Shown piece by piece: positions 1-64,000 of a DNA stretch of 64,000 bases. Position numbers and translations under genes: made by a program. Position 1 is the stretch's first letter; every line of letters starts with the position of its first letter. The stretch is taken from NCBI RefSeq assembly GCF_003945385.1, contig NZ_AP018920.1, positions 310,001 through 374,000 of the forward strand. The letters are read 5' to 3'. This DNA is from Pseudonocardia autotrophica (GTDB lineage: Bacteria; Actinomycetota; Actinomycetes; Mycobacteriales; Pseudonocardiaceae). The notes under the pieces are model-generated. The model did not search any database and was not told where the DNA came from. It saw nothing but the letters and a program-made list of their open reading frames with translations.

Positions 1-2
1 AT

Positions 3-251
3 CTGGCCGAGGTCGCCACGGTCGCCGCGACGGTGCTCACCGAACCCGGCCACGACGGCGCGACCTACGAGCTGGCCTCGCGTACCGGCACCGTCGCGCA
101 GCTGGCCGCCGAGGCCGGGACGACCGCCGAGCGGGTGCCCGGCCCGTCCGGCCGCGGTGCCTGGTTCGACGCGATGTTCCGCTACTACGACGCGCACGGG
201 CTGCCCGCTGGGACACGCACCCTGGACGCGCTGCTGGGGCGGGCGTCATGA
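3..251 (+). CDS. NmrA-like NAD(P)-binding protein, C-terminal fragment
   Basis: The open frame enters from the left edge, so only the last 82 or so residues are visible. The fragment carries LTEPGHDGATYEL, typical of the region after the Rossmann fold in NmrA-type atypical short-chain dehydrogenases, and ends with MFRYYDAHGLPAGTRTL and LLGR, as in that family's C-terminus. The cofactor-binding N-terminus lies outside the window. Its stop overlaps the carbamate kinase start (ATGA), so it is probably translated with the downstream genes. The family call rests on a short segment and is tentative. Confidence 0.55.
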   Translation: MAEVATVAATVLTEPGHDGATYELASRTGTVAQLAAEAGTTAERVPGPSGRGAWFDAMFRYYDAHGLPAGTRTLDALLGRAS

Positions 252-1183
252 GGGTGCTGCTGGCGCTGGGCGGCAACGCGATGACCGCGCCCGACGGGCG
301 TGCCCGGCCCGAGGACCAGGTCGCCGCCGCGCGGCGGGCGGCGGGTGCGGTCGCCGGGCTGCTGGCGGCCGGCACCGAGGTGGTGCTGACCCACGGCAAC
401 GGCCCGCAGGTCGGGAACCTGCTGGTGAAGAACGAGCTGGCGGCGGCGGTCGTCCCGCCGGTCCCGCTGGACTGGTGCGGCGCGCAGACCCAGGGCACGC
501 TGGGGTTCGTCCTGACCACGGCGCTGGACGCGGCGCTGACCCGCGCCGGGATCGACCGGCGCAGCGCCGCCGTGGTGACCCGTACGGTGGTGGCCGGGGA
601 CGATCCGGGTCTGATCCGGCCCAGCAAGCCGATCGGGCGCTATCTCCCGGCCGCGGAGGCGGCGGTGCTGGTCGAGCACGGCCAGCACTGGGAGGACCGC
701 GGCGAGCGCGGCTGGCGCCGGGTGGTCGGCTCGCCCGAGCCGCTGGAGATCGTCGACGGCTCGGCGATCCGGGCGCTGGTCGACGCAGGTTTCGTCGTCG
801 TCGCCAACGGTGGCGGGGGGATCCCGGTCGTCCGTGCGCCGGACGGATCGCTCACCGGCGTCGAGGCCGTCATCGACAAGGATCTCGGTGCCGCGCTGCT
901 CGCCCGCACCGTCCGGGCCGACGTGCTGGTCATCGGCACCGACGTGCCGCAGGCGGTACTGCGGTTCGGCACCCCGGACGCGGAGCCGCTCGGTGTGGTC
1001 GCGGTGAGCGCGATGCGTGCGCACGCCGCCGGCGGCCATTTCGCCGGCGGCTCGATGGGCCCCAAGGTCGACGCGGCCTGCCGGTTCGTCGAGGCCGGCG
1101 GGACCCGGGCCGTCATCACCGATCTCGATCATCTCCCGGACGCCGCCGCCGGCGCGGCCGGGACCGTCGTCGTCCCCGACTGA
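248..1183 (+). CDS. arcC: carbamate kinase
   Basis: Full-length (311 aa) amino-acid-kinase-fold enzyme that interconverts carbamoyl phosphate plus ADP with carbamate plus ATP in the cytoplasm. The N-terminal LALGGNAM and the [11 protein letters not shown] segment (about residues 50-60) are hallmark carbamate kinase motifs. GGGGIPVV and [12 protein letters not shown] lie in the nucleotide-binding half. It overlaps the upstream gene by ATGA and is followed after 25 bases by a ring-opening amidohydrolase. This suggests ATP recovery from carbamoyl phosphate released in heterocycle or ureide breakdown rather than arginine deiminase metabolism; that pathway placement is inference, as no carbamoyltransferase is in view. 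Confidence 0.93.
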
Positions 1184-1208
1184 AATCCGTCAACCGGAAG
1201 GAGCCGTC

Positions 1209-2312
1209 ATGCCCGACGCCATCGAGGTACGCAAGGTCCCGATCCACTCCGTCGCCGACGCGAGCGAGCTCGCGGCGCTGATCGACCAGGGTGTGCTGCG
1301 GGCCGAACGGGTCGTCGCGATCATCGGCAAGACCGAGGGCAACGGCGGGGTGAACGACTACACCCGGATCATCGCCGATCGCGCGTTCCGCGAGGTGCTC
1401 ATCGAGAAGGGCGCCCCGGCCGAGCAGGTCCGCGAGGTGCCGATCGTCTGGTCCGGCGGCACCGACGGGGTGCTCAGCCCGCACGCGACGATCTTCGCGA
1501 CCGTGCCGCCGGAGGAGGTCACGCCGTCCGAGGAGCCGCGGCTGACCGTCGGCTTCGCGATGAGCGAGCAGCTCGCACCGGAGGACATCGGCCGCACACC
1601 GATGATCACGAAGGTGGCCGACGCGGTGCAGGCGGCGATGAAGCGGGCCGGCATCACCGACCCGGCCGACGTGCACTACGTCCAGACCAAGACCCCGCTG
1701 CTCACCATCTCCACCATCCGCGACGCCAAGTCCCGCGGGAAGACGGTGTGGACCGAGCACACCCACGAGTCGATGGACCTGTCCAACGGCTGTACCGCGC
1801 TCGGCGTCGCCGTCGCGCTCGGCGAGATCGAGATGCCGGCCGACGACGACGTGATGCACAGCCGGGAGCTGTACTCGGCGGTCGCGTCCTGCTCGTCCGG
1901 GGTGGAGCTGGACCGGGCGCAGGTCGTCGTGGTCGGGAACGCGCGCGGGGTCGGCGGCCGCTACCGGATCGGGCACTCGGTGATGACCGACGCGCTCGAC
2001 GCCGACGGCATCTGGAACGCGATCCGCGACGCCGGGCTGGACCTGCCCGAGCGCGCGCACACCTCGGATCTGGACGGCCGGCTGGTCAACGTGTTCCTCA
2101 AGTGCGAGGCGTCCCAGGACGGCACCGTCCGTGGCCGCCGCAACGCCATGCTCGACGACTCCGACGTGCACTGGCACCGGCAGATCAAGGCCTGCGTCGG
2201 CGGCGTGACCGCGTCGGTCACCGGTGACCCGGCGGCGTTCGTCTCGGTCTCCGCGGCGCACCAGGGCCCGGAGGGCGGCGGCCCGGTCGCCGCGATCGTC
2301 GACCTGGGCTGA
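1209..2312 (+). CDS. cyanuric acid amidohydrolase / barbiturase family ring-opening hydrolase
   Basis: 367-aa protein of the AtzD/TrzD/Bar family, which hydrolyses N-heterocyclic rings (cyanuric acid to carboxybiuret, or barbiturate to ureidomalonate). These enzymes have three similar domains with Ser-Lys dyads. Lysines sit in [25 protein letters not shown] and [11 protein letters not shown], and serine/glycine turns in [20 protein letters not shown] and [15 protein letters not shown] near the C-terminus. The ATG at 1209 is preceded by GGAAGGAG. Which ring is the substrate cannot be read from sequence; the carbamate kinase partner fits either. A strong stem-loop follows 62 bases after the stop. 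Confidence 0.88.
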
Positions 2313-2373
2313 TCACCGGCGGGGCCGGCCGCCGGGCCACCGGCCGGCCGGGCTTCTCCTGGGACCCCTTGCC

Positions 2374-2408
2374 ACGAGGAACCGCTCATCTGGTGAGCGG
2401 TTCCTCGT
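2374..2408 (+). terminator. 15-bp perfect stem-loop after the amidohydrolase gene
   Basis: Perfect inverted repeat: arms 2374-2388 and 2394-2408, five-base loop TCTGG. There is no U-tract, which is common for actinobacterial terminators. It lies between convergent genes. Its core (CCGCTCA, NNTGG loop, TGAGCGG) recurs at 2597-2621 and 30062-30100. Confidence 0.7.
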
Positions 2409-2435
2409 AGGGGGTGGGTGCGGCTGCCCGGGGAA

Positions 2436-2491
2436 GGCCGGCCGGACCCGGTGCACACCCCGGCAGCAGGGAGGGTCCGGTTCGCCGATAT
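2436..2491. repeat. 56-bp direct repeat, copy 1
   Basis: Near-identical to 2544-2599, starting GGCCGGCCGGACCCGGTGCA and ending GTTCGCCGATAT. The few differences lie near the ACACCC/TCCCCC stretch. Each copy is followed at once by a palindrome of the CTCACYTGG family (2493-2507 after copy 1, 2597-2621 after copy 2), so repeat plus palindrome forms a roughly 108-bp tandem unit. Confidence 0.85.
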
Positions 2492-2492
2492 T

Positions 2493-2507
2493 GCTCACTT
2501 GGTGAGC
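2493..2507. repeat. degenerate member of the CTCACCTGGTGAG palindrome family
   Basis: GCTCAC-TTG-GTGAGC is a 6-bp perfect stem that extends with wobble pairs outward. It is the weakest of the four copies in the window and lies between the two 56-bp direct repeats. Confidence 0.6.
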
Positions 2508-2543
2508 GGTTTCGGGAAAGGGGCGGTCCGGCCGTCTGAGGAG

Positions 2544-2599
2544 GGCCGGCCGGACCCGGTGCATCCCCCGGCAGCAGGGAGGGTCCGGTTCGCCGATAT
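2544..2599. repeat. 56-bp direct repeat, copy 2
   Basis: Second copy of the 2436-2491 repeat, offset by 108 bases, in the convergent gap between the amidohydrolase and permease genes. I see no coding potential in it. Confidence 0.85.
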
Positions 2600-2621
2600 C
2601 CGCTCACCTGGCGAGCGGATA
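2597..2621 (-). terminator. palindrome downstream of the APC permease gene
   Basis: 9-bp stem: TATCCGCTC at 2597-2605 pairs with GAGCGGATA at 2613-2621, with loop ACCTGGC. It lies 25 bases past the permease stop on the minus strand, so it is well placed to terminate that transcript. It shares its core with 2374-2408 and 30062-30100. Confidence 0.55.
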
Positions 2622-2645
2622 CGGACGACCTCACCTCCCGATCCC

Positions 2646-4058
2646 TCAGCCGTCGAGCTCGGCGGGGTCCAGAGTGCTCGTCCGCACGCCCAGCCTGCGG
2701 TTGAGCAGCAGCGTGATGCCGTAGAGGACCAGGCCGAGCAGGAGCAGCAGGCCGGCCAGCTCGTACTGGATCGCGTCCCGCCCCGAGAACGGCAGCACCA
2801 GGTACGCACTGGTGATCACGCCGACGACCGGGAGGCCGGGCGGGGCACGGAAGTGATCGGCGTCGACCCGGTCGCGGCGCAGCACGAGCACCGCGATGTT
2901 GACGATCGTGAACACCGCGAGCAGCAGCAGCGACGTGGTGCCGCCGAGCGCGGACACGACGTCGGAGTCGTCGTCCAGCGACACGTAGGTGATCAGCGCG
3001 AACGAGATCAGCGTGGTGAAGATGATCGCCACCCACGGGGTGCGGCGGAACGGGTGCACCCGGGCGAGCTGTTTGGGCAGTACCGCCTGGTTGGCCATGC
3101 CGTAGAGCAGCCGGGACGCCATCAGCATGTTGATCAGTGCCGAGTTCGCGACGGCGAACATCGAGATGAAGGGCAGCACCGCGTCCGCCGGGATGCCCGG
3201 CGCGCCGGCCCGGACCACCTCGACCAACGGGGTCTCGCTCGCGGCGAGCGGGCCGACCGGAACCAGCGCCACGGCGCAGATCGCGACCAGCACGTAGATG
3301 ATCCCGGTGATCGTCAGGCCGGTGATCATGATCTTCGGGAAGATCCGGCGCGGTTCGTGGCACTCCTCGGCCATGTTCACCGAGTCCTCGAAGCCGACCA
3401 TCGCGAAGAACGCCAGCGACGTCGCCGAGGTGACCGCCAGGAACACGCCCTTGTCCTCGGGGGTGTCGAAGGCGATCACCCGCCCCCAGTCGGCGTTGCC
3501 GCCGGCGATCGCGAACACCCCGATCAGGATGACCAGCAGCAGGCCGGAGAGCTCGACCAGCGTGAGCACCACGTTGACCTTCACGCTCTCGCCGACGCCG
3601 CGGAAGTTGACCGCGGCGACCAGCACCATGAAGGCCAGCGCGATCAGCACGATCCCGCCGTTGCCCAGGTCCAGGCCGAAGCCCTCGTTCAGGTTCGAGG
3701 CGAACGCCCGGGACGCCGTCGACGCCGAGGTGATCCCCGAGCACATCACCACGAAGGTGACCATGAAGGTCAGGAAGTGGATGCCGAAGGCCTTGTGCGC
3801 GTACAGCGCAGCGCCGGCGGCCGCCGGGTACTTGGTGACCAGCTCCAGATAGGAGAACGCGGTGACCATCGCGACCGCGAAGGCCACCAGGAACGGCAGC
3901 CACGCCGCCCCGCCGACCTCCTCGGCGACCTGGCCGACCAGGGCGTAGATCCCGGTGCCGAGGATGTCGCCGATGATGAACAGCAGCAGCAGCTTCGGGC
4001 CCATCACCCGCCGCAGGGCGGGCGGGTCCTCCCCGGCACTCGTGGTGGCCTCGGCCAT
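2646..4058 (-). CDS. APC superfamily amino acid permease
   Basis: About 470-aa polytopic membrane protein of the amino acid-polyamine-organocation superfamily. The signature first helix LLLFIIGDILGTGIYALVGQ starts near residue 20, with the unwound GTGIY. Later helices include VGFEDSVNMAEE (conserved in helix 6 of cationic amino acid transporters) and LIYGMA-like/TLISFALITY segments. About twelve hydrophobic segments are visible. I chose ATG at 4058, which follows GGGAGGGGGCGGG; a GTG at 4127 would add 23 acidic residues but has no ribosome binding site. Substrate is unknown. It converges with the amidohydrolase gene and need not be functionally linked. Confidence 0.85.
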   Translation of the reverse strand: MAEATTSAGEDPPALRRVMGPKLLLLFIIGDILGTGIYALVGQVAEEVGGAAWLPFLVAFAVAMVTAFSYLELVTKYPAAAGAALYAHKAFGIHFLTFMVTFVVMCSGITSASTASRAFASNLNEGFGLDLGNGGIVLIALAFMVLVAAVNFRGVGESVKVNVVLTLVELSGLLLVILIGVFAIAGGNADWGRVIAFDTPEDKGVFLAVTSATSLAFFAMVGFEDSVNMAEECHEPRRIFPKIMITGLTITGIIYVLVAICAVALVPVGPLAASETPLVEVVRAGAPGIPADAVLPFISMFAVANSALINMLMASRLLYGMANQAVLPKQLARVHPFRRTPWVAIIFTTLISFALITYVSLDDDSDVVSALGGTTSLLLLAVFTIVNIAVLVLRRDRVDADHFRAPPGLPVVGVITSAYLVLPFSGRDAIQYELAGLLLLLGLVLYGITLLLNRRLGVRTSTLDPAELDG

Positions 4059-4285
4059 CGGTCCCGCCCCCTCCCGCGGTGGACCGGCGTCCTCCGCGAC
4101 CGGCTCAGCCTCGTCGCCCTCTGTCACCGTGTCGAATCGAAACCGTTTCGCCCCGATCTCGTTCGATGCGATCGGGCTGCCGGCAGGTCGCCGACCGGCG
4201 ACCGTGAGCTGCCGGGGGGCCGTCGGTGGGGCTGCGGTCGGGCGACTGTGGGACGCCGATGGGGCTGCGGTGAGGCGGCTGCGGG

Positions 4286-4335
4286 GCCGGCGGGTTGTGG
4301 GGGCGACTGCGGGGTGCCGGCGGGTTGTGGGGGCG
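4286..4335. repeat. 20-bp direct repeat in the mscL-permease gap
   Basis: GCCGGCGGGTTGTGGGGGCG occurs at 4286-4305 and 4316-4335 (30-bp period), within a G-rich low-complexity stretch that also repeats GGGGCTGCGGT. The gap 4059-4371 otherwise holds no convincing gene. A few bases upstream of the permease start show GAAACGGTTTCG, a short palindrome at 4138-4149. Confidence 0.6.
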
Positions 4336-4371
4336 CCTGCGAGGTGCTGTCGAGGGGCGTACGGCGCGCGG

Positions 4372-4989
4372 TCAGCCGCGGTGCCGGGACCGGTGTGCGC
4401 CCTCCGGCGAGTACGGCGCGAAGCCGGGGCGCCCCTGCGGGACCGGCTGCGGCTGGGCCTGTGGGCCCGGTGCCTGCTGACCCGGTGCCTGCGGGACCGG
4501 TGCCTGCTGACCCGATGTCTGCTGACCCGGTGCCTGCGGCGGGGCCGGTGGCGACCAGGGCCCGGCCGGGGCGGCCGGGGTGAGTGCCGTCGCGCGGTCG
4601 CGGTCCCGCTCGGCCTGTTCCTTGAGCAGGTCCCGGATCTCGGCCAGCAGCTCGCCGTCGGTCTGCTGGGCGGCCTCGTCGTCCTTCTTCCGGCGTTCCT
4701 GCAGCCACTTCATCGGGAACACGACCAGGAAGTAGATCACCGCGGCCGTGATCATGAACTGGATGACCGCGTTCAGGAACGCGGCGTAGTCCAGCTGCAC
4801 CTCGTCGGTGAGCGGGATCGTGCCCGGCGGGACCGCGTTCTCGCCGCCGGAGAACAGCCGCAGCAGTGGTTCGAGGAACGACCTGGTGAACGCCGTGACC
4901 ACCGCGGTGAACGCGGCGCCGATGACGACGGCGACCGCGAGATCGATGACGTTCCCGCGCAGCAGGAACTCCTTGAAACCCTTGAGCAC
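4372..4989 (-). CDS. mscL: large-conductance mechanosensitive channel
   Basis: Inner-membrane tension-gated channel. The start MLKGFKEFLLRGNVIDLAVA followed by VVIGAAFTAVVTAF is the diagnostic TM1. An extracellular loop follows, then TM2 FMITAAVIYFLVVFPMKWLQ and the charged cytoplasmic helix bundle ELLAEIRDLLKEQ. At 205 aa it is longer than the usual 130-150 because of a Pro/Gln/Gly/Ala tail with repeats such as QAPGQQ (coding 4400-4570). The GTG start at 4989 follows GAGGAG. It is monocistronic as far as the sequence shows. Confidence 0.95.
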   Translation of the reverse strand: MLKGFKEFLLRGNVIDLAVAVVIGAAFTAVVTAFTRSFLEPLLRLFSGGENAVPPGTIPLTDEVQLDYAAFLNAVIQFMITAAVIYFLVVFPMKWLQERRKKDDEAAQQTDGELLAEIRDLLKEQAERDRDRATALTPAAPAGPWSPPAPPQAPGQQTSGQQAPVPQAPGQQAPGPQAQPQPVPQGRPGFAPYSPEGAHRSRHRG

Positions 4990-5043
4990 GCCGGAGCACT
5001 CCTCGATGTCGTTCGGGGGCGGAATCGCGTCCGGCGAGGCAGG

Positions 5044-5271
5044 CTAACCGCGCTCCGGCTCCGGTGCCCGGCCCGCCGGGCCCTCCGCCTGCGTCGCTCG
5101 GCGGGGTGGATCGCCGGCTCGGTGAGCGGTGGACGAGCTGCCGGGAACCGGCCCGCGATCCGGCGTACCGGCCGCGGCGCAGGCCCGGCCCAGGGCGAAG
5201 AGCATCGCCGGCAGCCGCACCTTCCGGACCGGGCGTCCGTGCAGCGACGCTTGCGAGATCGACACCGTCAT
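5044..5271 (-). CDS. small hypothetical protein
   Basis: Possible 75-aa protein starting MTVSISQASLHGRPVRK, with a well-placed GGAGG five bases before the ATG at 5271. The first 35 residues look protein-like (KVRLPAMLFALGRACAAAG) and the rest is Pro/Arg/Ala-rich. No family is recognised. It lies between mscL and the GntR gene, all on the minus strand. It may be spurious; the ribosome binding site is the main support. The flanks 4990-5043 and 5272-5376 show nothing further. Confidence 0.35.
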   Translation of the reverse strand: MTVSISQASLHGRPVRKVRLPAMLFALGRACAAAGTPDRGPVPGSSSTAHRAGDPPRRATQAEGPAGRAPEPERG

Positions 5272-5376
5272 CGAGGCCTCCCGTGATCCGGCCAATCATC
5301 GCCCGTGCGGATGTGTCGAAGTGCGCCGTGTGACCATTTCCGCTCCGCGCGGATGGCCGGGTTCAGCCGGTCGGGC

Positions 5377-6087
5377 TCAGTCCCGGCGGTCGATCAGCCG
5401 CTGCAGGAAGTCGCCCGCCTCGCGGGCGGCGCGCTCCACGTCGCCCGCCTCGATCGCCTCGACGATGCCGGTGTGCGAGACGTCGTCCTCGGTGCCGACG
5501 GTGGCGGGCATCGTGGTCACGACGCTCCCGGCGACTGCCTCGACCACGCCGCGGTACAGCTCGACGAGCAGGCTGTTGCCCGAGCAGCGCACCACGGCGA
5601 GATGGAAGTCGGTGTCGGCGCGGGCCGCGCGTTCCAGCTCGGCGGTGCCGGGCTCCTCGCCGCGGCGGGTGGCGGCGGCGACCGCCTCGACGGCGACGTC
5701 CCGGTCGGTCAGCGAGCGGCGGAGCAGGGCCAGGTCCTCGTCGGTGTGCCGGGCGGCGGCCAGCCGGGCCGCCTCGACCTCGATGGTCCGCCGGACCTCG
5801 AGCACCTCGCGCAGCTCGGGGCCGCACAGCGTGCGCAGCGCCCCGGACAGCTCCGACGTCGCGCGGACGTAGGTGCCGTCGCCCTGCCGCACCTCCAGCA
5901 GACCACCGTGCGCGAGCGCGCGGACCGCCTCGCGGACGGTGTTGCGGCCGACCTCGAGCTGGGCGGTGAGCTCGGCCTCGGCCGGAATGCGATGACCGAC
6001 CGGCCACTGCCCGGACGAGATGGCATTCCGGAGCTGGGTGATGACCTGGTCGACGAGGCTGCCGCGACGTGCTGTGACGAGAGGCAC
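5377..6087 (-). CDS. GntR family (FadR/FCD subfamily) transcriptional regulator
   Basis: 236-aa ligand-responsive repressor. An N-terminal winged helix runs about residues 9-75 (SLVDQVITQLRNAISSG, IPAEAELTAQLEVGRNTVREA, LLEVRQGDGTYV). An all-helical FCD effector domain follows, with the metal/ligand-type histidine near DFHLAVVRCSGN and a second in DDVSHTGIVEAI. It is divergent from the exporter at 6137 with 49 bases between starts, so it most likely controls that gene and itself. The gap contains TGTAACAATACC, in which TGTWACA is a short palindrome that could be an operator core. Ligand unknown. Confidence 0.9.
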   Translation of the reverse strand: MPLVTARRGSLVDQVITQLRNAISSGQWPVGHRIPAEAELTAQLEVGRNTVREAVRALAHGGLLEVRQGDGTYVRATSELSGALRTLCGPELREVLEVRRTIEVEAARLAAARHTDEDLALLRRSLTDRDVAVEAVAAATRRGEEPGTAELERAARADTDFHLAVVRCSGNSLLVELYRGVVEAVAGSVVTTMPATVGTEDDVSHTGIVEAIEAGDVERAAREAGDFLQRLIDRRD

Positions 6088-6136
6088 CGGGTCATCCTTT
6101 CATCGGAACATCCTACGTCTGTAACAATACCGTTTC

Positions 6137-7363
6137 GTGAGCATTGCTGATCAGGGGGCACCCGCGAACGAGACCGACGCCACCGGCCGGGCCGCGTCCC
6201 GCCGGACCGGGGCGCTGGTCGGAACTCCGCTCCTGGTCGTCGGCGTGGCGCTGGCCGCGATGAACCTGCGTCCCGCCGTGACCAGCATGTCATCGGTGCT
6301 GGGGGAGGTGCGGGACGGTCTCGGCGCCTCCGCGTCGTGGACCAGCCTGCTCACCGCCGTGCCGACGATCTGCTTCGGTCTCGCCGCGATCATCGCACCG
6401 CTGCTCGGGCGGCGGCTGGGCGTGGCCCGCGCGATCGGGGTCGCGATGGCCGTGCTGACCGTGGGCCTGGTGCTGCGGGTCGTCGACGGGCCGTGGGTGG
6501 TGCTCGGGGGGACCTTCATCGCCGCGTCGGGCATCGCGATCGGGAACGTGCTGATCCCGGTCGTGGTGAAGGAGTCGTTCCCACACGCCGTCGGCCGGGT
6601 CACCGGGATCTACACCGCGGCGCTCGCGGCGGGCGGCGGCTTCGGCGCCGCCTTCACCCCGATGCTCGAACCGCTGCTCGGCTGGCGCGGCGCGGTCGGC
6701 GCCTGGGCGGCGTTGTCCGCGGGGGCGCTGGTCGTCTGGGCGACCGGAGCACGGCACGGCGCCACGCCCGCGTCGCGGATCGCCGACGGCGAGCGCCGGT
6801 CGATGCTGCGCCGCCCGCTGGCCTGGGCGGTCACCGCGTTCTTCGGGTTGCAGGCCTGTGTCGCCTACGTCGCGATGGGCTGGCTGTCGGAGCTGTTCGT
6901 CTCCGAGGGGATCCCGCGCACCACCGCAGGCCTGATGCTGGCGCTGATCAACATCATCGGGATCCCGCTGAGCTTCCTGATCCCGCCGATCGCGCTGAAC
7001 CGCAACTCGCAGTCCGGCTGGATCGTCGGGCTGGCGTCCTGCTCGCTCGCGGCGATCGTCGGCCTGGCCGTCGCGCCGGCGGCGGCCCCCTGGCTGTGGA
7101 CGGTGCTGCTCGGCGTCGGGATGGCGGTCTTCCCGCTCGGGCTGGGGCTGATCGCGCTGCGCACCCGGGAGACCTCGGAGACGACCGACCTGTCCGCGAT
7201 GGCGCAGGGCTTCGGATACCTGCTCGGCGCCTCCGGACCGTTCCTGTTCGGCGTGCTGCACGGGATCACCGGGACCTGGACGGCGTCGCTGGCGCTGCTG
7301 GCCGCGGTGATCGTCGCGGAGATGATCCTCGGCTGGGTGGTCGGTCGCCCGCGCTTCGTGTGA
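6137..7363 (+). CDS. CynX/NimT family MFS transporter
   Basis: 408-aa protein with about 12 hydrophobic segments. AAMNLRPAVTSMSSVLGEV in the first helix, LLTAVPTICFGLAAIIAPLLGRR in helix 2 and the GIYTAALAAGGGFGAAFTP segment match the CynX/NimT (cyanate/2-nitroimidazole) branch of the major facilitator superfamily. It begins with a GTG and has a short hydrophilic leader rich in Ala/Thr. It is divergently transcribed from the GntR regulator, which suggests induction by an exported or imported small molecule. The substrate cannot be assigned. trpB starts 155 bases downstream; a shared transcript is possible but not indicated. Confidence 0.85.
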   Translation: MSIADQGAPANETDATGRAASRRTGALVGTPLLVVGVALAAMNLRPAVTSMSSVLGEVRDGLGASASWTSLLTAVPTICFGLAAIIAPLLGRRLGVARAIGVAMAVLTVGLVLRVVDGPWVVLGGTFIAASGIAIGNVLIPVVVKESFPHAVGRVTGIYTAALAAGGGFGAAFTPMLEPLLGWRGAVGAWAALSAGALVVWATGARHGATPASRIADGERRSMLRRPLAWAVTAFFGLQACVAYVAMGWLSELFVSEGIPRTTAGLMLALINIIGIPLSFLIPPIALNRNSQSGWIVGLASCSLAAIVGLAVAPAAAPWLWTVLLGVGMAVFPLGLGLIALRTRETSETTDLSAMAQGFGYLLGASGPFLFGVLHGITGTWTASLALLAAVIVAEMILGWVVGRPRFV

Positions 7364-7518
7364 CGACCACCGGCGACCGGGCCCGGCGGCGTCCGTGCGG
7401 CGCAAAGTCGGTGGTGGGCGCGGTGTACGGTCGGGTCGCACCCGATCGGGCCGGGGTCCGTCACCGACGTGCGGCGCCCGGCGATCGTGGGCTCCGCACA
7501 TCCGTCAGGGAGTAACTC

Positions 7519-8799
7519 GTGACCGACACCGCCCGCCCCCCGGCCGGGGGCCCGGAGCGGCTGGTCGACCAGACCGGCCCGTACTTCGGCCGCTTCGGTG
7601 GCCGCTACGTCCCGGAGGCGCTGGTCGCCGCCCTGGACGAGCTGGAGAAGGCCTACCACGCGGCGATGACCGACGAGGCCTTCCAGGCCGAGCTCGCCGA
7701 GCTGCACCGGACCTACTCCGGCAGGCCGAGCCTGATCACCGAGGCGCCGCGGTTCGCCGCGCACGCCGGTGGCGCGCGCATCCTGCTCAAGCGCGAAGAC
7801 CTCAACCACACCGGCTCGCACAAGATCAACAATGTGCTGGGCCAGGCGCTGCTCACCAAGCGCATGGGCAAGACCCGGGTGATCGCCGAGACCGGTGCCG
7901 GCCAGCACGGCGTCGCCTCGGCCACGGCCGCGGCGCTGATGGGCCTGGAGTGCGTCGTCTACATGGGTGAGGTCGACACCGAGCGCCAGGCGCTCAACGT
8001 CGCCCGGATGCGGATGCTCGGCGCCGAGGTCCGTCCGGTCGCCTCCGGCACGCGCACCCTCAAGGACGCGATGAACGAGGCCATGCGCGACTGGGTCACC
8101 AACGTGGCCGACACGCACTACCTGATCGGCTCGGTCGCCGGGCCGCACCCGTTCCCGGCGATGGTCCGCGACTTCCAGCGGATCATCGGCGTCGAGGCGC
8201 GCGAGCAGGTCCAGGAGCTGACCGGGCGGCTGCCGGACCTGGTGTGCGCCTGCGTCGGCGGCGGCTCGAACGCGATGGGCATCTTCCACGCGTTCCTCGA
8301 CGACACCGATGTCGAGCTGGTCGGCTTCGAGGCCGGCGGCGACGGCGTCGACACCCCGCGGCACGCGTCCTCGATCGGTGGTGGCGACGTCGGGGTGCTG
8401 CACGGCTCGCGCAGCTTCATCCTGCAGGACGAGGACGGGCAGACCCGCGACTCGCACTCGATCTCGGCCGGACTGGACTACCCGGGCGTCGGGCCCGAGC
8501 ACTCCTGGCTGCACGACATGAAGCGTGCCCGCTACGAGTCGGTCACCGACGCCGAGGCGATGGAGGCCTTCCGGCTGCTCTGCCGCACCGAGGGCATCAT
8601 CCCGGCGATCGAGAGCGCGCACGCGCTGGCCGGGGCGCTGCGCGAGGGCCGCAGGCTCGGTGATGGCGCGATCGTCCTGGTCAACCTGTCCGGCCGCGGC
8701 GACAAGGATGTCGACACCGCCGCGAAGTACTTCCAGCTGATCGACGACGAGGGCCGGGCCGTCACCGACGAGACGGTGGCCGACGGGGAGGTCCGATGA
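7519..8799 (+). CDS. trpB: tryptophan synthase beta chain
   Basis: 426-aa PLP enzyme that condenses indole with L-serine to give tryptophan; it works in an alpha2beta2 complex with Trp[15 protein letters not shown], the PLP-lysine segment [16 protein letters not shown] (about residue 97), the glycine-rich phosphate cup [10 protein letters not shown] and the late SGRGDKD motif are all intact. The start is GTG. It overlaps trpA by 4 bases (ATGA). The usual trpC neighbour is absent: the upstream gene is an unrelated exporter. Confidence 0.97.
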
Positions 8800-9599
8800 C
8801 CGGCGTGCGGAGCGTGGCGCAGCGGCTCGGCGAGATCCGCGAGCAGGGCCGGGCGGCGCTGATCGGCTACCTGCCGGTCGGCTACCCGGACGTCGCCGGA
8901 TCGGTCGAGGCGATGCAGGCGATGATCGAGGGCGGCGTCGACCTCGCCGAGGTCGGGCTGCCGTACTCCGATCCGCTGATGGACGGCCCGGTCATCCAGC
9001 GCGCCACCCAGCAGGCGCTGGACAACGGCGCCCGTAGCCGGGACGCGTTCACCGCCGTCCGCGGGGTGGTCGAGGCCGGAGCGCCGGCCGTCGTCATGAC
9101 GTACTGGAACCTGATCGACCGCTACGGCATCGAGCGGTTCTCCGCCGACCTGGCCGCTGCGGGCGGCTCCGGGCTGATCACCCCGGATCTGCTGCCCGAC
9201 GACGCCCAGGAGTGGCTCGACGCCTCCGACCGGCACGGCCTGGACCGGATCTTCCTGGTCGCCCAGACGACGACGCCGGAGCGGATGGCGCTCACCGCCC
9301 GGGCCAGCCGTGGCTTCCTCTACGCGGCGTCGCTGATGGGGGTCACCGGGGTCCGCTCGGTCGGTGTCGAGGCCCGCGAGCTGGTGGCCCGCGTCCGCGA
9401 GGTCGCGACGCTGCCGGTCTGCGTCGGCCTGGGTGTGCGCACCGCCGAGCAGGCCGCCGACGTCGCCGGGTACGCCGACGGCGTCATCGTCGGGACGGCG
9501 TTCGTCCAGGCGCTGGAGTCCGGCGGCCCGTCCGCGGTGCGCGAGCTCGCGGCGGAGCTCGCCGAGGGTGTCCGTTCGGCTACCCCGGCGCCCGCCTGA
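8796..9599 (+). CDS. trpA: tryptophan synthase alpha chain
   Basis: 267-aa TIM-barrel enzyme that cleaves indole-3-glycerol phosphate to indole and glyceraldehyde 3-phosphate, channelling indole to TrpB. The catalytic Glu lies in [19 protein letters not shown] (with the catalytic Asp in [10 protein letters not shown]), followed by [20 protein letters not shown] and the phosphate-binding GVTGVRS and [15 protein letters not shown] segments. It is translationally coupled to trpB (ATGA). A strong stem-loop follows within 14 bases of the stop, closing the operon. Confidence 0.97.
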
Positions 9600-9612
9600 C
9601 GCACGGATCACC

Positions 9613-9640
9613 GGGCCCGTCTCGCATTCGAGGCGGGCCC
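9613..9640 (+). terminator. terminator after trpBA
   Basis: Arms 9613-9624 (GGGCCCGTCTCG) and 9629-9640 (CGAGGCGGGCCC) with loop CATT: 12-bp stem with one G-T pair, beginning 13 bases after the trpA stop. Confidence 0.75.
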
Positions 9641-9689
9641 GCCGGGTGTCCGGCACGGCTCGGCGGGGGACAGGGCGCTGACCGTCGGT

Positions 9690-9905
9690 GAACGGCGGTG
9701 CCTGAGAGTGAAGACTCCATCTGGACGGACGCCGGTACTCCGGGCGGCCTGATCGGTTGCCGTTCGCCGGACGGTGCCGCCCGGACGGCGGCGCGGTCTC
9801 TCAGGAAAGCAACCTCGGCGCCACACACTTCCTATGTTCGACGCTGCCGGTCGGCGGCCCGCTCCCCCCAGAGCCGCTCCGGTGGCCGGGAACCCCCGCC
9901 CGGCC
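9690..9905 (+). other. possible structured RNA leader of the redox operon
   Basis: The 290-base gap 9641-9930 holds no convincing long gene. CCTGAGAG at 9700-9707 can pair with CTCTCAGG at 9798-9805 to enclose a GC-rich domain. A second hairpin (GGCCGGG 9884-9890 with CCCGGCC 9899-9905) sits just before the first start codon at 9931. The segment CTCTCAGGAAAGCAACC and the ~60 bases after it resemble 16418-16490 beyond the other end of the operon. It does not match any riboswitch consensus I know well; the closest likeness, to the glycine aptamer's CUCUCAGGC element, lacks the rest of that fold. Transcription of the region is inferred. Confidence 0.35.
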
Positions 9906-9930
9906 CGCTCCCCGAACCGGAAGTGACCCG

Positions 9931-10155
9931 ATGAACCACCCAGGTCCCCTGCTGCCCGGACGTGTGCCCGACGTCCGCGCGACCGTAGCGGGTCGATCCC
10001 CGCGTGTCGCCCCGTCCCGTCCGCGCACCGCGCACCCGCGGGCCGTCCGGGCCCGCGTGGGCGTCCGTGTCGTCCGGTCCCGCACCGGGCATCCGCGTCC
10101 GGCCCGGCCGAGCGCACTCGCCACGACCGCCGGGCGCGTGCCCGGCACGCCGTGA
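9931..10155 (+). CDS. small arginine-rich ORF at head of redox operon
   Basis: Possible 74-aa, very basic protein (about 18 Arg) beginning MNHPGPLLPGRVPDVRA. The ATG at 9931 follows CCGGAAG at a suitable distance, and the stop overlaps the next gene's GTG by 4 bases (GTGA), which supports coupled translation. No domain is recognised. It could be a leader ORF that couples ribosomes to the flavocytochrome gene rather than a functional protein, or a chance frame in high-GC DNA. Confidence 0.4.
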   Translation: MNHPGPLLPGRVPDVRATVAGRSPRVAPSRPRTAHPRAVRARVGVRVVRSRTGHPRPARPSALATTAGRVPGTP

Positions 10156-11537
10156 GCCGCCCGGTCCCGCAGCAGGCCACCGCACCCGTCCGGCGCGACG
10201 ATCCCGCAGCCGACGCGTGGCTGGCGCACCGCCGTGCCCGCCTGATCTGGGGTTCCGTGCTGGTCACGGCCCTGGTCGGGCCGTCGGTGATCTGGATGCT
10301 GCGCTCCGGTCCGCAGCCGCTGCTGCACCAGATGTCGGTGCTCACCGGGCTGCTCGCGCTGTCCGCGCTGGTCGTCGTCGCGGTGCTGCCGTCCCGGGTA
10401 CGTGGCCTGTCCGGTGCGCTCGGGCTGGAGACACTGCTCGGTCTGCACCGCAAGCTGGGGATGCTGGCCGGTGCGCTCGTCGCGCTGCACCTGGCGTGCG
10501 TGGTCGCCGACCACCCGGAGCGGGTCTGGCTGCTCGTCCCGATGTCGGCACCGGCCCGCGGACAGGCCGCCACGATCGGGACCATCGCGATCGCGGTGCT
10601 GCTGCTGTTCGCGGTGCGCGGGGTCCGCTCCGGCACGCACGAGGTGTGGCGGTGGGTGCACCTGAGCCTGGCCGCGCTCGTCGTCGGAGCCTCGTCGCTG
10701 CACGTGCTGTGGCTGAACAACCTGGTGACCGACGCCGTGATGGGCCCGGTGCTGGGGACCCTCGGCCTGCTCCTGGTCGCGGTGCTCCTGATCCGCTGGG
10801 GTGCGCGTGCGGTCGGCGACGCCGGCGAGTTCCGGGTACACGTCGTGCGGCCGGAGAGCGCAACGGTGTCGACGCTGGTGCTGCAGCGGCGCGGGCGGCA
10901 CTCCGGGCCCTGGTTCCGGCCCGGCCAGTTCGCCTGGCTGCGGCTGGAGCGGATGTCGGTCGAGGAGCACCCGTTCACGATCGCCTCGTCCGCGGTGGAC
11001 GGCGGCCGGGTCGAGTTCACCGTCCGGCACACCGGTGACTTCGCCTCCCGGCTGCGCGAGCTGCGTCGCGGCGAACCGGTGTGGGTGGACGGTCCGTACG
11101 GTTCCTTCACCCCCGACGCCGTGCCCTCGACCGGATTGGTCCTGATCGCCGGTGGCGTCGGGATCACGCCGATGATGAGCATGCTGCGCACCGCGGCGGA
11201 TCGCGGTGACCGACGCCCGTACCGGCTCGTGGTGCACGCCCGTGACCGCGCCGACCTGTTGTTCCGGGCCGAGCTCGCGCACCTGCGGACCCTGCTCGAC
11301 CTGCAGGTCACCGAGGTCCTGCGCCGTCCGTCGCGGGACTGGGCCGGCGCCACCGGGCCGATCGACACCGCACTGTTGTCGGCGGTGCTGACCGATCTGG
11401 ACGGCGCCGGTGGCACCTGCCGGCACGACTACTTCATCTGCGGTCGTCCGCAGCTGGTGTCCGACGTGCTGGACACCCTGCACTCGCTCGGCGTCCCGGA
11501 GGACCGGGTGCACACCGAGCAGTTCGCCCAGGTCTGA
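10152..11537 (+). CDS. ferric-reductase-like transmembrane flavocytochrome (NOX/FRE type)
   Basis: 461-aa membrane protein expected to carry electrons from cytosolic NAD(P)H through FAD to membrane hemes. Residues about 30-220 hold six hydrophobic helices with histidines in LGLHRKLGMLAGALVALHL and WRWVHLSLAALVVGASSLHVLW, spaced like the bis-heme ligands of ferric reductases. Residues about 235-340 form an FAD domain with the HPFTIAS motif. From about 345 follow an NAD-binding domain with GGVGITPMMSML and the terminal FICGRPQLV and TEQFAQV segments. It is the first well-supported gene of an operon running to the Rieske protein at 16309. Confidence 0.88.
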   Translation: MSRPVPQQATAPVRRDDPAADAWLAHRRARLIWGSVLVTALVGPSVIWMLRSGPQPLLHQMSVLTGLLALSALVVVAVLPSRVRGLSGALGLETLLGLHRKLGMLAGALVALHLACVVADHPERVWLLVPMSAPARGQAATIGTIAIAVLLLFAVRGVRSGTHEVWRWVHLSLAALVVGASSLHVLWLNNLVTDAVMGPVLGTLGLLLVAVLLIRWGARAVGDAGEFRVHVVRPESATVSTLVLQRRGRHSGPWFRPGQFAWLRLERMSVEEHPFTIASSAVDGGRVEFTVRHTGDFASRLRELRRGEPVWVDGPYGSFTPDAVPSTGLVLIAGGVGITPMMSMLRTAADRGDRRPYRLVVHARDRADLLFRAELAHLRTLLDLQVTEVLRRPSRDWAGATGPIDTALLSAVLTDLDGAGGTCRHDYFICGRPQLVSDVLDTLHSLGVPEDRVHTEQFAQV

Positions 11538-11556
11538 GAAACACGAGGAGAAGCTG

Positions 11557-12969
11557 ATGTCCCGCCGGATTCCCGGCCCGCTTCGCTGGTCGATCCTGGT
11601 CGCGCTGGCCGGTGTCGTCGTCGTCGCGGTGGCCCAGTCGTGGGTCGCCGCCGCACCGTTCGCCGCCGCCCAGGGGTGGACCCAGACCCAGTGGGGCCCA
11701 CTCGGCCCCGCCGATCGCGACCTGCTGGAGAAGGTCCGACTCGCCGGCCTGTGGGAGGCACCGACCGGGCAGCAGGGCGAGCAGCAGGCCAGCTCGCCCG
11801 CCGTCCGGGAGGTCGCCCGCAAGCTCGGCGTCGAGCACCACGATCTCGACGCGGAGGTCCGTACGGTCGCCGAGCAGCTCGGTGTCGCGCTCCCCAGCCG
11901 CCCGAACGACCAGCAGATCGGCTGGATGAACGATCTGACGGCGCGCACCGGAACCGACTACGACCGGCAGTTCGTGCAGGTCCTGCGGGCCGCGCACGGC
12001 AGCGTCCTGCCGGTGATCACCGAGGTCCGGGTCGGCACCCGCAACGAGCTGATGCGTCAGTTCGCGACCGAGGCCGACACCTACGTCACCCGGCACATCG
12101 GTTACCTGGAGTCGACCGGCCTGGTCGACTACGACGCGCTGCCGGCGCCGCCGCTGCCGGACAGCGCGCGGACGGCGTCCGACCTGGTCGTCCCGGGTCT
12201 CGTGGTCGGGGTGGCGCTGCTCGCCGCCGGTGGGCTGCTGATGACGCTGTACCGGCGGGGCCGTCCGGCCGGGGCGTCCGCGCTGGCCGAGGTGTCCCGG
12301 CTGCTCCCGGCGGGTGCGGGCATCCCGCGGCCGCGGCGGGCCCGGGACGACGGCGCGGCGCCGGCACGGGCCGCGCTCGCTGTCGGCCCGCCCGACCCAT
12401 GGGACGAGCTCGCCCGCGCCCCCCAGGTGCGCCCGCGGACCGACGACGGCCCGGCGCACGCCGCCCGGCCGGACGACACGGTCACCGGCCTGCTCGAGCC
12501 GGATCCGTACCGGACCGTGGGGCGGCAGGACACGAACCCCGAGCTGCTCGCCGGGGACCCGGACGGCTACCCGGTGGGCTCGTCCGCCGGGAGCCGGTAC
12601 GGACCGGACGGTTACGCCCCGGACCCGCTCGCCGAGGACCCCGACGGTTCCCCGCCGGGCCCGTCCGCCGGGAGCCGGTACGGCCCGGACGACCACGCCG
12701 CGGACCTGTTCGCCCCGGACCCGTACGACCCGGAGGCGCAGGACGCCCGGTACCCGGATGCCTACGACACGGACCCGCCCGACACGGACCCGCCCGACCC
12801 GGATCCGCTGCGCACCGGCGCCTCCGGTGCGCATCCCCTCGATCCCGACCAGGACGCCCACCCGTCCGGCCCCGACGCCCGCGAACGTGATCACGCGTTC
12901 GGCCGCCGCGGGTCCCGATCCACCGGCTCGCACCGCGACCGGACCTCCCCGAGGAGTCGTCACCGATGA
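11557..12969 (+). CDS. DUF4142 membrane protein with long acidic repeat tail
   Basis: 470-aa protein. It has an N-terminal signal/anchor (about residues 10-35), then a ferritin-like helical DUF4142 domain (about 45-190) beginning WGPLGPADRDLLEKVRLAGL and containing VREVARKLGVEHHDLDAEV and HGSVLPVITEVR. A second membrane helix lies near 210-230 (VVPGLVVGVALLAAGGLL), so the conserved domain is probably outside and the tail inside. The last ~180 residues are Pro/Asp/Gly-rich and include two exact-length 27-residue repeats (12556-12717). The ATG at 11557 follows GAGGAG. DUF4142 function is not established; its His/Glu-rich helices could bind metal. The stop overlaps the next start by four bases. 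Confidence 0.8.
   Translation: MSRRIPGPLRWSILVALAGVVVVAVAQSWVAAAPFAAAQGWTQTQWGPLGPADRDLLEKVRLAGLWEAPTGQQGEQQASSPAVREVARKLGVEHHDLDAEVRTVAEQLGVALPSRPNDQQIGWMNDLTARTGTDYDRQFVQVLRAAHGSVLPVITEVRVGTRNELMRQFATEADTYVTRHIGYLESTGLVDYDALPAPPLPDSARTASDLVVPGLVVGVALLAAGGLLMTLYRRGRPAGASALAEVSRLLPAGAGIPRPRRARDDGAAPARAALAVGPPDPWDELARAPQVRPRTDDGPAHAARPDDTVTGLLEPDPYRTVGRQDTNPELLAGDPDGYPVGSSAGSRYGPDGYAPDPLAEDPDGSPPGPSAGSRYGPDDHAADLFAPDPYDPEAQDARYPDAYDTDPPDTDPPDPDPLRTGASGAHPLDPDQDAHPSGPDARERDHAFGRRGSRSTGSHRDRTSPRSRHR
12556..12717 (+). repeat. two tandem 81-bp repeats coding 27-residue units
   Basis: In-frame units 12556-12636 and 12637-12717 encode DPDGYPVGSSAGSRYGPDGY... and DPDGSPPGPSAGSRYGPDDH.... The nucleotide core CGTCCGCCGGGAGCCGGTACGG is repeated at 12581 and 12662. 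A decayed third unit (PDPYDPEAQDARYPDAYD) follows. Confidence 0.85.
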
Positions 12970-13940
12970 GCCCGTCCACCACCAACCGCCGCCGAGTGGC
13001 CGCGGCCGCCGCCTTCGTCGCCTGTCTGCTCGTCGCCGGACCCGCCGCCTACGCGGCGGGTGCCGCGACCGCCGACCGGGACGGCCCGGCCGCCGAGAAC
13101 ATCGCCGAGTCGCTCACCGGGACCGGGCTCACCGGCTCCGGATCGGGCTCCGGCTCGACATCGGGCGGCCACGACCACGGGACGTCGTCGTCGCCGGGGC
13201 AGGGCTCCGGCACCGAGGACGACTCCGACGGCACCGGCGGCTCCGGCACCGATGGCACAGACGGCTCGGACGGCTCCGGCTCCGGTGACGCCCCGGCCGA
13301 GGGGCAGGACCAGGCCCCGGACGGCCAGGACGACGGCAACGGCCAGGACGACGACGCCGGCAACAACGACGGCCCCGACCAGGACGCCGCGGAGGCGCTG
13401 GAGATCCTCGCGTCCGACTGCTCCGCAAGCCGGCTCACCCCGCACAACGGCTTCCAGGAGGCGCCGCGCTGCGTGGGCACGGCGTTCGGTGAGGTCGCCG
13501 ATGCCGAGCGCAGCCCGTCGCTGCTGATCACCGAGGCACCGGACCAGGTCGCCCCGGGCGAGGCGTTCTCGCTGACCGTGAGCACCCGGAACCTGGTCCG
13601 GGACCGGTTCCTGCCCGCCGCACAGGGCGGCTACTACGTCGAGTCGTCGCTGCTCGACGGCCAGGGTCTGCAGCGCGGCCACTTCCACACCGCCTGCCGG
13701 ATCCTGTCGAACCCCGCAGAGGCCCCCGACTCCGCCCCCGACCCGCTGTTCTTCGAGGCCACCGAGGACGGTGGCGGCGGCGACACCCCGGACAGCGTCA
13801 CCATCGAGGTCCCCGGGTTCGACCAGGCCGGCGAGCTGCAGTGCTCGTCGTGGGCCGGCGACGGCTCGCACCGCACGCCGATGATGCAGCGGGCCAACCA
13901 GACCCCCGCGTTCGACTCGGTCCGGATCGAGGTGGGCTGA
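12966..13940 (+). CDS. exported protein of unknown function with low-complexity linker
   Basis: 324-aa protein. A signal peptide (RRRVAAAAAFVACLLVAGPAAYAAG, residues 9-33) leads into about 80 residues of Gly/Ser/Asp repeats. A globular domain from about residue 140 follows, with conserved-looking SASRLTPHNGFQEAPRC, RNLVRDRFLPAAQGGYYVES, LQRGHFHTACRIL and QCSSWAGDGSHR. Two cysteine pairs (ASDC/APRC, HTAC/LQCSS) suggest disulfides outside the cell. I recall similar proteins in other actinobacteria but no assigned function. It overlaps the DUF4142 gene by 4 bases and is followed after one base by another exported protein, so it is probably part of the same envelope complex. Confidence 0.7.
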   Translation: MSPSTTNRRRVAAAAAFVACLLVAGPAAYAAGAATADRDGPAAENIAESLTGTGLTGSGSGSGSTSGGHDHGTSSSPGQGSGTEDDSDGTGGSGTDGTDGSDGSGSGDAPAEGQDQAPDGQDDGNGQDDDAGNNDGPDQDAAEALEILASDCSASRLTPHNGFQEAPRCVGTAFGEVADAERSPSLLITEAPDQVAPGEAFSLTVSTRNLVRDRFLPAAQGGYYVESSLLDGQGLQRGHFHTACRILSNPAEAPDSAPDPLFFEATEDGGGGDTPDSVTIEVPGFDQAGELQCSSWAGDGSHRTPMMQRANQTPAFDSVRIEVG

Positions 13941-13941
13941 C

Positions 13942-14529
13942 ATGCGGATCACCGGACCGTTGCTGACGCTGGCCGCGGTGGCCGCCGTCGGTGCCGGGGT
14001 GGCGACCGCGAACGTCGTCCTGACCGCCCCGCCCGAGGAACCGGTCGCCGTCGAACAGGCCACCGGTGCGCTCGCACTCGGCTCGCCGCTGCCCGAAGCC
14101 GCACCGGCCGCCCCGGTCCACTACGCGGGATGGTCGGCGGACCGCGAGGTCAGCGTGGACATCATGGTTGAGGACGGCCTGGCGAAGGCCTACGTCTGCG
14201 ACGACGCGAACATCGAGTCGTGGACGAAGGGCCCGGTCGCCCAGGACGGCCCCACCCGGCTGACCGCCGCCGACGGCAGCCTCGTCGAATACACCGTGCA
14301 GGACGGCATCGCCACCGGCACCGCCGCGACCGGCGGCCGGACCTGGGAGTTCACCGCGACCGTGGCTCCGGTCGGCACCGAGCCGCCGACCCCGGCCTCG
14401 TCCGGCACCGAGGCCCCAGCCGCACCAGCCGCCCCGGTCTCGCCGGCAGCACCGGCCGCGCCGGCCGAACCCGCTGCTCCCGCCCCGGAAGCGGTGACCG
14501 GCGGCGGTTACGGCGGGGGCGGGTACTGA
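13942..14529 (+). CDS. small exported protein with Pro/Ala-rich tail
   Basis: 195-aa protein with signal peptide LLTLAAVAAVGAGVATANVV. A short beta-rich domain runs about residues 50-145 (HYAGWSADREVSVDIMVEDGLAKAYVCDDANIESW, with repeated YTVQDGIATGTA/WEFTATV strands), followed by a Pro/Ala linker ending GGGYGGGGY. The domain resembles small extracytoplasmic sensor or scaffold domains, but I cannot name a family. The stop overlaps the next ATG by one base (TGATG). Confidence 0.65.
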   Translation: MRITGPLLTLAAVAAVGAGVATANVVLTAPPEEPVAVEQATGALALGSPLPEAAPAAPVHYAGWSADREVSVDIMVEDGLAKAYVCDDANIESWTKGPVAQDGPTRLTAADGSLVEYTVQDGIATGTAATGGRTWEFTATVAPVGTEPPTPASSGTEAPAAPAAPVSPAAPAAPAEPAAPAPEAVTGGGYGGGGY

Positions 14530-15632
14530 TGGCGCGCGGCGCGCGGCATGCCGATCGCGAGACCACCGATCCGTTCGGCTTCGCCCCCCTCGTCCCGCCT
14601 CAGCGGAGCCCGGAGGCCAGCGGTGGCTCGGCCCCGGGCTTCCCGCACCCGCGGACTCCGGAAACCGGCGGTCACTCCGGTCCGGGCGTCCCCGCCCCGC
14701 GGGAGTGGCTCGAACCGGCGCCCGGCCGGCGTCGCCCGCCACGCGCCGCCTGGCCCGATCCCGCCCGTGACGACCGGTGGTCCCCCGGCCCGCCGGACGA
14801 CGCCGATCGCTGGGCGGGTACCGCCGAGCGGCGGCGCGTGAGCGTCCCGGCGGAGCTCTTCGAACCGCAGGTCCGGAGCGCTCCACCGGGATACCCGGCC
14901 GACGACCGCGCCGACCCGCGGATCCGGACGGGGGAGCAGGAACCGGTCGGGGACCCGCCGCGCCGCCCGGTGCGGGACGCCGGAGCCGTCGCGCCCGGCC
15001 GCCCGCCCCGGGACGCCGGCACCGAGCGGTCCCCGGCCGGGACCGGTGCCCGGCGGCGCGCGGCCACCGCCGGGCACCGGGGGAGCCCCGCGGACCTGAC
15101 TGAACGGGCCGGACCGTCGCTGCGCGCGGTGATCCTCCCGGTGGTGATCGGGTCGCTGGTCGCGGTCGCGCTCGGCGTGTGGGCCCGCCAGCACGAGGGG
15201 ACCGGGGTCGCGGTGAACCTCGCCGGGTTCTCCAGCGGTGCCGCGGCGAAGGCGTGGCTCGGCTCCGCGGCCCTGCTGCTGGCGATCCTGCAGGGCGTCA
15301 CCGGCCGGATGCTGCGCCGCGGTTACGCCGACCCGTCGGTCGGGACCGTGCACCGGTGGTCCGGCCGGATCGCGGTGCTGGTGACCGTCCCGGTCGCCGC
15401 GCAGTGCCTGTACGCGTTCGGCTGGTCCGGCGCGACCCCGTCGGTGCTGTTGCACTCGGTGCTCGGCTGCGTGTTCTACGGCGCCTTCGTCACCAAGATG
15501 CTGCTCCTGCACCGGCGCGGGGTGCCCAGCTGGGTGCTCGGCGTCGCCGGCGGTGTGCTGCTCGCCGTACTGGCCGGGGTGTGGCTCACCTCCGCGCTGT
15601 GGTTCTTCACCGGCCAGGGCCTCGTGTTCTGA
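14529..15632 (+). CDS. DUF6529-like four-helix membrane protein with disordered N-terminus
   Basis: 367 aa. Residues 1-185 are Pro/Arg/Gly-rich and look disordered. The C-terminal ~165 residues hold a membrane domain with helices near RAVILPVVIGSLVAVALGVW, AWLGSAALLLAILQGVTG, IAVLVTVPVAAQCLYAFGW, SVLGCVFYGAFVTKMLLL and GVLLAVLAGVWLTSALW. Histidines in VGTVHRWSGR, VLLHSVLG and LLLHRRG lie at helix ends, where b-type heme could be bound. That reading matches DUF6529 family members beside Rieske genes and is inference. Its place between the flavocytochrome and the Rieske protein suggests an electron relay in the membrane. Confidence 0.65.
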   Translation: MARGARHADRETTDPFGFAPLVPPQRSPEASGGSAPGFPHPRTPETGGHSGPGVPAPREWLEPAPGRRRPPRAAWPDPARDDRWSPGPPDDADRWAGTAERRRVSVPAELFEPQVRSAPPGYPADDRADPRIRTGEQEPVGDPPRRPVRDAGAVAPGRPPRDAGTERSPAGTGARRRAATAGHRGSPADLTERAGPSLRAVILPVVIGSLVAVALGVWARQHEGTGVAVNLAGFSSGAAAKAWLGSAALLLAILQGVTGRMLRRGYADPSVGTVHRWSGRIAVLVTVPVAAQCLYAFGWSGATPSVLLHSVLGCVFYGAFVTKMLLLHRRGVPSWVLGVAGGVLLAVLAGVWLTSALWFFTGQGLVF

Positions 15633-15841
15633 GGCTGCCGACCTCCCGGATCCGCCCGGCCGCCCGGCCCGGGCTCCGGCCCCGGCCCGCCCGGCCCCGG
15701 CTCGTGATCCGGCTCCGAACCCGACCTCGACCCGGTCCCGACTCCGATACAGCCGGCCCCCGATACAGCTCCGACTCCGACTCCGACTCCGCCGACGACA
15801 CAGCCCCGATCCCGATCCTGATCCGCCCGAGGAGATCCCGC

Positions 15842-16309
15842 ATGCCCCCGATCACCCGCCGCAGGCTGTTCGCCGGCGTCGGCACCGCCGCAGCGGCGTG
15901 CTGCGCCGCGGGCTGTTCGACCTACGGCACGCCCCGAGCCGCCGGCCCGGCCGAGACCGGTGCTGGCCCGGCGCCGGCAGCAGCGGATCCCGCGGTCCCC
16001 TCGGCCGAGCCGCAGGCAGCCGAGCAGGGCATCGCCGCCGCGTCCGACATCCCGGTCGGCGGCGGCCGGGTGTTCGCCGAGGACGGCGTCGTCGTGACCC
16101 AGCCGCAGGCCGGGACGTTCGCCGCGTTCGACGCAACCTGTCCGCACGCCGGCTGCCTGGTCGACCAGGTCACCGACACCGGCATCAGCTGCCCCTGTCA
16201 CGGCAGCGTGTTCGACATCGACGGCGGTGCCCCGCTGGAGGGCCCGGCGGGCGCCCCGCTGGCGGCCCGCCCGGTCCGCGTCGAGAACGACCGGATCGTG
16301 CTGGCCTGA
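15842..16309 (+). CDS. exported Rieske [2Fe-2S] protein
   Basis: 155-aa protein. The N-terminus RRRLFAGVGTAAAACCAAGCS carries a twin-arginine-like start and a lipobox-like AAGC, so it is probably Tat-exported and lipid-anchored outside. After a Pro/Ala linker, the Rieske fold shows both cluster motifs: CPHAGC (about residue 100) and CPCHGSVFD (about 119), with two Cys and two His ligands. The start follows GAGGAG. It is the last gene of the redox operon and probably the external electron donor or acceptor. The 209 bases before it are low complexity (repeated TCCGAC and CCCGATCC) without a gene. Confidence 0.88.
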   Translation: MPPITRRRLFAGVGTAAAACCAAGCSTYGTPRAAGPAETGAGPAPAAADPAVPSAEPQAAEQGIAAASDIPVGGGRVFAEDGVVVTQPQAGTFAAFDATCPHAGCLVDQVTDTGISCPCHGSVFDIDGGAPLEGPAGAPLAARPVRVENDRIVLA

Positions 16310-16407
16310 ACGGTGATCCGCCTCGTGAGCGGTGATGCGGCGTCCGGCCGGTACCGGTGCGCCGAGGGGCCGAACGCCTACCCGCCCGCCGTCCCGCCGG
16401 ACCCGCT

Positions 16408-16500
16408 CGACGGAGCGGGCTCTCAGGAAGCGAACCCACCCCGCCACGACCTCGTAACGTCCTGCCCCGTCGGTGCCGCGACCCGCTCCCCGAACGGGGT
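16408..16500 (+). other. segment related to the 9790-9880 leader
   Basis: GCTCTCAGGAAGCGAACCC near 16418, then CGCCAC, a TCGTAACGT stretch, CCGTCGGTGCC and CGCTCCCC, follow the same order as GTCTCTCAGGAAAGCAACC, CGCCAC, TATGTTCGAC, CCGGTCGGCGGCC and CGCTCCCC at 9796-9870. The remainder of the 342-base gap 16310-16651 is GC-rich without a firm gene. An open frame from a GTG at 16313 runs through it into the small ORF at 16652, so this could instead be coding. Confidence 0.35.
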
Positions 16501-16592
16501 CGCGGCGGACACCGGCGCCGCCGTCCGGCGTTGCTCCCCGCCGCCGGACATTCCCCGGCAGGCGTCGTCGTCCCCGGTCGTGGCTCCGAACA

Positions 16593-16630
16593 CCCGCCGT
16601 GCCCGGGCCCTCGACCCCGGGCACGGCGGG
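16593..16630 (+). terminator. 15-bp stem-loop just ahead of a small ORF
   Basis: Perfect arms 16593-16607 (CCCGCCGTGCCCGGG) and 16616-16630 with an 8-base loop. It ends 12 bases before GGAGG and 21 before the GTG at 16652, so it may be the terminator of the redox operon or an attenuator for the small ORF. Confidence 0.55.
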
Positions 16631-16651
16631 ACCCGCACCCCCGGAGGAACC

Positions 16652-16834
16652 GTGCCCGGAAGCATCGCGCCCACCCGCACCGAGCCCGGCAGCGCTGTGC
16701 CCGACAGAGCTGTGCCCGACAGAGCTGTGCCTGCCGGCACCGAGCCCGAGACATCCCGCGAGCCGGAACACGACGGCACCGCCGGGAGCGGCGAACGCTG
16801 GATCGACCGGCTCGGTTGGGAGGAGGTCGTCTGA
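16652..16834 (+). CDS. small hypothetical protein
   Basis: 60-aa ORF starting MPGSIAPTRTEPGSAVP, with GGAGG four bases before the GTG. It contains a VPDRA duplication and ends in a more protein-like RWIDRLGWEEVV. No family is recognised. The frame is open upstream to 16313, so a 173-aa protein starting right after the Rieske gene cannot be excluded. It converges with the VWA gene at 16844 with 9 bases between stops. Confidence 0.4.
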   Translation: MPGSIAPTRTEPGSAVPDRAVPDRAVPAGTEPETSREPEHDGTAGSGERWIDRLGWEEVV

Positions 16835-16843
16835 TCGGCGCGG

Positions 16844-18016
16844 TCAGCGACCCCGGCGGGCCGGGCGCGGCGCGGCCAGCGCGGCCAGCAGTTCCCCCAG
16901 CGCGTCCAGGCTGTGCGCGCTGACGATCTCGTCGCAGTACGGCCAGGCCGCCGCCATCCCACCGGCGAGCGGCCGGTAACCCGGCACCCTGGTCCGCGGG
17001 TTGCACCAGACGATCCGGTGGGCGAGCCGGGACAACCGGGCCATCTGCCGTCCGAGCCGCTCCGGGTCGCCGGTCTCCCAGCCGTCGGACACGACCAGCA
17101 CGACGGCCCCGCGGGCCGTCCCACGGGCACCCGGACCGTCCAGGAACGACGCCAGCGCGTCGCCGATCCGGGTCCCGCCGGAGCGGTCCCGCACCGCGCG
17201 GGCGGCCCGGTCCAGTGCGACGGCCGGGGTGCCGCGGCCCAGCGCGGCGGTCAGCCGGGTCAGTCTGGTGGCGAACGCGAACACCTCGGCCCGGCTCCCG
17301 GCCCGCGCGCACCAGAGCAGCTGCAGCAGCATCCGCGTCCACGGTTCCATCGATCCGGACACGTCGCAGAGCACCACGAGCCGGCGCGGCCGGAGCTGCC
17401 GGGCCCGGCGTACCGGCCGGGCCGGATCACCGCCGGTGCGCCGGGCGACGCGCAGCGTGGCCTGCAGATCGATCTCCCGCCCACGCCGGTGCGGCCGCGT
17501 CCGCCGGCTCCGCCGCGACGGGGTGACCAGCCGGAACGCGGCCATCGCCGCGGCGAGCCCGGCCAGCTCCTCGGGGGTCAGCTCGTCGAAGGGCCGCTCG
17601 GCCAGCCGCTCCGCGGGGCTCGCCGTCATGGCCACGGTCGCGGACACCGGTGCGGGCGCCTGCCTGCCGGTCCGGACGGTCCGCCGGCCGGATGCACCCG
17701 CCGGCCCGGACCGGGACGGGCCCGACCCGTCCGGTCGTCCGGCCGCGTCCTGGGCCGCCGGGTCCCGCCCGGGCACGTCCGGCTGGTCGCCCGCCCCGGC
17801 CAGCACCCGGTCCAGGACGGCCAGGTCCGCCGGATCGGCGACCAGGGTCGCCCGGGCGCAGTCCCGGAACCGCTCCGCCGTCACCGGAGCGAGTTCGGCC
17901 AGCGCCGCGGCGAACCGTGCGGCCCGGTCCGGGCCGACCGGCAGCCCGGCCGCACGGCAGGCCGCCCCCAGTCGCGCGGCGAGCGTCGCGACGTCGGGCT
18001 GTTCCGGCTCAGCCAC
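16844..18016 (-). CDS. coxE: CoxE-like VWA domain protein (CO dehydrogenase maturation), locus 1
   Basis: 390-aa cytoplasmic VWA protein that works with a MoxR AAA+ ATPase. In carboxydotrophs CoxD and CoxE are needed to build the [CuSMoO2] active site. The VWA MIDAS motif is VLCDVSGSM near residue 225, with [10 protein letters not shown] and VVVSDGWETGD completing the metal site. An arginine-rich linker RRSRRTRPHRRGREID precedes it. The GTG at 18016 overlaps the MoxR stop by 8 bases, which favours this start over the longer frame. It is the last gene of the minus-strand locus 1. Confidence 0.85.
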   Translation of the reverse strand: MAEPEQPDVATLAARLGAACRAAGLPVGPDRAARFAAALAELAPVTAERFRDCARATLVADPADLAVLDRVLAGAGDQPDVPGRDPAAQDAAGRPDGSGPSRSGPAGASGRRTVRTGRQAPAPVSATVAMTASPAERLAERPFDELTPEELAGLAAAMAAFRLVTPSRRSRRTRPHRRGREIDLQATLRVARRTGGDPARPVRRARQLRPRRLVVLCDVSGSMEPWTRMLLQLLWCARAGSRAEVFAFATRLTRLTAALGRGTPAVALDRAARAVRDRSGGTRIGDALASFLDGPGARGTARGAVVLVVSDGWETGDPERLGRQMARLSRLAHRIVWCNPRTRVPGYRPLAGGMAAAWPYCDEIVSAHSLDALGELLAALAAPRPARRGR

Positions 18017-18908
18017 CGGTGACCAGCTCGGACAGCCCGGCCGCCCGGACCGTCTCGGTGTCCTCCTCGTACTTGACGACCGCTCCGAGCGTCCGTTCGG
18101 CGGCCGCGGTGTCCAGCCCGGACCGGCCCAGCACGTGCAGCGCCGTCGCCCAGGACACCGCCTCCGCCACCCCCGGCGGTTTCTGCAGGTCCAGCCGTCG
18201 CAACCGGTGCACCGCGATCGCGACCTGCTCGGGCAGCGGCGCTGCGGCACCCGGCACCCGGCGCCGGACGATCTCGGCGACCCGCTCCGGGGCGGGATGG
18301 GCGATCCAGTGGTAGAGGCAGCGGCGCTTCAGCGCGTCGTGCAGGTCCCGGGTCCGGTTCGAGGTGAGGACGGCGACCGGCGGCACACGGGCCCGCCGCG
18401 TCCCCAGCTCCGGGATCGTCACCGATCCCTCGGCGAGCAGCTCGAGCAGGAACGCCTCGAACTCGTCGTCGGCCCGGTCGATCTCGTCGATCAGCAGCAC
18501 CGCCGGCTGCGGGCCGGGATGCTCGACCGCGGCGAGCAGCGGCCGGGCCAGCAGGTGCTCGGGGGTGAACAGGTCGTCGTCGCGCAGATGCTCCCCGCGG
18601 GACTCGGCGAGCCGGATGGACAGCAGCTGGCGCGGGTAGTTCCACTCGTAGAGCGCCTCGGCCGCGCTGATCCCCTCGTGGCACTGCACCCGCAGCAGCG
18701 GGGTGTCCAGCACCTCGGCGAGTGCCCGCGCGGCGTGCGTCTTGCCGACGCCGGGCTCACCCTCGAGCAGCAGCGGCTGGCGCATCCGGACGGCCAGGAA
18801 CATCGCGGTGCCCAGTGGGCCGTCGGCCAGGTAGCCGGCCGCGTCCAGGTCGGCGCGGAGCCGGTCGACGTCGTCCGGCGGCCCGGGGCCCGGCGGTGGC
18901 GTGCTCAT
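18009..18908 (-). CDS. coxD: CoxD-like MoxR AAA+ ATPase, locus 1
   Basis: 299-aa AAA+ ATPase. Walker A GEPGVGKTHAAR lies near residue 52, Walker B VLLIDEIDRADDEFEAFLLE near 140, sensor 1 LTSNRTRDLHDALKRRCLYHW near 180. RVQCHEGISAAEALYEWNY matches the CoxD/MoxR group in CO dehydrogenase clusters. CoxD is thought to unfold or remodel apo-CoxL for sulfur and copper insertion. It overlaps the XdhC-YHS gene by ATGA and the VWA gene by 8 bases, so the three are likely made together. Confidence 0.88.
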   Translation of the reverse strand: MSTPPPGPGPPDDVDRLRADLDAAGYLADGPLGTAMFLAVRMRQPLLLEGEPGVGKTHAARALAEVLDTPLLRVQCHEGISAAEALYEWNYPRQLLSIRLAESRGEHLRDDDLFTPEHLLARPLLAAVEHPGPQPAVLLIDEIDRADDEFEAFLLELLAEGSVTIPELGTRRARVPPVAVLTSNRTRDLHDALKRRCLYHWIAHPAPERVAEIVRRRVPGAAAPLPEQVAIAVHRLRRLDLQKPPGVAEAVSWATALHVLGRSGLDTAAAERTLGAVVKYEEDTETVRAAGLSELVTGG

Positions 18909-19825
18909 CCGGCTGCCCCGCCGGAACCGGCCAGGAAAGCCCGGCGGCAGCCGTCGCAGCAGAACCAGTGCATCGTCCCGTCCTGCTCGGCGGACAGCGT
19001 CGGGGGCGCGGCGGTGACCGACATGCCGCACACCGGATCGACCGCGGTACCCGGCGTGACGGTGACCGCCGGGGTGGGCGCGGGTGTCGCGGTGGCCCGC
19101 CCGGCCAGCAGCTCGGCGAACACCGACAGCGCGATCTCGGGGGCGGTGCGCGACCCGAGGTCCAGCCCGGCCGGGCCGTGCAGCCGGGCGACGTCCTGCT
19201 CGTCGACGCCCGCGGCGACCAGCTCGGCGCGGACGGCGTCCGCCCGGCGCCGGCTCGCGACGACGGCGACGTAGGGCACGCCTGCGGCCAGCGCCGCGCG
19301 CAGCACCGGGATCTCGTCGCGGCCGTGCGAGGCGACGACGACCCCCGCGGTGTCCGCTGCGACCGAGGGCTCGGGCGCCGACCAGGTGGTGACCTCGAAC
19401 TCCAGGCTGCGGCCCACCCGGGCCAGTGCGCGAGCCACCGGGGATTCGCCGTGCACGGTGACCGTGGTCGGTGGGACGATCGACTCCAGGAATATCTCCA
19501 GGGTCCCGCCGGACAGGCACGGGTTGCCGACGGTGCGCAGCCCCTCGACCGGATCGCCGCCGTCGCCGCCGTCCGGGGTGATCCGGAGCAGCCCGGACTC
19601 GCCGGCCTGCAGCAGCCGCAGCCCCTCCGACCGGACGGTCGACTCGGCGCACGATCCGCCGACGAAACCGTCGATCGTGCCGTCGGCCAGCACGACCGCA
19701 CGGTCGCCGGGCTTCGCGCTGGTCGGGCGTTCGGCGCGGACCACGGTGGCGAGCACGAACGGTGTCCGGTGCGCGCGCAGGTCGTTGACCCGTTCCAGCA
19801 TCTCGCCGCTGGTCACCGGGCTCAC
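18905..19825 (-). CDS. XdhC/CoxF-type maturation factor fused to a YHS domain
   Basis: 306-aa protein. XdhC-like proteins bind molybdenum cofactor and hand the sulfurated form to xanthine/CO dehydrogenases. Residues about 1-90 carry RTPFVLATVV, GDRAVVLADGTIDGFVGGSCAES, the XdhC N-terminal signature with its cysteine; a Rossmann-like half includes GVVVASHGRDEIPVL. The last ~45 residues are a YHS domain (DPVCGMSV ... MHWFCCDGCRRAF), usually a heavy-metal (often copper) binding module. The GTG start at 19825 overlaps the coxL stop by GTGA. Copper delivery to CODH is an attractive inference, not shown. Confidence 0.87.
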   Translation of the reverse strand: MSPVTSGEMLERVNDLRAHRTPFVLATVVRAERPTSAKPGDRAVVLADGTIDGFVGGSCAESTVRSEGLRLLQAGESGLLRITPDGGDGGDPVEGLRTVGNPCLSGGTLEIFLESIVPPTTVTVHGESPVARALARVGRSLEFEVTTWSAPEPSVAADTAGVVVASHGRDEIPVLRAALAAGVPYVAVVASRRRADAVRAELVAAGVDEQDVARLHGPAGLDLGSRTAPEIALSVFAELLAGRATATPAPTPAVTVTPGTAVDPVCGMSVTAAPPTLSAEQDGTMHWFCCDGCRRAFLAGSGGAAG

Positions 19826-22188
19826 CGGATCGCCAGGTCGGGACGCAGCGGACGGCCCTGCACGGCCCGCCACACCTGCGCGGGCGTCAGCGGCATGTCG
19901 GCGTGCCGGACACCGATCGCGTCGAGCACGGCGTTGACGACGGCCGCCGGGGACCCGACGGTGGCGGACTCACCGACGCCCTTGGCGCCGATCGGATGGT
20001 GCGGTGAGGGTGTCACGGTCTCTCCCAGTTCCCAGGACGGGCACTCCATCGAGGTGGGCAGCAGGTAGTCCATGAACGAGGCGGCGAGGTGGTTGCCGTC
20101 CGGGTCGAAGGTGATCAGCTCCATCAGCGCCATCCCGATGCCGTCGGCCAGGCCGCGGTGCACCTGCCCGGCCACGATCATCGGGTTGATCCGCACCCCG
20201 CAGTCGTCGACGGCGACGAACCGGCGGACCCGGACCTCCCCGGTCACCGGATCCACCTCCACCACGCACAGGTAGGCGCCGCAGGGGAACGTCAGGTTCG
20301 GTGGGTTGTACACACAGGACGCGTCCAGGTGGCCCTCGACACCGTCGGGCAGCTCCAGGCCGGAGTGCGCCGCGGCGGCGATCTCGGTGAGCGAGGCACC
20401 CGCGGTGGGATCGCCGCGGACCTGCCAGCGGCCGGGCACCCACTCCAGATCGATCGGGTCGATCTCCAGCATCGCGCCGGCCACCAGGCGGGCCCGCTCC
20501 CGTACCCGCCGGGCCGCGACCACGGTGGCGGCCCCGGACACCGCGGTCGACCGCGAGCCGTAGGTGCCCAGCCCGAACGGCGTCCGGTCGGTGTCACCCT
20601 GCACGACCTGCACCTGGTCCGCCGGGATGCCGAGCTCGTGTCCGATGATCTGGGCGAACGTGGTCTCGTGTCCCTGGCCCTGGCTCATGCAGGACACGGC
20701 GAGCACCGCACCGCCGGACGGGTGCACCCGCAGGTCGGCGCCGTCGGCCATGCCCAGGCCCATGATGTCCATCGTCCGGCGCGGCCCGGCACCGACCGCC
20801 TCGGTGAAGAAGCTCAGGCCGATCCCGAGCAGCCGTCCCCGGCCGGTGCGCTCGTACTCCGCCCGGGTGGCGGCCTGCTCGGCCCGCAGCTCGTCGTAGC
20901 CGGCGATCTCCAGCGCGAGGCGCAGCGTCGCCGGGTAGTCGCCGGAGTCGTACTCCCAGCCGGTCGGCGTCGGGTGCGGGAACTGCTCGGCGCGCAGCAG
21001 GTTGTCCATCCGCAGCCGGGCCGGATCCAGCCCGAGATCGTGGGCGAGCACGTCGACCAGGCGTTCCACCAGGTAGGACGCCTCGGTGATGCGGAACGAG
21101 CAGGCGTACGCGACCCCGCCGGGCGCCTTGTTTGTGTGCACGCCGGTGACCCGGCAGTGCGCCGCCCGCAGGTCGTAGGAGCCGGTGAAGACGCCGAAGA
21201 ACCCGGCCGGGAACCGGGACGGCTGGGAGGTCGCGTTGAACGCGCCGTGATCGGCGAGCACCCGGACCCGGACGGCGAGGATCCGGCCGTCGCGGGTCGC
21301 CGCGATCTCGCCGCGCATGTGGTAGTCGCGGGCGAACGACGACGCCATCAGGTTCTCCGAGCGGTCCTCGACCCACTTCACCGGGCGCCCGGTGACGGTG
21401 GACGCGACGACCGCGCACAGGTACCCCGGATACATCGCGACCTTGTTCCCGAAGCCGCCGCCGATGTCGGGCGCGACCACCCGGATCCGGTGCTCGGGCA
21501 CCCCGGCGATCCGGGAGTAGAGCACCCGGTGGGTGTGCGGCGCCTGGGTGGTGGCGTGCACGGTGAGCCGGCCCTCGATCCGGTCGGCGTCGGCGACGAT
21601 CCCGCAGGTCTCCAGGGGCGCCGGGTGCACCCGTGGGTACACCAGGTCGCAGTCCGACACGTGCTCGGCGGCGGCGAACACCGCGTCGGTGGCGGCGGCG
21701 TCCCCGCTCTCCCAGTCGAATATGTGGTTGTCGGTGCATCCGGGCTGCTCGTCGCGGACCAGCGGGGCGTCCGGATCGAGCGCGGTCCGGGCGTCGACGA
21801 CGGCCGGCAGCGGCTCGTACTCGACCTCGATCAGGGCGAGCGCGTCGCGCGCCGCGTACCGGTCCTCGGCGACGACGAACGCCACCTCCTGGCCCTGGAA
21901 GTGCACCTTCTCGCAGGCCAGCACCGCTGCCACGTCGTGCGACGCGGTCGGCATCCAGGCCATGTCCCGGGCGGCCAGGTCCGCCCCGGTGAGCACCGCC
22001 CTGACCTTCGGGTGCGACTCGGCCGCGCTGGTGTCGACCGAGACGATCCGGGCGTGCGCGTACGGGCTGCGCAGGATCGCGCCGTGCAGCATCCCGGGCA
22101 GCGCGATGTCGTCGACGAACCGGCCCCGGCCGCGGACCAGCCGCAGGTCCTCCTTGCGCCGCAGCGGACCGAACCCGACCGGCGTCAC
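19822..22188 (-). CDS. coxL: form I carbon monoxide dehydrogenase large subunit, locus 1
   Basis: 788-aa molybdenum hydroxylase subunit that binds Mo-molybdopterin cytosine dinucleotide and copper and oxidises CO to CO2. The active-site loop reads AYACSFR (coding 21091-21111, Cys at residue 363), the form I motif AYxCSFR whose Cys holds copper; form II enzymes have AYRGAGR. GGGFGNKV, SQGQGHETTFAQI and the catalytic-Glu segment HHPIGAKGVGESATVG are intact. The GTG start at 22188 overlaps the coxS stop by GTGA. Gene order M-S-L also fits form I. Confidence 0.93.
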   Translation of the reverse strand: MTPVGFGPLRRKEDLRLVRGRGRFVDDIALPGMLHGAILRSPYAHARIVSVDTSAAESHPKVRAVLTGADLAARDMAWMPTASHDVAAVLACEKVHFQGQEVAFVVAEDRYAARDALALIEVEYEPLPAVVDARTALDPDAPLVRDEQPGCTDNHIFDWESGDAAATDAVFAAAEHVSDCDLVYPRVHPAPLETCGIVADADRIEGRLTVHATTQAPHTHRVLYSRIAGVPEHRIRVVAPDIGGGFGNKVAMYPGYLCAVVASTVTGRPVKWVEDRSENLMASSFARDYHMRGEIAATRDGRILAVRVRVLADHGAFNATSQPSRFPAGFFGVFTGSYDLRAAHCRVTGVHTNKAPGGVAYACSFRITEASYLVERLVDVLAHDLGLDPARLRMDNLLRAEQFPHPTPTGWEYDSGDYPATLRLALEIAGYDELRAEQAATRAEYERTGRGRLLGIGLSFFTEAVGAGPRRTMDIMGLGMADGADLRVHPSGGAVLAVSCMSQGQGHETTFAQIIGHELGIPADQVQVVQGDTDRTPFGLGTYGSRSTAVSGAATVVAARRVRERARLVAGAMLEIDPIDLEWVPGRWQVRGDPTAGASLTEIAAAAHSGLELPDGVEGHLDASCVYNPPNLTFPCGAYLCVVEVDPVTGEVRVRRFVAVDDCGVRINPMIVAGQVHRGLADGIGMALMELITFDPDGNHLAASFMDYLLPTSMECPSWELGETVTPSPHHPIGAKGVGESATVGSPAAVVNAVLDAIGVRHADMPLTPAQVWRAVQGRPLRPDLAIR

Positions 22189-22745
22189 GACGCGGCCCAC
22201 CCGGACTGCCCGGTCCGAGCCTGCTCGGACCACGCGGACTGCCCGGCCTCGGACCGGCCGGCCTGCTCGGCGTCGGACCACCCGGCCTGCTCGGACTCGG
22301 CCGCGTGCCGGACCGACCGGACGATGTTCTCGTAGCCGGTGCACCGGCACACCTGCCCGCTGATCGTCTCCCGGATCTCCTGCTCGGTCGGGTCCGGCAC
22401 CCGGTCCAGCAGCCACCGGGCGGTCATCAGGATCCCGGGCGTGCAGAAGCCGCACTGCAGACCGTGGCACTCGATGAACGACTGCTGTATCTGGTCCAGG
22501 CCGCCAGGGCCCTCCAGACCCTCGACGGTGCGCACCCGGTGCCCGTCGGCCATCACCGCGAGCACGGTGCACGACTTCACCGGCACCTCGTCGAGCCACA
22601 CGGTGCACGCCCCGCAGTTGGACGTGTCGCAGCCCCAGTGGGTGCCGGTCAGGCCGAGCTCGTCGCGCAGCAGGTGCACCAGCAACAGCCGCGCCTCGAC
22701 CTCGTGCACCCGCTCGGCGGCGTTCACACTGACCCGGATCTGCAC
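22185..22745 (-). CDS. coxS: CO dehydrogenase small (iron-sulfur) subunit, locus 1
   Basis: 186-aa electron-transfer subunit with two [2Fe-2S] clusters: GCDTSNCGACTV (ferredoxin-type, proximal to FAD) and CGFCTPG with CRCTGY (helical domain, proximal to Mo). Residues after about 155 form an unusual tail of repeats (AEQAGRSEAGQSAWSEQ) not seen in the locus 2 paralogue. I chose GTG at 22745, 7 bases after the coxM stop; a GTG at 22769 would add 8 residues and overlap coxM. Neither has a clear ribosome binding site. Confidence 0.9.
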   Translation of the reverse strand: MQIRVSVNAAERVHEVEARLLLVHLLRDELGLTGTHWGCDTSNCGACTVWLDEVPVKSCTVLAVMADGHRVRTVEGLEGPGGLDQIQQSFIECHGLQCGFCTPGILMTARWLLDRVPDPTEQEIRETISGQVCRCTGYENIVRSVRHAAESEQAGWSDAEQAGRSEAGQSAWSEQARTGQSGWAAS

Positions 22746-22752
22746 GGCCGGC

Positions 22753-23634
22753 TCACCGGTCCGCGGCACGCGCGGCCGCCGCGGTGAGGGCCCTGGCGGT
22801 CAGCTCGGCGGCCAGGTGCAGCTTGTAGTCGACCGGGCCGCGCTGGTCGGCCACCGGCCGGCAGGCCCGGGCCGCGATCCGGCCCGCCTCGGCGAAGGTC
22901 CCGGCGTCGGTGCTCCGCCCGAGCAGGTACTCCTCGGCGTCGGGGGCGCCGAAGCCGGGCGCGCCGACGGCGGTCAGGCCCAGACCGGCCGCGGTCACCC
23001 GGCCGTTCTGCAGGTTCAGCACGGCACCGGCCGCGGCGACCGCCCAGTCACCGGCCCTGCGGTCGACCTTGAGGTAGCTGCTGCCGCTGCCGGCGCGGAC
23101 CGGTACCCGCAGCTCGACCAGCACCTCGGCCGGCCCCACCGCGGTCTCGTAGGGGCCGTGGAAGAACTCCCGCACCGGCACCGTGCGCTCGCCGTCGGCG
23201 CCGCGGATCACCGCGACCGCGCGCAGCGCGGTGAAGGCACCGGAGAGGTCCTCGGACGGGTCCGCCTGGCAGATCGACCCGCCGACGGTCCCGCGGTTGC
23301 GCACCACCGGATCCGCGATCACCCGTTCCGCGTCGTGCAGCATCGCCGCGTGCTCGCCGACGAGCGCGCAGTCCAGCAGTTCGGCGTGCCGGGTGAGCGC
23401 GCCGATCCGCAGCTCCGGCCCGTCCGGCCCGTTGTGCAGCCGGACCCCGGACAGCTCGGTCAGCTCGTTGATGTCGACGAGCAGCTCGGGCTGGGCGAGC
23501 CGGAGCTTCATCATCGGGATCAGGCTGTGCCCGCCCGCGACCACCCTGGCCTCCGGGCCGAAGCGGCCGAGCAGCGCGACGGCATGATCGACGTCGGTGG
23601 CCCTGCGGTACTCGAAATGGGCGGGGACCTGCAT
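22753..23634 (-). CDS. coxM: CO dehydrogenase medium (FAD) subunit, locus 1
   Basis: 293-aa flavoprotein that takes electrons from the iron-sulfur subunit and passes them to the quinone pool. FAD-binding motifs VVAGGHSLIPMMKLRLAQP (about residues 30-48) and DPVVRNRGTVGGSICQADPSEDL (about 105) are present, and the C-terminal CODH-specific domain ends YKLHLAAELTARAL. The ATG at 23634 has GGAG upstream. It is the first gene of minus-strand locus 1, 187 bases from the start of the divergent locus 2 ORF. Confidence 0.92.
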   Translation of the reverse strand: MQVPAHFEYRRATDVDHAVALLGRFGPEARVVAGGHSLIPMMKLRLAQPELLVDINELTELSGVRLHNGPDGPELRIGALTRHAELLDCALVGEHAAMLHDAERVIADPVVRNRGTVGGSICQADPSEDLSGAFTALRAVAVIRGADGERTVPVREFFHGPYETAVGPAEVLVELRVPVRAGSGSSYLKVDRRAGDWAVAAAGAVLNLQNGRVTAAGLGLTAVGAPGFGAPDAEEYLLGRSTDAGTFAEAGRIAARACRPVADQRGPVDYKLHLAAELTARALTAAAARAADR

Positions 23635-23724
23635 CGGGACGGCTCCGGCTCGGTGCGGTGGCGATCGGGTGGGACGGCGCGTACCGCGCCATCGTGTCCC
23701 CGGCCACATCGCGGAGCAAGTGAC

Positions 23725-23742
23725 CTTAAGCCTTCGCTTAAG
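23725..23742. promoter_or_regulatory. 18-bp palindrome between the divergent cox loci
   Basis: CTTAAGC (23725-23731), CTTC, GCTTAAG (23736-23742): perfect 7-4-7 inverted repeat, AT-rich against a very GC-rich background, centred about 90 bases from each start. It includes a T-N11-A type arrangement, compatible with the LysR-family gene at 33347. Regulation of both cox operons from this site is inferred. Confidence 0.6.
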
Positions 23743-23821
23743 AGCCGGGTGTGCTCTGGGCCACGTCCGGGCAGAGTGCCGCTGATCATGACGTACGCGC
23801 GCCGGAAGGGCGGGACCGACG

Positions 23822-24103
23822 ATGACGACGGAACCCGATGACGGGAGCCACCGCAACCCCCGGATGGCCGAGCTGTTCGGCGCGCCGCCGGGCTCCCCGG
23901 ACCCCGGTGCGAGCCCGACCGTCTTCGCCTTCCCCGCGGTGGTCGAGTTCATGAAGGTGGCGGGCCAGCCGGTGGCCGGCCCGTGGCCCCCGCACCAGCA
24001 CCCACGACCCGATCCGGAGGACGATGCCGGGCCGGTGGCGATCCCCGAACCGCCGGATCCCGGACTCGACCGACCCACCCGGCGCGCCGGGCACGAGGAG
24101 TAG
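23822..24103 (+). CDS. small hypothetical protein at head of cox locus 2
   Basis: 93-aa ORF starting MTTEPDDGSHRNPRMAELFG, Pro-rich, with one more structured stretch TVFAFPAVVEFMKVAGQPVAG. It lies 5 bases upstream of coxM of locus 2, and its last codons (CACGAGGAG) supply the ribosome binding site for coxM. No family is recognised. Possible roles are a leader or a small CODH accessory factor; neither can be told from sequence. Confidence 0.5.
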   Translation: MTTEPDDGSHRNPRMAELFGAPPGSPDPGASPTVFAFPAVVEFMKVAGQPVAGPWPPHQHPRPDPEDDAGPVAIPEPPDPGLDRPTRRAGHEE

Positions 24104-24108
24104 ACGCC

Positions 24109-24978
24109 GTGTACCCACCACGCTTCCGTTACGAGGCACCCCGGACGCTGGACGAGGCGCTCGCGCTGCTCGCCGACGACGACGCGAAGGTCCTCGCCGG
24201 CGGGCAGAGCCTGATCCCGCTGATCAAGCTCCGGTTCGCCCAGCCGGCGCTGCTCGTCGACATCAACGGCCTGCCAGGGCTGGGGCACCACCGGGAGACC
24301 GCGGACGGCGCGCTGGAGATCGGCGCGCTGTGCCGGCACGTCGACCTGGAGCGCTCCGAGCTGCTGCCCGGCCGGTATCCCACGATGGCCGCCTGCGCGC
24401 CGCTGGTCGCCGATCCCATCGTGCGCAGCCGCGGCACCCTGGTCGGGTCGCTGTGTCACGCCGACCCGCAGGGCGACTGGGCCGCGGCGATGATCGCCCT
24501 CGACGGGGAGGTCGTCGCCCGCAGCACCCGCGGCGAGCGCCGGATCCCGGTCGGGGAGTTCGCGACCGGACCGTTCCAGAACGCACTCGAGCACGACGAG
24601 ATCGCCGTCGCCGCCCGGGTGCCCGCGGCCCGCGACACCCGGTACGGGGCGTTCCTGAAGCTGGAGCGCCGGGTCGGTGACTTCGCCACCGCGGGCCTCG
24701 CGGTCGCGCTGGAGATCGCCGACGACGGCCGGGTCACCCGGGCCGGGCTCGCGCTCACCGGGGTCGGCGCGACCACCCTGACCGCGACCGACGCCGCCGC
24801 GGCGCTGATCGGTACCCGGCTGGAGCCCGAGGCGGTGGAGCGGGCCGCCGAGCTCGCCGCGGGCATCGCCCGTCCGCGCAGCGACCACCGGGGCAGCGCC
24901 GGGTACAAGCGCCACGTCGTCGCGACCTTCACCCGGCGTGCGCTGGCCGGGTTCGCGCCGGCCGGGATGGCCGCCTGA
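24109..24978 (+). CDS. coxM: CO dehydrogenase medium (FAD) subunit, locus 2
   Basis: 289-aa FAD subunit, paralogous to the locus 1 protein. It starts with GTG (VYPPRFRYEAP), preceded by GAGGAG. VLAGGQSLIPLIKLRFAQP and DPIVRSRGTLVGSLCHADPQGD are the FAD-binding motifs. YKRHVVATFTRRAL near the C-terminus matches the family. The second motif reads GTLVGS instead of the more usual GTxGGS, a small variation at the flavin loop. The stop overlaps coxS by one base (TGATG). Confidence 0.92.
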   Translation: MYPPRFRYEAPRTLDEALALLADDDAKVLAGGQSLIPLIKLRFAQPALLVDINGLPGLGHHRETADGALEIGALCRHVDLERSELLPGRYPTMAACAPLVADPIVRSRGTLVGSLCHADPQGDWAAAMIALDGEVVARSTRGERRIPVGEFATGPFQNALEHDEIAVAARVPAARDTRYGAFLKLERRVGDFATAGLAVALEIADDGRVTRAGLALTGVGATTLTATDAAAALIGTRLEPEAVERAAELAAGIARPRSDHRGSAGYKRHVVATFTRRALAGFAPAGMAA

Positions 24979-25502
24979 TGAGCATCCAGAACACCCGAAC
25001 CACCAAGGAGGACGGCGTGGAACAGCGCCGGATCACGCTGTCGGTCAACGGTGAACCGCATTCGGCCGAGATCGAGCCGCGATTGCTGCTGGCGCACCTG
25101 CTGCGCCAGGGACTCGGTCTGACCGGAACCCACATCGGTTGCGACACCACCAACTGCGGGGCGTGCACCGTGCTCTACGACGGCGAGCCGGTCAAGTCCT
25201 GCACGATGCTGGCCGTCCAGGCCGACGGGCACGAGGTGACCACCGTCGAGGGGCTGGGCACGCCCAGCGAGCTCGACCCGATCCAGGAGGGGTTCCGGGA
25301 GGAGCACGGCCTGCAGTGCGGGTTCTGCACGCCGGGCATGATGCTCGCCGCCACGGAGCTGCTGCGCCGCAATCCGGATCCGTCCGAGGAGGACGTCCGG
25401 TGGGCGTTGTCGGGCAACCTCTGCCGCTGCACCGGTTACCAGAACATCGTCAAGGCCGTGCTCTGGGCGGCCGAGAAGCAGCGCGCCGGCGCGGCCGGCT
25501 GA
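24978..25502 (+). CDS. coxS: CO dehydrogenase small (iron-sulfur) subunit, locus 2
   Basis: 174-aa protein with the two [2Fe-2S] motifs GCDTTNCGACTV and CGFCTPGMM plus CRCTGYQNIV. The N-terminus MSIQNTRTTKEDGVEQRR extends about 12 residues beyond the core; an internal GTG at 25017 preceded by AAGGAGG (VEQRRITLSVNGE) is an alternative start with a better ribosome binding site. It lacks the repeat tail of its locus 1 paralogue and sits between coxM and coxL. Confidence 0.93.
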   Translation: MSIQNTRTTKEDGVEQRRITLSVNGEPHSAEIEPRLLLAHLLRQGLGLTGTHIGCDTTNCGACTVLYDGEPVKSCTMLAVQADGHEVTTVEGLGTPSELDPIQEGFREEHGLQCGFCTPGMMLAATELLRRNPDPSEEDVRWALSGNLCRCTGYQNIVKAVLWAAEKQRAGAAG

Positions 25503-25515
25503 GGGGACGACGACC

Positions 25516-27900
25516 ATGACCGACACACTGGACGAGGTCAGGATCGGCGGTCTCGGGGCGAGCCGCAGACGGGCCGAGGACGCCCGGTTCATCCGCGGCC
25601 GCGGCACCTACGTCGACGACGTGGTGCTGCCCGGCATGCTGCACATGGAGATCCTGCGCAGCCCGCTGGCGCACGCCCGGATCACCAGCATCGACACCTC
25701 CGCCGCGTGGGCGATCCCGGGTGTGCGGCTGGTGCTGACCGGGGAGATGGCGGCCCAGCGCAACCTGGCCTGGATGCCGACGCTGTCCTACGACACCCAG
25801 GCGGTCCTGGCCACCGACAAGGTGCGCTTCCAGGGCCAGGAGGTGGCCTGCGTGGTCGCCGACGATCCCTACATCGCGCGGGACGCGGTGGAGGCGATCG
25901 TCGTCGAGTACGAGGCGCTGCCGCCGGTGGTCAACCCGAAGCAGGCGATGGAACCCGGCGCCCCGGTGATCCGGGACGACAAGGAGGGCCAGACCGACAA
26001 TCTGACCTACCGGTGGGACGTCGGCGACGCCGCGGCGACCGAGCGTGCCTTCGCCGAGGCGGACACGGTGTCGACGCTGTCGCTGCACTATCCGCGCAGC
26101 CACCCGTCCCCGCTGGAGCCGTGCGGTTCGATCGCCGACTTCGACGTGGCGACCGGCAAGCTCACGATCTACATGACCTCGCAGGCCCCGCACATCATCC
26201 GCTCCGCGGTGGCGCTGGTCGCGGAGCTGCCCGAGCACATGATCCGGGTGATCTCGCCGGACCTGGGCGGCGGGTTCGGCAACAAGGTCCCGGTCTATCC
26301 GGGGTACGTGTGCTCGATCCTCTGTTCGATCCTCACCGGGAAACCGGTCAAGTGGGTCGAGGACCGGTCGAGCAACCTCAGCTCCACCGGGTTCGGCCGC
26401 GACATGTACCTCGACGGCGAGCTCGCGCTGCGCAGCGACGGGAGGATCCTCGGCGTCCGGATGCACGTGACCACCGACCAGGGCGCGTTCTTCGCCGACG
26501 CCCAGCCCAGCAAGTTCAAGGTGGGCCTGCTGCACTCGGCGTTCGCCTGCTACGACGTCCCGGTCGGGCACATCAGCGCGCACGGGGCCTACACGAACAA
26601 GGCACCCGGTGGCGTCGCCTACCGGTGCTCGTTCCGGGTCACCGAGGCGATGTACTTCCAGGAGCGGATGGTCCAGGCCGCGGCCGACGACCTGGGCATG
26701 GACCAGGCCGAGTTCCGCCGGATCAACCTGCTGCACGACGACGCGTTCCCGGCCAGGACGCCGTTCGGGTTCCTGGTCGACTCCGGGCAGTACGGCAAGT
26801 GCCTGCAGCTGGGCCTGGATGCGATCGGCTACCAGGACTTCGTCGCCGAACAGGCCGCGGCCCGCGCGCGCGGGAGGCTGCTCGGGATCGGCATCTCGAC
26901 CATGACCGAGCCGCTCGGGGCCGGCAACAGCCGCGAGTACGACATCCTCGGCATCAAGATGTTCGACTCCGCCGAGCTGCGGGTGCACCCGACCGGCAAG
27001 GCGATGCTCCGCACCGGTGCCCGCAGCCAGGGCCAGGGGCACGAGACGACGTGGGCGCAGATCGTCGCGCACGAGCTGGGGCTGCCCGCCGACGACGTGG
27101 TCGTCGAGGAGGGTGACACCGACACCGCGCCGTACGGGATGGGCACCTACGCGTCGCGCTCCACCCCGGTGGCCGGGGCCGCGGTGTCGATGGTGTCGCG
27201 CAAGATCCGGGCGAAGGCGCGCAAGCTCGCCGCACACCTGCTGGAGGTGTCCGAGGAGGACGTCGAGTGGGAGCTCGGCCGGTTCCACGTGCGCGGCGCG
27301 CCGGAGCGCGGGGTGACCATCCAGGAGTGCGCGGCCGCGGCGTACACGAACATGCCGGACGGCATGGAGCCCGGCCTGGAGGGCAACGCCTACTACGACC
27401 CGCCGAACCTGACCTGGCCGTTCGCCTGCTACATCGCCATCGTCGAGGTCGACCCGGAGACCGGGGTGTGGGACGTGCTGCGGTTCGTCGCGGTCGACGA
27501 CTGCGGCGTCCGGATCAACCCGATGATCGTCGAGGGACAGATCATGGGCGGGCTGACCGAGGCCTACGCGATGGCCAGCATGCAGTTCCAGACCTACGAC
27601 GCCGAGGGCAACATCGTCGGCTCGAACTTCATGGACTACCTGCTGCCCACCGCCTGGGAGACACCCGGCTTCGAGCTGCACGAGGTCGTCACCCCGTGCC
27701 CGCACCACCCGATCGGTGCCAAGGGCATCGGGGAGTGCGCGACGGTGGGCGGCCCGGCCGCGTTCGTCAACGCCGTGCACGACGCGATCCGGCACACCGG
27801 GGTCCGCAACGTCGACATGCCGCTGCTGCCCGACCGGGTCTGGGAGGCGCTGCGTACCGGGCACGACTACTCCGGTGCACCGCCGGTGAAGGGGGACTGA
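25516..27900 (+). CDS. coxL: form I carbon monoxide dehydrogenase large subunit, locus 2
   Basis: 794-aa Mo-Cu catalytic subunit. The form I loop is AYRCSFR (coding 26617-26637, Cys at residue 371), the most typical form I sequence. GGGFGNKVPVYPG, SQGQGHETTWAQIVAHELG and HHPIGAKGIGECATVG are intact. The ATG at 25516 follows GAGGGGACGACG. The paralogue in locus 1 shares all catalytic motifs but differs along much of its length, so the two are diverged copies, not a recent duplication. coxG follows at once. Confidence 0.95.
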   Translation: MTDTLDEVRIGGLGASRRRAEDARFIRGRGTYVDDVVLPGMLHMEILRSPLAHARITSIDTSAAWAIPGVRLVLTGEMAAQRNLAWMPTLSYDTQAVLATDKVRFQGQEVACVVADDPYIARDAVEAIVVEYEALPPVVNPKQAMEPGAPVIRDDKEGQTDNLTYRWDVGDAAATERAFAEADTVSTLSLHYPRSHPSPLEPCGSIADFDVATGKLTIYMTSQAPHIIRSAVALVAELPEHMIRVISPDLGGGFGNKVPVYPGYVCSILCSILTGKPVKWVEDRSSNLSSTGFGRDMYLDGELALRSDGRILGVRMHVTTDQGAFFADAQPSKFKVGLLHSAFACYDVPVGHISAHGAYTNKAPGGVAYRCSFRVTEAMYFQERMVQAAADDLGMDQAEFRRINLLHDDAFPARTPFGFLVDSGQYGKCLQLGLDAIGYQDFVAEQAAARARGRLLGIGISTMTEPLGAGNSREYDILGIKMFDSAELRVHPTGKAMLRTGARSQGQGHETTWAQIVAHELGLPADDVVVEEGDTDTAPYGMGTYASRSTPVAGAAVSMVSRKIRAKARKLAAHLLEVSEEDVEWELGRFHVRGAPERGVTIQECAAAAYTNMPDGMEPGLEGNAYYDPPNLTWPFACYIAIVEVDPETGVWDVLRFVAVDDCGVRINPMIVEGQIMGGLTEAYAMASMQFQTYDAEGNIVGSNFMDYLLPTAWETPGFELHEVVTPCPHHPIGAKGIGECATVGGPAAFVNAVHDAIRHTGVRNVDMPLLPDRVWEALRTGHDYSGAPPVKGD

Positions 27901-27903
27901 GCC

Positions 27904-28488
27904 GTGCTGATCGAGAACAGCTTCACCGTGGCCGCCCCGGCCGACCGGGTCTGGGCCGAACTGCAGGACCTGCCGGGCCTCGTCCCCTGCCTGCCGGGGG
28001 CCGAGCTCACCCGGGACTTCGGCGACGACCGCTACGAGGGCAAGGTGGTGACCCGGCTCGGGCCGGTCGCACTGCGTTTCACCGGCGTCGCCGAGCTCGT
28101 CGAGGCCGACGAGGCGGGGCGGCGCCTGGTGCTGCACGCCTCGGGCTCCGAGGACAAGGGCAAGGGCACCGCCGACATGACGATGACCATGCGGCTGTCC
28201 ACCGGGACCGGTGGGCGGACCGAGGTCTCGGTCGCCCAGGACCTGCAGGTCTCCGGTGCCGCGGCCCAGTTCGGCCGCGGCATGATCGCCGACGTCTCCG
28301 GGGTGCTGATGCGCAGCTTCGCCGACTGCGTCGAGGCGAAGATCAACAGCGGCGGCGGGGGGACGGCCACCGCCGTCCGGGCGAAACCCGCGAGCGGTCT
28401 GAGCATCGGCGTCGCGGCCGCCGTGATGGCGCTCAAGCGGGTGCTGCGCCGCTTCTTCGGGCCGAGCACCCGACCCGGACATTCCTAG
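27904..28488 (+). CDS. coxG: CoxG, membrane-recruiting SRPBCC protein
   Basis: 194-aa protein. Residues 1-150 are an SRPBCC/START-like fold (NSFTVAAPADRVWAEL, LPGLVPCLPGAELT, YEGKVVTRLGPVALRFTG), the CoxG family. A Gly/Ala linker leads to a C-terminal amphipathic or membrane-seeking helix (SIGVAAAVMALKRVLRRFFG). CoxG is known to bring CO dehydrogenase to the membrane, and in mycobacteria it has been linked to quinone handling. It starts with GTG three bases after the coxL stop. Only locus 2 has a coxG, so it may serve both enzymes. Confidence 0.9.
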   Translation: MLIENSFTVAAPADRVWAELQDLPGLVPCLPGAELTRDFGDDRYEGKVVTRLGPVALRFTGVAELVEADEAGRRLVLHASGSEDKGKGTADMTMTMRLSTGTGGRTEVSVAQDLQVSGAAAQFGRGMIADVSGVLMRSFADCVEAKINSGGGGTATAVRAKPASGLSIGVAAAVMALKRVLRRFFGPSTRPGHS

Positions 28489-28498
28489 GAGGACGACG

Positions 28499-28780
28499 AT
28501 GACTCTCTGGTGGATCGGGAACGCGATCCTGCTGCTGGTCGTGTTCCCGGTGGTCGTGGCGCTGCTCAACCGCGTGCTCGCCGCGGTCGAGCGGATCCGC
28601 TGGGCCGCCGACGACATCCTGGCCGATGGTGTGCGGCTCGCCGGGCGGCTCGAACCCGTCCCGGAGCTGCTCGCCACCACCGACGCGACGGTGGCGCAGG
28701 TGGCGACCGGCGCCACCCGCTACGCCGGCAGCGTCGCGACGCTGCTGCCGAGCGCCCCCGAACGAGAAGGGACCCCCTGA
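28499..28780 (+). CDS. small single-pass membrane protein 1 of cox locus 2
   Basis: 93-aa protein. One N-terminal membrane helix (WWIGNAILLLVVFPVVVALLNRVL) is followed by a helical, coiled-coil-like cytoplasmic part (VERIRWAADDILADGVRLAGRL...TTDATVAQV). The start follows TAGGAGG. It is the first of five such genes in a row; the stop overlaps the next ATG by one base. The pattern of short heptad-like segments recalls DUF948-type proteins. Function unknown. Confidence 0.75.
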   Translation: MTLWWIGNAILLLVVFPVVVALLNRVLAAVERIRWAADDILADGVRLAGRLEPVPELLATTDATVAQVATGATRYAGSVATLLPSAPEREGTP

Positions 28781-29007
28781 TGCCCGCTGCCGCCTGGGCG
28801 ACACTCATCATCGCGGCGCTGATCATCGCCGTCACCGGGATCGGCCTGCTCCGGGTCATCCTGCACCTGCGTCACGTCAGCCGGACGCTTGCCGACCTGA
28901 CCGGGGGAGTCCGTGCGATCGCCGTGTCCACCGCCACCGTTCCCGCGGTGGTCGGATCGGTGAACGCCGAGCTCAAGCCGGTCCGCGACTTCTGCGAGTC
29001 GGTATGA
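28780..29007 (+). CDS. small single-pass membrane protein 2 of cox locus 2
   Basis: 75-aa protein with N-terminal helix WATLIIAALIIAVTGIGLLRVI, then RHVSRTLADLTGGVRAIAVST and a tail ending VRDFCESV with a single cysteine. ATG overlaps the previous stop (TGATG), and its own stop overlaps the next ATG (ATGA). No family assigned. Confidence 0.72.
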   Translation: MPAAAWATLIIAALIIAVTGIGLLRVILHLRHVSRTLADLTGGVRAIAVSTATVPAVVGSVNAELKPVRDFCESV

Positions 29008-29243
29008 CCGGCTGGTACGTCGGGTTCGCCATCGGGATCGCGGTGGTCCTGGTGGTGGTCGCACTGGTCGTCCCGATCCTGGTGCTCGCGCACCGGATCG
29101 GGAAGCAGGCACCGGCGATCGACGCCGCACTGCAGGACGCCGAACGGAACACCCGGCCGCTGGCCGACCTGGCCACGACCGTCGAGCACGCCGACGTGAT
29201 CACCGCAGGGCTGCGGCGTGGTCGCGGGCGACTGGGAGGCTGA
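29004..29243 (+). CDS. small single-pass membrane protein 3 of cox locus 2
   Basis: 79-aa protein with a strong N-terminal helix (VGFAIGIAVVLVVVALVVPILVL) then an amphipathic helix (IGKQAPAIDAALQDAERNTRPLADLATTVEH). ATG overlaps the previous gene by four bases. Same layout as its neighbours; function unknown. Confidence 0.72.
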   Translation: MTGWYVGFAIGIAVVLVVVALVVPILVLAHRIGKQAPAIDAALQDAERNTRPLADLATTVEHADVITAGLRRGRGRLGG

Positions 29244-29245
29244 GG

Positions 29246-29563
29246 ATGACCGGAGCGGCTGGAATGTCGTCGGAGGAGATCACCGCGTGGTGGATCGCGG
29301 TCATCGCCGGATTCGTGGTGGTGCTCGCGGTCGCGGCGCTGCTCAGCCTGCTGGTGTGGTTCGTGAAGATCATCGAGCGACGGGTCGCCGGGATCCGGGA
29401 CACCCTGCAGGCGATCACCGGGAACACGGCGTCGACGACGCTGATCCCGCAGACCGGTGACGCGGTCGACCGGGTGCTGGCCGAGGGCCTGGCACACCAC
29501 CTGTTCCTGGGCCGCGTCCCGCTGGACCGGTCCGCCGCGGTGACGAACGGAGGTGGTCGGTGA
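29246..29563 (+). CDS. small single-pass membrane protein 4 of cox locus 2
   Basis: 105-aa protein: short hydrophilic N-terminus, helix WWIAVIAGFVVVLAVAALLSLLVW, then a cytoplasmic helical stretch (FVKIIERRVAGIRDTLQAI) and a conserved-looking end (DAVDRVLAEGLAHHLFLGRVP) with a His pair. The start follows GAGG. Function unknown. Confidence 0.72.
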   Translation: MTGAAGMSSEEITAWWIAVIAGFVVVLAVAALLSLLVWFVKIIERRVAGIRDTLQAITGNTASTTLIPQTGDAVDRVLAEGLAHHLFLGRVPLDRSAAVTNGGGR

Positions 29564-29916
29564 TGACCCTGCTCATCGTGCTGTCGGTGCTCGCGGTCGT
29601 CGCGCTGATCGCGGGACTCGCCTTCTACCTGGCCTGGGTCGGCACCCTGCTGGGCAGGGTGGCGACCATCCTGGAGGAGTGCTCGGAGTCGGTCCGCCGG
29701 ATCGACGCCGACGCCGAGCGGATCGGCCCCGGGCTCGGGCACGTCAACCGCTCGGCCGGGACGGTCGCCGGGGCGCTGCCGCTGCTCTACGGGTTCGCCG
29801 AGGAGATCGTGCGCGGCGCGAGCCCGGTCCCGGAGCGCCCGGCGGTCGCCGTGCCCGCGTCCGGCCGGCGCCGCTCCCGGCTCACCGCCGCCGTCGGGTA
29901 CCGCCCGGCCGGGTGA
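29560..29916 (+). CDS. small single-pass membrane protein 5 of cox locus 2
   Basis: 118-aa protein with helix LLIVLSVLAVVALIAGLAFYLAW and a long cytoplasmic helix (LLGRVATILEECSESVRRIDADAERI) ending in a basic, Pro-rich tail. GTG (29560) and ATG (29563) are both usable behind GGAGG. It is the last gene of cox locus 2, and a strong stem-loop lies in the gap to the convergent operon. All five small proteins place their helical part after the membrane segment, so they could form a membrane scaffold for CODH/CoxG; this is inference. Confidence 0.74.
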   Translation: MMTLLIVLSVLAVVALIAGLAFYLAWVGTLLGRVATILEECSESVRRIDADAERIGPGLGHVNRSAGTVAGALPLLYGFAEEIVRGASPVPERPAVAVPASGRRRSRLTAAVGYRPAG

Positions 29917-30061
29917 GAGTGGGCCGGTGCCGGTGGTCGGGCCGGGGCGCTGCCCATACGGGTATCGCCCGCCCGGGCCGGAATCGGCTGAGCCCGGCCC
30001 GCCCCGCCCCGGACTGCTGTCCGCCGCTGCCCGCCCGGGGCCCGGCCCCACGGGACTCTGT

Positions 30062-30100
30062 TCGCGGGTTTCCGCTCACCTGGTGAGCGGAAACCCGCGA
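30062..30100. terminator. 17-bp perfect stem-loop between convergent cox operons
   Basis: Arms 30062-30078 and 30084-30100 with loop CCTGG; perfect pairing. It lies 146 bases after the last small membrane protein gene and 6 bases past the stop of the convergent operon, so it could end both transcripts. It shares the core CCGCTCA-NNTGG-TGAGCGG with 2374-2408. Confidence 0.75.
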
Positions 30101-30105
30101 GGAGG

Positions 30106-30570
30106 TCATCCCGCCCCGGGCGCCCCGTCGGTGTCCGCGGCCGGGCTCCGGAGCTGCGGCGCGGGCAGCGGCGCGGTGGACGGCGCGTCGGAGTACTCGC
30201 CGATCCACTCGGCTCGCCACGACGGATCGAACCGCTCGGTGTTGCAGCGCGGCTCGTACATCCCGATCAGTTCCTCGGCGATCGCCCTGCGGTGCCCCGG
30301 CCCGCCGCCCGGCACCTCCAGGGTCGCGATGTGCAGTGCCCACTTCGATCCGGCCCGCTGCACCCAGCAGGGGCTGCGCCGGTGCCGGAACGGCAGGCCC
30401 TCCGCGCTCAGGTCCTCGCTGTGCCCGACCCAGGTCACCGCGAACCGTTCCCGATCGGGATCCGGCCGGTAGAGGATCGCGTACACCGCGGGCAGCGGCG
30501 GCGGGGTCCATCCGCCGAGCAGCCGGGGGCCGGAGAAGGCGTATCCGGCGAGCGAGCCGAGCCTGATCAC
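30106..30570 (-). CDS. diverged GIY-YIG-like small protein
   Basis: 154-aa protein. LPAVYAILYRP, then FAVTWVGHSEDL, and later AEELIGMYEPRCN follow the order GVYxI, YVGxSxNL and E-LI-Y-P-N seen in GIY-YIG nuclease-fold domains, with a variable middle. The catalytic Arg expected after the second motif is unclear, so nuclease activity is doubtful. The Pro/Ala C-terminal tail is disordered. It is the last gene of the cox maturation operon (GTGA overlap with the gene before). A role in CODH maturation is suggested only by position. Confidence 0.55.
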   Translation of the reverse strand: MIRLGSLAGYAFSGPRLLGGWTPPPLPAVYAILYRPDPDRERFAVTWVGHSEDLSAEGLPFRHRRSPCWVQRAGSKWALHIATLEVPGGGPGHRRAIAEELIGMYEPRCNTERFDPSWRAEWIGEYSDAPSTAPLPAPQLRSPAADTDGAPGAG

Positions 30571-30881
30571 GGCAGCGGATCCGGGTTCGCGTCGTCCTCC
30601 TCGCTCACCGCGTCCACCCCGACGACCTCGAAGGCGGGCAACCCGGCCCGCTCGACGACCTCGGCGAACACCTCCCGGCCCCGCCGGAGCGCCTGCTCCT
30701 CGTCGTCGGCGGTGACCACGATCTGCGCGCCGTAACCCGGGGTGCCGATACCGCTGGCCACGCCCCGGTGCGCCGCGACGGCGTCGGCCAGCCGCAGCAC
30801 CTCGTCGTGGGTGATCGTCCGATCGCCCTGGGTCCGGATGCTCACGCTCCAGTGCACGTCCCGGCTCCTCGTTCCGGTCAT
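30567..30881 (-). CDS. small protein of unknown function in cox maturation operon
   Basis: 104-aa protein, mixed alpha/beta (HWSVSIRTQGDRTITHDEVLRLADAVAAH, GAQIVVTADDEEQALRRGREVFAEVV), ending in acidic EEDDANPDPLP. The alternating strands and helices suggest a ferredoxin-like fold, but no family is recognised. It overlaps the VWA gene (ATGA) and the GIY-YIG-like gene (GTGA), so it is co-translated with both. Confidence 0.65.
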   Translation of the reverse strand: MTGTRSRDVHWSVSIRTQGDRTITHDEVLRLADAVAAHRGVASGIGTPGYGAQIVVTADDEEQALRRGREVFAEVVERAGLPAFEVVGVDAVSEEDDANPDPLP

Positions 30882-32020
30882 CGCAGCGTCGGCAGCAGCT
30901 CGGCCAGCCGCTCCAGGCTGCGCAGGTCGTGACCCGCCACCACGGCGGTCACGTGCGGTTCGGCCACCATCATGCCCACCGGGACGGGGCCGTGCCCGTC
31001 CACCGCAGCCGGGTGCGGGCTGACCCAGACCACCCGGTGGCAGAGCCGGGCCAGGCGTTCCATCGCCGCGGACAGCACGGCCGGCGAACCGCGGTCGTGG
31101 CCGTCCGAACAGATCAGGACGACCGCGCCGCGGGCGAGACCACGCCGGCCGTGCCTGCGGACGAACTCGTCCACCGCGTCGCCGATCCGGGTCCCGCCCT
31201 CCCAGTCGACGACCTCGTCGGCCGCCCGTCGCAGGGCGTCGTCCGGACGCCGGGTGCGCAGCGCGGCGGTCAGCCGGGTGAGCCGGGTGCCGAAGCAGAA
31301 CACCTCGACCCGGAACAGCGACCGGGCGGCGTGCTGGGTGCCGTGGGCGAACTGCAGCAGCGCCCGCGAGTGGTCGGCCATCGACCCGGAGACGTCCAGC
31401 AGCAGCACCAGCGGACGGGTCCGCATCCGGCGGCGCCGCCAGGCGGGCTCGATCGGGATCCCCTGCGAGCGCATGCTGCGCCGCAGCGTGGCGCGCAGAT
31501 GCGGGACGGGCCCGGTGCGGGCCGGGCGGGTCCGGCGGGTGCGCCGCCGCGGCGGGGACAGCCGGACCGCCGCCATGATCCGGCGGATCGCGGCCAGCTC
31601 GTCCTCGGTGCAGGTGGCGAACGACCGGGTGCGCAGCAGCTCCACGTTCGACGCGACCGGCCCGAGCCGGGCGGCCTCGTCCTCCTCGCGGTCGTCGCCG
31701 GGCTCGGCGGCCGGGATCTGCACGGCCGAGTCGGTGGCGGCGGTGGCGCCCGCGTGCACCCGGACCAGCTCGTCGACCGGATCGGAGCGGTCCAGGAAGA
31801 ACGCGGCGAACACCCGGTCGTAGACGGCCAGATGCTCGCGCCGGGTGACCAGGCAGACCCGCCCCGCCCAGTACAGGTCGGTCAGATCGGTCGGGTCGAG
31901 CACGGCCGCCGCCCTGGTGAACGTCAGCAGGTCGCCGGAGCCGGCCGGGATCCCCTCGGCACGCAGCCGCCGGGTGAACGCGACGAGCACCCGGACCAGG
32001 TCCGTCCCGGCTCCGCTCAT
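30878..32020 (-). CDS. coxE: CoxE-like VWA domain protein, locus 2
   Basis: 380-aa VWA protein. MIDAS motif [17 protein letters not shown] near residue 205, with [13 protein letters not shown] and [13 protein letters not shown] completing the site. The N-terminal half starts [19 protein letters not shown], as in CoxE proteins, and includes an Arg-rich hinge [13 protein letters not shown]. It overlaps the MoxR gene by four bases. It is clearly diverged from the locus 1 copy, so the two CODHs may use dedicated MoxR/VWA pairs. Confidence 0.86.
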
Positions 32021-32910
32021 CCGGCGGTCAGGTCGTCGAGCCTGCTGCGGACGAGCTCGGCGTCGTCGTGGTCCTTGACGACGCAGCCCAGCGTGAGATC
32101 GGCGCCGTCCGGATCGAGGTCCTCGCCGAGGAAGGCCAGGGTCCTGGCCCAGTCGATGCTCTCGGCGACCCCCGGCGGCTTGGCCAGGTCCAGCTCGCGC
32201 AGCCGGTGCACCGCGGCCACCACCTTGCGGGCCAGCTCGACCGGGACACCGGGCTCGCGGACCGTCACGATCTCGATCTCGCGTTCGGCGTCGGGGTAGC
32301 CGAGCCAGTGGTAGAGGCAGCGCCGCTTGAGCGCGTCGTGCAGCTCGCGGGTCCGGTTCGAGGTGAGCAGCACCAGCGGCGGATCGGTGCTGCGGATCGT
32401 GCCGATCTCCGGGATCGTCACCTGGAACTCGGCGAGCAGCTCCAGCAGGAACGCCTCGAACTCGTCGTCGGCGCGGTCGATCTCGTCGATCAGCAGGACC
32501 GCCCCGGAACCGGCCCGCACCGCGTCCAGCAACGGTCGTTCGACCAGGAAGTCGGGCCCGAACAGCGCCGAGACGACCTCACCGGGTGACGCCGCGTCCC
32601 GCTCGCTCATCGCCCGGATGTAGAGCATCTGACGGGCGTAGTCCCACTCGTACATCGCCTGGCCGGTGTCGATGCCCTCGTAGCACTGCAGCCGGATCAA
32701 CCGGCGCCCGAGCACCGTCGCGAGGGTCTTGGCCAGCTCGGTCTTACCGACGCCGACCTCGCCCTCGAGCAGGATCGGCCTGCGCAGCGACAGGGCCACG
32801 TGCACGGCCGTGGCCAGCCCACGATCGGCCAGGTAGCCGCCGTCGCGCAGCAGGCCGGTCAGCCCGGCCACCGATCCGGGCGCGCCGGGCGAGGTCGCGG
32901 GTTCAGCCAT
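32017..32910 (-). CDS. coxD: CoxD-like MoxR AAA+ ATPase, locus 2
   Basis: 297-aa AAA+ ATPase with Walker A GEVGVGKTELAKTLA (about residue 50), Walker B VLLIDEIDRADDEFEAFLLE (about 135) and sensor LTSNRTRELHDALKRRCLYHW. RLQCYEGIDTGQAMYEWDYA is the CoxD-type segment. The ATG at 32910 overlaps the upstream gene by 8 bases. Expected to act with the VWA protein encoded next in remodelling apo-CODH for Cu/S insertion. Confidence 0.88.
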   Translation of the reverse strand: MAEPATSPGAPGSVAGLTGLLRDGGYLADRGLATAVHVALSLRRPILLEGEVGVGKTELAKTLATVLGRRLIRLQCYEGIDTGQAMYEWDYARQMLYIRAMSERDAASPGEVVSALFGPDFLVERPLLDAVRAGSGAVLLIDEIDRADDEFEAFLLELLAEFQVTIPEIGTIRSTDPPLVLLTSNRTRELHDALKRRCLYHWLGYPDAEREIEIVTVREPGVPVELARKVVAAVHRLRELDLAKPPGVAESIDWARTLAFLGEDLDPDGADLTLGCVVKDHDDAELVRSRLDDLTAG

Positions 32911-33223
32911 CGGTGCGCGGTTCGAACGGCTCGCCCACGACGGTGCCCCGCGGATGCAGCTTGCCCTCGCGCTCCAGCGTCGCCCGCCAGGCGCTGCGGA
33001 TGTCGGTGTCCACCGGGGTGTTCGTGCCCTCACCGGGGGCGACGACCTCCGGGTCCATCCCGCCGAACCCGATCGAGCGCATGTTGCGGCAGACCTTGGG
33101 CCGGTTCCCGCGCAGCTGGTCCTCGATCTCGTCACCGGTGCGCGCATTGGCCGACCAGATGTCGCGGAGCACCTCGAGTGAACGGGCCTCCTGCCCGGTG
33201 TGCGTGTGGTCCGTCGACGACAT
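32903..33223 (-). CDS. small protein of unknown function heading cox maturation operon
   Basis: 106-aa, hydrophilic, probably cytoplasmic. LEVLRDIWSANARTGDEIEDQLRG, VCRNMRSIGFGGMDPEVVAPG and TPVDTDIRSAWRATLEREGKL look like a compact conserved domain, but I cannot assign it. I chose ATG at 33223 (GGAGG upstream) over 33259. It precedes the MoxR gene with an 8-base overlap, and the LysR gene diverges from it 124 bases away. Confidence 0.68.
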   Translation of the reverse strand: MSSTDHTHTGQEARSLEVLRDIWSANARTGDEIEDQLRGNRPKVCRNMRSIGFGGMDPEVVAPGEGTNTPVDTDIRSAWRATLEREGKLHPRGTVVGEPFEPRTDG

Positions 33224-33346
33224 GCCCGCTCCCTCCTGCGTCCCTGCAGCGGAGCCCATCGTCGTGCACCCGGCGGAGCACGACCAGCGGCAGATAACCG
33301 ATCACTTAGGTGTGCTCGACCCGGGCAGGGGTCCAGACTGACCGGC

Positions 33347-34294
33347 ATGACGTTGACGCAGTTGTCCGCGTTCGTCCTGGTGGCCCGACTGGGCTCGGTG
33401 AAGGCCGCCGCCGACGCGCTCTCGGTGAGTGAGCCCGCTGTCTCGCAGGCGATCGCGGCACTGCGCAAGTACCTCGGTGATCCGCTGCTGACCCGCGGCG
33501 GGACCGGCATGGTGATGACCGCGGGCGGGAACCGGCTGCTCACCATCGCCGCCCAGATGGTGGCGCTCGGGGCGGAGGCGGAGGCGGCCGTCCGCTCGGC
33601 GAACGGGGCCCCGGAGCCGCTGCGGCTGATCGGGTCGAACACGGTCGTCGAATTCGCCGGCGGACCGCTGGCCGACGCGTTCGGGGCCCGCTCGTCCGGA
33701 ACCGTGGAGGTGTCGGTCGGCGTGGCCGTCACCTCGGAGATGGCGGCGCTGGTCTCGCAGCGGCTGGCGGACGCCGCGCTCGGTCCGGACCTCTCCGGGC
33801 AGCGGGGGATCCCGCTGGTCAGCGAACCGGTCTTCCGCAGCCGGATGGTGGTGCTGGGCGCGCCGGGCGCCCGGTTCCGCGGCTCGCCCCGGCAGTGGCC
33901 GTGGCTGGTCGACGCGGACGCGACCGACCCGGGCAGCGACGTCGCGCGGCTGCTGCGCGCGCTCGGAGTGCCGGAGTCGCGGATGCGGGTGTTCCCGCAC
34001 CAGACCGCCGCCTGGGACGCCGCCGCGGGCGGGGCGGGCGTCACCCCGTCGCTGGCGCACCTGGCGGTGCACCGCACCCGCCGCCGGGAGCTGGTGCCGC
34101 TGGACGTGCCGGGGACCCCGATGGAGGTCGTCTGGTTCGTCACGATGCTGCCGATCGACCGGCGCTCGGCCGGCGCCGGGTCACTGCGGAACTTCCTCAG
34201 CACCCCGGAGGCCATGCGGCTGCTCCGGGAGCCGGGAGCCGGGGTGTCGCCGTCGCGGTTCCGGCCGCCGGTCTACGTCACGATCTGGAACTGA
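33347..34294 (+). CDS. LysR family transcriptional regulator
   Basis: 315-aa protein. The N-terminal winged helix (MTLTQLSAFVLVARLGSVKAAADAL, SEPAVSQAIAALRKYLGDPLL, residues 1-65) is classical LysR, followed by a substrate-binding domain (LRLIGSNTVVEFAGGPLADAF). It is divergent from the cox maturation operon and is the only regulator inside the cox region, so it is the best candidate to control both loci, possibly at 23725-23742. The gap before it contains GATCACTTAGGTGTGC without a clear palindrome. Confidence 0.88.
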   Translation: MTLTQLSAFVLVARLGSVKAAADALSVSEPAVSQAIAALRKYLGDPLLTRGGTGMVMTAGGNRLLTIAAQMVALGAEAEAAVRSANGAPEPLRLIGSNTVVEFAGGPLADAFGARSSGTVEVSVGVAVTSEMAALVSQRLADAALGPDLSGQRGIPLVSEPVFRSRMVVLGAPGARFRGSPRQWPWLVDADATDPGSDVARLLRALGVPESRMRVFPHQTAAWDAAAGGAGVTPSLAHLAVHRTRRRELVPLDVPGTPMEVVWFVTMLPIDRRSAGAGSLRNFLSTPEAMRLLREPGAGVSPSRFRPPVYVTIWN

Positions 34295-34361
34295 GGGTCC
34301 GCAGGCCCGGGGTGGACCGCTCCCGGGTCTCGAGGGCGCGGCCGTCCGCCGGGAGGGCACG

Positions 34362-35129
34362 ATGGGGGGCATGGCACTGGAACTGCATCACGTCGCCGAC
34401 GGCCCCGAATCGGCACCGGTCGTCCTGTTCGGTCCGTCGCTGGGCACCGACCTGCACCTGTTCGACGCCCAGGTGGCTGCGCTGTCCGACCGGTTCCGTT
34501 GCGTGCGCTTCGACCTGCCGGGGCACGGCGGATCACCGGACGTCACCGACGACCTGACGATCGCCGATCTCGCCGGGGGCGCGCTGGCCGCCGTCGGGGA
34601 CACCGACTTCCACTACGTGGGCGTCTCGATCGGCGGCGCGATCGGGCAGTGGCTCGGCGTGCACGGCGGCGAGCGGGTCCGCAGTGTTGCGGTGCTGGCG
34701 ACGGCCGCCCGGTTCCCGAACCCGGAGGCCTGGCCGCAGCGCGCGGCGACGGTGCGTGAGCAGGGCACCGAGGCGATGGTCGCGTCCCGGCCCGGCACCT
34801 GGTACGTCGAGGACTGGGCGCGCCGCGACCCGGCGGGGGAGAAGCGGCTGCTCGACATGCTGCGCGCCACCGAGCCCGGCGGCTACGCGGCCTGCTGCGC
34901 CGCGGTCGGCGCCTTCGACATCCGGGCCGAGCTGGCCTCGGTGTCGGTCCCGGCGCTCGTCGTGGCCGGTGCCGACGACCCGGCGACGCCGCCGGCGCTG
35001 CTGCGCGAGATCGCCGACGCGGTTCCCGGTGCCGAGTACGCCGAGGTCGCCGACTCGGCGCATCTGCTCAACTACGAGCGGCCCGACGAGGTGAACGCGC
35101 TGCTCGAGCGGCACCTGACGCGCGGGTGA
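34362..35129 (+). CDS. alpha/beta hydrolase (3-oxoadipate enol-lactonase-like)
   Basis: 255-aa alpha/beta hydrolase. The nucleophile elbow GVSIGGAIGQWLG (Ser near 93), acid DDPATPP near 205 and the terminal His in VADSAHLLNYERPDE complete the triad. FGPSLGTDLHLFDAQ and RCVRFDLPGHGGS resemble PcaD and its relatives. No other protocatechuate genes are nearby, so the substrate is open. GGGAGGGCACG before ATG 34362 supports this start. Confidence 0.85.
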   Translation: MGGMALELHHVADGPESAPVVLFGPSLGTDLHLFDAQVAALSDRFRCVRFDLPGHGGSPDVTDDLTIADLAGGALAAVGDTDFHYVGVSIGGAIGQWLGVHGGERVRSVAVLATAARFPNPEAWPQRAATVREQGTEAMVASRPGTWYVEDWARRDPAGEKRLLDMLRATEPGGYAACCAAVGAFDIRAELASVSVPALVVAGADDPATPPALLREIADAVPGAEYAEVADSAHLLNYERPDEVNALLERHLTRG

Positions 35130-35133
35130 GCGC

Positions 35134-35847
35134 TCACGCGCGGCTCGCCCGCCGGGCCCGGTAGGCGGCCACGTGCGCGCGGTTCGCGCAGTTGCCGGTG
35201 TCGCAGAAGCGCTTCGAGCGGTTCCGTGACAGATCGACCAGGACGGCGTCGCAGTCCTCGCCGGCGCACCGGCGCAGCCGGGACAGGTCGTCGCCACGGA
35301 CCAGCTCGACGATCGACATCGCGATCTCGGCGCCCATCCGGTCGGCCAGCGGCGCCTCGCGCGGCGTGACGTGCAGGTGCCAGTCCCAGCCGTCGTGCCG
35401 GGCCAGCCGGGGGCGGGCGTCGGTCTCGGCGAGGATCGTGTTGACCAGCTCGACGGTGCGATCGCGATCGGGTCCCTCGGCGGTCGCGGCTGTGTCCGCG
35501 CCGGCGGCTGCGGCTCGGGCGGCGGCCGTGTCTGCGGCTGCCTCTGTGGCCGCCTCTGTGGCTGCGTCTGTGTCTGCGGCGCCGGTATCCGTGGCGGCGG
35601 TCGTGGCTGCGTCGGCGTCGGTGGCCGGGCCGGAGCCGGGCGGCCAGAGTGCGACGAGCCGCTCCCGGAGCGCCCGGACGGCGGCCCGCTCCTCGTCGGT
35701 GCCTGCGCGCTCGCCGGTGTAGGGCTGCCCGTCCATCCAGGTCTCGAACAGCGCCGCGTCGCCCAGAACGTCCGGATCGGTCAGCCCGGTGTTCACCAGC
35801 GACGCCGCCGCCGCGAGTACGACCTGGGTGTCATGGGCGAATTCCAT
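35134..35847 (-). CDS. CGNR zinc-finger (ABATE-type) transcriptional regulator
   Basis: 237 aa. Residues 1-170 are the ABATE-like stress-sensing half (MEFAHDTQVVLAAAASLVNT). The C-terminal zinc finger has CAGEDCDAVLVDLSRNRSKRFCDTGNCANRAHVAAYRARR split over four cysteines. The usual CGNR reads CANR here. An Ala/Thr/Asp low-complexity insert of ~50 residues (coding 35480-35620) separates the halves. I start at ATG 35847 because the longer form (35865) would place its start inside the divergent promoter/operator. Probably regulates the divergent exporter. Confidence 0.82.
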   Translation of the reverse strand: MEFAHDTQVVLAAAASLVNTGLTDPDVLGDAALFETWMDGQPYTGERAGTDEERAAVRALRERLVALWPPGSGPATDADAATTAATDTGAADTDAATEAATEAAADTAAARAAAAGADTAATAEGPDRDRTVELVNTILAETDARPRLARHDGWDWHLHVTPREAPLADRMGAEIAMSIVELVRGDDLSRLRRCAGEDCDAVLVDLSRNRSKRFCDTGNCANRAHVAAYRARRASRA

Positions 35848-35848
35848 G

Positions 35849-35882
35849 TTGACCCCTGACATCATCGGTTCCTAGTGTCAGG
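35849..35882 (+). promoter_or_regulatory. promoter and overlapping inverted-repeat operator of the EamA exporter
   Basis: TTGACC (-35, 35849-35854), 18-base spacer, TAGTGT (-10, 35873-35878), then AGGAG and ATG at 35888. An inverted repeat CCTGACA (35855-35861) / TGTCAGG (35876-35882) starts just after the -35 and covers the -10, as expected for a repressor site. The CGNR protein is the likely binder. Confidence 0.6.
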
Positions 35883-35887
35883 AGTCT

Positions 35888-36847
35888 ATGAGTACTTCGG
35901 TCGTGACACGGGACCACCTGGTCCGCGGACTCGCGTGGGCGTTGGTGTCGGCGGCCGCGTACGGATTCTCCGGCCCGCTCGGGTCCGCCTTCCTGGAAGC
36001 GGGTTGGTCGCCGGGCCTCACCACGCTGATGCGGATCGCCGGCGCCGCGCTGCTGCTCCTGCCGGTGGCGGTGGTGCTGGCCCGCAGGCACCGGCCGGAC
36101 CGGGCGGCCCGGCGCAAGATCGTGATCTTCGGGCTGTTCGCGGTGGCCGGCGTGCAGCTCTGCTTCTTCCACGCCCTGGAGTACCTGTCGGTCGGGGTGG
36201 CGCTGCTGCTGGAGTTCCTCGCCCCGGTGCTGCTGGTCGGCTGGACCTGGATCACCACCCGGCGCACCCCGTCGGCGATCACCCTCGCCGGTTGCCTGGT
36301 CGCGCTCGCCGGGCTGGTGTTCGTCGTCGACCCGTTCGGGCCGCAGCGCGTCGAGCTGGTCGGGATCCTGTGGGGCCTCGCCTCGGCGGTGTGCGTCTGC
36401 GTCTACTTCGCGCTGCCCGGGGGGAACCGCGAGGGCCAGGTCCCGCCGCTGCTGATGATCTCCGGCGGCATGATCGTCGGCGCGGTCTCGCTGACCGTCA
36501 CCGGATTGCTCGGGATCACCCCGTGGAAGACCGGTGCCCCGGTCGGGACGCTCGGTGGTGCCGAGCTCGACTGGGTGTTGCTGCTCGGGATGCTGGTCCT
36601 GCTCGCGACGGCGCTGCCCTACGTCACCGGGATCCTGGCGATCCGGCGCCTCGACACCCGGGTCGCGTCGTTCGTGGGACTGTCCGAGGTGCTGTTCGGG
36701 GTGCTCGCGGCCTGGCTGCTGGTGGCGCAGCAGCCGACGCTGATGCAGCTGCTGGGCGGCGTGCTGATCCTCGGCGGGATCGTGCTCATCCGGCGGGCGG
36801 AGAATCGGGCGGCCGCGACACCGAGCGAGGTGGCGGTGGAGGGCTGA
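35888..36847 (+). CDS. EamA/DMT family exporter
   Basis: 319-aa protein with ten hydrophobic segments in two EamA halves (ALVSAAAYGFSGPLGSAFLEAGW; LLWGLASAVCVCVYFALPG). Members of this drug/metabolite superfamily export amino acids, metabolites or drugs. Start codon ATG with AGGAG three bases upstream. It is divergent from the CGNR regulator, and a 20-bp stem-loop follows the stop. Substrate unknown. Confidence 0.87.
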   Translation: MSTSVVTRDHLVRGLAWALVSAAAYGFSGPLGSAFLEAGWSPGLTTLMRIAGAALLLLPVAVVLARRHRPDRAARRKIVIFGLFAVAGVQLCFFHALEYLSVGVALLLEFLAPVLLVGWTWITTRRTPSAITLAGCLVALAGLVFVVDPFGPQRVELVGILWGLASAVCVCVYFALPGGNREGQVPPLLMISGGMIVGAVSLTVTGLLGITPWKTGAPVGTLGGAELDWVLLLGMLVLLATALPYVTGILAIRRLDTRVASFVGLSEVLFGVLAAWLLVAQQPTLMQLLGGVLILGGIVLIRRAENRAAATPSEVAVEG

Positions 36848-36895
36848 GCGACGCCCCGGCCTCGTGCCGGCTGCACTCGCCGCCGCTTCACACCC

Positions 36896-36943
36896 CTTCG
36901 CTGCGCTTCACACCCGCTGCGGGGGGTGTGAAGCGCAGCGAAG
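36896..36943 (+). terminator. 20-bp perfect stem-loop after the EamA gene
   Basis: Arms 36896-36915 and 36924-36943 with an 8-base loop, perfectly paired, beginning 49 bases past the stop. The left arm overlaps a direct repeat of GCTTCACACC (36885 and 36905). The rest of the 36848-37111 gap shows nothing else clear. Confidence 0.75.
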
Positions 36944-37111
36944 AGGTGCGAACCCGGCCCGCGGGGTGCCTGATCGCCCCACGATCGGGGTGCACTACTG
37001 TGCCGCCACCGGTGTTCCGGAGCACACTGTCCCGCAGCGTCGTCGCTGCTCGGGTCGGGTGCGGGCCGGACTTCGCCGCTCCCCGTAGGTCCAGCGAGAT
37101 CGAGGTCGTCG

Positions 37112-37306
37112 TTGTCCGAGAACCGGTTCGTCACCAGCTCCTTCTGCTACGGCGGCGAATGCGTTGCCGTCGCGGCGCCCGCGGACGGTGTGGTCGTCCG
37201 GTCGACCGTGAGCGGTGCCGAGGTGAGCTTCACCGACGACGAGTGGGCTGCCTTCGTCGCCGGCGTGCGCAACGGCGAGTTCGACGTGCAGCGCCTGCGC
37301 GGCTGA
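37112..37306 (+). CDS. DUF397 domain protein
   Basis: 64-aa protein: MSENRFVTSSFCYGGECVAVA, VVVRSTV, FTDDEWAAFVAGVRNGEFD. TSSFC/GECVAVA and WAAFVAGVRNGEFD are the DUF397 signature. These proteins pair with Scr1-type helix-turn-helix regulators in actinobacteria and may act as antitoxin-like or regulatory partners. TTG start. It converges with its HTH partner with four bases between stops. Confidence 0.88.
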   Translation: MSENRFVTSSFCYGGECVAVAAPADGVVVRSTVSGAEVSFTDDEWAAFVAGVRNGEFDVQRLRG

Positions 37307-37310
37307 CTCC

Positions 37311-38171
37311 TCAGTCGGCGAGGCGGTCCAGCAGCTCCTGCCGGGTGGCCTCCGGATCGAGGGCGTTCGCGAGCACGTTGCGCCAGACCTCCTCGTAGCT
37401 CGCCACGGTCGGCTCGGTGTCGTAGTACATGTCGTTCTCCGTGCTCTCGACGTTCACCACCGGCCAGTCGTTGTCGGGATCGCGCGGGTCGAAGATCGAG
37501 AACGTGCTCGTCGCGCGCGTCCATCCGGCCGTGAACGGGAGCAGTTGCAGCGTCACGTTCGGCTGCGCCGCGCGGGCCAGCAGAGTGCGGATCTGGCCCC
37601 GGGCGATCTCCGGATCGGTCACGCGGTGCAGTGCGACCTCGTCGAGTACGAGATGGACGTCGAGCGGGGGCGCGTCGGTGCGGGCAGGTTCGATCACGTC
37701 CTGGCGGCGCATCTTGATCTCGACCAGACGCTCGATCTCACCGGCCGGCAGGTTCGGCTGCGTGACGGCGAGCAGATCCCGGGCGTACGCCTCGGTCTGC
37801 AGGAGGCCCGCGACCGGGATCGAGAAGGTGCGTTTCGCGCGCGCCTCGGTCTCCAGGGAGAGCAGCAGGTCCAGATCCGCTCCGGCCACCACTGCGCTGA
37901 GCGGCTGCCACCACCCCGGTGACTTCGCCTCGGTCGCCCAGTCCAGCACCCGGTCCCGCTGCTCGACGGGTGCCTCGTAGATGTCGAGCAGGTCCCGCAC
38001 GTCCCGGAACTTCGGCTCGACCGCACCGGTCTCGATCCGGCTGAGCTTCGACGGCGAGATCTCGAGGCGCCTCGCCACCTCGGCGAGCTGCAGGTTCCGG
38101 TCGCTGCGCAGCCGCTTGAGGACGTGACCGAGGCGCCGCCGGATCACGACGGGGCCGTGTGTGACGGTCAT
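37311..38171 (-). CDS. Scr1-like helix-turn-helix regulator (DUF5753)
   Basis: 286-aa protein. The XRE-type HTH (residues 10-70: LGHVLKRLRSDRNLQLAEVARRLEISPSKLSRIETG) is followed by a DUF5753 effector domain (FSIPVAGLLQTEAYARDLL, LHRVTDPEIARGQIRTLLARA, VTLQLLPFTAGW, FSIFDPRDPD). With DUF397 it makes the common actinobacterial pair tied to development or stress. The upstream gap contains paired AATTGCAT repeats that may be its operator. Confidence 0.9.
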   Translation of the reverse strand: MTVTHGPVVIRRRLGHVLKRLRSDRNLQLAEVARRLEISPSKLSRIETGAVEPKFRDVRDLLDIYEAPVEQRDRVLDWATEAKSPGWWQPLSAVVAGADLDLLLSLETEARAKRTFSIPVAGLLQTEAYARDLLAVTQPNLPAGEIERLVEIKMRRQDVIEPARTDAPPLDVHLVLDEVALHRVTDPEIARGQIRTLLARAAQPNVTLQLLPFTAGWTRATSTFSIFDPRDPDNDWPVVNVESTENDMYYDTEPTVASYEEVWRNVLANALDPEATRQELLDRLAD

Positions 38172-38220
38172 GTCCACTCCTCCACGCCCGGACCTAGGAT
38201 CATGGTACCGGCCAGCCCCG

Positions 38221-38247
38221 TGCAATTGCATGGGTTCGAAATTGCAT
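38221..38247. promoter_or_regulatory. paired AATTGCAT repeats upstream of the Scr1-like gene
   Basis: TGCAATTGCA (38221-38230) is a perfect palindrome, and AATTGCAT recurs at 38224-38231 and 38240-38247, 16 bases apart. AT-rich in a GC-rich gap between divergent genes, so a regulator site is plausible; promoter elements are not clear. Confidence 0.45.
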
Positions 38248-38331
38248 CTGGTCTGGTGCAGGCGGTCGTTCGCACCGCATACTGTGCTCCTGATCCTGAG
38301 CAGCGGCAACAGCCGCTGAAGGGGGTGCGCC

Positions 38332-38409
38332 ATGCACGACCATGACGGCACCACAGTCAGTTCCCGGCACCATGGCCCGTCCGTCCGCGAGCGGGGGTGG
38401 TCCCGATGA
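38332..38409 (+). CDS. 25-residue ORF before a small membrane protein
   Basis: MHDHDGTTVSSRHHGPSVRERGWSR, with AAGGGGGTGCGCC upstream of ATG and an ATGA overlap with the next gene. His/Arg-rich, no family. It may be a leader peptide that couples translation; support is the ribosome binding site and the overlap only. Confidence 0.4.
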   Translation: MHDHDGTTVSSRHHGPSVRERGWSR

Positions 38410-38612
38410 CCACCTACCTCGTCGCCGGTGGCGGCCTCGTCCTGATGCTCTGGTTCGCCCTCCTGATCGGCACGTCCCTGGACACCGAGGGACAGCGCCG
38501 TGAGTGGAGGCGGGTGGCGGAGCAGCGCCGCGCCGCCCGGGAGGAGCGCCAGGGGGAACGGCGCCCGCTCGAACCCGACGACCTGTGCGCCGACTGCCCG
38601 CTGCGCAGGTGA
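38406..38612 (+). CDS. small single-pass membrane protein
   Basis: 68-aa protein: helix YLVAGGGLVLMLWFALLIGTSL, then a highly charged amphipathic stretch (QRREWRRVAEQRRAAREERQ) and a short end DLCADCPLRR with a CxxC pair. ATG at 38406 overlaps the preceding small ORF. Family unknown; it is divergent from the Scr1-like regulator and could be one of its targets. Confidence 0.6.
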   Translation: MTTYLVAGGGLVLMLWFALLIGTSLDTEGQRREWRRVAEQRRAAREERQGERRPLEPDDLCADCPLRR

Positions 38613-38707
38613 GCCGCGCACTGTCCGCCGGCGCAGGTGAGGCGGGCCGGGCGCGGTGCTCGCCGCGCAGGTGAGGCGTGGCTGGTCGCCGACGGTGGTG
38701 CGGTCGC

Positions 38708-39154
38708 TCAGCCGTCCCAGCTGAAGAGCGGATCACCCGGCCGGACGTCGCCCGTCGCGTGCGCGTGGGTGCCGTCCGGCAGGGAGTCCATCAGCACCAC
38801 CGGGCAGATCGCGGACAGCCCGTGCCCGCGCACCAGGTCCGCGTCCATCGTGACGACGGGCTGCCCGACGCCGACGGAGTCGCCCTCCCCGGCGTGCAGC
38901 GTGAAGGCGGCCAGGCCGACGGTGTCGATGCCGAGGTGCACCAGGACGCCCGCACCGTCGTCGCCGACGACCACGTAGGCGTGCGGGTGCAGCTTCGCCA
39001 GCGTCCCGGCGATCGGGGCGACGGCGTGCACCGACCCGCTCGGCGGCTCGATCGCGAGACCGGAACCGAGCATCTGTTCGGCGAACACCGGATCGGGAAC
39101 GTCCGGGAGCGGCACGACCCGGCCGGCCACGGGCGCGGCGACGTACAGGGTCAC
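38708..39154 (-). CDS. PTS glucose-type EIIA domain protein
   Basis: 148-aa soluble phosphotransfer protein. VAAPVAGRVVPLPDVPDPVFAEQMLGSGLAI and the phosphorylated His in VLVHLGIDTVGL (about residue 90) are the EIIA-Glc signature. The GTG start overlaps the EIIB stop (GTGA). No EIIC is encoded in the window, so the membrane partner must be elsewhere. Confidence 0.92.
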   Translation of the reverse strand: MTLYVAAPVAGRVVPLPDVPDPVFAEQMLGSGLAIEPPSGSVHAVAPIAGTLAKLHPHAYVVVGDDGAGVLVHLGIDTVGLAAFTLHAGEGDSVGVGQPVVTMDADLVRGHGLSAICPVVLMDSLPDGTHAHATGDVRPGDPLFSWDG

Positions 39155-39387
39155 AGCAGGTCCGCGATGTCGTCGGCGATCATGTCCGCTTCCGGCCCGA
39201 CGACGACCTGCACGACCGTCCCGGACACGACCACGCCGTGCGCGAGCTTCTGCAGCGCCGCGCGGTCGACCAGCGCGGGATCGCGGACCTCGGTCCGCAG
39301 CCGGGTGATGCAGCCCTCGATCTCGACGACGTTCGTCGCTCCGCCGAGGCCCGCCAGGATCGCCCCGGCCCTCTGGTCCGCCATCAC
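39151..39387 (-). CDS. PTS EIIB domain protein (glucose/GlcNAc type)
   Basis: 78-aa soluble EIIB. ILAGLGGATNVVEIEGCITRLRTEVRD carries the phosphocysteine in EGCITRLR (about residue 26), and KLAHGVVVSGTVVQVVVGPEAD is the conserved second half. GTG and ATG adjacent starts (39387, 39384) behind GGAAGG. It passes phosphate from EIIA to a distant EIIC. Confidence 0.92.
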   Translation of the reverse strand: MMADQRAGAILAGLGGATNVVEIEGCITRLRTEVRDPALVDRAALQKLAHGVVVSGTVVQVVVGPEADMIADDIADLL

Positions 39388-39443
39388 GTCGCCTTCCCGT
39401 CGTGCCGGAGGAGGAGTGCCGGTCGTGCGGCACTCCGGGGAAC

Positions 39444-39479
39444 GATCACGGACCGGGCGCGGCGGCCCGGTCCGTGATC
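39444..39479 (-). terminator. terminator after the DsbA-like gene
   Basis: Arms 39444-39458 (GATCACGGACCGGGC) and 39465-39479 with loop GCGGCG; perfect 15-bp stem 13 bases past the minus-strand stop at 39492. Confidence 0.78.
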
Positions 39480-39491
39480 ACGCCGTGGGGC

Positions 39492-40181
39492 TCAGCCCGC
39501 GGCGACCGCCTGCTGGATGGCCTGCGGGCTGGCCTCGACGTCCTGGCCGTTGACCTTCACCGACGGCGTGCCGGAAACGTTGTCGCGCAGCGCCTGCTGG
39601 GTGATCTGCTGGCTCCACGGCGCGAACCGCTGGTCGTCGACGCAGGGGGCGAAGTCCGGGCCGGCCCCGGCCTGCTGGCCGAGCTGGATGAGCTGCTCGT
39701 TGGGCAGTCCGGCGCCGCCCTCGGTCGGCTGGTTCTGGTAGAGCAGCCGCTCGAACTCCGGGAAGACGCCCGCCTCCGCGGCGCAACCGGCGGCGGCCGC
39801 GGCCCGGGTCGAGTACTGGGTGCTCGACGCGCGGTCCAGGAAGGCGACCGGGTGGTAGACGACCTGGGCCTGCCCGGAGGTGCGCAGCTCCTCCAGCGTC
39901 GGGCCGGCCTGCTCCTCGAAGGTCTTGCAGTGCGGGCACTGGAAGTCGAGGTAGACGTCGACCGTCGCCGGTGCGTCCGCGTTGCCGGTGGGCACGCCGG
40001 CCGCCGTCGCGTTCGCCGGAACCAGGGTGCTGGACGAGCTGTTGTTCCAGTACACCCCGAACCCGACGAGAGCGGCGAACGCGACCACCACGATGATGCC
40101 GAGCACCGTCGCCTGGGACGGCCCCTTCTTGGCGGTGAGCGGGTTCTTCCCCTTCCCCGCACTCCTCTTTCCGGCCATCAT
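39492..40181 (-). CDS. DsbA-like membrane-anchored thiol oxidoreductase
   Basis: 229-aa protein: basic N-terminus, signal anchor (VLGIIVVVAFAALVGFGVYW, residues 27-46), then a thioredoxin fold with active site DFQCPHCKTFEEQ (CPHC near 85) and the cis-Pro loop VSGTPSVKVNGQ. Probably extracellular, catalysing or reducing disulfides. It is divergent from a copper ATPase; thiol proteins beside copper exporters are common, but a functional link here is inference. Confidence 0.9.
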   Translation of the reverse strand: MMAGKRSAGKGKNPLTAKKGPSQATVLGIIVVVAFAALVGFGVYWNNSSSSTLVPANATAAGVPTGNADAPATVDVYLDFQCPHCKTFEEQAGPTLEELRTSGQAQVVYHPVAFLDRASSTQYSTRAAAAAGCAAEAGVFPEFERLLYQNQPTEGGAGLPNEQLIQLGQQAGAGPDFAPCVDDQRFAPWSQQITQQALRDNVSGTPSVKVNGQDVEASPQAIQQAVAAG

Positions 40182-40302
40182 CCGTCCTCCTCGGGGGTGG
40201 TCGTCACACCCCTGTTTGTACTGGGCCCTTGTGCTCGGCGACGCCCCGGGGTACCGCGGTCCCGGGTGGCTGAGGTTTGACCTCGTGTAGAACTATGGAG
40301 GT

Positions 40303-42606
40303 GTGAGTACCGGCAGCGCTGTGGAGCGTGCCCCCTCCGGGGCCGACGTCCGCACGGTCGAGCTGCGGATCGACGGCATGACCTGTGCCGCCTGCGTCGG
40401 ACGGGTGGAGCGCAAGCTCGGCAAACTCGACGGCGTCCGCGCGACCGTCAACCTCGCGACCGAGCGTGCGACGGTCGAGTACCCGGCCGGCACCGACGTC
40501 GAGACGCTGCTGGGCACCGTCCGCAAGGCCGGCTACGGCGCCACCGAGCTGCGGCCCGGCGTCACCGACACCGGCGACGCGGCCACCGAGGACGACACCG
40601 CGCTGCGCAGGCTCCGGACCCGGATGGCCGTCGCGCTGGTGCTGTTCATCCCGCTCGCCGACCTGTCGCTGGCGATGTCGCTGGTGCCGACGCTGCGGTT
40701 CCCGTACTGGCAGTGGGTGGTCGTCGCGCTGGCGCTGCCGGTCGTGGTGTGGGCGGCCTGGCCGTTCCACCGCACGGCGTTCGTGAACCTGCGGCACGGC
40801 ACCACCTCGATGGACACGCTCGTCTCGCTCGGCGTGATCTCGGCGTCCGCCTGGTCGCTGGGCGAGATGGCGTTCCTCGACACCCGCACCACGCTGACCG
40901 GCTGGGACGCGGTGCTGCACCCGTCGGGCCCGCTGTACCTGGAGGTCGCGGCGGGCGTCACGACGTTCGTGCTGGCCGGCCGCTACTTCGAGGCCCGCGC
41001 CCGGCGCACGGCCGGGCGCGTGATGCGCTCGCTGGCCGCGCTGGAGTCCGACGAGGTCACGCTTCTCGTCGATGGGACGGAGACCCGGATCCCGGTGGGA
41101 CGCCTGCGGGTCGGCGACCGCTTCCTCGTCCGGCCGGGTGAGCGGATCGCCGCCGACGGCGTCGTCGCCGAGGGCGGTGCCGCCGTCGACACCAGCGCGA
41201 TGACCGGCGAACCGGTCCCGGCCGAGGTCGGCCCGGGTGATGCGGTCACCGGCGGCACCATCCCGGCCGGCGGACGCCTGGTGGTCGTCGCCGAGCAGGT
41301 CGGCGCGGACACCCGGCTGGCCCGGATGATCGCCGCCGTCGAGCGGGCCCAGGTGGAGAAGTCGGCCACCCAGCGGCTGGTCGACCGGGTGTCGTCGGTG
41401 TTCGTCCCGGTGGTGCTGGTGCTGGCCGTGCTGACGCTGGGCGGCTGGCTGCTCGCGGGCGCCGGCTGGGCGGGCGCGTTCGGGCCGGCCATCGCCGTCG
41501 TGATCATCGCCTGCCCGTGCGCGCTCGGGCTCGCCACACCGACCGCACTGATGGTCGCCACCGGCCGCGGCGCCGAGCTCGGGATCTTCGTGAAGGGCTA
41601 CCGGGCGCTGGAGACGACCCGGGCCGCCGACACCGTCGTGCTCGACAAGACTGGCACGCTGACCACCGGCCGGATGACCGTCACCGATGTCGCCGCCGCC
41701 CCCGGGGTGGATGCCGACCTGCTGCTGGCCAGGGCCGCGGCCGTCGAGTCCGGCTCGGAGCACGCCATCGCCGCCGCCGTCCGCCGGCACGCCAGGGATG
41801 CGGAGCTGACGGTGCCCGACGTCGGGGACTTCGTCGCGCTGCCCGGACTCGGCGCCCGCGGCACCGTCGACGGCGTCGAGATCACGGTCGGGCGCCCGCC
41901 CGCCGACACCGGCGCGCTGGCCGAGCGGATCACCGGCTGGGAGGGGTCCGGCCACACGGTGGTCGCGGTGCAGGTGCACGGTGAGCTCGCCGGGGTGATC
42001 GCGCTGGCCGATCCGGTGAAGGAGTCCGCGCCGGTCGCCGTCGCCGAGCTGATCGCGATGGGGCTGCGGCCGGTGCTGCTGACCGGTGACCGGCCGGCCG
42101 CGGCGCACGCCGTCGCGCGGACCTGCGGGATCGACGACGTGGTCGCCGGTGCGCTGCCCGACGACAAGGTCGAGCACGTCCGCGCGCTGCAGGCGCAGGG
42201 CCGGACGGTCGCGATGGTCGGCGACGGCGTGAACGACGCCGCCGCGCTCGCGGCCGCCGACCTGGGTATCGCCGTCGGTTCGGGGACCGACGTGGCGCTG
42301 GAGGCTGCCGACGTCGTGCTGGTGCGCGACGACCTGCGGGTGCTCCCGGCGACCGTCGAGCTGGCCAGGGCCACGATGAGCACGATCCGCGGGAACCTGT
42401 GGTGGGCGTTCGGCTACAACACGGCCGCGATCCCGGTCGCGATGGCCGGTCTGCTCAACCCGCTGCTCGCGGGTGCGGCGATGGCGGTCTCGTCGTTCCT
42501 GGTGGTGACGAACAGCCTGCGCCTGCGCAAGGCCGCGAGCTGGGCCGACGAGACTCTCGGCGCGGTCCGTGAGCCGGACCGGGACACCGAGTACGTCGAG
42601 GCCTGA
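40303..42606 (+). CDS. copper-translocating P1B-type ATPase
   Basis: 767-aa efflux ATPase of the CopA/CtpV type. N-terminal HMA domain with GMTCAAC (residues 25-31); transport site IACPCALGLATPT; phosphorylation DKTGTLTTGRMTV; hinge GDGVNDAAALAAADLGIAVGSGTD. The last helices carry YNTAAIPVAM and MAVSSFLVVTNSLRLR, typical of the Cu(I) subgroup IB-1. GTG start behind GGAGGT. Divergent from the DsbA-like gene; no CsoR gene is next to it. It may also serve copper balance for the Mo-Cu CODHs. Confidence 0.92.
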   Translation: MSTGSAVERAPSGADVRTVELRIDGMTCAACVGRVERKLGKLDGVRATVNLATERATVEYPAGTDVETLLGTVRKAGYGATELRPGVTDTGDAATEDDTALRRLRTRMAVALVLFIPLADLSLAMSLVPTLRFPYWQWVVVALALPVVVWAAWPFHRTAFVNLRHGTTSMDTLVSLGVISASAWSLGEMAFLDTRTTLTGWDAVLHPSGPLYLEVAAGVTTFVLAGRYFEARARRTAGRVMRSLAALESDEVTLLVDGTETRIPVGRLRVGDRFLVRPGERIAADGVVAEGGAAVDTSAMTGEPVPAEVGPGDAVTGGTIPAGGRLVVVAEQVGADTRLARMIAAVERAQVEKSATQRLVDRVSSVFVPVVLVLAVLTLGGWLLAGAGWAGAFGPAIAVVIIACPCALGLATPTALMVATGRGAELGIFVKGYRALETTRAADTVVLDKTGTLTTGRMTVTDVAAAPGVDADLLLARAAAVESGSEHAIAAAVRRHARDAELTVPDVGDFVALPGLGARGTVDGVEITVGRPPADTGALAERITGWEGSGHTVVAVQVHGELAGVIALADPVKESAPVAVAELIAMGLRPVLLTGDRPAAAHAVARTCGIDDVVAGALPDDKVEHVRALQAQGRTVAMVGDGVNDAAALAAADLGIAVGSGTDVALEAADVVLVRDDLRVLPATVELARATMSTIRGNLWWAFGYNTAAIPVAMAGLLNPLLAGAAMAVSSFLVVTNSLRLRKAASWADETLGAVREPDRDTEYVEA

Positions 42607-42612
42607 TCCGGC

Positions 42613-43287
42613 TCATCCCGCGGTCTGCAGGTCCCAGTGGGTGCCGTACCGCTCGGTCAGCTCGCGGACCGCGTCGTCGCCCAGCCAGCGGGCCGGGGAC
42701 CCGCTCAGCAGCATCACCACCCGCGCCGCCTCCTCCAGTTCGATCGCGGCGTCGACCGCCCGGTCCAGGCCGGTGCCGCCCGCCAGTGACCCGTGGTGGG
42801 CCAGCAGCGCCGCGGTGAACCTCCCGGGCAGCGCGGTGAGCCCGTCGGCCAGCTCCTGCGAGCCGGGCGCCGCGTACGGCGCGAGCGGAGCCTGCCCGAC
42901 CCGCATCACCAGGTACGGCGTCGCGGGCGGCAGCGCGGACCCGGCGGAGAACGGCGGAAGGCACGACGCGGCGACCACGTGCGGCGAGTGCAGGTGCACC
43001 ACCGCGGCGAGATCGGGCTCCCGGCGGTACATCGCCAGGTGCAGCGGTACCTCCTTGGACGGTCGTGCGCCCGCGACGTGGGTGCCGACGGCGTCGGTCA
43101 CGCTCAGCAGGTGCGGCTGCAGGTCGGCGAGGCCGATCCCGGTCGGGGTCACCACGACGGCGTCGCCGGAGCGCTCGGAGAGGTTCCCCGACGAGCCGGG
43201 GCTGAGCCCCAGCGCGGCCAGCCGGTGCCCGGCTGCGCACAGCCGTTCCGCGACCGGGAGCAGGTGGCCCGGGACGGCGCCGGTCAC
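42613..43287 (-). CDS. otnC: 3-oxo-tetronate 4-phosphate decarboxylase (class II aldolase family)
   Basis: 224-aa class II aldolase/adducin-fold protein. PGSSGNLSERSGDAVVVTPTG, the zinc-site VVHLHSPHVVAASCL and LLAHHGSLAGG match the family, and the position directly after OtnK (GTGA overlap) identifies it as OtnC: it decarboxylates 3-oxo-tetronate 4-phosphate to dihydroxyacetone phosphate. Zinc ligands are His in HLH and HHG. Confidence 0.88.
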   Translation of the reverse strand: MTGAVPGHLLPVAERLCAAGHRLAALGLSPGSSGNLSERSGDAVVVTPTGIGLADLQPHLLSVTDAVGTHVAGARPSKEVPLHLAMYRREPDLAAVVHLHSPHVVAASCLPPFSAGSALPPATPYLVMRVGQAPLAPYAAPGSQELADGLTALPGRFTAALLAHHGSLAGGTGLDRAVDAAIELEEAARVVMLLSGSPARWLGDDAVRELTERYGTHWDLQTAG

Positions 43288-44540
43288 CGGCCCGCCCCGG
43301 CGGTCCACGCCCGCACGAACAGGTCCTCGCCGCCGAAGTTGCCGGACTTGAGCAGCAGCGCCAGCGGCTCGGTGCCGGCGCGCTCGGCGAGCGACCAGGC
43401 GACCCCCGGATCCAGCCGTGGCCCGACGGCAAGGCTCCGCACCCCCAGGGCCGCGACGACGGCACCGGAGGTCTCGCCACCCGCGACGGCGATCGCGCGG
43501 ACGCCCCGGTCGACCAGCTCGCGGGCCAGTGCGGCCAGCGCCTGTTCGAACAGCGGCGCGTCCGCCGGGTCGGCGACGTCGCCGGGCTCGGCGGTCGCGT
43601 AGACCACGACCGGGCCGTCGGCGGCGCCGGCGTCGAGCACCCGGTCGGCCAGCGCGGTGTGCTCGGCCGCGGCGTCGGCGCGCAGCGCGGCCGGGTCCAG
43701 CTTGATCCCGCGCCCGGCGGCGACGCCGGCGCGGACCTGCCGCTGGGTGGCCTGCGAGGCGCTGCCGGACAGCACCACGCGCGGCCCGTCCCCGACCTCG
43801 ACGGCGACCTCGGCGACCTCCCGCGGCCCGGACAGGCCCTGGGCGACCGCGCTGCCGCCGGTCAGCAGCCGCAGGTCGGCGGTGGCCTCGACCAGCGTCA
43901 CCAGGTCGGCGTCGCGCACGGCGTCGACGACGAGGTAGCGCGCACCGGCGGCCACCGCCTCGTCCAGCGCCCGGCGCAGCGCCTCCGGGCCCGCCTCGAC
44001 GTGGCCGAGCCCGACGTGCCCGACGGCCGCGGCGCCGTCGCGGACCTGGGGTGCCAGCAGCCGCATCAGGCTGGAGTCGCGCATCGGGGTGAGCGGGTGA
44101 TCGCGCATCGGCGACTCGTCGAGCGGGTCGGCACCGACGAATAGGTGTCCGGAGTAGACGGTCCGGCCGTTCGCCGGGAACGCCGGCGCCACCACGGTCC
44201 AGCGGGACCCCAGCGCGTCCTGCAGGGCGTCGGCGACGGGGCCGATGTTGCCGGCCGGGGTCGAGTCGAACGTCGAGCAGTACTTGAACAGGAACCGGGT
44301 GCATCCGGCCTCGCGCAGGCCGTCGAGCGCCGCGAGCGACTCCGCCACGGCCTGCTCGACCGGGGCGGTGCGGCTCTTGAGCGCCACGACCACCGCGTCG
44401 GCGTCGTCGACCGACGACGGCGGGCCGCCGGCCATCACCTCGCCCGGTACGACGGCGGTGCGGAACCCGGACGCGGTCAGGACGATCGCGAGATCGGTCG
44501 CGCCGGTGAGGTCGTCGGCGATGGCGCCGAGCTGGGGCAC
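43284..44540 (-). CDS. otnK: 3-oxo-tetronate kinase (DUF1537 family)
   Basis: 418-aa four-carbon acid-sugar kinase. GAIADDLTGATDLAIVLTASGFRT (residues 5-28) is the DUF1537 N-terminal signature; LFKYCSTFDSTPAGNIGPVAD the substrate domain; AVAGGETSGAVVAALG the nucleotide-binding C-terminal half. GTG start with AGGAGGAG. Phosphorylates 3-oxo-tetronate before OtnC acts. It lies 28 bases after the permease gene. Confidence 0.9.
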   Translation of the reverse strand: MPQLGAIADDLTGATDLAIVLTASGFRTAVVPGEVMAGGPPSSVDDADAVVVALKSRTAPVEQAVAESLAALDGLREAGCTRFLFKYCSTFDSTPAGNIGPVADALQDALGSRWTVVAPAFPANGRTVYSGHLFVGADPLDESPMRDHPLTPMRDSSLMRLLAPQVRDGAAAVGHVGLGHVEAGPEALRRALDEAVAAGARYLVVDAVRDADLVTLVEATADLRLLTGGSAVAQGLSGPREVAEVAVEVGDGPRVVLSGSASQATQRQVRAGVAAGRGIKLDPAALRADAAAEHTALADRVLDAGAADGPVVVYATAEPGDVADPADAPLFEQALAALARELVDRGVRAIAVAGGETSGAVVAALGVRSLAVGPRLDPGVAWSLAERAGTEPLALLLKSGNFGGEDLFVRAWTAGAGR

Positions 44541-44568
44541 GGTCTCCTCCTGGGGTGGTGGGGGTGAC

Positions 44569-45951
44569 TCAGACGACGCCGGTCACGAGCAACAGGTACA
44601 GCACGGCGAACCCGGTGACCCCGGAGATGATCGACGCGACGCCGATCGACCGGATGCCCTGGCCCACCGTCATGTTGGACAGCGAGGTGGTGACCCACCA
44701 GCCCGACGAGTTCGCGTGCTTCATGATCTGCGCCCCGGTGGCGCAGGCCAGGTACACCGCGATCGGTGACAGGCCCAGCGTCTCGATCAGCGGCTGCATG
44801 ATCGCGGCGGCGGTCATCACGCCGAGGATGTTCGACCCGGTGATCGTGCACACCGCGGCGGCGACCAGGAACGGGATGATGATCGGTGAGATGCCGATCT
44901 CCTGCACCCCGCCGGCGATGTTCTCCGCGACCCCGGTCTCGCGGATCGTGAGGGCGAGCGCGCCGCCGACACCGGTCAGCGCGAGCGGCATGGCCGCGAT
45001 CCGCAGGCCGCTCTCGAACAGGTCGTTGAGCGTCGCCTTGTCCTTCCAGCGCCCGCCGAACAGCGGCAGCGACAGCAGGCAGGCCAGGAACAGCGCCATG
45101 GTGGGCTCGCCGACGAACTCCAGGACCATCCGGACCGGGTTCTCCTCGGCCATCAGCGGGCCGAGCAGCGACGCCGAGCTGATCAGGGCGATCGGTGCGA
45201 CGATCGGGGTCAGGCAGGCCAGGAGCGAGGGGCTGCGGACACCGGTCCGCTCCTCGGTGGTGACGTCGGCGTTCCCGGAGCCACCGGCCCCGCTTCCGCC
45301 CGTGGTGTCCAGGTTCTCCACGAACTCGGGCTTCGGGTCGACGTGGGTCTTGAGCATCGACAGGTAGAGCGTCGCGGTGATGATGCCGGGGATGCCGACG
45401 GCCAGGCCGAGCAGGATCGCCTCGCCGGTCGGCACACCGAGCAGGGCGGCGGACGCCAGCGGGCCCGGTCCCGGCGGGATGACCGAGGTCATCACGTACG
45501 CGCCGATGTAGAGGATCGGTCCGAGCTTCATCATCGAGATCCCGGTGCGTGCGGCCAGTGCCGACACGATCGGGATGAGCATGACCACGACCGAGTCGGC
45601 GATCAGTGGGATGCCCACGATCGACGATGCGAGCGCCACCGCCCAGGGGACCTTGTTCTCGGAGAACAGTTGCAGGCAGCGCTCGGTGATCGTCTGCGCG
45701 GCGCCGGAGAGCTCCAGCATCTTCCCCAGCACGCAGCCGAAGATCACCAGCAGGCCCACGTTGGCCAGCGTGTTGCCGAAGCCCTCGGTGACCAGTTCGA
45801 TCGTCCCCACGCCACCCATGCCCAGCGCCAGGCCGAGTCCGACGACCACCACGAACAGCGTGGCGACCGGGTGGACCTTGAAGCGGGCGATGAGGACGAC
45901 GAGGACGACGAGCGCGAGCAGGAACGCGCTCAGGACGTAGATGTCCGACAC
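44569..45951 (-). CDS. GntP family gluconate/acid-sugar permease
   Basis: 460-aa polytopic permease of the GntP family (proton symport of sugar acids). FKVHPVATLFVVVVGLGLALG, GCVLGKMLELSGAAQTI, IVGIPLIADSVVVMLIPI and NSSGWWVTTSLSNMTVGQGIRS are GntP motifs. GTG start (VSDIYVLSAFLL); ribosome binding site weak. With OtnK/OtnC downstream, the cargo is probably a four-carbon acid sugar such as erythronate or threonate. Confidence 0.9.
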   Translation of the reverse strand: MSDIYVLSAFLLALVVLVVLIARFKVHPVATLFVVVVGLGLALGMGGVGTIELVTEGFGNTLANVGLLVIFGCVLGKMLELSGAAQTITERCLQLFSENKVPWAVALASSIVGIPLIADSVVVMLIPIVSALAARTGISMMKLGPILYIGAYVMTSVIPPGPGPLASAALLGVPTGEAILLGLAVGIPGIITATLYLSMLKTHVDPKPEFVENLDTTGGSGAGGSGNADVTTEERTGVRSPSLLACLTPIVAPIALISSASLLGPLMAEENPVRMVLEFVGEPTMALFLACLLSLPLFGGRWKDKATLNDLFESGLRIAAMPLALTGVGGALALTIRETGVAENIAGGVQEIGISPIIIPFLVAAAVCTITGSNILGVMTAAAIMQPLIETLGLSPIAVYLACATGAQIMKHANSSGWWVTTSLSNMTVGQGIRSIGVASIISGVTGFAVLYLLLVTGVV

Positions 45952-45992
45952 GACGATGTATCCGATCGGGAGTGGGAAGGGGAGCGGAAAGG

Positions 45993-47336
45993 TCAGCTCG
46001 ACGCGCCGGCGCGCCAGGCCTCGAGCAGTGCGGGATCGGGATCGGCGAGGTCGTCGATCCGGACCGGTTCGCCTGCGGCGACGTCGCGGGCGAGCGTGGT
46101 GTGTGCGGCGAGGTAGAGCGGGGCGGCCCCGGCCGGGGCCCGCTGCACGTCGAGCAGCACCGGGGCGACGCCGTCGACGTCGTGGTGGTGCCCGCCCATC
46201 GTGAGCGTCCGGCCCGCCGCAAGCGCCGCCCGGGCGCGGCCGCCCAGCACGACGTGCCGGCCCCGGTTCGCGGGCGCGGCGGCCGCGCCGCGCGCGGCGA
46301 CGTCGAGGATCGACAGCGGGGTCTCGACGCCCATCAGGTGGTAGGGCAGGTACAGGCAGGCGTAGCGGCCGTCGCGGCTCACCACGTGCCCCTTCCCGGC
46401 GAGGGTCTGCCAGGTCACCGGGTCGTGTGTGCGGACGACGACGAACACACCGCCGGCGAAGCTCGCCTCGTCCGGGCGGCGCAGGACGGTGAACACGTCC
46501 ACGACGCCGGGCCGGGAGACGATCCCGCCGTGCTCGGCCAGCGCGTAGACGTCGGCGAGCTCGGCGGTCCGGGCCACCGGGTAGTGCAGGGTCTCGACGT
46601 CCGGGGTCAGGCCGGTGGCATCGGCGACGACGGCCATCTCGCAGAGATCGGCGGCCGCACTGCGACCGATCTCGGCCACCGCCTCGGCCCGTGCCCGCAG
46701 CGTGTCGCCGATCGCCGCGGTGCGGCTCAGCAGCCGTTCGGGGTCGTCGACCGAGATCTCCTGCTCGAGGTGCCGCAGCCGCCCGGTGGCCGGGTCGAGG
46801 ACCAGGTCGTACTCGCCGGACTTGCCGACGGCGACCACCTCCAGCCCGACCTCGCGGGTGCGGGTGAACCATTCGACGAGGTTGGCGGGCTGGTCCCCGG
46901 CGCCGGGGACGTAACCGAGCCCGCGGTCACCGGCGCGCCGGGCGAGATCGGCCCCGGCGACGGTCTCGACCTCCTTGGAGACCATGACGACGTGCCGGTC
47001 GTGCTCCAGGGCGTCGACGGCGGCCCGGTATCCGGCGGCGGGGCTGCCGGTGGCCTCGACGAGCACGTCGTGGTCGCCGCCGGCGAGCAGGCCGGTGTCG
47101 GGGACCACCGCGACCGTGCCCGGGGGACGCGCGGCGAGCTCGTCGGTGCTGCGGCAGACGGCGAGCTCGTCGGCGCGGAAGCCGAGTTCGCGGCACATCG
47201 TGACGGTGCCGTCGACGTCGAGATCGCACAGCACCGCCGGCTCGACCCTCGGGGTGAGCCGGGTCTGCGCGAGCAGGGTGCGGCCGAAGCCGCCCTTCGC
47301 GCCGGTGAGCGCGTAGCGCGCGACCGGACGGTTCAT
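45993..47336 (-). CDS. NAD(P)-dependent homoserine-dehydrogenase-like oxidoreductase with SAF domain
   Basis: 447-aa protein. An N-terminal Rossmann half (YALTGAKGGFGRTLLAQTRL, VLVEATGSPAAGYRAAVDALEHDRHVVMVSKEVE) resembles homoserine dehydrogenases. A middle domain includes VPGAGDQPANLVEWF and VGKSGEYDLVLDP. The C-terminal ~60 residues look like a SAF domain (HTTLARDVAAGEPVRIDDL). First gene of the acid-sugar operon, so it is probably the dehydrogenase that makes the 3-oxo acid for OtnK, in the place usually held by DenD or LtnD. The substrate is not known from sequence. Confidence 0.75.
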   Translation of the reverse strand: MNRPVARYALTGAKGGFGRTLLAQTRLTPRVEPAVLCDLDVDGTVTMCRELGFRADELAVCRSTDELAARPPGTVAVVPDTGLLAGGDHDVLVEATGSPAAGYRAAVDALEHDRHVVMVSKEVETVAGADLARRAGDRGLGYVPGAGDQPANLVEWFTRTREVGLEVVAVGKSGEYDLVLDPATGRLRHLEQEISVDDPERLLSRTAAIGDTLRARAEAVAEIGRSAAADLCEMAVVADATGLTPDVETLHYPVARTAELADVYALAEHGGIVSRPGVVDVFTVLRRPDEASFAGGVFVVVRTHDPVTWQTLAGKGHVVSRDGRYACLYLPYHLMGVETPLSILDVAARGAAAAPANRGRHVVLGGRARAALAAGRTLTMGGHHHDVDGVAPVLLDVQRAPAGAAPLYLAAHTTLARDVAAGEPVRIDDLADPDPALLEAWRAGASS

Positions 47337-47400
47337 CGGGCCTCCTCACGACGTCCGGTGGCGACAGCACGGCGTGGTCGACGAGCACCGGTCGGACGAC

Positions 47401-47440
47401 AGCTAACACAAGAATTCACATATCCGTCAACTATGTTCAC
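47401..47440 (-). promoter_or_regulatory. promoter and direct-repeat operator of the acid-sugar operon
   Basis: On the minus strand TTGACG (47430-47425), 18 bases, TTAGCT (47406-47401) form a promoter with start expected near 47394. GTGAAY half-sites (plus-strand GTTCAC 47435-47440 and ATTCAC 47414-47419) lie 21 bases apart around the -35, fitting a DeoR repressor. Inferred. Confidence 0.5.
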
Positions 47441-47511
47441 GCAGCAGCACATGGACGGTACCGTGCGCTACCGTCCGGGATCGTGCGACGAGGTGTTTCG
47501 GAGGTGGCCGG

Positions 47512-48300
47512 GTGATTCCCGACCAGCGTCGTGAGCGGCTGCTCGTCGAGCTCCGGGGTGCGGGCGTGCTCTCGGTCCGCGAGCTCGTCGAGCTGCTCGG
47601 GGTCTCCCACATGACGGTCCGCCGCGACATCGCATCGCTCGAGGCCGAGGGTCGGGTCGCATCGGTGCCGGGCGGGGTCCGGCTGGTCGATCAGCTGCAC
47701 AGCGAGCCGCCGTACCGCGCGAAGGCGTCGGTCCGGCTGGACGAGAAGCGCGCGATCGCCCGGGAGGCGGTCGGCCTCATCGGCAACGACCAGGTCGTCT
47801 ACCTCGACGCCGGCACCACCCTCGGGCAGGTCGCGCCGTTGCTGTGGTCGCACACCGGGCTCACCGTGGTGACCAACGACCTGACCACGGCCGTGCTGCT
47901 CAGCGAGCACCCGGGGCTGGAGCTCTACCATGTCGGCGGGCGGGTCGACCGGGCCAACCGGTCCACCGTCGGGGAGCTGACGGCGCGTGCGGTCCGCGAG
48001 CTGAACCTCGACGTCGCACTGATCTCGACCAGCTCCTGGGACGAGCAGCGGGGGAGCACCACGCCGCACGAGGCCAAGGTGCCGGTGAAGCAGGCCGCGA
48101 TGGAGGTGGCCGCCCGGTCCTACCTGGTGGCCGGCTCCGACAAGTACGGACAGGTGGGCACCTTCCGGGTCGCCGACCTCACCGGATTCGACGCCGTGGT
48201 GACCGACTCCGGCCTGCCTGCGGCCGTCACGGCCCGCCTGCGCGCCCGCGGAGTGGTGCTGCGGACCGCCCCGCCCCCCGGCGCCCCGGCCTACGCCTGA
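47512..48300 (+). CDS. DeoR family transcriptional regulator
   Basis: 262-aa repressor. The N-terminal DeoR HTH (RRERLLVELRGAGVLSVRELVELLGVSHMTVRRDI, residues 5-40; LEAEGRVASVPGGVRL) precedes a sugar-phosphate-binding DeoR-C domain (YLDAGTTLGQVAPLL, LTVVTNDL, ELYHVGGRVDRANRSTVG, YLVAGSDKYGQVG). Divergent from the acid-sugar operon, which it most likely represses until a phosphorylated intermediate binds. GTG start. Confidence 0.92.
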   Translation: MIPDQRRERLLVELRGAGVLSVRELVELLGVSHMTVRRDIASLEAEGRVASVPGGVRLVDQLHSEPPYRAKASVRLDEKRAIAREAVGLIGNDQVVYLDAGTTLGQVAPLLWSHTGLTVVTNDLTTAVLLSEHPGLELYHVGGRVDRANRSTVGELTARAVRELNLDVALISTSSWDEQRGSTTPHEAKVPVKQAAMEVAARSYLVAGSDKYGQVGTFRVADLTGFDAVVTDSGLPAAVTARLRARGVVLRTAPPPGAPAYA

Positions 48301-48335
48301 TCCTGCCGATCGCCCGTCCGGAGCTCTCGTCGGCC

Positions 48336-48361
48336 GCATTGACAAAATAATCTGTCAATGC
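48336..48361 (+). promoter_or_regulatory. inverted-repeat operator before the ArsR-type gene
   Basis: GCATTGACA (48336-48344) and TGTCAATGC (48353-48361) with spacer AAATAATC: perfect 9-bp arms, 12 bases before the GTG at 48374. TAATCT in the spacer could be the -10, which would put transcription start near the GTG. Likely autoregulatory site. Confidence 0.65.
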
Positions 48362-48373
48362 TCTCCTGGGTGC

Positions 48374-48979
48374 GTGCCCACCGACGCGGTCGACGTCATC
48401 GCCACCTCCGGCGCGGCGATCACCGCGCTGGATCCCGTCCGTGCGCGGCTGCTCGCGGAGCTGGCAGAGCCGCGCTCGTCGAGCGAGCTGGCGCGAATCC
48501 TGGAACTGCCTCGGCAGCGGGTGAACTACCACGTCCGTCGGCTGGAGGAGCACGCCCTGGTCGCCGCGGCCGGAGAGCGCCGCTGGGGCGGGATCACCGA
48601 GCGACTGCTGGTCGCGACCGCGCGCGGCTACCTGGTGTCGTCGGAGGCGCTCGGGCCGGCGGGCGCCGCCGACCCGGGACTTCGACCGGACCGGCTGTCC
48701 GCCGCGTACCTGGTGTCGCTGGCGGGCCGCGCCGTCCGGGAGGTCGGGGCCCTGCTTCGGCGCTCGCGGACCGGCGGCGGTCCGGCCGAGACCTTCGCCC
48801 TCGACGTGCAGATCACCTTCCCGACACCCGCCGCGCGGGCGGCGTTCGCCCGCGACCTGGCCGACGTCGTCACCGGCGTCATCGCCCGCCACCACGACGA
48901 CCGCGCACCGGGCGGCCGGCCGCACCGGCTCGTCGTCGGTGCCTACCCCCTGGACAGTGAGGAGCACACCGATGTCTGA
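48374..48979 (+). CDS. ArsR-type winged-helix regulator
   Basis: 201-aa protein. Winged helix at residues 15-75 (LDPVRARLLAELAEPRSSSELARILELPRQRVNYHVRRLEEHALV). The C-terminal part (ETFALDVQITFPTPAARAAFARDLADVVTGVI) is a ligand or dimer domain. Coupled to the SRPBCC gene by an 8-base overlap, a pairing seen often in actinobacteria. A strong palindrome upstream suggests autoregulation. Confidence 0.85.
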   Translation: MPTDAVDVIATSGAAITALDPVRARLLAELAEPRSSSELARILELPRQRVNYHVRRLEEHALVAAAGERRWGGITERLLVATARGYLVSSEALGPAGAADPGLRPDRLSAAYLVSLAGRAVREVGALLRRSRTGGGPAETFALDVQITFPTPAARAAFARDLADVVTGVIARHHDDRAPGGRPHRLVVGAYPLDSEEHTDV

Positions 48980-49775
48980 GGTTCGCACATCGATCGACGA
49001 CGAGGACGGCCGGTACCGCGCCGTTGCCGAGATCGAGGTGTCCGGCACCCCTGAGCAGGTCTGGGAGCTCATCGCGACCGGCCCGGGGGTCGAGGCCTGG
49101 TTCGTCCCCGCTGAGGTGGAGCCGGGGGTCGGCGGCCGCTACCTCACCCGGCACGGGGACTTCGGTGACTCCGAGGGCGTCATCACCGCGTGGGAGCCGC
49201 CGCATCGCATCGCCTACGACGAGCCCGACTGGCAGGGGCCCGGCACCGAGGTGCCGACGTGGAACACCGAGATCGTCGTCGAGGCCGTGTCCGGGAGCAT
49301 CTGTGTGGTCCGGCTGTCCTCGGGCTTCCTCGCGGGCGGCGACGCCTGGAGCGATGTCATCGTCGGGACCTTCGCCGGCTGGTCGGGGGCGCTGCGCAAC
49401 CTGCGTCTGTACCTGACCCACTTCGCCGGCCTGCCGGTGACGACGCTGTGGATCCGCCACGAGCTCCCGCTCGGCGCACCGGACGTGATCACCGCCGCCG
49501 GGCTGCGCGAGGGCCGGGTGGGCGCCCCGGCCGCCACCGCCGCCCCGGCCCCGACGCTGAGCGGGACGCTCGAGCAGCGGACCGACGACTCGGTCGTCGT
49601 CCGCACGGCGGAGCCGTGCCCCGGCATCGCCGAGATCACCACGCTCCGGCATGAGGGCACCTGGGTGGTGTTCGGCTGGACCCTCTACGGCGAGGACGGG
49701 CCCGAGGTGCTCGACCGGGAGCGGGCCGCCTGGGCGTCCTGGCTGGCCGGGCAGGTCACCCGCACCGGCGGCTGA
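48972..49775 (+). CDS. SRPBCC (AHSA1-like) domain protein
   Basis: 267-aa protein with an SRPBCC fold (residues 15-155: AVAEIEVSGTPEQVWELIATGPGVEAWFVPAEVEPGVGG, DSEGVITAWEPPHRIAYDEPDW, FAGWSGALRNLRLYLTHF). The last ~100 residues (DVITAAGLREGRVGAP ... DRERAAWASWLAGQV) form an extension of unknown fold. ATG 48972 is inside the regulator's end. Binds an unknown hydrophobic ligand or acts as chaperone-like partner of the regulator system. Confidence 0.82.
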   Translation: MSEVRTSIDDEDGRYRAVAEIEVSGTPEQVWELIATGPGVEAWFVPAEVEPGVGGRYLTRHGDFGDSEGVITAWEPPHRIAYDEPDWQGPGTEVPTWNTEIVVEAVSGSICVVRLSSGFLAGGDAWSDVIVGTFAGWSGALRNLRLYLTHFAGLPVTTLWIRHELPLGAPDVITAAGLREGRVGAPAATAAPAPTLSGTLEQRTDDSVVVRTAEPCPGIAEITTLRHEGTWVVFGWTLYGEDGPEVLDRERAAWASWLAGQVTRTGG

Positions 49776-49782
49776 GCACCGC

Positions 49783-51813
49783 TCAGTCGCCCTTGCGCAG
49801 TTTCGCCAGCATCTCGTTGTAGGCCTTCAGCTCGGCGTCGTCGTCCCGGACGGCTTGCCGGTCCTTGCGCACCGCCTCCCGGGAGTCGTCCCGGGACCAC
49901 TGGACCACCAGCGTCACCATCACCAGCAGCATCGGCAGCTCGCCGGTGGCCCAGGCGATCCCGCCGCCGACGCTCTGGTCGGCCGCCAGATCGAGCCAGG
50001 GCAGCCCGACCTGGGCGTAGAAGTTCTGCCCGAGCACGTTCGACGAGCTCATCACGGCGATCCCGAAGAACGCGTGGAACGGCATGGTCGCGAGCAGCAC
50101 CGCGAGCCGGCCGAGGTGCGGCAGCTTGTGCGGAGCCGAGTCGACCCCGATCAGCGGCCAGAAGAACAGGTAGCCGACCAGCACGAAGTGCAGGTTCATC
50201 AGCTGGTGGGTCCAGTGGAACCGCAGCGCCCCGTCGAACAGCGACGTGAAGTACAGGACGTAGAACGAGCCGACGAACAGCACCGCGGCGCAGCCCGGGT
50301 GGGTCAGCACCCGCGCGACCCGGGAGTGCACCAGGGCGAGCAGCCACTCGCGGGGTCCGGGCGGGTTGCCCCGTCCGGCGGGGCGCAGCACCCGCAGCGC
50401 CAGCGTCACCGCGCCGCCCAGGCTGAGCAGGATGGGGGTGAGCATGTTCAGCGTCATGTGGCTGATCATGTGGACGCTGAACATGGCCGGGGAGTAGAAG
50501 CCCAGACCGGACGATGTCGCGAGCAGCAGCGCCGCGCAGCCCAGCATCCAGGCCCAGGTGCGGCCCACCGGCCAGCGGACCCCGCGGGACGCGAGCTGTC
50601 GCACCCCGAGCGCGTACAGCGCGGCGAGCAGCAGCGCACCGGTGCCGAAGACGATGTTCCAGCGCCACTCGACCAGCAGCGTCAGCGCGCTGAACGGCCG
50701 GTCGACGTTCCAGCCGATCAGCGTCTCGAGCGCGGAGTCCGGCCGGACCAGGAAGCGCGGCGGCACCAGCCGGGTCCCGGCGACACCCAGCGCGGCGACC
50801 AGCGCCCCGGCCACCGCGAGCACCGGGAGCAGTCGCCCGGCGGAGTCCGGCCGGGTCGAGGAGAGCGCCCGGGCAAGCACCGCGGTCCCGGCGACGAGCA
50901 GGGCCAGCAGCACCGCGGACGCGGCCACCGTCGTCGCGTACGCCGATCCGGCCCACGGGCCGTTCCAGACGACGACGACCTGGAAGACGATCTCGCCGAC
51001 GAGGTACACCGATCCGGCGCCGATGAGCACGGCCCGGCCGCGGCGTCCTGGCGTGCCGGTGAGCGGGCCGCCGTGGATCCGGTGCGCGGCCAGCGCGGCG
51101 GCGACACCGAGGAACACCACCCCGGAGACGGTCCGGAGCATCACGCCGTCGCCGCTCCAGTCGTGCGCCATCCCGGTGGCGGCCGGGTGCACCGCGGCCG
51201 GGAACAGGGCGGAGGCCGCGGCGAGTACGCCGAGCGCGGCGGTGGCCTTCCAGTTCAGGACGTACCCGGCGCCGGCGGCGACCAGCAGCAGCACGAGCCC
51301 GGCCAGCGTCCAGCCCATCGGCTCGTTCAGCGTCGCGGCGGCGCCGAGCCAGCCGAACGGGCCCGCGGAGGCCAGGTCGCCGAGCGCGGTGCCGGACATG
51401 TCGGCGACCGACAGCCAGCCCGCGACGATCCCGGCGACGCCGCCGAGCAGCGCGGCCAGGCCACCGCGGCGCAGCGCCCGGTAGCCGTGCACGTCGACGG
51501 TCCCGGACGTCTGCGGTGCCGCGACGAACCCGGCGACCAGCAACGATCCGGCGGCGAGCGCCATCCCGGCGACGGTCGCGACCCGCGCCAGCACGGTGCC
51601 GATCCGGATCACGTCGTCGGGGACGGGCAGCCCGCCCTGGCCCCAGTAGCCGTCGTCGCCGAGGGTGAGGCCGACCGCGACGCCACCGCAGACCGCGACG
51701 AGCAGCAGGGTCATCGCCGTCGTGAACGGACGGAGATCGCGGCCGCGCCGGCCGGTGCCCTCACCGGTGTCCGGTCGCGCTGTGGCCGCAGCCGGCTCCG
51801 TGCTCGCGCTCAC
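49783..51813 (-). CDS. CopD-CtaG fusion: copper transport / cytochrome oxidase assembly membrane protein
   Basis: 676-aa protein with about 15-16 membrane helices. The N-terminal ~330 residues are a CopD-like copper domain (TVARVATVAGMALAAGSLLVAGF-like helices, DMSGTALGDLASAGP). The C-terminal half is a caa3-type CtaG assembly domain (SPAMFSVHMISHMTLNMLTPILLSLG, LMNLHFVLVGYLFFWPLIGVDSAPHKL, MPFHAFFGIAVM) with conserved histidines for copper. Such fusions are common in actinobacteria and supply Cu for heme-copper oxidases. Converges with the SRPBCC gene, 7 bases between stops. Confidence 0.88.
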   Translation of the reverse strand: MSASTEPAAATARPDTGEGTGRRGRDLRPFTTAMTLLLVAVCGGVAVGLTLGDDGYWGQGGLPVPDDVIRIGTVLARVATVAGMALAAGSLLVAGFVAAPQTSGTVDVHGYRALRRGGLAALLGGVAGIVAGWLSVADMSGTALGDLASAGPFGWLGAAATLNEPMGWTLAGLVLLLVAAGAGYVLNWKATAALGVLAAASALFPAAVHPAATGMAHDWSGDGVMLRTVSGVVFLGVAAALAAHRIHGGPLTGTPGRRGRAVLIGAGSVYLVGEIVFQVVVVWNGPWAGSAYATTVAASAVLLALLVAGTAVLARALSSTRPDSAGRLLPVLAVAGALVAALGVAGTRLVPPRFLVRPDSALETLIGWNVDRPFSALTLLVEWRWNIVFGTGALLLAALYALGVRQLASRGVRWPVGRTWAWMLGCAALLLATSSGLGFYSPAMFSVHMISHMTLNMLTPILLSLGGAVTLALRVLRPAGRGNPPGPREWLLALVHSRVARVLTHPGCAAVLFVGSFYVLYFTSLFDGALRFHWTHQLMNLHFVLVGYLFFWPLIGVDSAPHKLPHLGRLAVLLATMPFHAFFGIAVMSSSNVLGQNFYAQVGLPWLDLAADQSVGGGIAWATGELPMLLVMVTLVVQWSRDDSREAVRKDRQAVRDDDAELKAYNEMLAKLRKGD

Positions 51814-51906
51814 CGAGTTCCTCCGCAGGTCGTGCCGGACGGGCCGATCCTCCGGATGCAGCCCGCGGTCTCACCCACGATGGTCCCCGATGGCCCACCG
51901 GCGCCG

Positions 51907-51938
51907 CCGCCCCGGGTAGCGGACGCCACCCGGGGCGG
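51907..51938 (-). terminator. terminator after the Ser/Thr kinase gene
   Basis: Arms 51907-51917 and 51928-51938 with a 10-base loop, 11-bp GC-rich stem starting 10 bases past the kinase stop on the minus strand. Confidence 0.65.
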
Positions 51939-51947
51939 GTCCCGCGG

Positions 51948-53576
51948 TCAGTTCCCGCCGTCGCCGGTGAGGTTGCGCCACCACTGCTGGACGGTGTTCC
52001 AGAAGCCCTGCGCGCTCTCGGTGATGTCGTCCGGGTTCGGCAGGTTCGTGGGCAGGTCCGGCAGCTCGGTCGGGATGTTCGTCGGGATCGTCGGCAGCTC
52101 GGTGGGGATGTTCGTCGGGATCGGGAACCCGCCGTTGCCGCTCTCCTCGGTGGTGGTCGGGGCCGGCTCGGTGGTCTCCTCGGTCGTCGTCACCGGGGCG
52201 CTGGTCTCGGTCGGCGCGGGCGCCGGGGTCTCCTGATCGTTGCCGCTGAACAGCAGGAACCCGATCAGCAGCACCAGCAGTGCGACGACGAACGCGCCGA
52301 TCGCGATCCACTTCCCGGGGCTCGACGAGCCGAGATCCTGGCTCCGGGGTTCCGGCTCGGGCTGCACCGGGGCGGCCGGGGCGGGGCTCGCTGCGGTCAG
52401 CATCTCGGCGACGCGGTGGCCGTCCGGGCGGCGGCGTGGGTCGGTGGCGGTGGCCGCGGAGATCGTCGAGCGCAGCGGCTCCGGCACGTCGGCGGGCACC
52501 ACCGGGGCCCGGTTCACCCGCTCGGCGGCGCCCTGCAGACCCTCGCCCTGGTACTCCTGCCGGCCGGTCCACGCCTCGAGCAGCACCAGCCCGAGCGCGT
52601 AGACGTCGGCGGGCGGGCCGACGTCGGTGCCGCGGACCTGCTCCGGCGCGAGATAGGCGGGCGTCCCGATGATCTCGCCGGCGGCGGTGTGGCCGTCGGC
52701 GCCGAGCAGCGCGGCGATCCCGAAGTCGGCGAGCCGGGCCCGGCCGTCGGAGTCGATGAGGATGTTGGACGGCTTCACGTCGCGGTGCGTGACGCCCTGG
52801 CCGTGCACGTAGGCGAGGGTCTGCGCGACCTCGGTGCCGATCCGCCGGATGTCGTCGGGCGGCAGGTCCTCGGCGGCGATCACGTCCTTCAGCGACGGCC
52901 CGTCGACCAGCTCCATCACCAGGTACGCGCGATCGGACTCGACGGCGAAGTCGTGCACCGCGACCAGGCCGGGATTGCGCAGGTTCGCCATGACCTGCGC
53001 CTCCTGCTCGAAGCGCTGGTCGGCGGTCGGGTCGTTGCCCGGTCCGAAGATCTTCACCGCGACCGGGCGGTTCAGCCGGGTGTCGGTGGCGCGGTGCACG
53101 TCGGCCATCCCGCCCTGGCCGATCAGGCCCTCCAGCCGGTACCGGCCGCCGAGCAGCTCGGGCTCGGTGACCGGCGCGGGCATCATCCGGGTGGCGTCCG
53201 GGCGCTGCGGGCGGGCGGCACCGTAGGCGGCGGTGGGCGGCGGGCCGACCCGGCGGGTCGGGTCACCGGCGTCCATCCGGCGGGTGCCGTCGGGCTGCCC
53301 GACCCGGCGGGTGGCGTCCGGTCCGGAGCGACGGCTGCCGCCCGGCGGTGGTGCCGCGGCGTACCGGGCCGGGTCCTGGGGGCCGGGGCCCTGCTGTGGC
53401 GGCGCGGCGCGGCGGGTGGGGCCGGGATCCGCGGGGCGGGCGCCGCCGCGGCGGCGGTTGCCGGTGCGCCACGCGTCGGGCGCGCCCTGACGGGTCGCGT
53501 CCGGATCTGCACCGCGGCGAGCCGCGTCCGGATCGGCACCGCGGCGAGCCGCGTCCCGGTCGTCACCGCGCTGCAC
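51948..53576 (-). CDS. transmembrane serine/threonine protein kinase (PknB type)
   Basis: 542 aa. N-terminal ~130 residues are an Arg/Pro/Asp/Ala linker with RRGADPDA and PDATRRVG/PDGTRRM-type repeats. Kinase domain about 145-400: GQGGMADVHRA glycine loop, AVKIF lysine, HRDVKPSNILI catalytic loop, DFGIA, GTPAYLAPEQ. A membrane helix (WIAIGAFVVALLVLLIGFLLF, about 430-450) leads to a Thr/Pro/Glu-rich outside tail with repeated PTNIPTELP and a final amphipathic NTVQQWWRNLTGD. There are no PASTA repeats. The repeated TRR/DATR motifs could be phosphoacceptor sites. Confidence 0.92.
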   Translation of the reverse strand: MQRGDDRDAARRGADPDAARRGADPDATRQGAPDAWRTGNRRRGGARPADPGPTRRAAPPQQGPGPQDPARYAAAPPPGGSRRSGPDATRRVGQPDGTRRMDAGDPTRRVGPPPTAAYGAARPQRPDATRMMPAPVTEPELLGGRYRLEGLIGQGGMADVHRATDTRLNRPVAVKIFGPGNDPTADQRFEQEAQVMANLRNPGLVAVHDFAVESDRAYLVMELVDGPSLKDVIAAEDLPPDDIRRIGTEVAQTLAYVHGQGVTHRDVKPSNILIDSDGRARLADFGIAALLGADGHTAAGEIIGTPAYLAPEQVRGTDVGPPADVYALGLVLLEAWTGRQEYQGEGLQGAAERVNRAPVVPADVPEPLRSTISAATATDPRRRPDGHRVAEMLTAASPAPAAPVQPEPEPRSQDLGSSSPGKWIAIGAFVVALLVLLIGFLLFSGNDQETPAPAPTETSAPVTTTEETTEPAPTTTEESGNGGFPIPTNIPTELPTIPTNIPTELPDLPTNLPNPDDITESAQGFWNTVQQWWRNLTGDGGN

Positions 53577-53700
53577 TGGCCCTCCCGATGTTCCTGGTCA
53601 CCGGCCCCGGGACGGAGACGGCACGAAACGTGGGCCGACGCTACCGGCCCGCGGGTGTCGCGCGGTGCGACGGCGCGCGGGCGACCGCGGTACGACCGGG

Positions 53701-53763
53701 TGATCACGGATCGGGAACCGGAGCGTTCGCCGGGCGACCGTCCCGGTTCCCGATCCGTGATCA
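53701..53763 (-). terminator. 21-bp perfect stem-loop overlapping the hydrolase stop
   Basis: Arms 53701-53721 and 53743-53763, perfectly paired, 21-base spacer. The inner base of the right arm includes the minus-strand stop codon of the gene at 53761. It separates that gene from the kinase gene downstream. Confidence 0.75.
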
Positions 53764-54621
53764 GACGGTCGCGGAGATCCGGGCGAGGAGGTCGGCGGTC
53801 GGGGCGGGGTGGACCTGGACACCGATGTGTGAGGCGTCCAGCTCGTGCACCGTGAACGTGTTGCCCGGGGTCAGCGCATCGGCCTCGGCGATGTAGCGGT
53901 CCTGCAGCGCGACCGGCAGCGCACGGTCGGCGGGCAGCCGGACGTAGTGCCGCGGGATCCGGCCCCAGTGCTCCGCCCCGGCCTGCGCCAGCGAGTCGTC
54001 GATCAGGATCGACTCGTCCGGGTCCTGCACGTGCAGGTAGGCCAGCAGCTCGTCGCGGGTGCCGTCGGCGAGCAGTGCCTCCTGCAGCAGGTCGAGCATC
54101 TCCGGGTCGTCGGTGCGCCAGTTCAGGCGCAGTCCGCGGATCGTCGTCGGGTTCGCGACGACCAGTGCGGTGGTGCGGTGCAGCAGGCTGTCCGCGTTCT
54201 CCGGGGCGATCTGATAGGCGCCGGAGTCGGCGTTCACCGGGCAGTGCGCGGAGATGTAGACGAGCCGGTCCACCAGCTCCGGGTGGCTGTTGCCGACGGC
54301 GTTGAGGGTGAGCCCGCCGCGGCTGACCCCGGCGAGCACGACCGGCCCGTGCTCCTTCGCCCGGCGCAGTACGTCGGCCATGGCGGCGACGTCGTCCGGG
54401 GTGCCGATGCCCTTCATCCCGCTGGTCTCGGAGCCGAGCAGCGTCCGGTCCTGGGAACCGAGGTAGCCGCGCGGTATCCGCGCGCCGGCACCGTGCCCCG
54501 GCAGATCGACGGCGAGCGCCCGGACCCCACGCAGTGCGAGCTCACGCACCACGCCGTTCCAGGACGAGGCGTTGCACCCCATGCCGTGTACCAGTACGAC
54601 GGTCGGATCCCCGGTAGTCAC
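53761..54621 (-). CDS. alpha/beta hydrolase
   Basis: 286-aa hydrolase. VLVHGMGCNASSWNGVV oxyanion region, nucleophile GVSRGGLTLNAVG (Ser near 98), terminal catalytic His in HELDASHIGVQVHP. Resembles salicylate esterase/MBL-like or epoxide-type small-ester hydrolases (ALAVDLPGHGAGARIPRGYLG). Lies in the same orientation as the MenJ-like gene, 43 bases apart. Substrate unknown. Confidence 0.84.
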   Translation of the reverse strand: MTTGDPTVVLVHGMGCNASSWNGVVRELALRGVRALAVDLPGHGAGARIPRGYLGSQDRTLLGSETSGMKGIGTPDDVAAMADVLRRAKEHGPVVLAGVSRGGLTLNAVGNSHPELVDRLVYISAHCPVNADSGAYQIAPENADSLLHRTTALVVANPTTIRGLRLNWRTDDPEMLDLLQEALLADGTRDELLAYLHVQDPDESILIDDSLAQAGAEHWGRIPRHYVRLPADRALPVALQDRYIAEADALTPGNTFTVHELDASHIGVQVHPAPTADLLARISATV

Positions 54622-54664
54622 GATCGGCCATCCTGCCCCGCGTCGGCCGGGGCACGCCAGGATT

Positions 54665-55966
54665 TCAGCGTGCGACGGCGGGGGTCCGCAGATCGGCGGC
54701 CGGGAACGGGGGCCGGTCGTCGAGCCGGACCGACAGCTTCCCGGCGGCCCGCCAGGCCCGTGCGGTGAGATCGGTGTCCTCGTCGGTGACCAGGTTGCCC
54801 ATCACCCGCAGCGCGACCGTCATCAGGGTGCGCGAGCGCATCCCGATCGGCCCGGCGAGCGGGAGCAGCCGCGGGATCGTGATCAGCCCGGCGAGCCGCC
54901 GCGCGATCGAGAACGCGAGTCCGTAGTGCGAGCGCAGCGTGGCCGGCCATGCGGTGCCGAGATCGGCGCCCGCGGTGAGCAGCTCGGCGACCAGCCGCCC
55001 GGTCTCCAGGCCGTAGTCGATGCCCTCGCCGTTGAGCGGGTTCACGCAGCCCGCGGCGTCGCCGATCAGCGCCCAGTTGCGGCCGGCGACGCCGGACACC
55101 GCACCGCCCATCGGCAGCAGCGCCGAGCGCGGGAGCTCGACCTTGCCGCGCAGCTGCCAGTCCTCGCGGCGGGCGTTCGCGTAGTGCTCGATCAGCGAAC
55201 GCAGCTTGATGTTGGCCGGGCGCCGGTCGGTCGCGAGGGTCCCGACGCCGATGTTGACCCGGCCGTCGTTCAGCGGGAACAGCCACCCGTACCCGGCGAG
55301 CACCTCGTCGTTCTCGCCGCGCAGCTCCAGGTGCGAGCTGATCCACGGGTCGTCGTGCCGTCCGGAGGAGATGTAGCCGCGGGCGGCGACGCCGTAGGCG
55401 GTGTCCTGGTGCCACTCCCGGCCGAGTACCCGGCCCAGCGTGGAGCGCGCCCCGTCGGCGACGACCAGGTGCCGGCAGGCGACGGTGCGGCCGTCGGCGA
55501 ACACCACGGACTCCACGCGGTCACCGGAGAACACGACGTCGACGGCCTTCGCGCCGTCCATCCCGATGGCGCCGGAGTCGAGCGCGGCCTGCCGGATCCC
55601 GGCGTCGAGTTCGGTGCGCGGGATGGCGGATCCGTGCGCCGGCAGCGACCCGCCCGGCCAGGGCAGCTCCAGCACCTGCCCGAACCCGTGCGCGCGCAGG
55701 CCCTGGTTGGTGCCGTGCGCGTCGATCCAGTCGCCGAGCCCGAGCCGGGACAGCTCGGCGATCGCCCGCGGGGTCAGCCCGTCGCCGCAGGCCTTGTCCC
55801 GCGGGAACTCCGCGGCGTCGGCGAGGACGACGTCGAGGCCGTGCCGGGCGGCCCAGGCCGCAGCGGCGGAGCCGGCCGGTCCGGCGCCGACGACCAGCAC
55901 CTCGGTGCGCTCCGGCGCGGGGCGCGCCGGGGTGTCGGAGACGGCGGGCGACGGGGCGGGGCTCAT
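54665..55966 (-). CDS. geranylgeranyl-reductase family protein (MenJ-like)
   Basis: 433-aa flavoprotein. FAD-binding VLVVGAGPAGSAAAAWAARHG, CGDGLTPRAI and the second dinucleotide segment WALIGDAAGCVNPLNGEGIDYG define the geranylgeranyl reductase family. In mycobacteria the related MenJ reduces one isoprene unit of menaquinone-9. That substrate is likely but unproven here. If so, it acts on the quinone pool used by the two CO dehydrogenases and the respiratory chain. Confidence 0.87.
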   Translation of the reverse strand: MSPAPSPAVSDTPARPAPERTEVLVVGAGPAGSAAAAWAARHGLDVVLADAAEFPRDKACGDGLTPRAIAELSRLGLGDWIDAHGTNQGLRAHGFGQVLELPWPGGSLPAHGSAIPRTELDAGIRQAALDSGAIGMDGAKAVDVVFSGDRVESVVFADGRTVACRHLVVADGARSTLGRVLGREWHQDTAYGVAARGYISSGRHDDPWISSHLELRGENDEVLAGYGWLFPLNDGRVNIGVGTLATDRRPANIKLRSLIEHYANARREDWQLRGKVELPRSALLPMGGAVSGVAGRNWALIGDAAGCVNPLNGEGIDYGLETGRLVAELLTAGADLGTAWPATLRSHYGLAFSIARRLAGLITIPRLLPLAGPIGMRSRTLMTVALRVMGNLVTDEDTDLTARAWRAAGKLSVRLDDRPPFPAADLRTPAVAR

Positions 55967-56018
55967 GACCCCAGTGTCGCAACCCGGACACCGCGCTCGC
56001 CGCCGAGCGTGCCCCCGA

Positions 56019-56387
56019 TCACGGCCGGAGCATCCGCTCCAGGACGACGTCGTGTGCGTGCCGGGCGCGTCCGGCGTCCCGCAGCGCCAACTCGTAGGTG
56101 TGCGGCCCGGTGGTGACGGCGATCCGGCCGGACGCGACGACGCCTCCGGTGGACGTGCGGCCGGACAGCAGCGAGACCGAGCAGATCCGGGCGTACGGGA
56201 TCGAGGTGAGCGCCGTGCGTCGTCCGGCGAAGGCGTTGTCCTGGAGCAGGACCCGCAGGTCGGTCAGCCCGATGAACCCGGCACCGGGATCGGTCGCGTC
56301 GTAGACGGCGACGATCCGTTCGCCGGGCAGCAGCGCGGCGGCGACCGTGTCGAGCTGGTCGCGCTCGTCGAACACCGGGCCGCTCAC
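56019..56387 (-). CDS. small PH-like domain protein
   Basis: 122-aa protein: AAALLPGERIVAVYDATDPGAGFIGLTDLRVLLQDN, IPYARICSVSLLSG, and TTGPHTYELALRDAGRARHAHDVVLERM. The strand pattern with a C-terminal helix matches bacterial PH-like (bPH) domains. It may bind proteins or lipid. GTG start overlapping the upstream nucleoside phosphorylase gene (GTGA). Confidence 0.75.
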   Translation of the reverse strand: MSGPVFDERDQLDTVAAALLPGERIVAVYDATDPGAGFIGLTDLRVLLQDNAFAGRRTALTSIPYARICSVSLLSGRTSTGGVVASGRIAVTTGPHTYELALRDAGRARHAHDVVLERMLRP

Positions 56388-57154
56388 GGCTGCTCCCAGG
56401 CCTCGGCCGCGGCCAGTGCCAGGCCGAACAGGCCGGCCCTGGCCTCGCGCGCCGTCGTCCATCCGCGGTGGTCCCATTCCGGACCGGCCAGCGAGTCGGC
56501 GGCCAGGAACACCTGGCCGTAGCCGATCCCGAGCCGCCGTGCGGCGGCGACCAGCGCGGACGCCTCCATGTCGACGACCGCGCAGCCCTCGGCCCGGCGC
56601 CGCTCGATCCGGCCGGGGGTCTCCCGGTAGACGGCGTCGGTGGTCCAGCAGCGGCCGAGGACCCAGGGGATGCCGGCGTCGCTCAGCATCCGTTCGAGCA
56701 CCGCGATCCCGGCCGGGTCGGCGTCCAGCGTGCGTGAGGGCGGCAGGTAGTGGAACGAGGTGCCCTCGTCGCGCAGCACGCTGCCGAGCACCACCGCGTG
56801 CCCGAACGTCAGCTCGTGGCGCAGCGCGCCGGCGCCACCGACGCCGACGATCCTGCGCACCCCCATCGCGACCAGGTTCTCCAGGAACATCGCCGCAAGC
56901 GGTGCCCCGACGCCGGGGTGCAGCACCGCGACCGGCCGCCCCCGCGGGCCGTGCGCGCGCCAGATCGGGGTGCGGCCCAGCTCGGTGCGGAGCACGGAGA
57001 GCGCGCGGGCGTCGCCTGCGCCGAGCGCGTCGACGACCTCCGGGAACCAGCAGAGCACCGCGGTGTCCGGCATGTCCGGTGGTCGGCGCACGATCGACTC
57101 GGCGCGGATGACGCCCTCGTCGGCCAGGTCGTCCTCGGTCAGCGGCAGGTCCAC
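56384..57154 (-). CDS. nucleoside phosphorylase family protein
   Basis: 256-aa protein of the PNP/uridine phosphorylase fold. HPGVGAPLAAMFLENLVAMGVRRIVGVGGAGAL (phosphate and base site), CWTTDAVYRETP, and EGCAVVDMEASALVAAARRLG (the ribose-binding VDMEA motif near 190) are clear. Cleaves nucleosides with phosphate; base preference cannot be read. GTG/ATG start at 57154, divergent from the LCP gene. Confidence 0.85.
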   Translation of the reverse strand: MDLPLTEDDLADEGVIRAESIVRRPPDMPDTAVLCWFPEVVDALGAGDARALSVLRTELGRTPIWRAHGPRGRPVAVLHPGVGAPLAAMFLENLVAMGVRRIVGVGGAGALRHELTFGHAVVLGSVLRDEGTSFHYLPPSRTLDADPAGIAVLERMLSDAGIPWVLGRCWTTDAVYRETPGRIERRRAEGCAVVDMEASALVAAARRLGIGYGQVFLAADSLAGPEWDHRGWTTAREARAGLFGLALAAAEAWEQP

Positions 57155-57173
57155 GGGGGAGATCCTGCCCGGT

Positions 57174-57233
57174 GATCACCCGTTGCGGAGTGCAGCGCCC
57201 GCGGGCGACCGTGCCGCGCCGGAACGGGTGATC
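57174..57233. promoter_or_regulatory. long inverted repeat in the divergent phosphorylase/LCP gap
   Basis: GATCACCCGTT (57174-57184) and AACGGGTGATC (57223-57233), perfect 11-bp arms, 38 bases apart. The spacer holds the palindrome CGCCCGCGGGCG (57196-57207). Paired sites for a regulator acting on both divergent genes are plausible. Confidence 0.4.
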
Positions 57234-57305
57234 GGTCGCGGGGCAGTATGGTCGGACGGTGTGAGGGGCCGCGTACCGCGGGCCCGGTTGGACGGTGGAG
57301 CAGGC

Positions 57306-58604
57306 ATGGCCGGAGAGTTCCGCGGCCCGCCCCCGCGTGGTGGTCCGCCGCCGCAGGGTGGCCGCCCGGGCAGTCCGGGCTGGGCGAACCAGCCGTCGCG
57401 CGGTCCCCGTCCGCTCCCCGGGCAGGGCGGGCGCCCGATGCCGCCGCCGTCGCCACCGCAGCAGCCCCGGCAGTCACCGCCGGCACGCGGTCGTGGCCCG
57501 CTGCGCTCGCCGCCGCCCGGGCGGACGTCCCGGTCCGGTGCGCCGCCGCGCGGCACCGCGATGCCCCGCCCGGCCGGGCCCGCCGGCCCGGGACCGGGCG
57601 TGCATCCGGCCTCGCTGGCCCCGCGGGACGGCCGGATCACCAAGGGCCCGACGATGCCGGACTGGCGGCGGATGCGCGGGGGGATGCGCGGCCGCTGGAA
57701 GGCCGTCCTGGTCGTGCTGCTGGTCGCGTTCGTCGGCTTCGGCGTCTACCTGGACCAGAACATGACCCGGGTCGAGGCGCTCCCCGCGGAGAGCGCGGGC
57801 GCCGGATCCGGCACGAACTACCTGATCGTCGGTTCGGACAGCCGCGAGGGCCTCTCCGCAGAGGACGAGGAGCGCCTGGCGACCGGCGACGCGGCGGGCC
57901 AGCGCACCGACACGATCATGCTGCTGCACAGCGGACGGTCCGGCGACGTGCTGATCTCGCTGCCGCGCGACTCCTACGTCCCGATCCCCGGCCGCGGCAG
58001 CAACAAGATCAACGCCGCGTTCGCGTTCGGTGGCGCGCCACTGCTCGTGCAGACCGTCGAGCAGGCCACCGGCCTGAAGATCGACCACTACGTGGAGGTC
58101 GGGTTCGGCGGCTTCGTCGGCGCGGTGGACGCCGTCGGCGGGGTCGAGATGTGCGTCGACGAGGCGATGAACGACCCGCTCGCCGGACTGGACATCGAGG
58201 CGGGCTGCCAGGACATGGACGGCCAGACCGCGCTCGGCTACGTCCGGACCAGGGCGACGCCCGGCTCGGACTTCGACCGGGTGCAGCGGCAGCGCGAGTT
58301 CCTGTCCGCGCTGCTGAGCCAGGCGACCAGCCCGTTGACGCTGCTCAATCCGTTCCGCACGATCCCGCTGGCGTCGGCGATCACCGACACGATCACAGTC
58401 GACGACTCGGACCGGCTGTGGAACGTGGCCGGCCTGGCCTGGGCGATGCGCGGCGCGTCCGGCAGCAACGGGGTGCAGACGACGGTGCCGATCGGTGGCA
58501 GCGCCGGCGGCTCGAACCTGCGCTGGGACCGGGAGCGGGCCTCGGCGCTGTTCGGAGCGCTGCAGAACGACCAGCGCCCGCCGGAGTCGAGCTTCGGCCC
58601 CTGA
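57306..58604 (+). CDS. LytR-CpsA-Psr (LCP) family cell-wall ligase
   Basis: 432-aa membrane protein. Pro/Arg/Gly-rich cytoplasmic N-terminus (~130 residues), one helix (WKAVLVVLLVAFVGFGVYL), then an LCP domain with SGTNYLIVGSDSREGL, QRTDTIMLLHSGRSGDVLISLPRDSYVPIPG, KINAAFAFGG and ALGYVRTRATPGSDFDRVQRQREFL. The Arg/Asp pyrophosphate-binding residues are present. LCP proteins transfer polyprenyl-linked polymers such as arabinogalactan or wall glycans to peptidoglycan. Start ATG 57306 with GGAG. Confidence 0.92.
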   Translation: MAGEFRGPPPRGGPPPQGGRPGSPGWANQPSRGPRPLPGQGGRPMPPPSPPQQPRQSPPARGRGPLRSPPPGRTSRSGAPPRGTAMPRPAGPAGPGPGVHPASLAPRDGRITKGPTMPDWRRMRGGMRGRWKAVLVVLLVAFVGFGVYLDQNMTRVEALPAESAGAGSGTNYLIVGSDSREGLSAEDEERLATGDAAGQRTDTIMLLHSGRSGDVLISLPRDSYVPIPGRGSNKINAAFAFGGAPLLVQTVEQATGLKIDHYVEVGFGGFVGAVDAVGGVEMCVDEAMNDPLAGLDIEAGCQDMDGQTALGYVRTRATPGSDFDRVQRQREFLSALLSQATSPLTLLNPFRTIPLASAITDTITVDDSDRLWNVAGLAWAMRGASGSNGVQTTVPIGGSAGGSNLRWDRERASALFGALQNDQRPPESSFGP

Positions 58605-58606
58605 GC

Positions 58607-59842
58607 TCAGGCCGTCCGGCGGCCGGCGCGGCGGCGGGTGCTGGGCTTCGCGTCGTCGGTGCCGGTCGCGGCGGGCTCGTCCTTCTCCGTGGACGTGCTG
58701 CGGGACCGGCCGCCCGATGCGGTCTTCCGGCCGGACGAGCCGGAGCCCGATGCGCTCTCCGATCCGGTGCCGGATCGGCGGCTCCGGGTGCTCCCGGTCT
58801 TCGCCCCGGCCGCCGTTCCGGACTTGGTTCCCGAGGCAGATCCGGACTTCGCTCCGGAGGTAGATGCGGTCTTCGAGCCCGACCTCGTCCCGGTCTTCGA
58901 GGCCGTCTTCGTTCCGGACTTCGCCCCGGTCGTCGTCCCGGAGTCGTCCGAGGCGTCGTCGGCCCCGCCGGTGTCGGATTCGGCGGTGTCGGCGGCCTCG
59001 GGGGTGTCACCGGCTCCGGACTCGCCGGACTCGCCGGATCCTGAGTCAGCCTTCCCGCTGGACGACCGGGCGGCGTCCACGCTGGCCTGCAGTGCGGAGA
59101 GCAGGTCGCTCATCGAGTCGGGGCCGTCGGCGGAGCGTTCCGCGGCGGGGGCCGGGCGGGCGTCGCCGTCGGAGCGCTTCGTGTCGATCAGGTCGACCAT
59201 CGCGTCCCGGTACTCGTCGTGGAACTCGGCCGGGTCGAAGTCAGCGCCCATGCTCTCCACCAGCGAGGCCGCCATCTGCAGCTCCTGCGGGCGCAGCTCG
59301 ACGTCGGTCTCCAGCACGTCGAAGTCGGGTTCGCGCACCTCGTCGGTCCAGATCAGGGTCTGCAGCACGATCACCTTGCCGCGCACCCGGAGCAGCGCCA
59401 GCGTCTCGCGCTGGCGCAGCGCGACCTTCACCACGGCGGTCCGGTCGGTCTCGTTGAGCGCCTCGCGCAGCAGCGCGTAGGGCTTCGCGGCCTTCGTCTC
59501 CGGTTCGAGGTAGTAGGTCTTGTCGAACAACATCGGGTCGATCTGGTCGTTCGGCACGAACTCGACCACGTCGATCTCGTGGCCGGTGGACACCGGCAGC
59601 GAGGCCAGGTCGTTCTCGTCGAGGGTGATCAGCTCACCCTCGGGGGTCTCGAAGCCCTTGACGATGTCGGCATAGGACACCTCCTCGCCGCACACCTCGC
59701 AGGTCCGCTTGTAGCGGATCCGGCCGCCGTCCTCACCGTGTACCTGGTGGAAACGTACGTCGTGGTTGGACGTCGCCGAGTAGACCTTGATCGGGACGCT
59801 GACCAGGCCGAACGACACGGCCCCGCTCCAGATGGCACGCAC
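58607..59842 (-). CDS. ku: Ku protein (non-homologous end joining)
   Basis: 411-aa protein. The Ku core (MRAIWSGAVSFGLVSVPIKVYSAT, FHQVHGEDGGRIRYKRTCEVCGEEV, FDKTYYLEPE, YALLREAL) fills about residues 1-255 and forms a DNA-end-binding ring. The remaining ~155 residues are a Ser/Thr/Gly/Ala/Lys tail with near-repeats of SGTKTAS-type units and a basic end RRRAGRRTA, likely to contact DNA or LigD. Divergent from an ATP-dependent ligase, a classic NHEJ pair; converges with the LCP gene two bases apart. Confidence 0.95.
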   Translation of the reverse strand: MRAIWSGAVSFGLVSVPIKVYSATSNHDVRFHQVHGEDGGRIRYKRTCEVCGEEVSYADIVKGFETPEGELITLDENDLASLPVSTGHEIDVVEFVPNDQIDPMLFDKTYYLEPETKAAKPYALLREALNETDRTAVVKVALRQRETLALLRVRGKVIVLQTLIWTDEVREPDFDVLETDVELRPQELQMAASLVESMGADFDPAEFHDEYRDAMVDLIDTKRSDGDARPAPAAERSADGPDSMSDLLSALQASVDAARSSSGKADSGSGESGESGAGDTPEAADTAESDTGGADDASDDSGTTTGAKSGTKTASKTGTRSGSKTASTSGAKSGSASGTKSGTAAGAKTGSTRSRRSGTGSESASGSGSSGRKTASGGRSRSTSTEKDEPAATGTDDAKPSTRRRAGRRTA

Positions 59843-59886
59843 TGGCTCATCCCCCTCGTCCCGGCGTTCGGTGACAGCATGACGGT

Positions 59887-60837
59887 GTGTTGCCCATGCT
59901 CGCCACCCCCGGAACCCTCCCGACCGGGCCGGGATGGTCGTTCGAGGTCAAATGGGACGGCATGCGCGTGCTGGCGACGGTCACCGAGGGTGGCCCCGGT
60001 GGCGCAGCGCCCGTTCTGCAACTGCGTACCCGTTCCGGGCGCGACGTCACCCCCAACTTTCCCGAGCTGGCCGGGCTGCTGGAGCTGGCGCCGGACGTCG
60101 TACTGGACGGCGAGGTCGTGCTGCTCGACGACGGCGTCCCCAGCTTCGCCGCGCTCGCGCACCGTATGCAGGGGGTGGTGGGGCCGGCCGCCGCGCAGCG
60201 CCGCCCGGTGACGTTCATGGTGTTCGACGTGCTGCGGCTCTACGGGGTGCCGCTGCTCGACCGTCCGCTGGCCGAGCGCCGCGCGACGCTGGACCGGCTG
60301 GCCCCGGCGCGCATCGCGCACGTCGAGATGTCCCCGCTGTACCCGGACGGCGCCGCGCTGCTGGCGGTCACCGCCCAGCGCGGGCTGGAGGGCGTCGTCG
60401 CGAAGAAGGAGACGTCGGTGTACCGGCCGGGGCGGCGCAGCCCGGACTGGGTGAAGGTCGCCCACCGGCACTCGCAGAGCTGCCTGGTCGGCGGCTGGCG
60501 GCCGGAGCGGTCCGGCGCGGACCGGATCGGTGCACTGCTGCTCGGCGTGCCCGGGCCGGACGGACTGGAGTTCGCCGGACGCGTCGGGTCCGGTCTCGCC
60601 GGGACCGCGGTGCAGCAGGTGCTCGCCGAGCGGCTCGGGCCGCTGGAGTCCGCGACGTCCCCGTTCGCGACGGCGATCCCGCGGGCGGACGCGACCGGGG
60701 CCCGATGGTGCACCCCGTCGGTCGTCGTCGAGGTGGCGCACCTGGGGCGGACGCAGGCGGGGCGGCTGCGGCAACCGGTGTTCCGCGGGGTGCGCGACGA
60801 CGTCGGCCCGGCCGAGGTGCGCCGCGAGCCCGGATGA
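59887..60837 (+). CDS. ATP-dependent DNA ligase, LigD-type ligase domain alone
   Basis: 316-aa ligase. Motif I FEVKWDGMRVLA carries the adenylated Lys (about residue 22); motif III TFMVFDVLRLYG; motif IV LEGVVAKKETSVYRPG; motif V WVKVAHRHSQSCLVGG; the OB domain ends FRGVRDDVGPAEV. It holds the ligase domain only, without the polymerase and nuclease domains of LigD. GTG start 44 bases from the divergent Ku gene. Confidence 0.9.
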   Translation: MLPMLATPGTLPTGPGWSFEVKWDGMRVLATVTEGGPGGAAPVLQLRTRSGRDVTPNFPELAGLLELAPDVVLDGEVVLLDDGVPSFAALAHRMQGVVGPAAAQRRPVTFMVFDVLRLYGVPLLDRPLAERRATLDRLAPARIAHVEMSPLYPDGAALLAVTAQRGLEGVVAKKETSVYRPGRRSPDWVKVAHRHSQSCLVGGWRPERSGADRIGALLLGVPGPDGLEFAGRVGSGLAGTAVQQVLAERLGPLESATSPFATAIPRADATGARWCTPSVVVEVAHLGRTQAGRLRQPVFRGVRDDVGPAEVRREPG

Positions 60838-60922
60838 TGACACGATCACCACGCTTCTGCGCACGCGGTGCGGCGGTGTGGAATGACAGTCCCGCGGCGT
60901 CGATCCCGAGGCGGAGGTGTGC

Positions 60923-61531
60923 ATGGCGATCATGCTCAGTTGGCGTTCCGAGCCGGACACGCACGGTGCGGACGGGCTCGAGTCCGCCCGGATCACGACG
61001 TCCGGCGGTGGTTTCCGGGCGGTCGGGCGGTTGATCCGCGGCACCCGGGACGTCTCGGGCGGCGTGCTGACCGCGTCGTACCGGCTGGTCGTGGCCGGTG
61101 ACGGCACGCTGTCCCGGCTCGCGGTGGACGTCGCGACCGCCGGTGGCGAGCAGCAGCTGACGATCAGCCGCAGCACCGACGGCGTCTGGCTGGTCGACGA
61201 CGGCTCCGGCGGCACCCGCGGCGAGTTCCACGGCGCCCGCGACGTCGACCTCGCGTTCAGCCCGGTGTTCAACGCGCTGCCGATCCGGCGGCTCGGGCTG
61301 CACCGGGACAAGGGCGAGCACGTCGTCCCGGTGGTCTTCGTGGACCTCCCCACGCTGCGGGTGGAGGCCACCGAGCAGACCTACCGCACGGTGCGGGCCG
61401 GCACCGGTTCCGATCCGGCGGTCGTCGGGTTCGAGGCGGGCGAGGTGACGGCGGAGCTGACCGTCGACGCCGACGGTTTCGTCCTCGGGTACCCGGGCCT
61501 CGCCACCCGCACGGAGCTGACCGCAGGCTGA
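60923..61531 (+). CDS. putative glycolipid-binding protein (DUF1089)
   Basis: 202-aa beta-rich protein. LSWRSEPDTHGADGLESARIT, GVWLVDDGSGGTRGEFHGARDVDLAFSPVFNALPIRRLGL and VVFVDLPTLRVEATEQTYR are DUF1089 features. Related proteins are described as glycolipid-binding. ATG 60923 has GGAGG five bases upstream; a GTG at 60917 is less likely. Role in this organism unknown. Confidence 0.82.
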   Translation: MAIMLSWRSEPDTHGADGLESARITTSGGGFRAVGRLIRGTRDVSGGVLTASYRLVVAGDGTLSRLAVDVATAGGEQQLTISRSTDGVWLVDDGSGGTRGEFHGARDVDLAFSPVFNALPIRRLGLHRDKGEHVVPVVFVDLPTLRVEATEQTYRTVRAGTGSDPAVVGFEAGEVTAELTVDADGFVLGYPGLATRTELTAG

Positions 61532-61648
61532 GTGCCGGCCGGGCTGTCTCGCCGGGCTCGCTCCCTGCTCGCGATGCTGTTGCCGCGGCCGCTTCGCAGG
61601 GCTGCTCGCGGGGCTGTCCCGGCGCTGCCCCGGTGCTGTTCCGGGGGG

Positions 61649-62596
61649 CTACTTCCAGGGCTCGACGACGTCGCCGCGGCGCCCCAGCTCGCGCAGCTCG
61701 GCCAGCACCGCCGACGGGTCCCCGTCCAGCGACACCGGCAGCTCCAGCGGTTCGCGGGTCGAGGCCCAGCGCATCCGCGCCTCGTGCCCGGACCGCACGG
61801 TCGCGGCGAGCCCACCGGTGGACGCCAGCGCGCCGCGCATCGCGCCGAGCCTGCCCAGCGCGTCGTCGACCGCGGCGAGCAGCGAGGCCCGGTTGCCCTC
61901 GCACATCGCCAGCACCAGCTCCGGACGCGTCCCGGCGACCCGGGTCCCGTCGGCGAACGAGCTCGCGGACAGCGCCAGCGCCAGATCGTCACCCTGATCG
62001 CCTGCCCCGACCGAGGCGAGCACGGCCGCGAACAGGTGCGGCAGGTGCGAGATCCGGGCGACCGCGATGTCGTGCTCGTCGACCGCGGCCGGGACCACCC
62101 GCGAACCGCAGGCCCAGGCCAGCTCGGCGACGTCGCGCCAGACACCGAGGTCCAGGCCGTCGTCCGCGGCGACCACCCAGGCGGCCTCGTCGAACAGGTC
62201 CGGATCGCCTGCCGCCCAGCCGGACTCCGCGGTCCCCGCCATCGGGTGACCGCCCACGTAGCGGGTGCGGGGCGCGAACTCGGCGACGGCGTCGGCGACC
62301 GCGACCTTCACGCTGACCGCGTCGGTGAGCCGGCAGGTCGGGGCGATCGCGTCGATCCTGCGCAGCACCGGTTCGAGCGCGGTCAACGGGACCGCGACGA
62401 CGACCAGCGCGTCGGCATCGGCCGCCCGGGACAGCGCGGCGTCGGCGTCGGTGGTGACGTCGAAGCCGTCCGCGACGGCCGCCGCGGCGGTGGCCTCGGA
62501 GGCCGCGGTGCCCCAGACGTCGCGACCGGCGCGCGCCGCGGCGCGCATCAGCGACCCGCCGATCAGTCCGGTCCCCAGCACGCACACCGCTCGCAT
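61649..62596 (-). CDS. tyrA: prephenate dehydrogenase
   Basis: 315-aa enzyme of tyrosine synthesis. N-terminal Rossmann loop VCVLGTGLIGGSLMRAA, ADALVVVAVPL, DAVSVKVAVAD, the substrate-site VGGHPMAGTAESGW (His/Arg pair) and HDIAVARISHLPHLFAAVLA are typical. No ACT domain follows. It lies beside trp-unrelated genes, with the ASCH-like gene upstream in the same orientation. The 117-base gap on its 3' side shows repeated GGGCTG/GGGGCT stretches but no clear terminator. Confidence 0.92.
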   Translation of the reverse strand: MRAVCVLGTGLIGGSLMRAAARAGRDVWGTAASEATAAAAVADGFDVTTDADAALSRAADADALVVVAVPLTALEPVLRRIDAIAPTCRLTDAVSVKVAVADAVAEFAPRTRYVGGHPMAGTAESGWAAGDPDLFDEAAWVVAADDGLDLGVWRDVAELAWACGSRVVPAAVDEHDIAVARISHLPHLFAAVLASVGAGDQGDDLALALSASSFADGTRVAGTRPELVLAMCEGNRASLLAAVDDALGRLGAMRGALASTGGLAATVRSGHEARMRWASTREPLELPVSLDGDPSAVLAELRELGRRGDVVEPWK

Positions 62597-62677
62597 GCCG
62601 ACCGAGCGTAGTGACCCGCACCGCCGTCGCTCTGTGCACCTCGGCGCAGCGTGCCGGCGTCCCAGCCGGGGCGCCGC

Positions 62678-63325
62678 TCACCCCGCCCCGGCGTCCGCCG
62701 ATCCGGGGCCGGTCGCCTCGCCCGGGGCAGTGGATCGGTGAGTGGAGCGGTCCCCGGTGTCCCGGTAGGCGACGCCGCGCGGGGAGAGCCGGTAACCGAC
62801 CTCCAGGCTCTCGGTGAGTCCCAGGTTCTTCAGCTTGCGCACGTCGAGCTTGAACGGGTCGCGCTCGCGCCCCAGCAGGTCCGCCAGCTCGGCGGCCCGA
62901 CGGCCCGGGTGCTCCGCGATCACGTGCAAGGTGGCGCGGGTCCACGGCCCGCTCCGGCTCGCCCGGTCGAGCCGGTCCAGGCGGGCGGTGATCGCGGCCC
63001 GGTCGTCGCCGGAGAGCACGTCGTCGCGGGACAGGGCGGTGCGCGGGTCGGGTCCGCCCGGGCGCAGGTCGATCCGGAAGACGGGGTCCGCGGCGGTCCC
63101 GCGGAACGCCCGGCGGAGCGCGTCGGCCGAGGCGGCCCCGGCAGCGACGGCGTCCGCGTCGGTGATCGTCGCCGGGTCGATCTCGGTCACCGCGACGATC
63201 GCGAGGACACCGGCCGCGGTGCGTTGCGTCGCCCCGGCCCGCACCCGGGGGCGGGCCCACCGCCGGTAGGCCCGGTCCACCGAGCCGTCGACGACGCCCC
63301 GGGCCACGGCCACCGGGACCATCAT
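62678..63325 (-). CDS. ASCH/PUA-like protein with C-terminal winged-helix segment
   Basis: 215-aa protein. The first ~105 residues (AYRRWARPRVRAGATQRTAAGVLAIVAVTEIDPATITDADAVAAG) match the ASCH-like beta barrel that often binds RNA. Residues about 115-200 (SGPWTRATLHVIAEHPGRRAAELADLLGRERDPFKLDVRKLKNLGLTES) look like a winged helix. ATG 63325 overlaps the amidase stop by four bases. Function not assigned. Confidence 0.7.
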   Translation of the reverse strand: MMVPVAVARGVVDGSVDRAYRRWARPRVRAGATQRTAAGVLAIVAVTEIDPATITDADAVAAGAASADALRRAFRGTAADPVFRIDLRPGGPDPRTALSRDDVLSGDDRAAITARLDRLDRASRSGPWTRATLHVIAEHPGRRAAELADLLGRERDPFKLDVRKLKNLGLTESLEVGYRLSPRGVAYRDTGDRSTHRSTAPGEATGPGSADAGAG

Positions 63326-64000
63326 CGGAGCGCCCGCTCGAGCGCACCGGCCAGCCCGAGCAGCTCGGCCTCGCCGACGGTCACCCCGACCAGCTGGATC
63401 CCCGCGGGCAGGCCCGGCACCGGCACCGGCAGGGCCACGACCGGGAGGTCGGTCAGGTTGAACGGCGAGGTCGTCTCCAGCAGCGACGGCCGCACCGCGA
63501 CGTCGCCGGCCGGGGTGGGCACGGTGTCCGCGCCGATCGGGGTGGCACGCAGCCGGGTGGTGGGGCAGACCAGCACGTCGGCGCGGCCGCGCAGGTGCTC
63601 CACCAGCGCCGACGCGAGCCGGCGACGGGCGCGGCGGGCGTCGACGTAGGTGTGGGCCGGGGCCTCCGCGTGCGGGGCGAGGCGCTGCGCGGTGGCGGTC
63701 TGGTACTCGTCGCGCCGCGTGGCGTACCAGTCCCGATGGGTCGCGTAGGCCTCCGCGCCGGTGATCACCGGATAGGTCGCGGCCAGCTCGGCGACCCCCG
63801 GTGTGTCCACCTCGGACACGGTGTGATCGAGGCCGGCCAGCGCGTCGGCGGCCGTCCGGACGGCGTCGGCGAGCACCGGTTCGTGCGGGCGCCACCAGCC
63901 GCCCCCGGCGATCCCGACCCGGACGGCGCCGGGATTGGCGGGGCCCGGCCCGCCCAGTGCCGCCCGGGCTACGGCCAGCGACGCGGCGTCCGTGGCCAGC
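63322..64000 (-). CDS. amidase (amidase signature family), C-terminal fragment
   Basis: About 226 C-terminal residues; the N-terminus, with the Ser-Ser-Lys triad, lies past the right edge. Visible: RVGIAGGGWWRPHEPVL, the long helical middle, LVCPTTRLRATPIG, SPFNLTDLPVVALPV and GIQLVGVTVGEAELLGLAGALE, the usual end of AtzF/GatA-like amidases. The target amide is unknown. Overlaps the ASCH-like gene (ATGA). Confidence 0.82.
   Translation of the reverse strand, partial: LATDAASLAVARAALGGPGPANPGAVRVGIAGGGWWRPHEPVLADAVRTAADALAGLDHTVSEVDTPGVAELAATYPVITGAEAYATHRDWYATRRDEYQTATAQRLAPHAEAPAHTYVDARRARRRLASALVEHLRGRADVLVCPTTRLRATPIGADTVPTPAGDVAVRPSLLETTSPFNLTDLPVVALPVPVPGLPAGIQLVGVTVGEAELLGLAGALERALR

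Follow-up and report, generated by a model that had tools for sequence, protein, structure and literature searches.

Five small membrane-protein genes linked to both a clade of form I Mo-CODHs and group 1l/1m-like [NiFe]-hydrogenases

In a 64,000-nt stretch of the Pseudonocardia autotrophica genome (hereafter, the window), five small genes, designated S1 to S5, follow coxG in a form I Mo-CODH operon. The same five families occur in [NiFe]-hydrogenase clusters, and it is this link of the five-gene set between CODH and hydrogenase that is new with respect to the open-licence literature searched; the hydrogenase-side set itself has already been named HylTM. Judging from sequence, the five genes are reasonably likely to encode the paralogous subunits, five in number, of one membrane adaptor, by which soluble trace-gas enzymes of unrelated kinds would be docked close to the quinone pool. 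Behind the soil uptake of atmospheric CO and H2 stands the open question of how electrons from soluble CODHs and high-affinity hydrogenases enter the membrane, and five genes shared by two enzymes of unrelated kind point to a single solution. The CODH link also gives the unexplained HylTM proteins a context.

The cox operon and the five small genes

The operon is encoded on the forward strand and comprises coxM (23983-24978, +; the longest ORF, the true start of which may be later), coxS (24978-25502, +), coxL (25516-27900, +), and coxG (27904-28488, +), with coxM and coxS in the order found in homologous loci. CoxL (794 aa) belongs to a form I clade termed clade A here, carries the motif AYRCSFR, and scored above the TIGR02416 cut-off; its best match in the PDB was 8uem, the M. 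smegmatis CODH. CoxG (194 aa) matched PF06240 (4e-13, 49.7 bits; cut-off 22.2) and showed no detectable likeness to S1-S5.

S1 (28499-28780, +; 93 aa) starts 10 nt after the coxG stop codon and combines an N-terminal span with a tail of the pattern DDIL...RYAGSVA..LL. It overlaps by 1 nt with S2 (28780-29007, +; 75 aa), which consists of a span and a tail (SVN..L.PVR) and in turn overlaps by 4 nt with S3 (29004-29243, +; 79 aa), a span plus a tail that ends in GL.RGR.RLGG in the CODH-linked set. After a gap of 2 nt follows S4 (29246-29563, +; 105 aa), likewise a span and a tail, for which an alternative start at the in-frame ATG 29264 (giving 99 aa) is a better fit to many homologues. S5 (29560-29916, +; 118 aa) overlaps S4 by 4 nt, begins with GTG (the other start being ATG 29563), and continues from its span into a tail with an amphipathic part (GALPLLYGFAE); its basic C-terminal block, ASGRRRSR, was not found in the three hydrogenase-linked S5 rows compared.

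The genes are real and conserved, and their layout is operon-like. Each product has one span (KD19 maximum 2.6-3.4, start at residue 4-19) and GC3 of the genes was 0.87-0.98; ORFs, KD19, and GC3 confirmed what the preliminary description had seen, namely five real genes, overlapping or near-touching, behind coxG, each with a single N-terminal span and a helical tail. The lowest pairwise dN/dS per gene was 0.12-0.22. The medians were 0.31-0.63, but high GC3 and saturation of dS have probably raised them. On inspection, S1-S5 had no Lys or Arg ahead of the span and 1-4 within 15 residues past it, a distribution from which the tails are predicted to be cytoplasmic by the positive-inside rule. CODH presumably resides in the cytoplasm as well. 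In the CODH-linked set, the family-averaged tails of S1, S2, S3, and S5 gave a helical periodicity peak at 102-106 degrees (shuffle p from <0.0005 to 0.0045), and the S4 tail gave no clear amphipathic periodicity (peak 92 degrees, shuffle p 0.23); in the hydrogenase set, all five tail families peaked at 104-106 degrees.

About 150 nt past S5 and ahead of a convergent ORF, a 19-bp inverted repeat without mismatches, its arms 1 nt apart (30062-30100), may mark where the transcription unit from coxM to S5 terminates. A second form I CODH (19822 to approximately 23.8 kb, -), with coxM, coxS, and a coxL bearing AYACSFR, is divergent from the first, and its coxL is 57% identical to the first coxL. 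Such a head-to-head CODH pair recurred in most Pseudonocardia loci compared, and no S gene matched at Pseudonocardia relatives of the second CODH (L047-L055). The window genome contained sixteen PF02738 matches (molybdenum-hydroxylase large-subunit type).

Relationships among S1-S5 and conserved residues

No Pfam or NCBIfam model claimed the S1-S5 of the window, in agreement with their earlier placement outside known families. Membership in DUF948 (PF06103), a family with one span plus a coiled-coil tail, was considered and rejected: S3 and S4 reached 14.7 and 12.7 bits against a gathering cut-off of 37.2, and S1, S2, and S5 had no DUF948 match in the Pfam scan. Among relatives, one of 48 S4 sequences matched at E 0.007 and none of 11 S3 sequences at E<=0.01, with none above the cut-off; some UniRef entries of S1 relatives bear the DUF948 name, although the scanned members miss the Pfam cut-off. 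Structure-database relatives of S1 and S5 were only designed, viral, and chemoreceptor coiled coils and the like, and the best E-values against solved structures (4.5e-5 for S5 and 0.002 for S1) were taken as background.

Rather than five unrelated families, S1-S5 are by profile paralogues in two groups, S1/S3/S4 and S2/S5. The near pairs were S3-S4, S1-S4, and S2-S5, in a matrix in which the CODH set included loci of unclear context. This pattern suggests that an ancestral gene pair was duplicated to give S1-S2 and S4-S5, and that S3 may be a further copy of S4.

None of the five families had a column with Cys in at least 70% of the CODH-linked members, and S2 had one His column in the CODH set. 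In S4, W15 and N60-T61 were identical in 48 of 48 relatives from both CODH and hydrogenase settings. H84 was kept in 44 of these 48 (34/34 of clade A and 10/12 hydrogenase-linked), H85 in 34/34 of clade A and 0/12 hydrogenase-linked sequences, and neither of the two His residues in the two sequences from a second CODH lineage (described below). A single kept His in S4 would be too little for a haem or FeS site; it could touch quinone.

Linkage to clade A form I CODHs

Among 62 genomes of the genus Pseudonocardia, coxL of the window clade (>=82% identity) occurred in 18 genomes at 19 places, and S5 (E<=2e-35) in 17 genomes at 18 places. S5 was found on the same contig as coxL at 18 of the 19 clade A places; at the exception (G035), the contig breaks off where S2 begins, and coxG is distributed over two reading frames. 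S1-S5 stood in one order in all 17 loci from strong S5 matches (L009-L025; three weak-match loci, L026-L028, were left out of this count), so that the layout is more than chance, and the second place in genome G018 (L116) also carried all five. Wherever coxG and S1 were both complete (16 of 16 loci, L030-L045), S1 was closer to its window copy than CoxG was (65-93% vs. 52-82% identity over aligned segments). The nine genus genomes with only the other form I clade (59-60%) had no S5 at E<=2e-35 and no S gene at E<=1e-3 within 1.5 kb on either side. The S5 of one MAG (G038; L018, 302-967, -) has a C-terminal extension of approximately 100 residues.

Across 394 genomes of the class, coxL of at least 78% identity was present in 17, the next form I coxL being at 61%. 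S1 (E<=1e-28) was present in 16, which were 15 of those 17 and G308, where S1 lies beside a coxL fragment at a contig end. In G404, an S1 fragment and S2-S5 open a second contig, followed by coxE and coxD, and in G121 coxL is located at a contig end. S1 (E<=0.001) was missing from 48 of the 49 class genomes in which every form I coxL was of the more distant kind, and in the one exception (G075) it lies within a hydrogenase cluster. Weaker S1 matches occurred in two genomes without form I coxL: that of G305 is part of a hydrogenase cluster, and that of G231 is on a contig of 3 kb. There were five further weak class matches (E 8e-4 to 0.007), in G107, G178, G240, G247, and G433; the surroundings of the first two were read and contained no S genes.

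The order coxG-S1-S2-S3-S4-S5 was found in 36 of 39 named loci, with the other three ending too early, and in 15 of 15 class loci of the clade A kind; the named loci were collected through S1 and are biased towards it. They belong to Pseudonocardia, Amycolatopsis, Actinophytocola, Umezawaea, Thermocrispum, Streptosporangiaceae, a Nocardiopsis MAG, and Acidimicrobiia MAGs. CoxG was encoded directly upstream of S1 in all 39 named loci and in the 15 class loci annotated, and maturation-type coxD/coxE adjoin in most CODH loci. S1-S5 are genetically linked to form I coxL. The tie to coxG and to one form I CODH clade is borne out by the 36 of 39 named loci and the 18 of 19 genus coxL places; in the class sample, it does not extend to the 48 other-form-I genomes lacking S1. 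All nine same-order genomes with form I coxL at 57-58% also lacked S1. Since the best solved relative of the window CoxL is 8uem and these nine genomes are without S1, CODH can presumably work without the module. In L096, L112, L132, L135, and other clade A loci, coxL and coxG are separated by approximately 0.9 kb, an interval that is absent from the window and would leave room for one more gene.

Counterparts in [NiFe]-hydrogenase clusters

A weak S5 match (E 1.5e-7) was located in a [NiFe]-hydrogenase locus, L059, that contained relatives of all five genes. The large subunit of L059, searched in 396 genomes of the phylum, gave 68 places, 20 of which were examined: 15 closer loci (54-83% identical) and five group 1h-like loci (<=42%), the group names (1l-, 1m-, and 1h-like) resting on layout and identity. 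At least one S gene was held by 13 of the 15 closer loci and none by L191 and L193; all five families were missing from all five group 1h-like loci (L195-L199).

The order hydS-S3-S4-S5-S1-S2 was present in six loci (L185, L187, L188, L223, L225, and L220), in five of which hydL came next after S2; L220 ends before hydL. The resulting 1l-like arrangement, hydS-S3-S4-S5-S1-S2-hydL, is the one printed for group 1l in the available text of PMC9561532. In 1m-like loci (L059, L060, L147, L180, L181, and L182), an S1-S2 pair was accompanied by S3-S4-S5 divergent from hydS, and S1-S2 adjoined DUF1059, HybD-like, and NifU-like genes in L059, L180, L182, and L217. Partial, rearranged, or doubled sets were found at 51-57% identity (L184, L186, L189, L190, L192, and L194) and also in L183 and L212. 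Genes for HypC-E and for HybD-, NifU-, and CooC-like proteins surround the hydrogenase loci, and BLAST with the window CoxG found no CoxG in the 22 hydrogenase loci searched. L184 (5260-7300, -) carries genes for a coxD-like AAA protein (54%) and a coxE-like VWA protein (38%) beside HydL, together with S3-S1-S4-S5.

In the 22 hydrogenase loci, HMMs built from 17 CODH-linked sequences per family (CODH-only HMMs) recognized 64 ORFs (E<0.05), and 59 of these scored at least 20 bits. That score was reached by none of 871 background ORFs, of which 31 had a strong span, and by none of 1180 shuffles that kept span position and composition; the best decoy scored 17.8. All five genes, with the expected family as the best match, were found in L059, L180, L181, and L182 (1m-like) and in L183, where S1 scored 54-67 and S4 51-63 bits. 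The 1l-like loci were more distant: in the three tested, CODH-only HMMs recognized three, four, and four of the five genes (E<0.05), and S5 went unrecognized in all three. HMMs with L059/L060 rows added found all five in six 1l-like loci. Comparison of CODH and hydrogenase family profiles gave probabilities of 99.1-99.8 and scores of 103-146 on the diagonal (hhalign probability: S1 99.8, S2 99.5, S3 99.5, S4 99.6, and S5 99.1) and scores of at most 64.5 off it. This matrix compared a strict CODH set with a mixed 1l/1m set, the members of which were sorted with mixed HMMs; the empty S2 row of the second CODH lineage was disregarded. The profiles establish one-to-one homology of S1-S5 with hydrogenase-cluster genes, and the S1 of the window is the counterpart of the fourth small gene past hydS in 1l-like loci.

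A CODH-specific dock, as originally conceived, does not fit orthologues of all five genes accompanying 1l-like and 1m-like hydrogenases without CoxG (22 loci). Homologues without cox genes had been named beforehand as counting against a role as a dock; they do exist, at hydrogenases, and they make a shared dock likelier.

A second CODH lineage and unusual contexts

S1 (E<=0.001) was detected in 31 of 296 genomes of the phylum sample. Six of the 31 had it beside clade A coxL (>=82%), four had a 68-75% coxL in the genome, two (G645 and G693) had it beside a 57% coxL, and 17 beside hydrogenase genes, which at L207, L208, L217, and L221 were accessory genes only; in the remaining two (G549 and G686), the contigs were too short to tell. 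In the loci with the 57% coxL (L203 and L204), the order was S3-S4-S5-S1-S2-coxM-coxS-coxL, that is, the hydrogenase order placed ahead of CODH genes.

From the five families joined (449 columns), a tree was calculated for 34 of 65 full sets. It comprised 22 of the 53 CODH sets and every one of the 12 remaining sets; L204, lacking a full set, is outside it. L203 grouped with the hydrogenase sets, and 100% support separated it from the 22 CODH sets (clade A and 68-75%), although its exact place was weak (64%) and its branch long. This topology is consistent with, but no proof of, the module having been joined to CODH a second time and independently.

In G608, an S1-S2 pair lies approximately 14 kb from the CODH genes, beside serA/ilvE/gltX. 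In G549 and G569, an S1-S2-DUF1059 group beside serA/ilvE/gltX at first looked like an orphan, an impression that inspection partly removed: in G569, coxD/coxE-like genes are located on the other side of S1-S2-DUF1059, and in G549 the contig ends at S1.

Comparison with known systems

Group 1l clusters encode HylTM1-5, five short predicted transmembrane proteins (PMC9561532, available in part). Like S1-S5, these are five short predicted single-span proteins encoded together, and all five match the S1-S5 families; numbered from hydS, HylTM1-5 would be S3, S4, S5, S1, and S2, an identity that rests on cluster layout. The clade A set differs from HylTM in its client enzyme, in having S1-S2 ahead of S3-S5, in the adjoining CoxG, and in the basic C-terminal block added to S5. 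HylTM genes lie between hydS and hydL, whereas S1-S5 of the window follow coxG, and no HydL match was found in the window genome at E<=1e-60. The group 1m clusters have been described with a DUF1059 gene and two small proteins of one span each, the passage on them mentioning no further small proteins (PMC9561532); the 1m-like loci here hold S3-S4-S5 too. Within the open-licence literature, as far as its text was accessible, the name HylTM occurs in one paper, no HylTM function is described, and there is no report of cox clusters carrying these genes.

The nearest functional parallel is HucM of the group 2a hydrogenase Huc, a helical tube between the soluble enzyme and the membrane through which menaquinone is probably admitted (PMC10017518). 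It is one 188-residue protein, present in four copies and membrane-peripheral, and its likeness to S1-S5 is one of analogy. For O. carboxidovorans, CoxG has been put forward as the factor that brings CODH to the membrane (PMC4240915), and a further source describes it as binding menaquinone (PMC13240472); it belongs to the SRPBCC superfamily and is unlike S1-S5, next to which it is encoded. The accessible text on M. smegmatis CODH describes it as primarily cytosolic, with weak membrane association not ruled out (PMC6794299).

Possible function of S1-S5

Homology and linkage to the two enzymes are shown by the sequences, whereas the topology of S1-S5, their hetero-oligomerization, docking, and quinone access are inferred. 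The proteins would assemble into a membrane-anchored hetero-oligomeric bundle of spans with a short helical stalk. The client would be clade A form I Mo-CODH in this genome, where the module would work with CoxG, and group 1l/1m-like [NiFe]-hydrogenases elsewhere. The module would probably act mechanically, by tethering the enzyme to the membrane and by screening or steering access to quinone; a mechanical role rather than that of an electron wire is indicated by the lack of a recognizable redox ligand set. CODH and hydrogenase have no common fold, metal, or maturation, and both are soluble and deliver electrons to the respiratory chain. A module common to both is therefore best explained by shared respiratory electron delivery. 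A membrane dock, as first proposed, is still the best reading of S1-S5, but not as one used exclusively by CODH. The module is not universally required, given the 48 of 49 other-form-I class genomes and the five 1h-like loci without it; nor is access of CODH via S1-S5 a general requirement, since CoxG has already been proposed for contact. A more specific version, in which a heteropentameric conduit that arose from a duplicated gene pair gives Mo-CODHs and [NiFe]-hydrogenases access to menaquinone and was joined to CODH at least twice, is offered tentatively and as less likely than not; if true, it would constitute a plug-in quinone port for trace-gas respiration.

The adjoining coxD/coxE genes of most CODH loci, together with the hypC-E and HybD-, NifU-, and CooC-like genes near hydrogenases, would also suit a membrane assembly platform that holds the apo-enzyme and maturation factors during cofactor insertion and stays outside the working enzyme. 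We consider such a platform unlikely, because Mo-Cu CODH and Ni-Fe hydrogenase share no maturation chemistry and because the five genes of 1l-like loci lie between structural genes, as subunit genes do. O. carboxidovorans, moreover, matures CODH by coxDEF, and no set like the five is named in the available text (PMC4240915). A lateral organizer or regulator that clusters the enzyme with terminal oxidases or senses membrane state, with no part in quinone transfer, would be compatible with the sub-threshold DUF948-like scores and the chemoreceptor-like coiled-coil background matches; Pfam detected no sensory domain, however, and the linkage is to enzyme structural genes, so that this explanation appears quite improbable.

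An electron wire, with the module binding haem or metal and passing electrons to quinone, could draw on the S2 His column and on S4, where H84 is kept throughout clade A and in most hydrogenase-linked sequences and H85 throughout clade A. H85 is nevertheless absent from the hydrogenase-linked sequences, both His residues are absent from the second lineage, CODH-linked members have no Cys column at the 70% level, and a lone His makes no haem or FeS site; we regard this role as very improbable. That S1-S5 are unrelated operon neighbours kept by chance is scarcely credible, given the same order from Pseudonocardia to Streptosporangiaceae and Acidimicrobiia and the recurrence with hydrogenases.

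With respect to the proposed docking adaptor, the HydL proteins of closer (1l/1m-like) loci mostly aligned with the L059 HydL from residue 1-3, and those of group 1h-like loci mostly from residue 46-60. The resulting N-terminal extension of approximately 55 residues goes with the S module and may be a segment used in docking. A DUF1059-like protein is encoded with S1-S2 in L059 (3355-3579), L205, and L210, and between S2 and S3 in L106 and L131; this companion is frequent in hydrogenase clusters, occurs in few CODH clusters, and is possibly a sixth component. Extra S-like genes were located near the sets of L200, L209, L201, L202, and L183, those of L201 encoding proteins of 187-231 aa with long tails.
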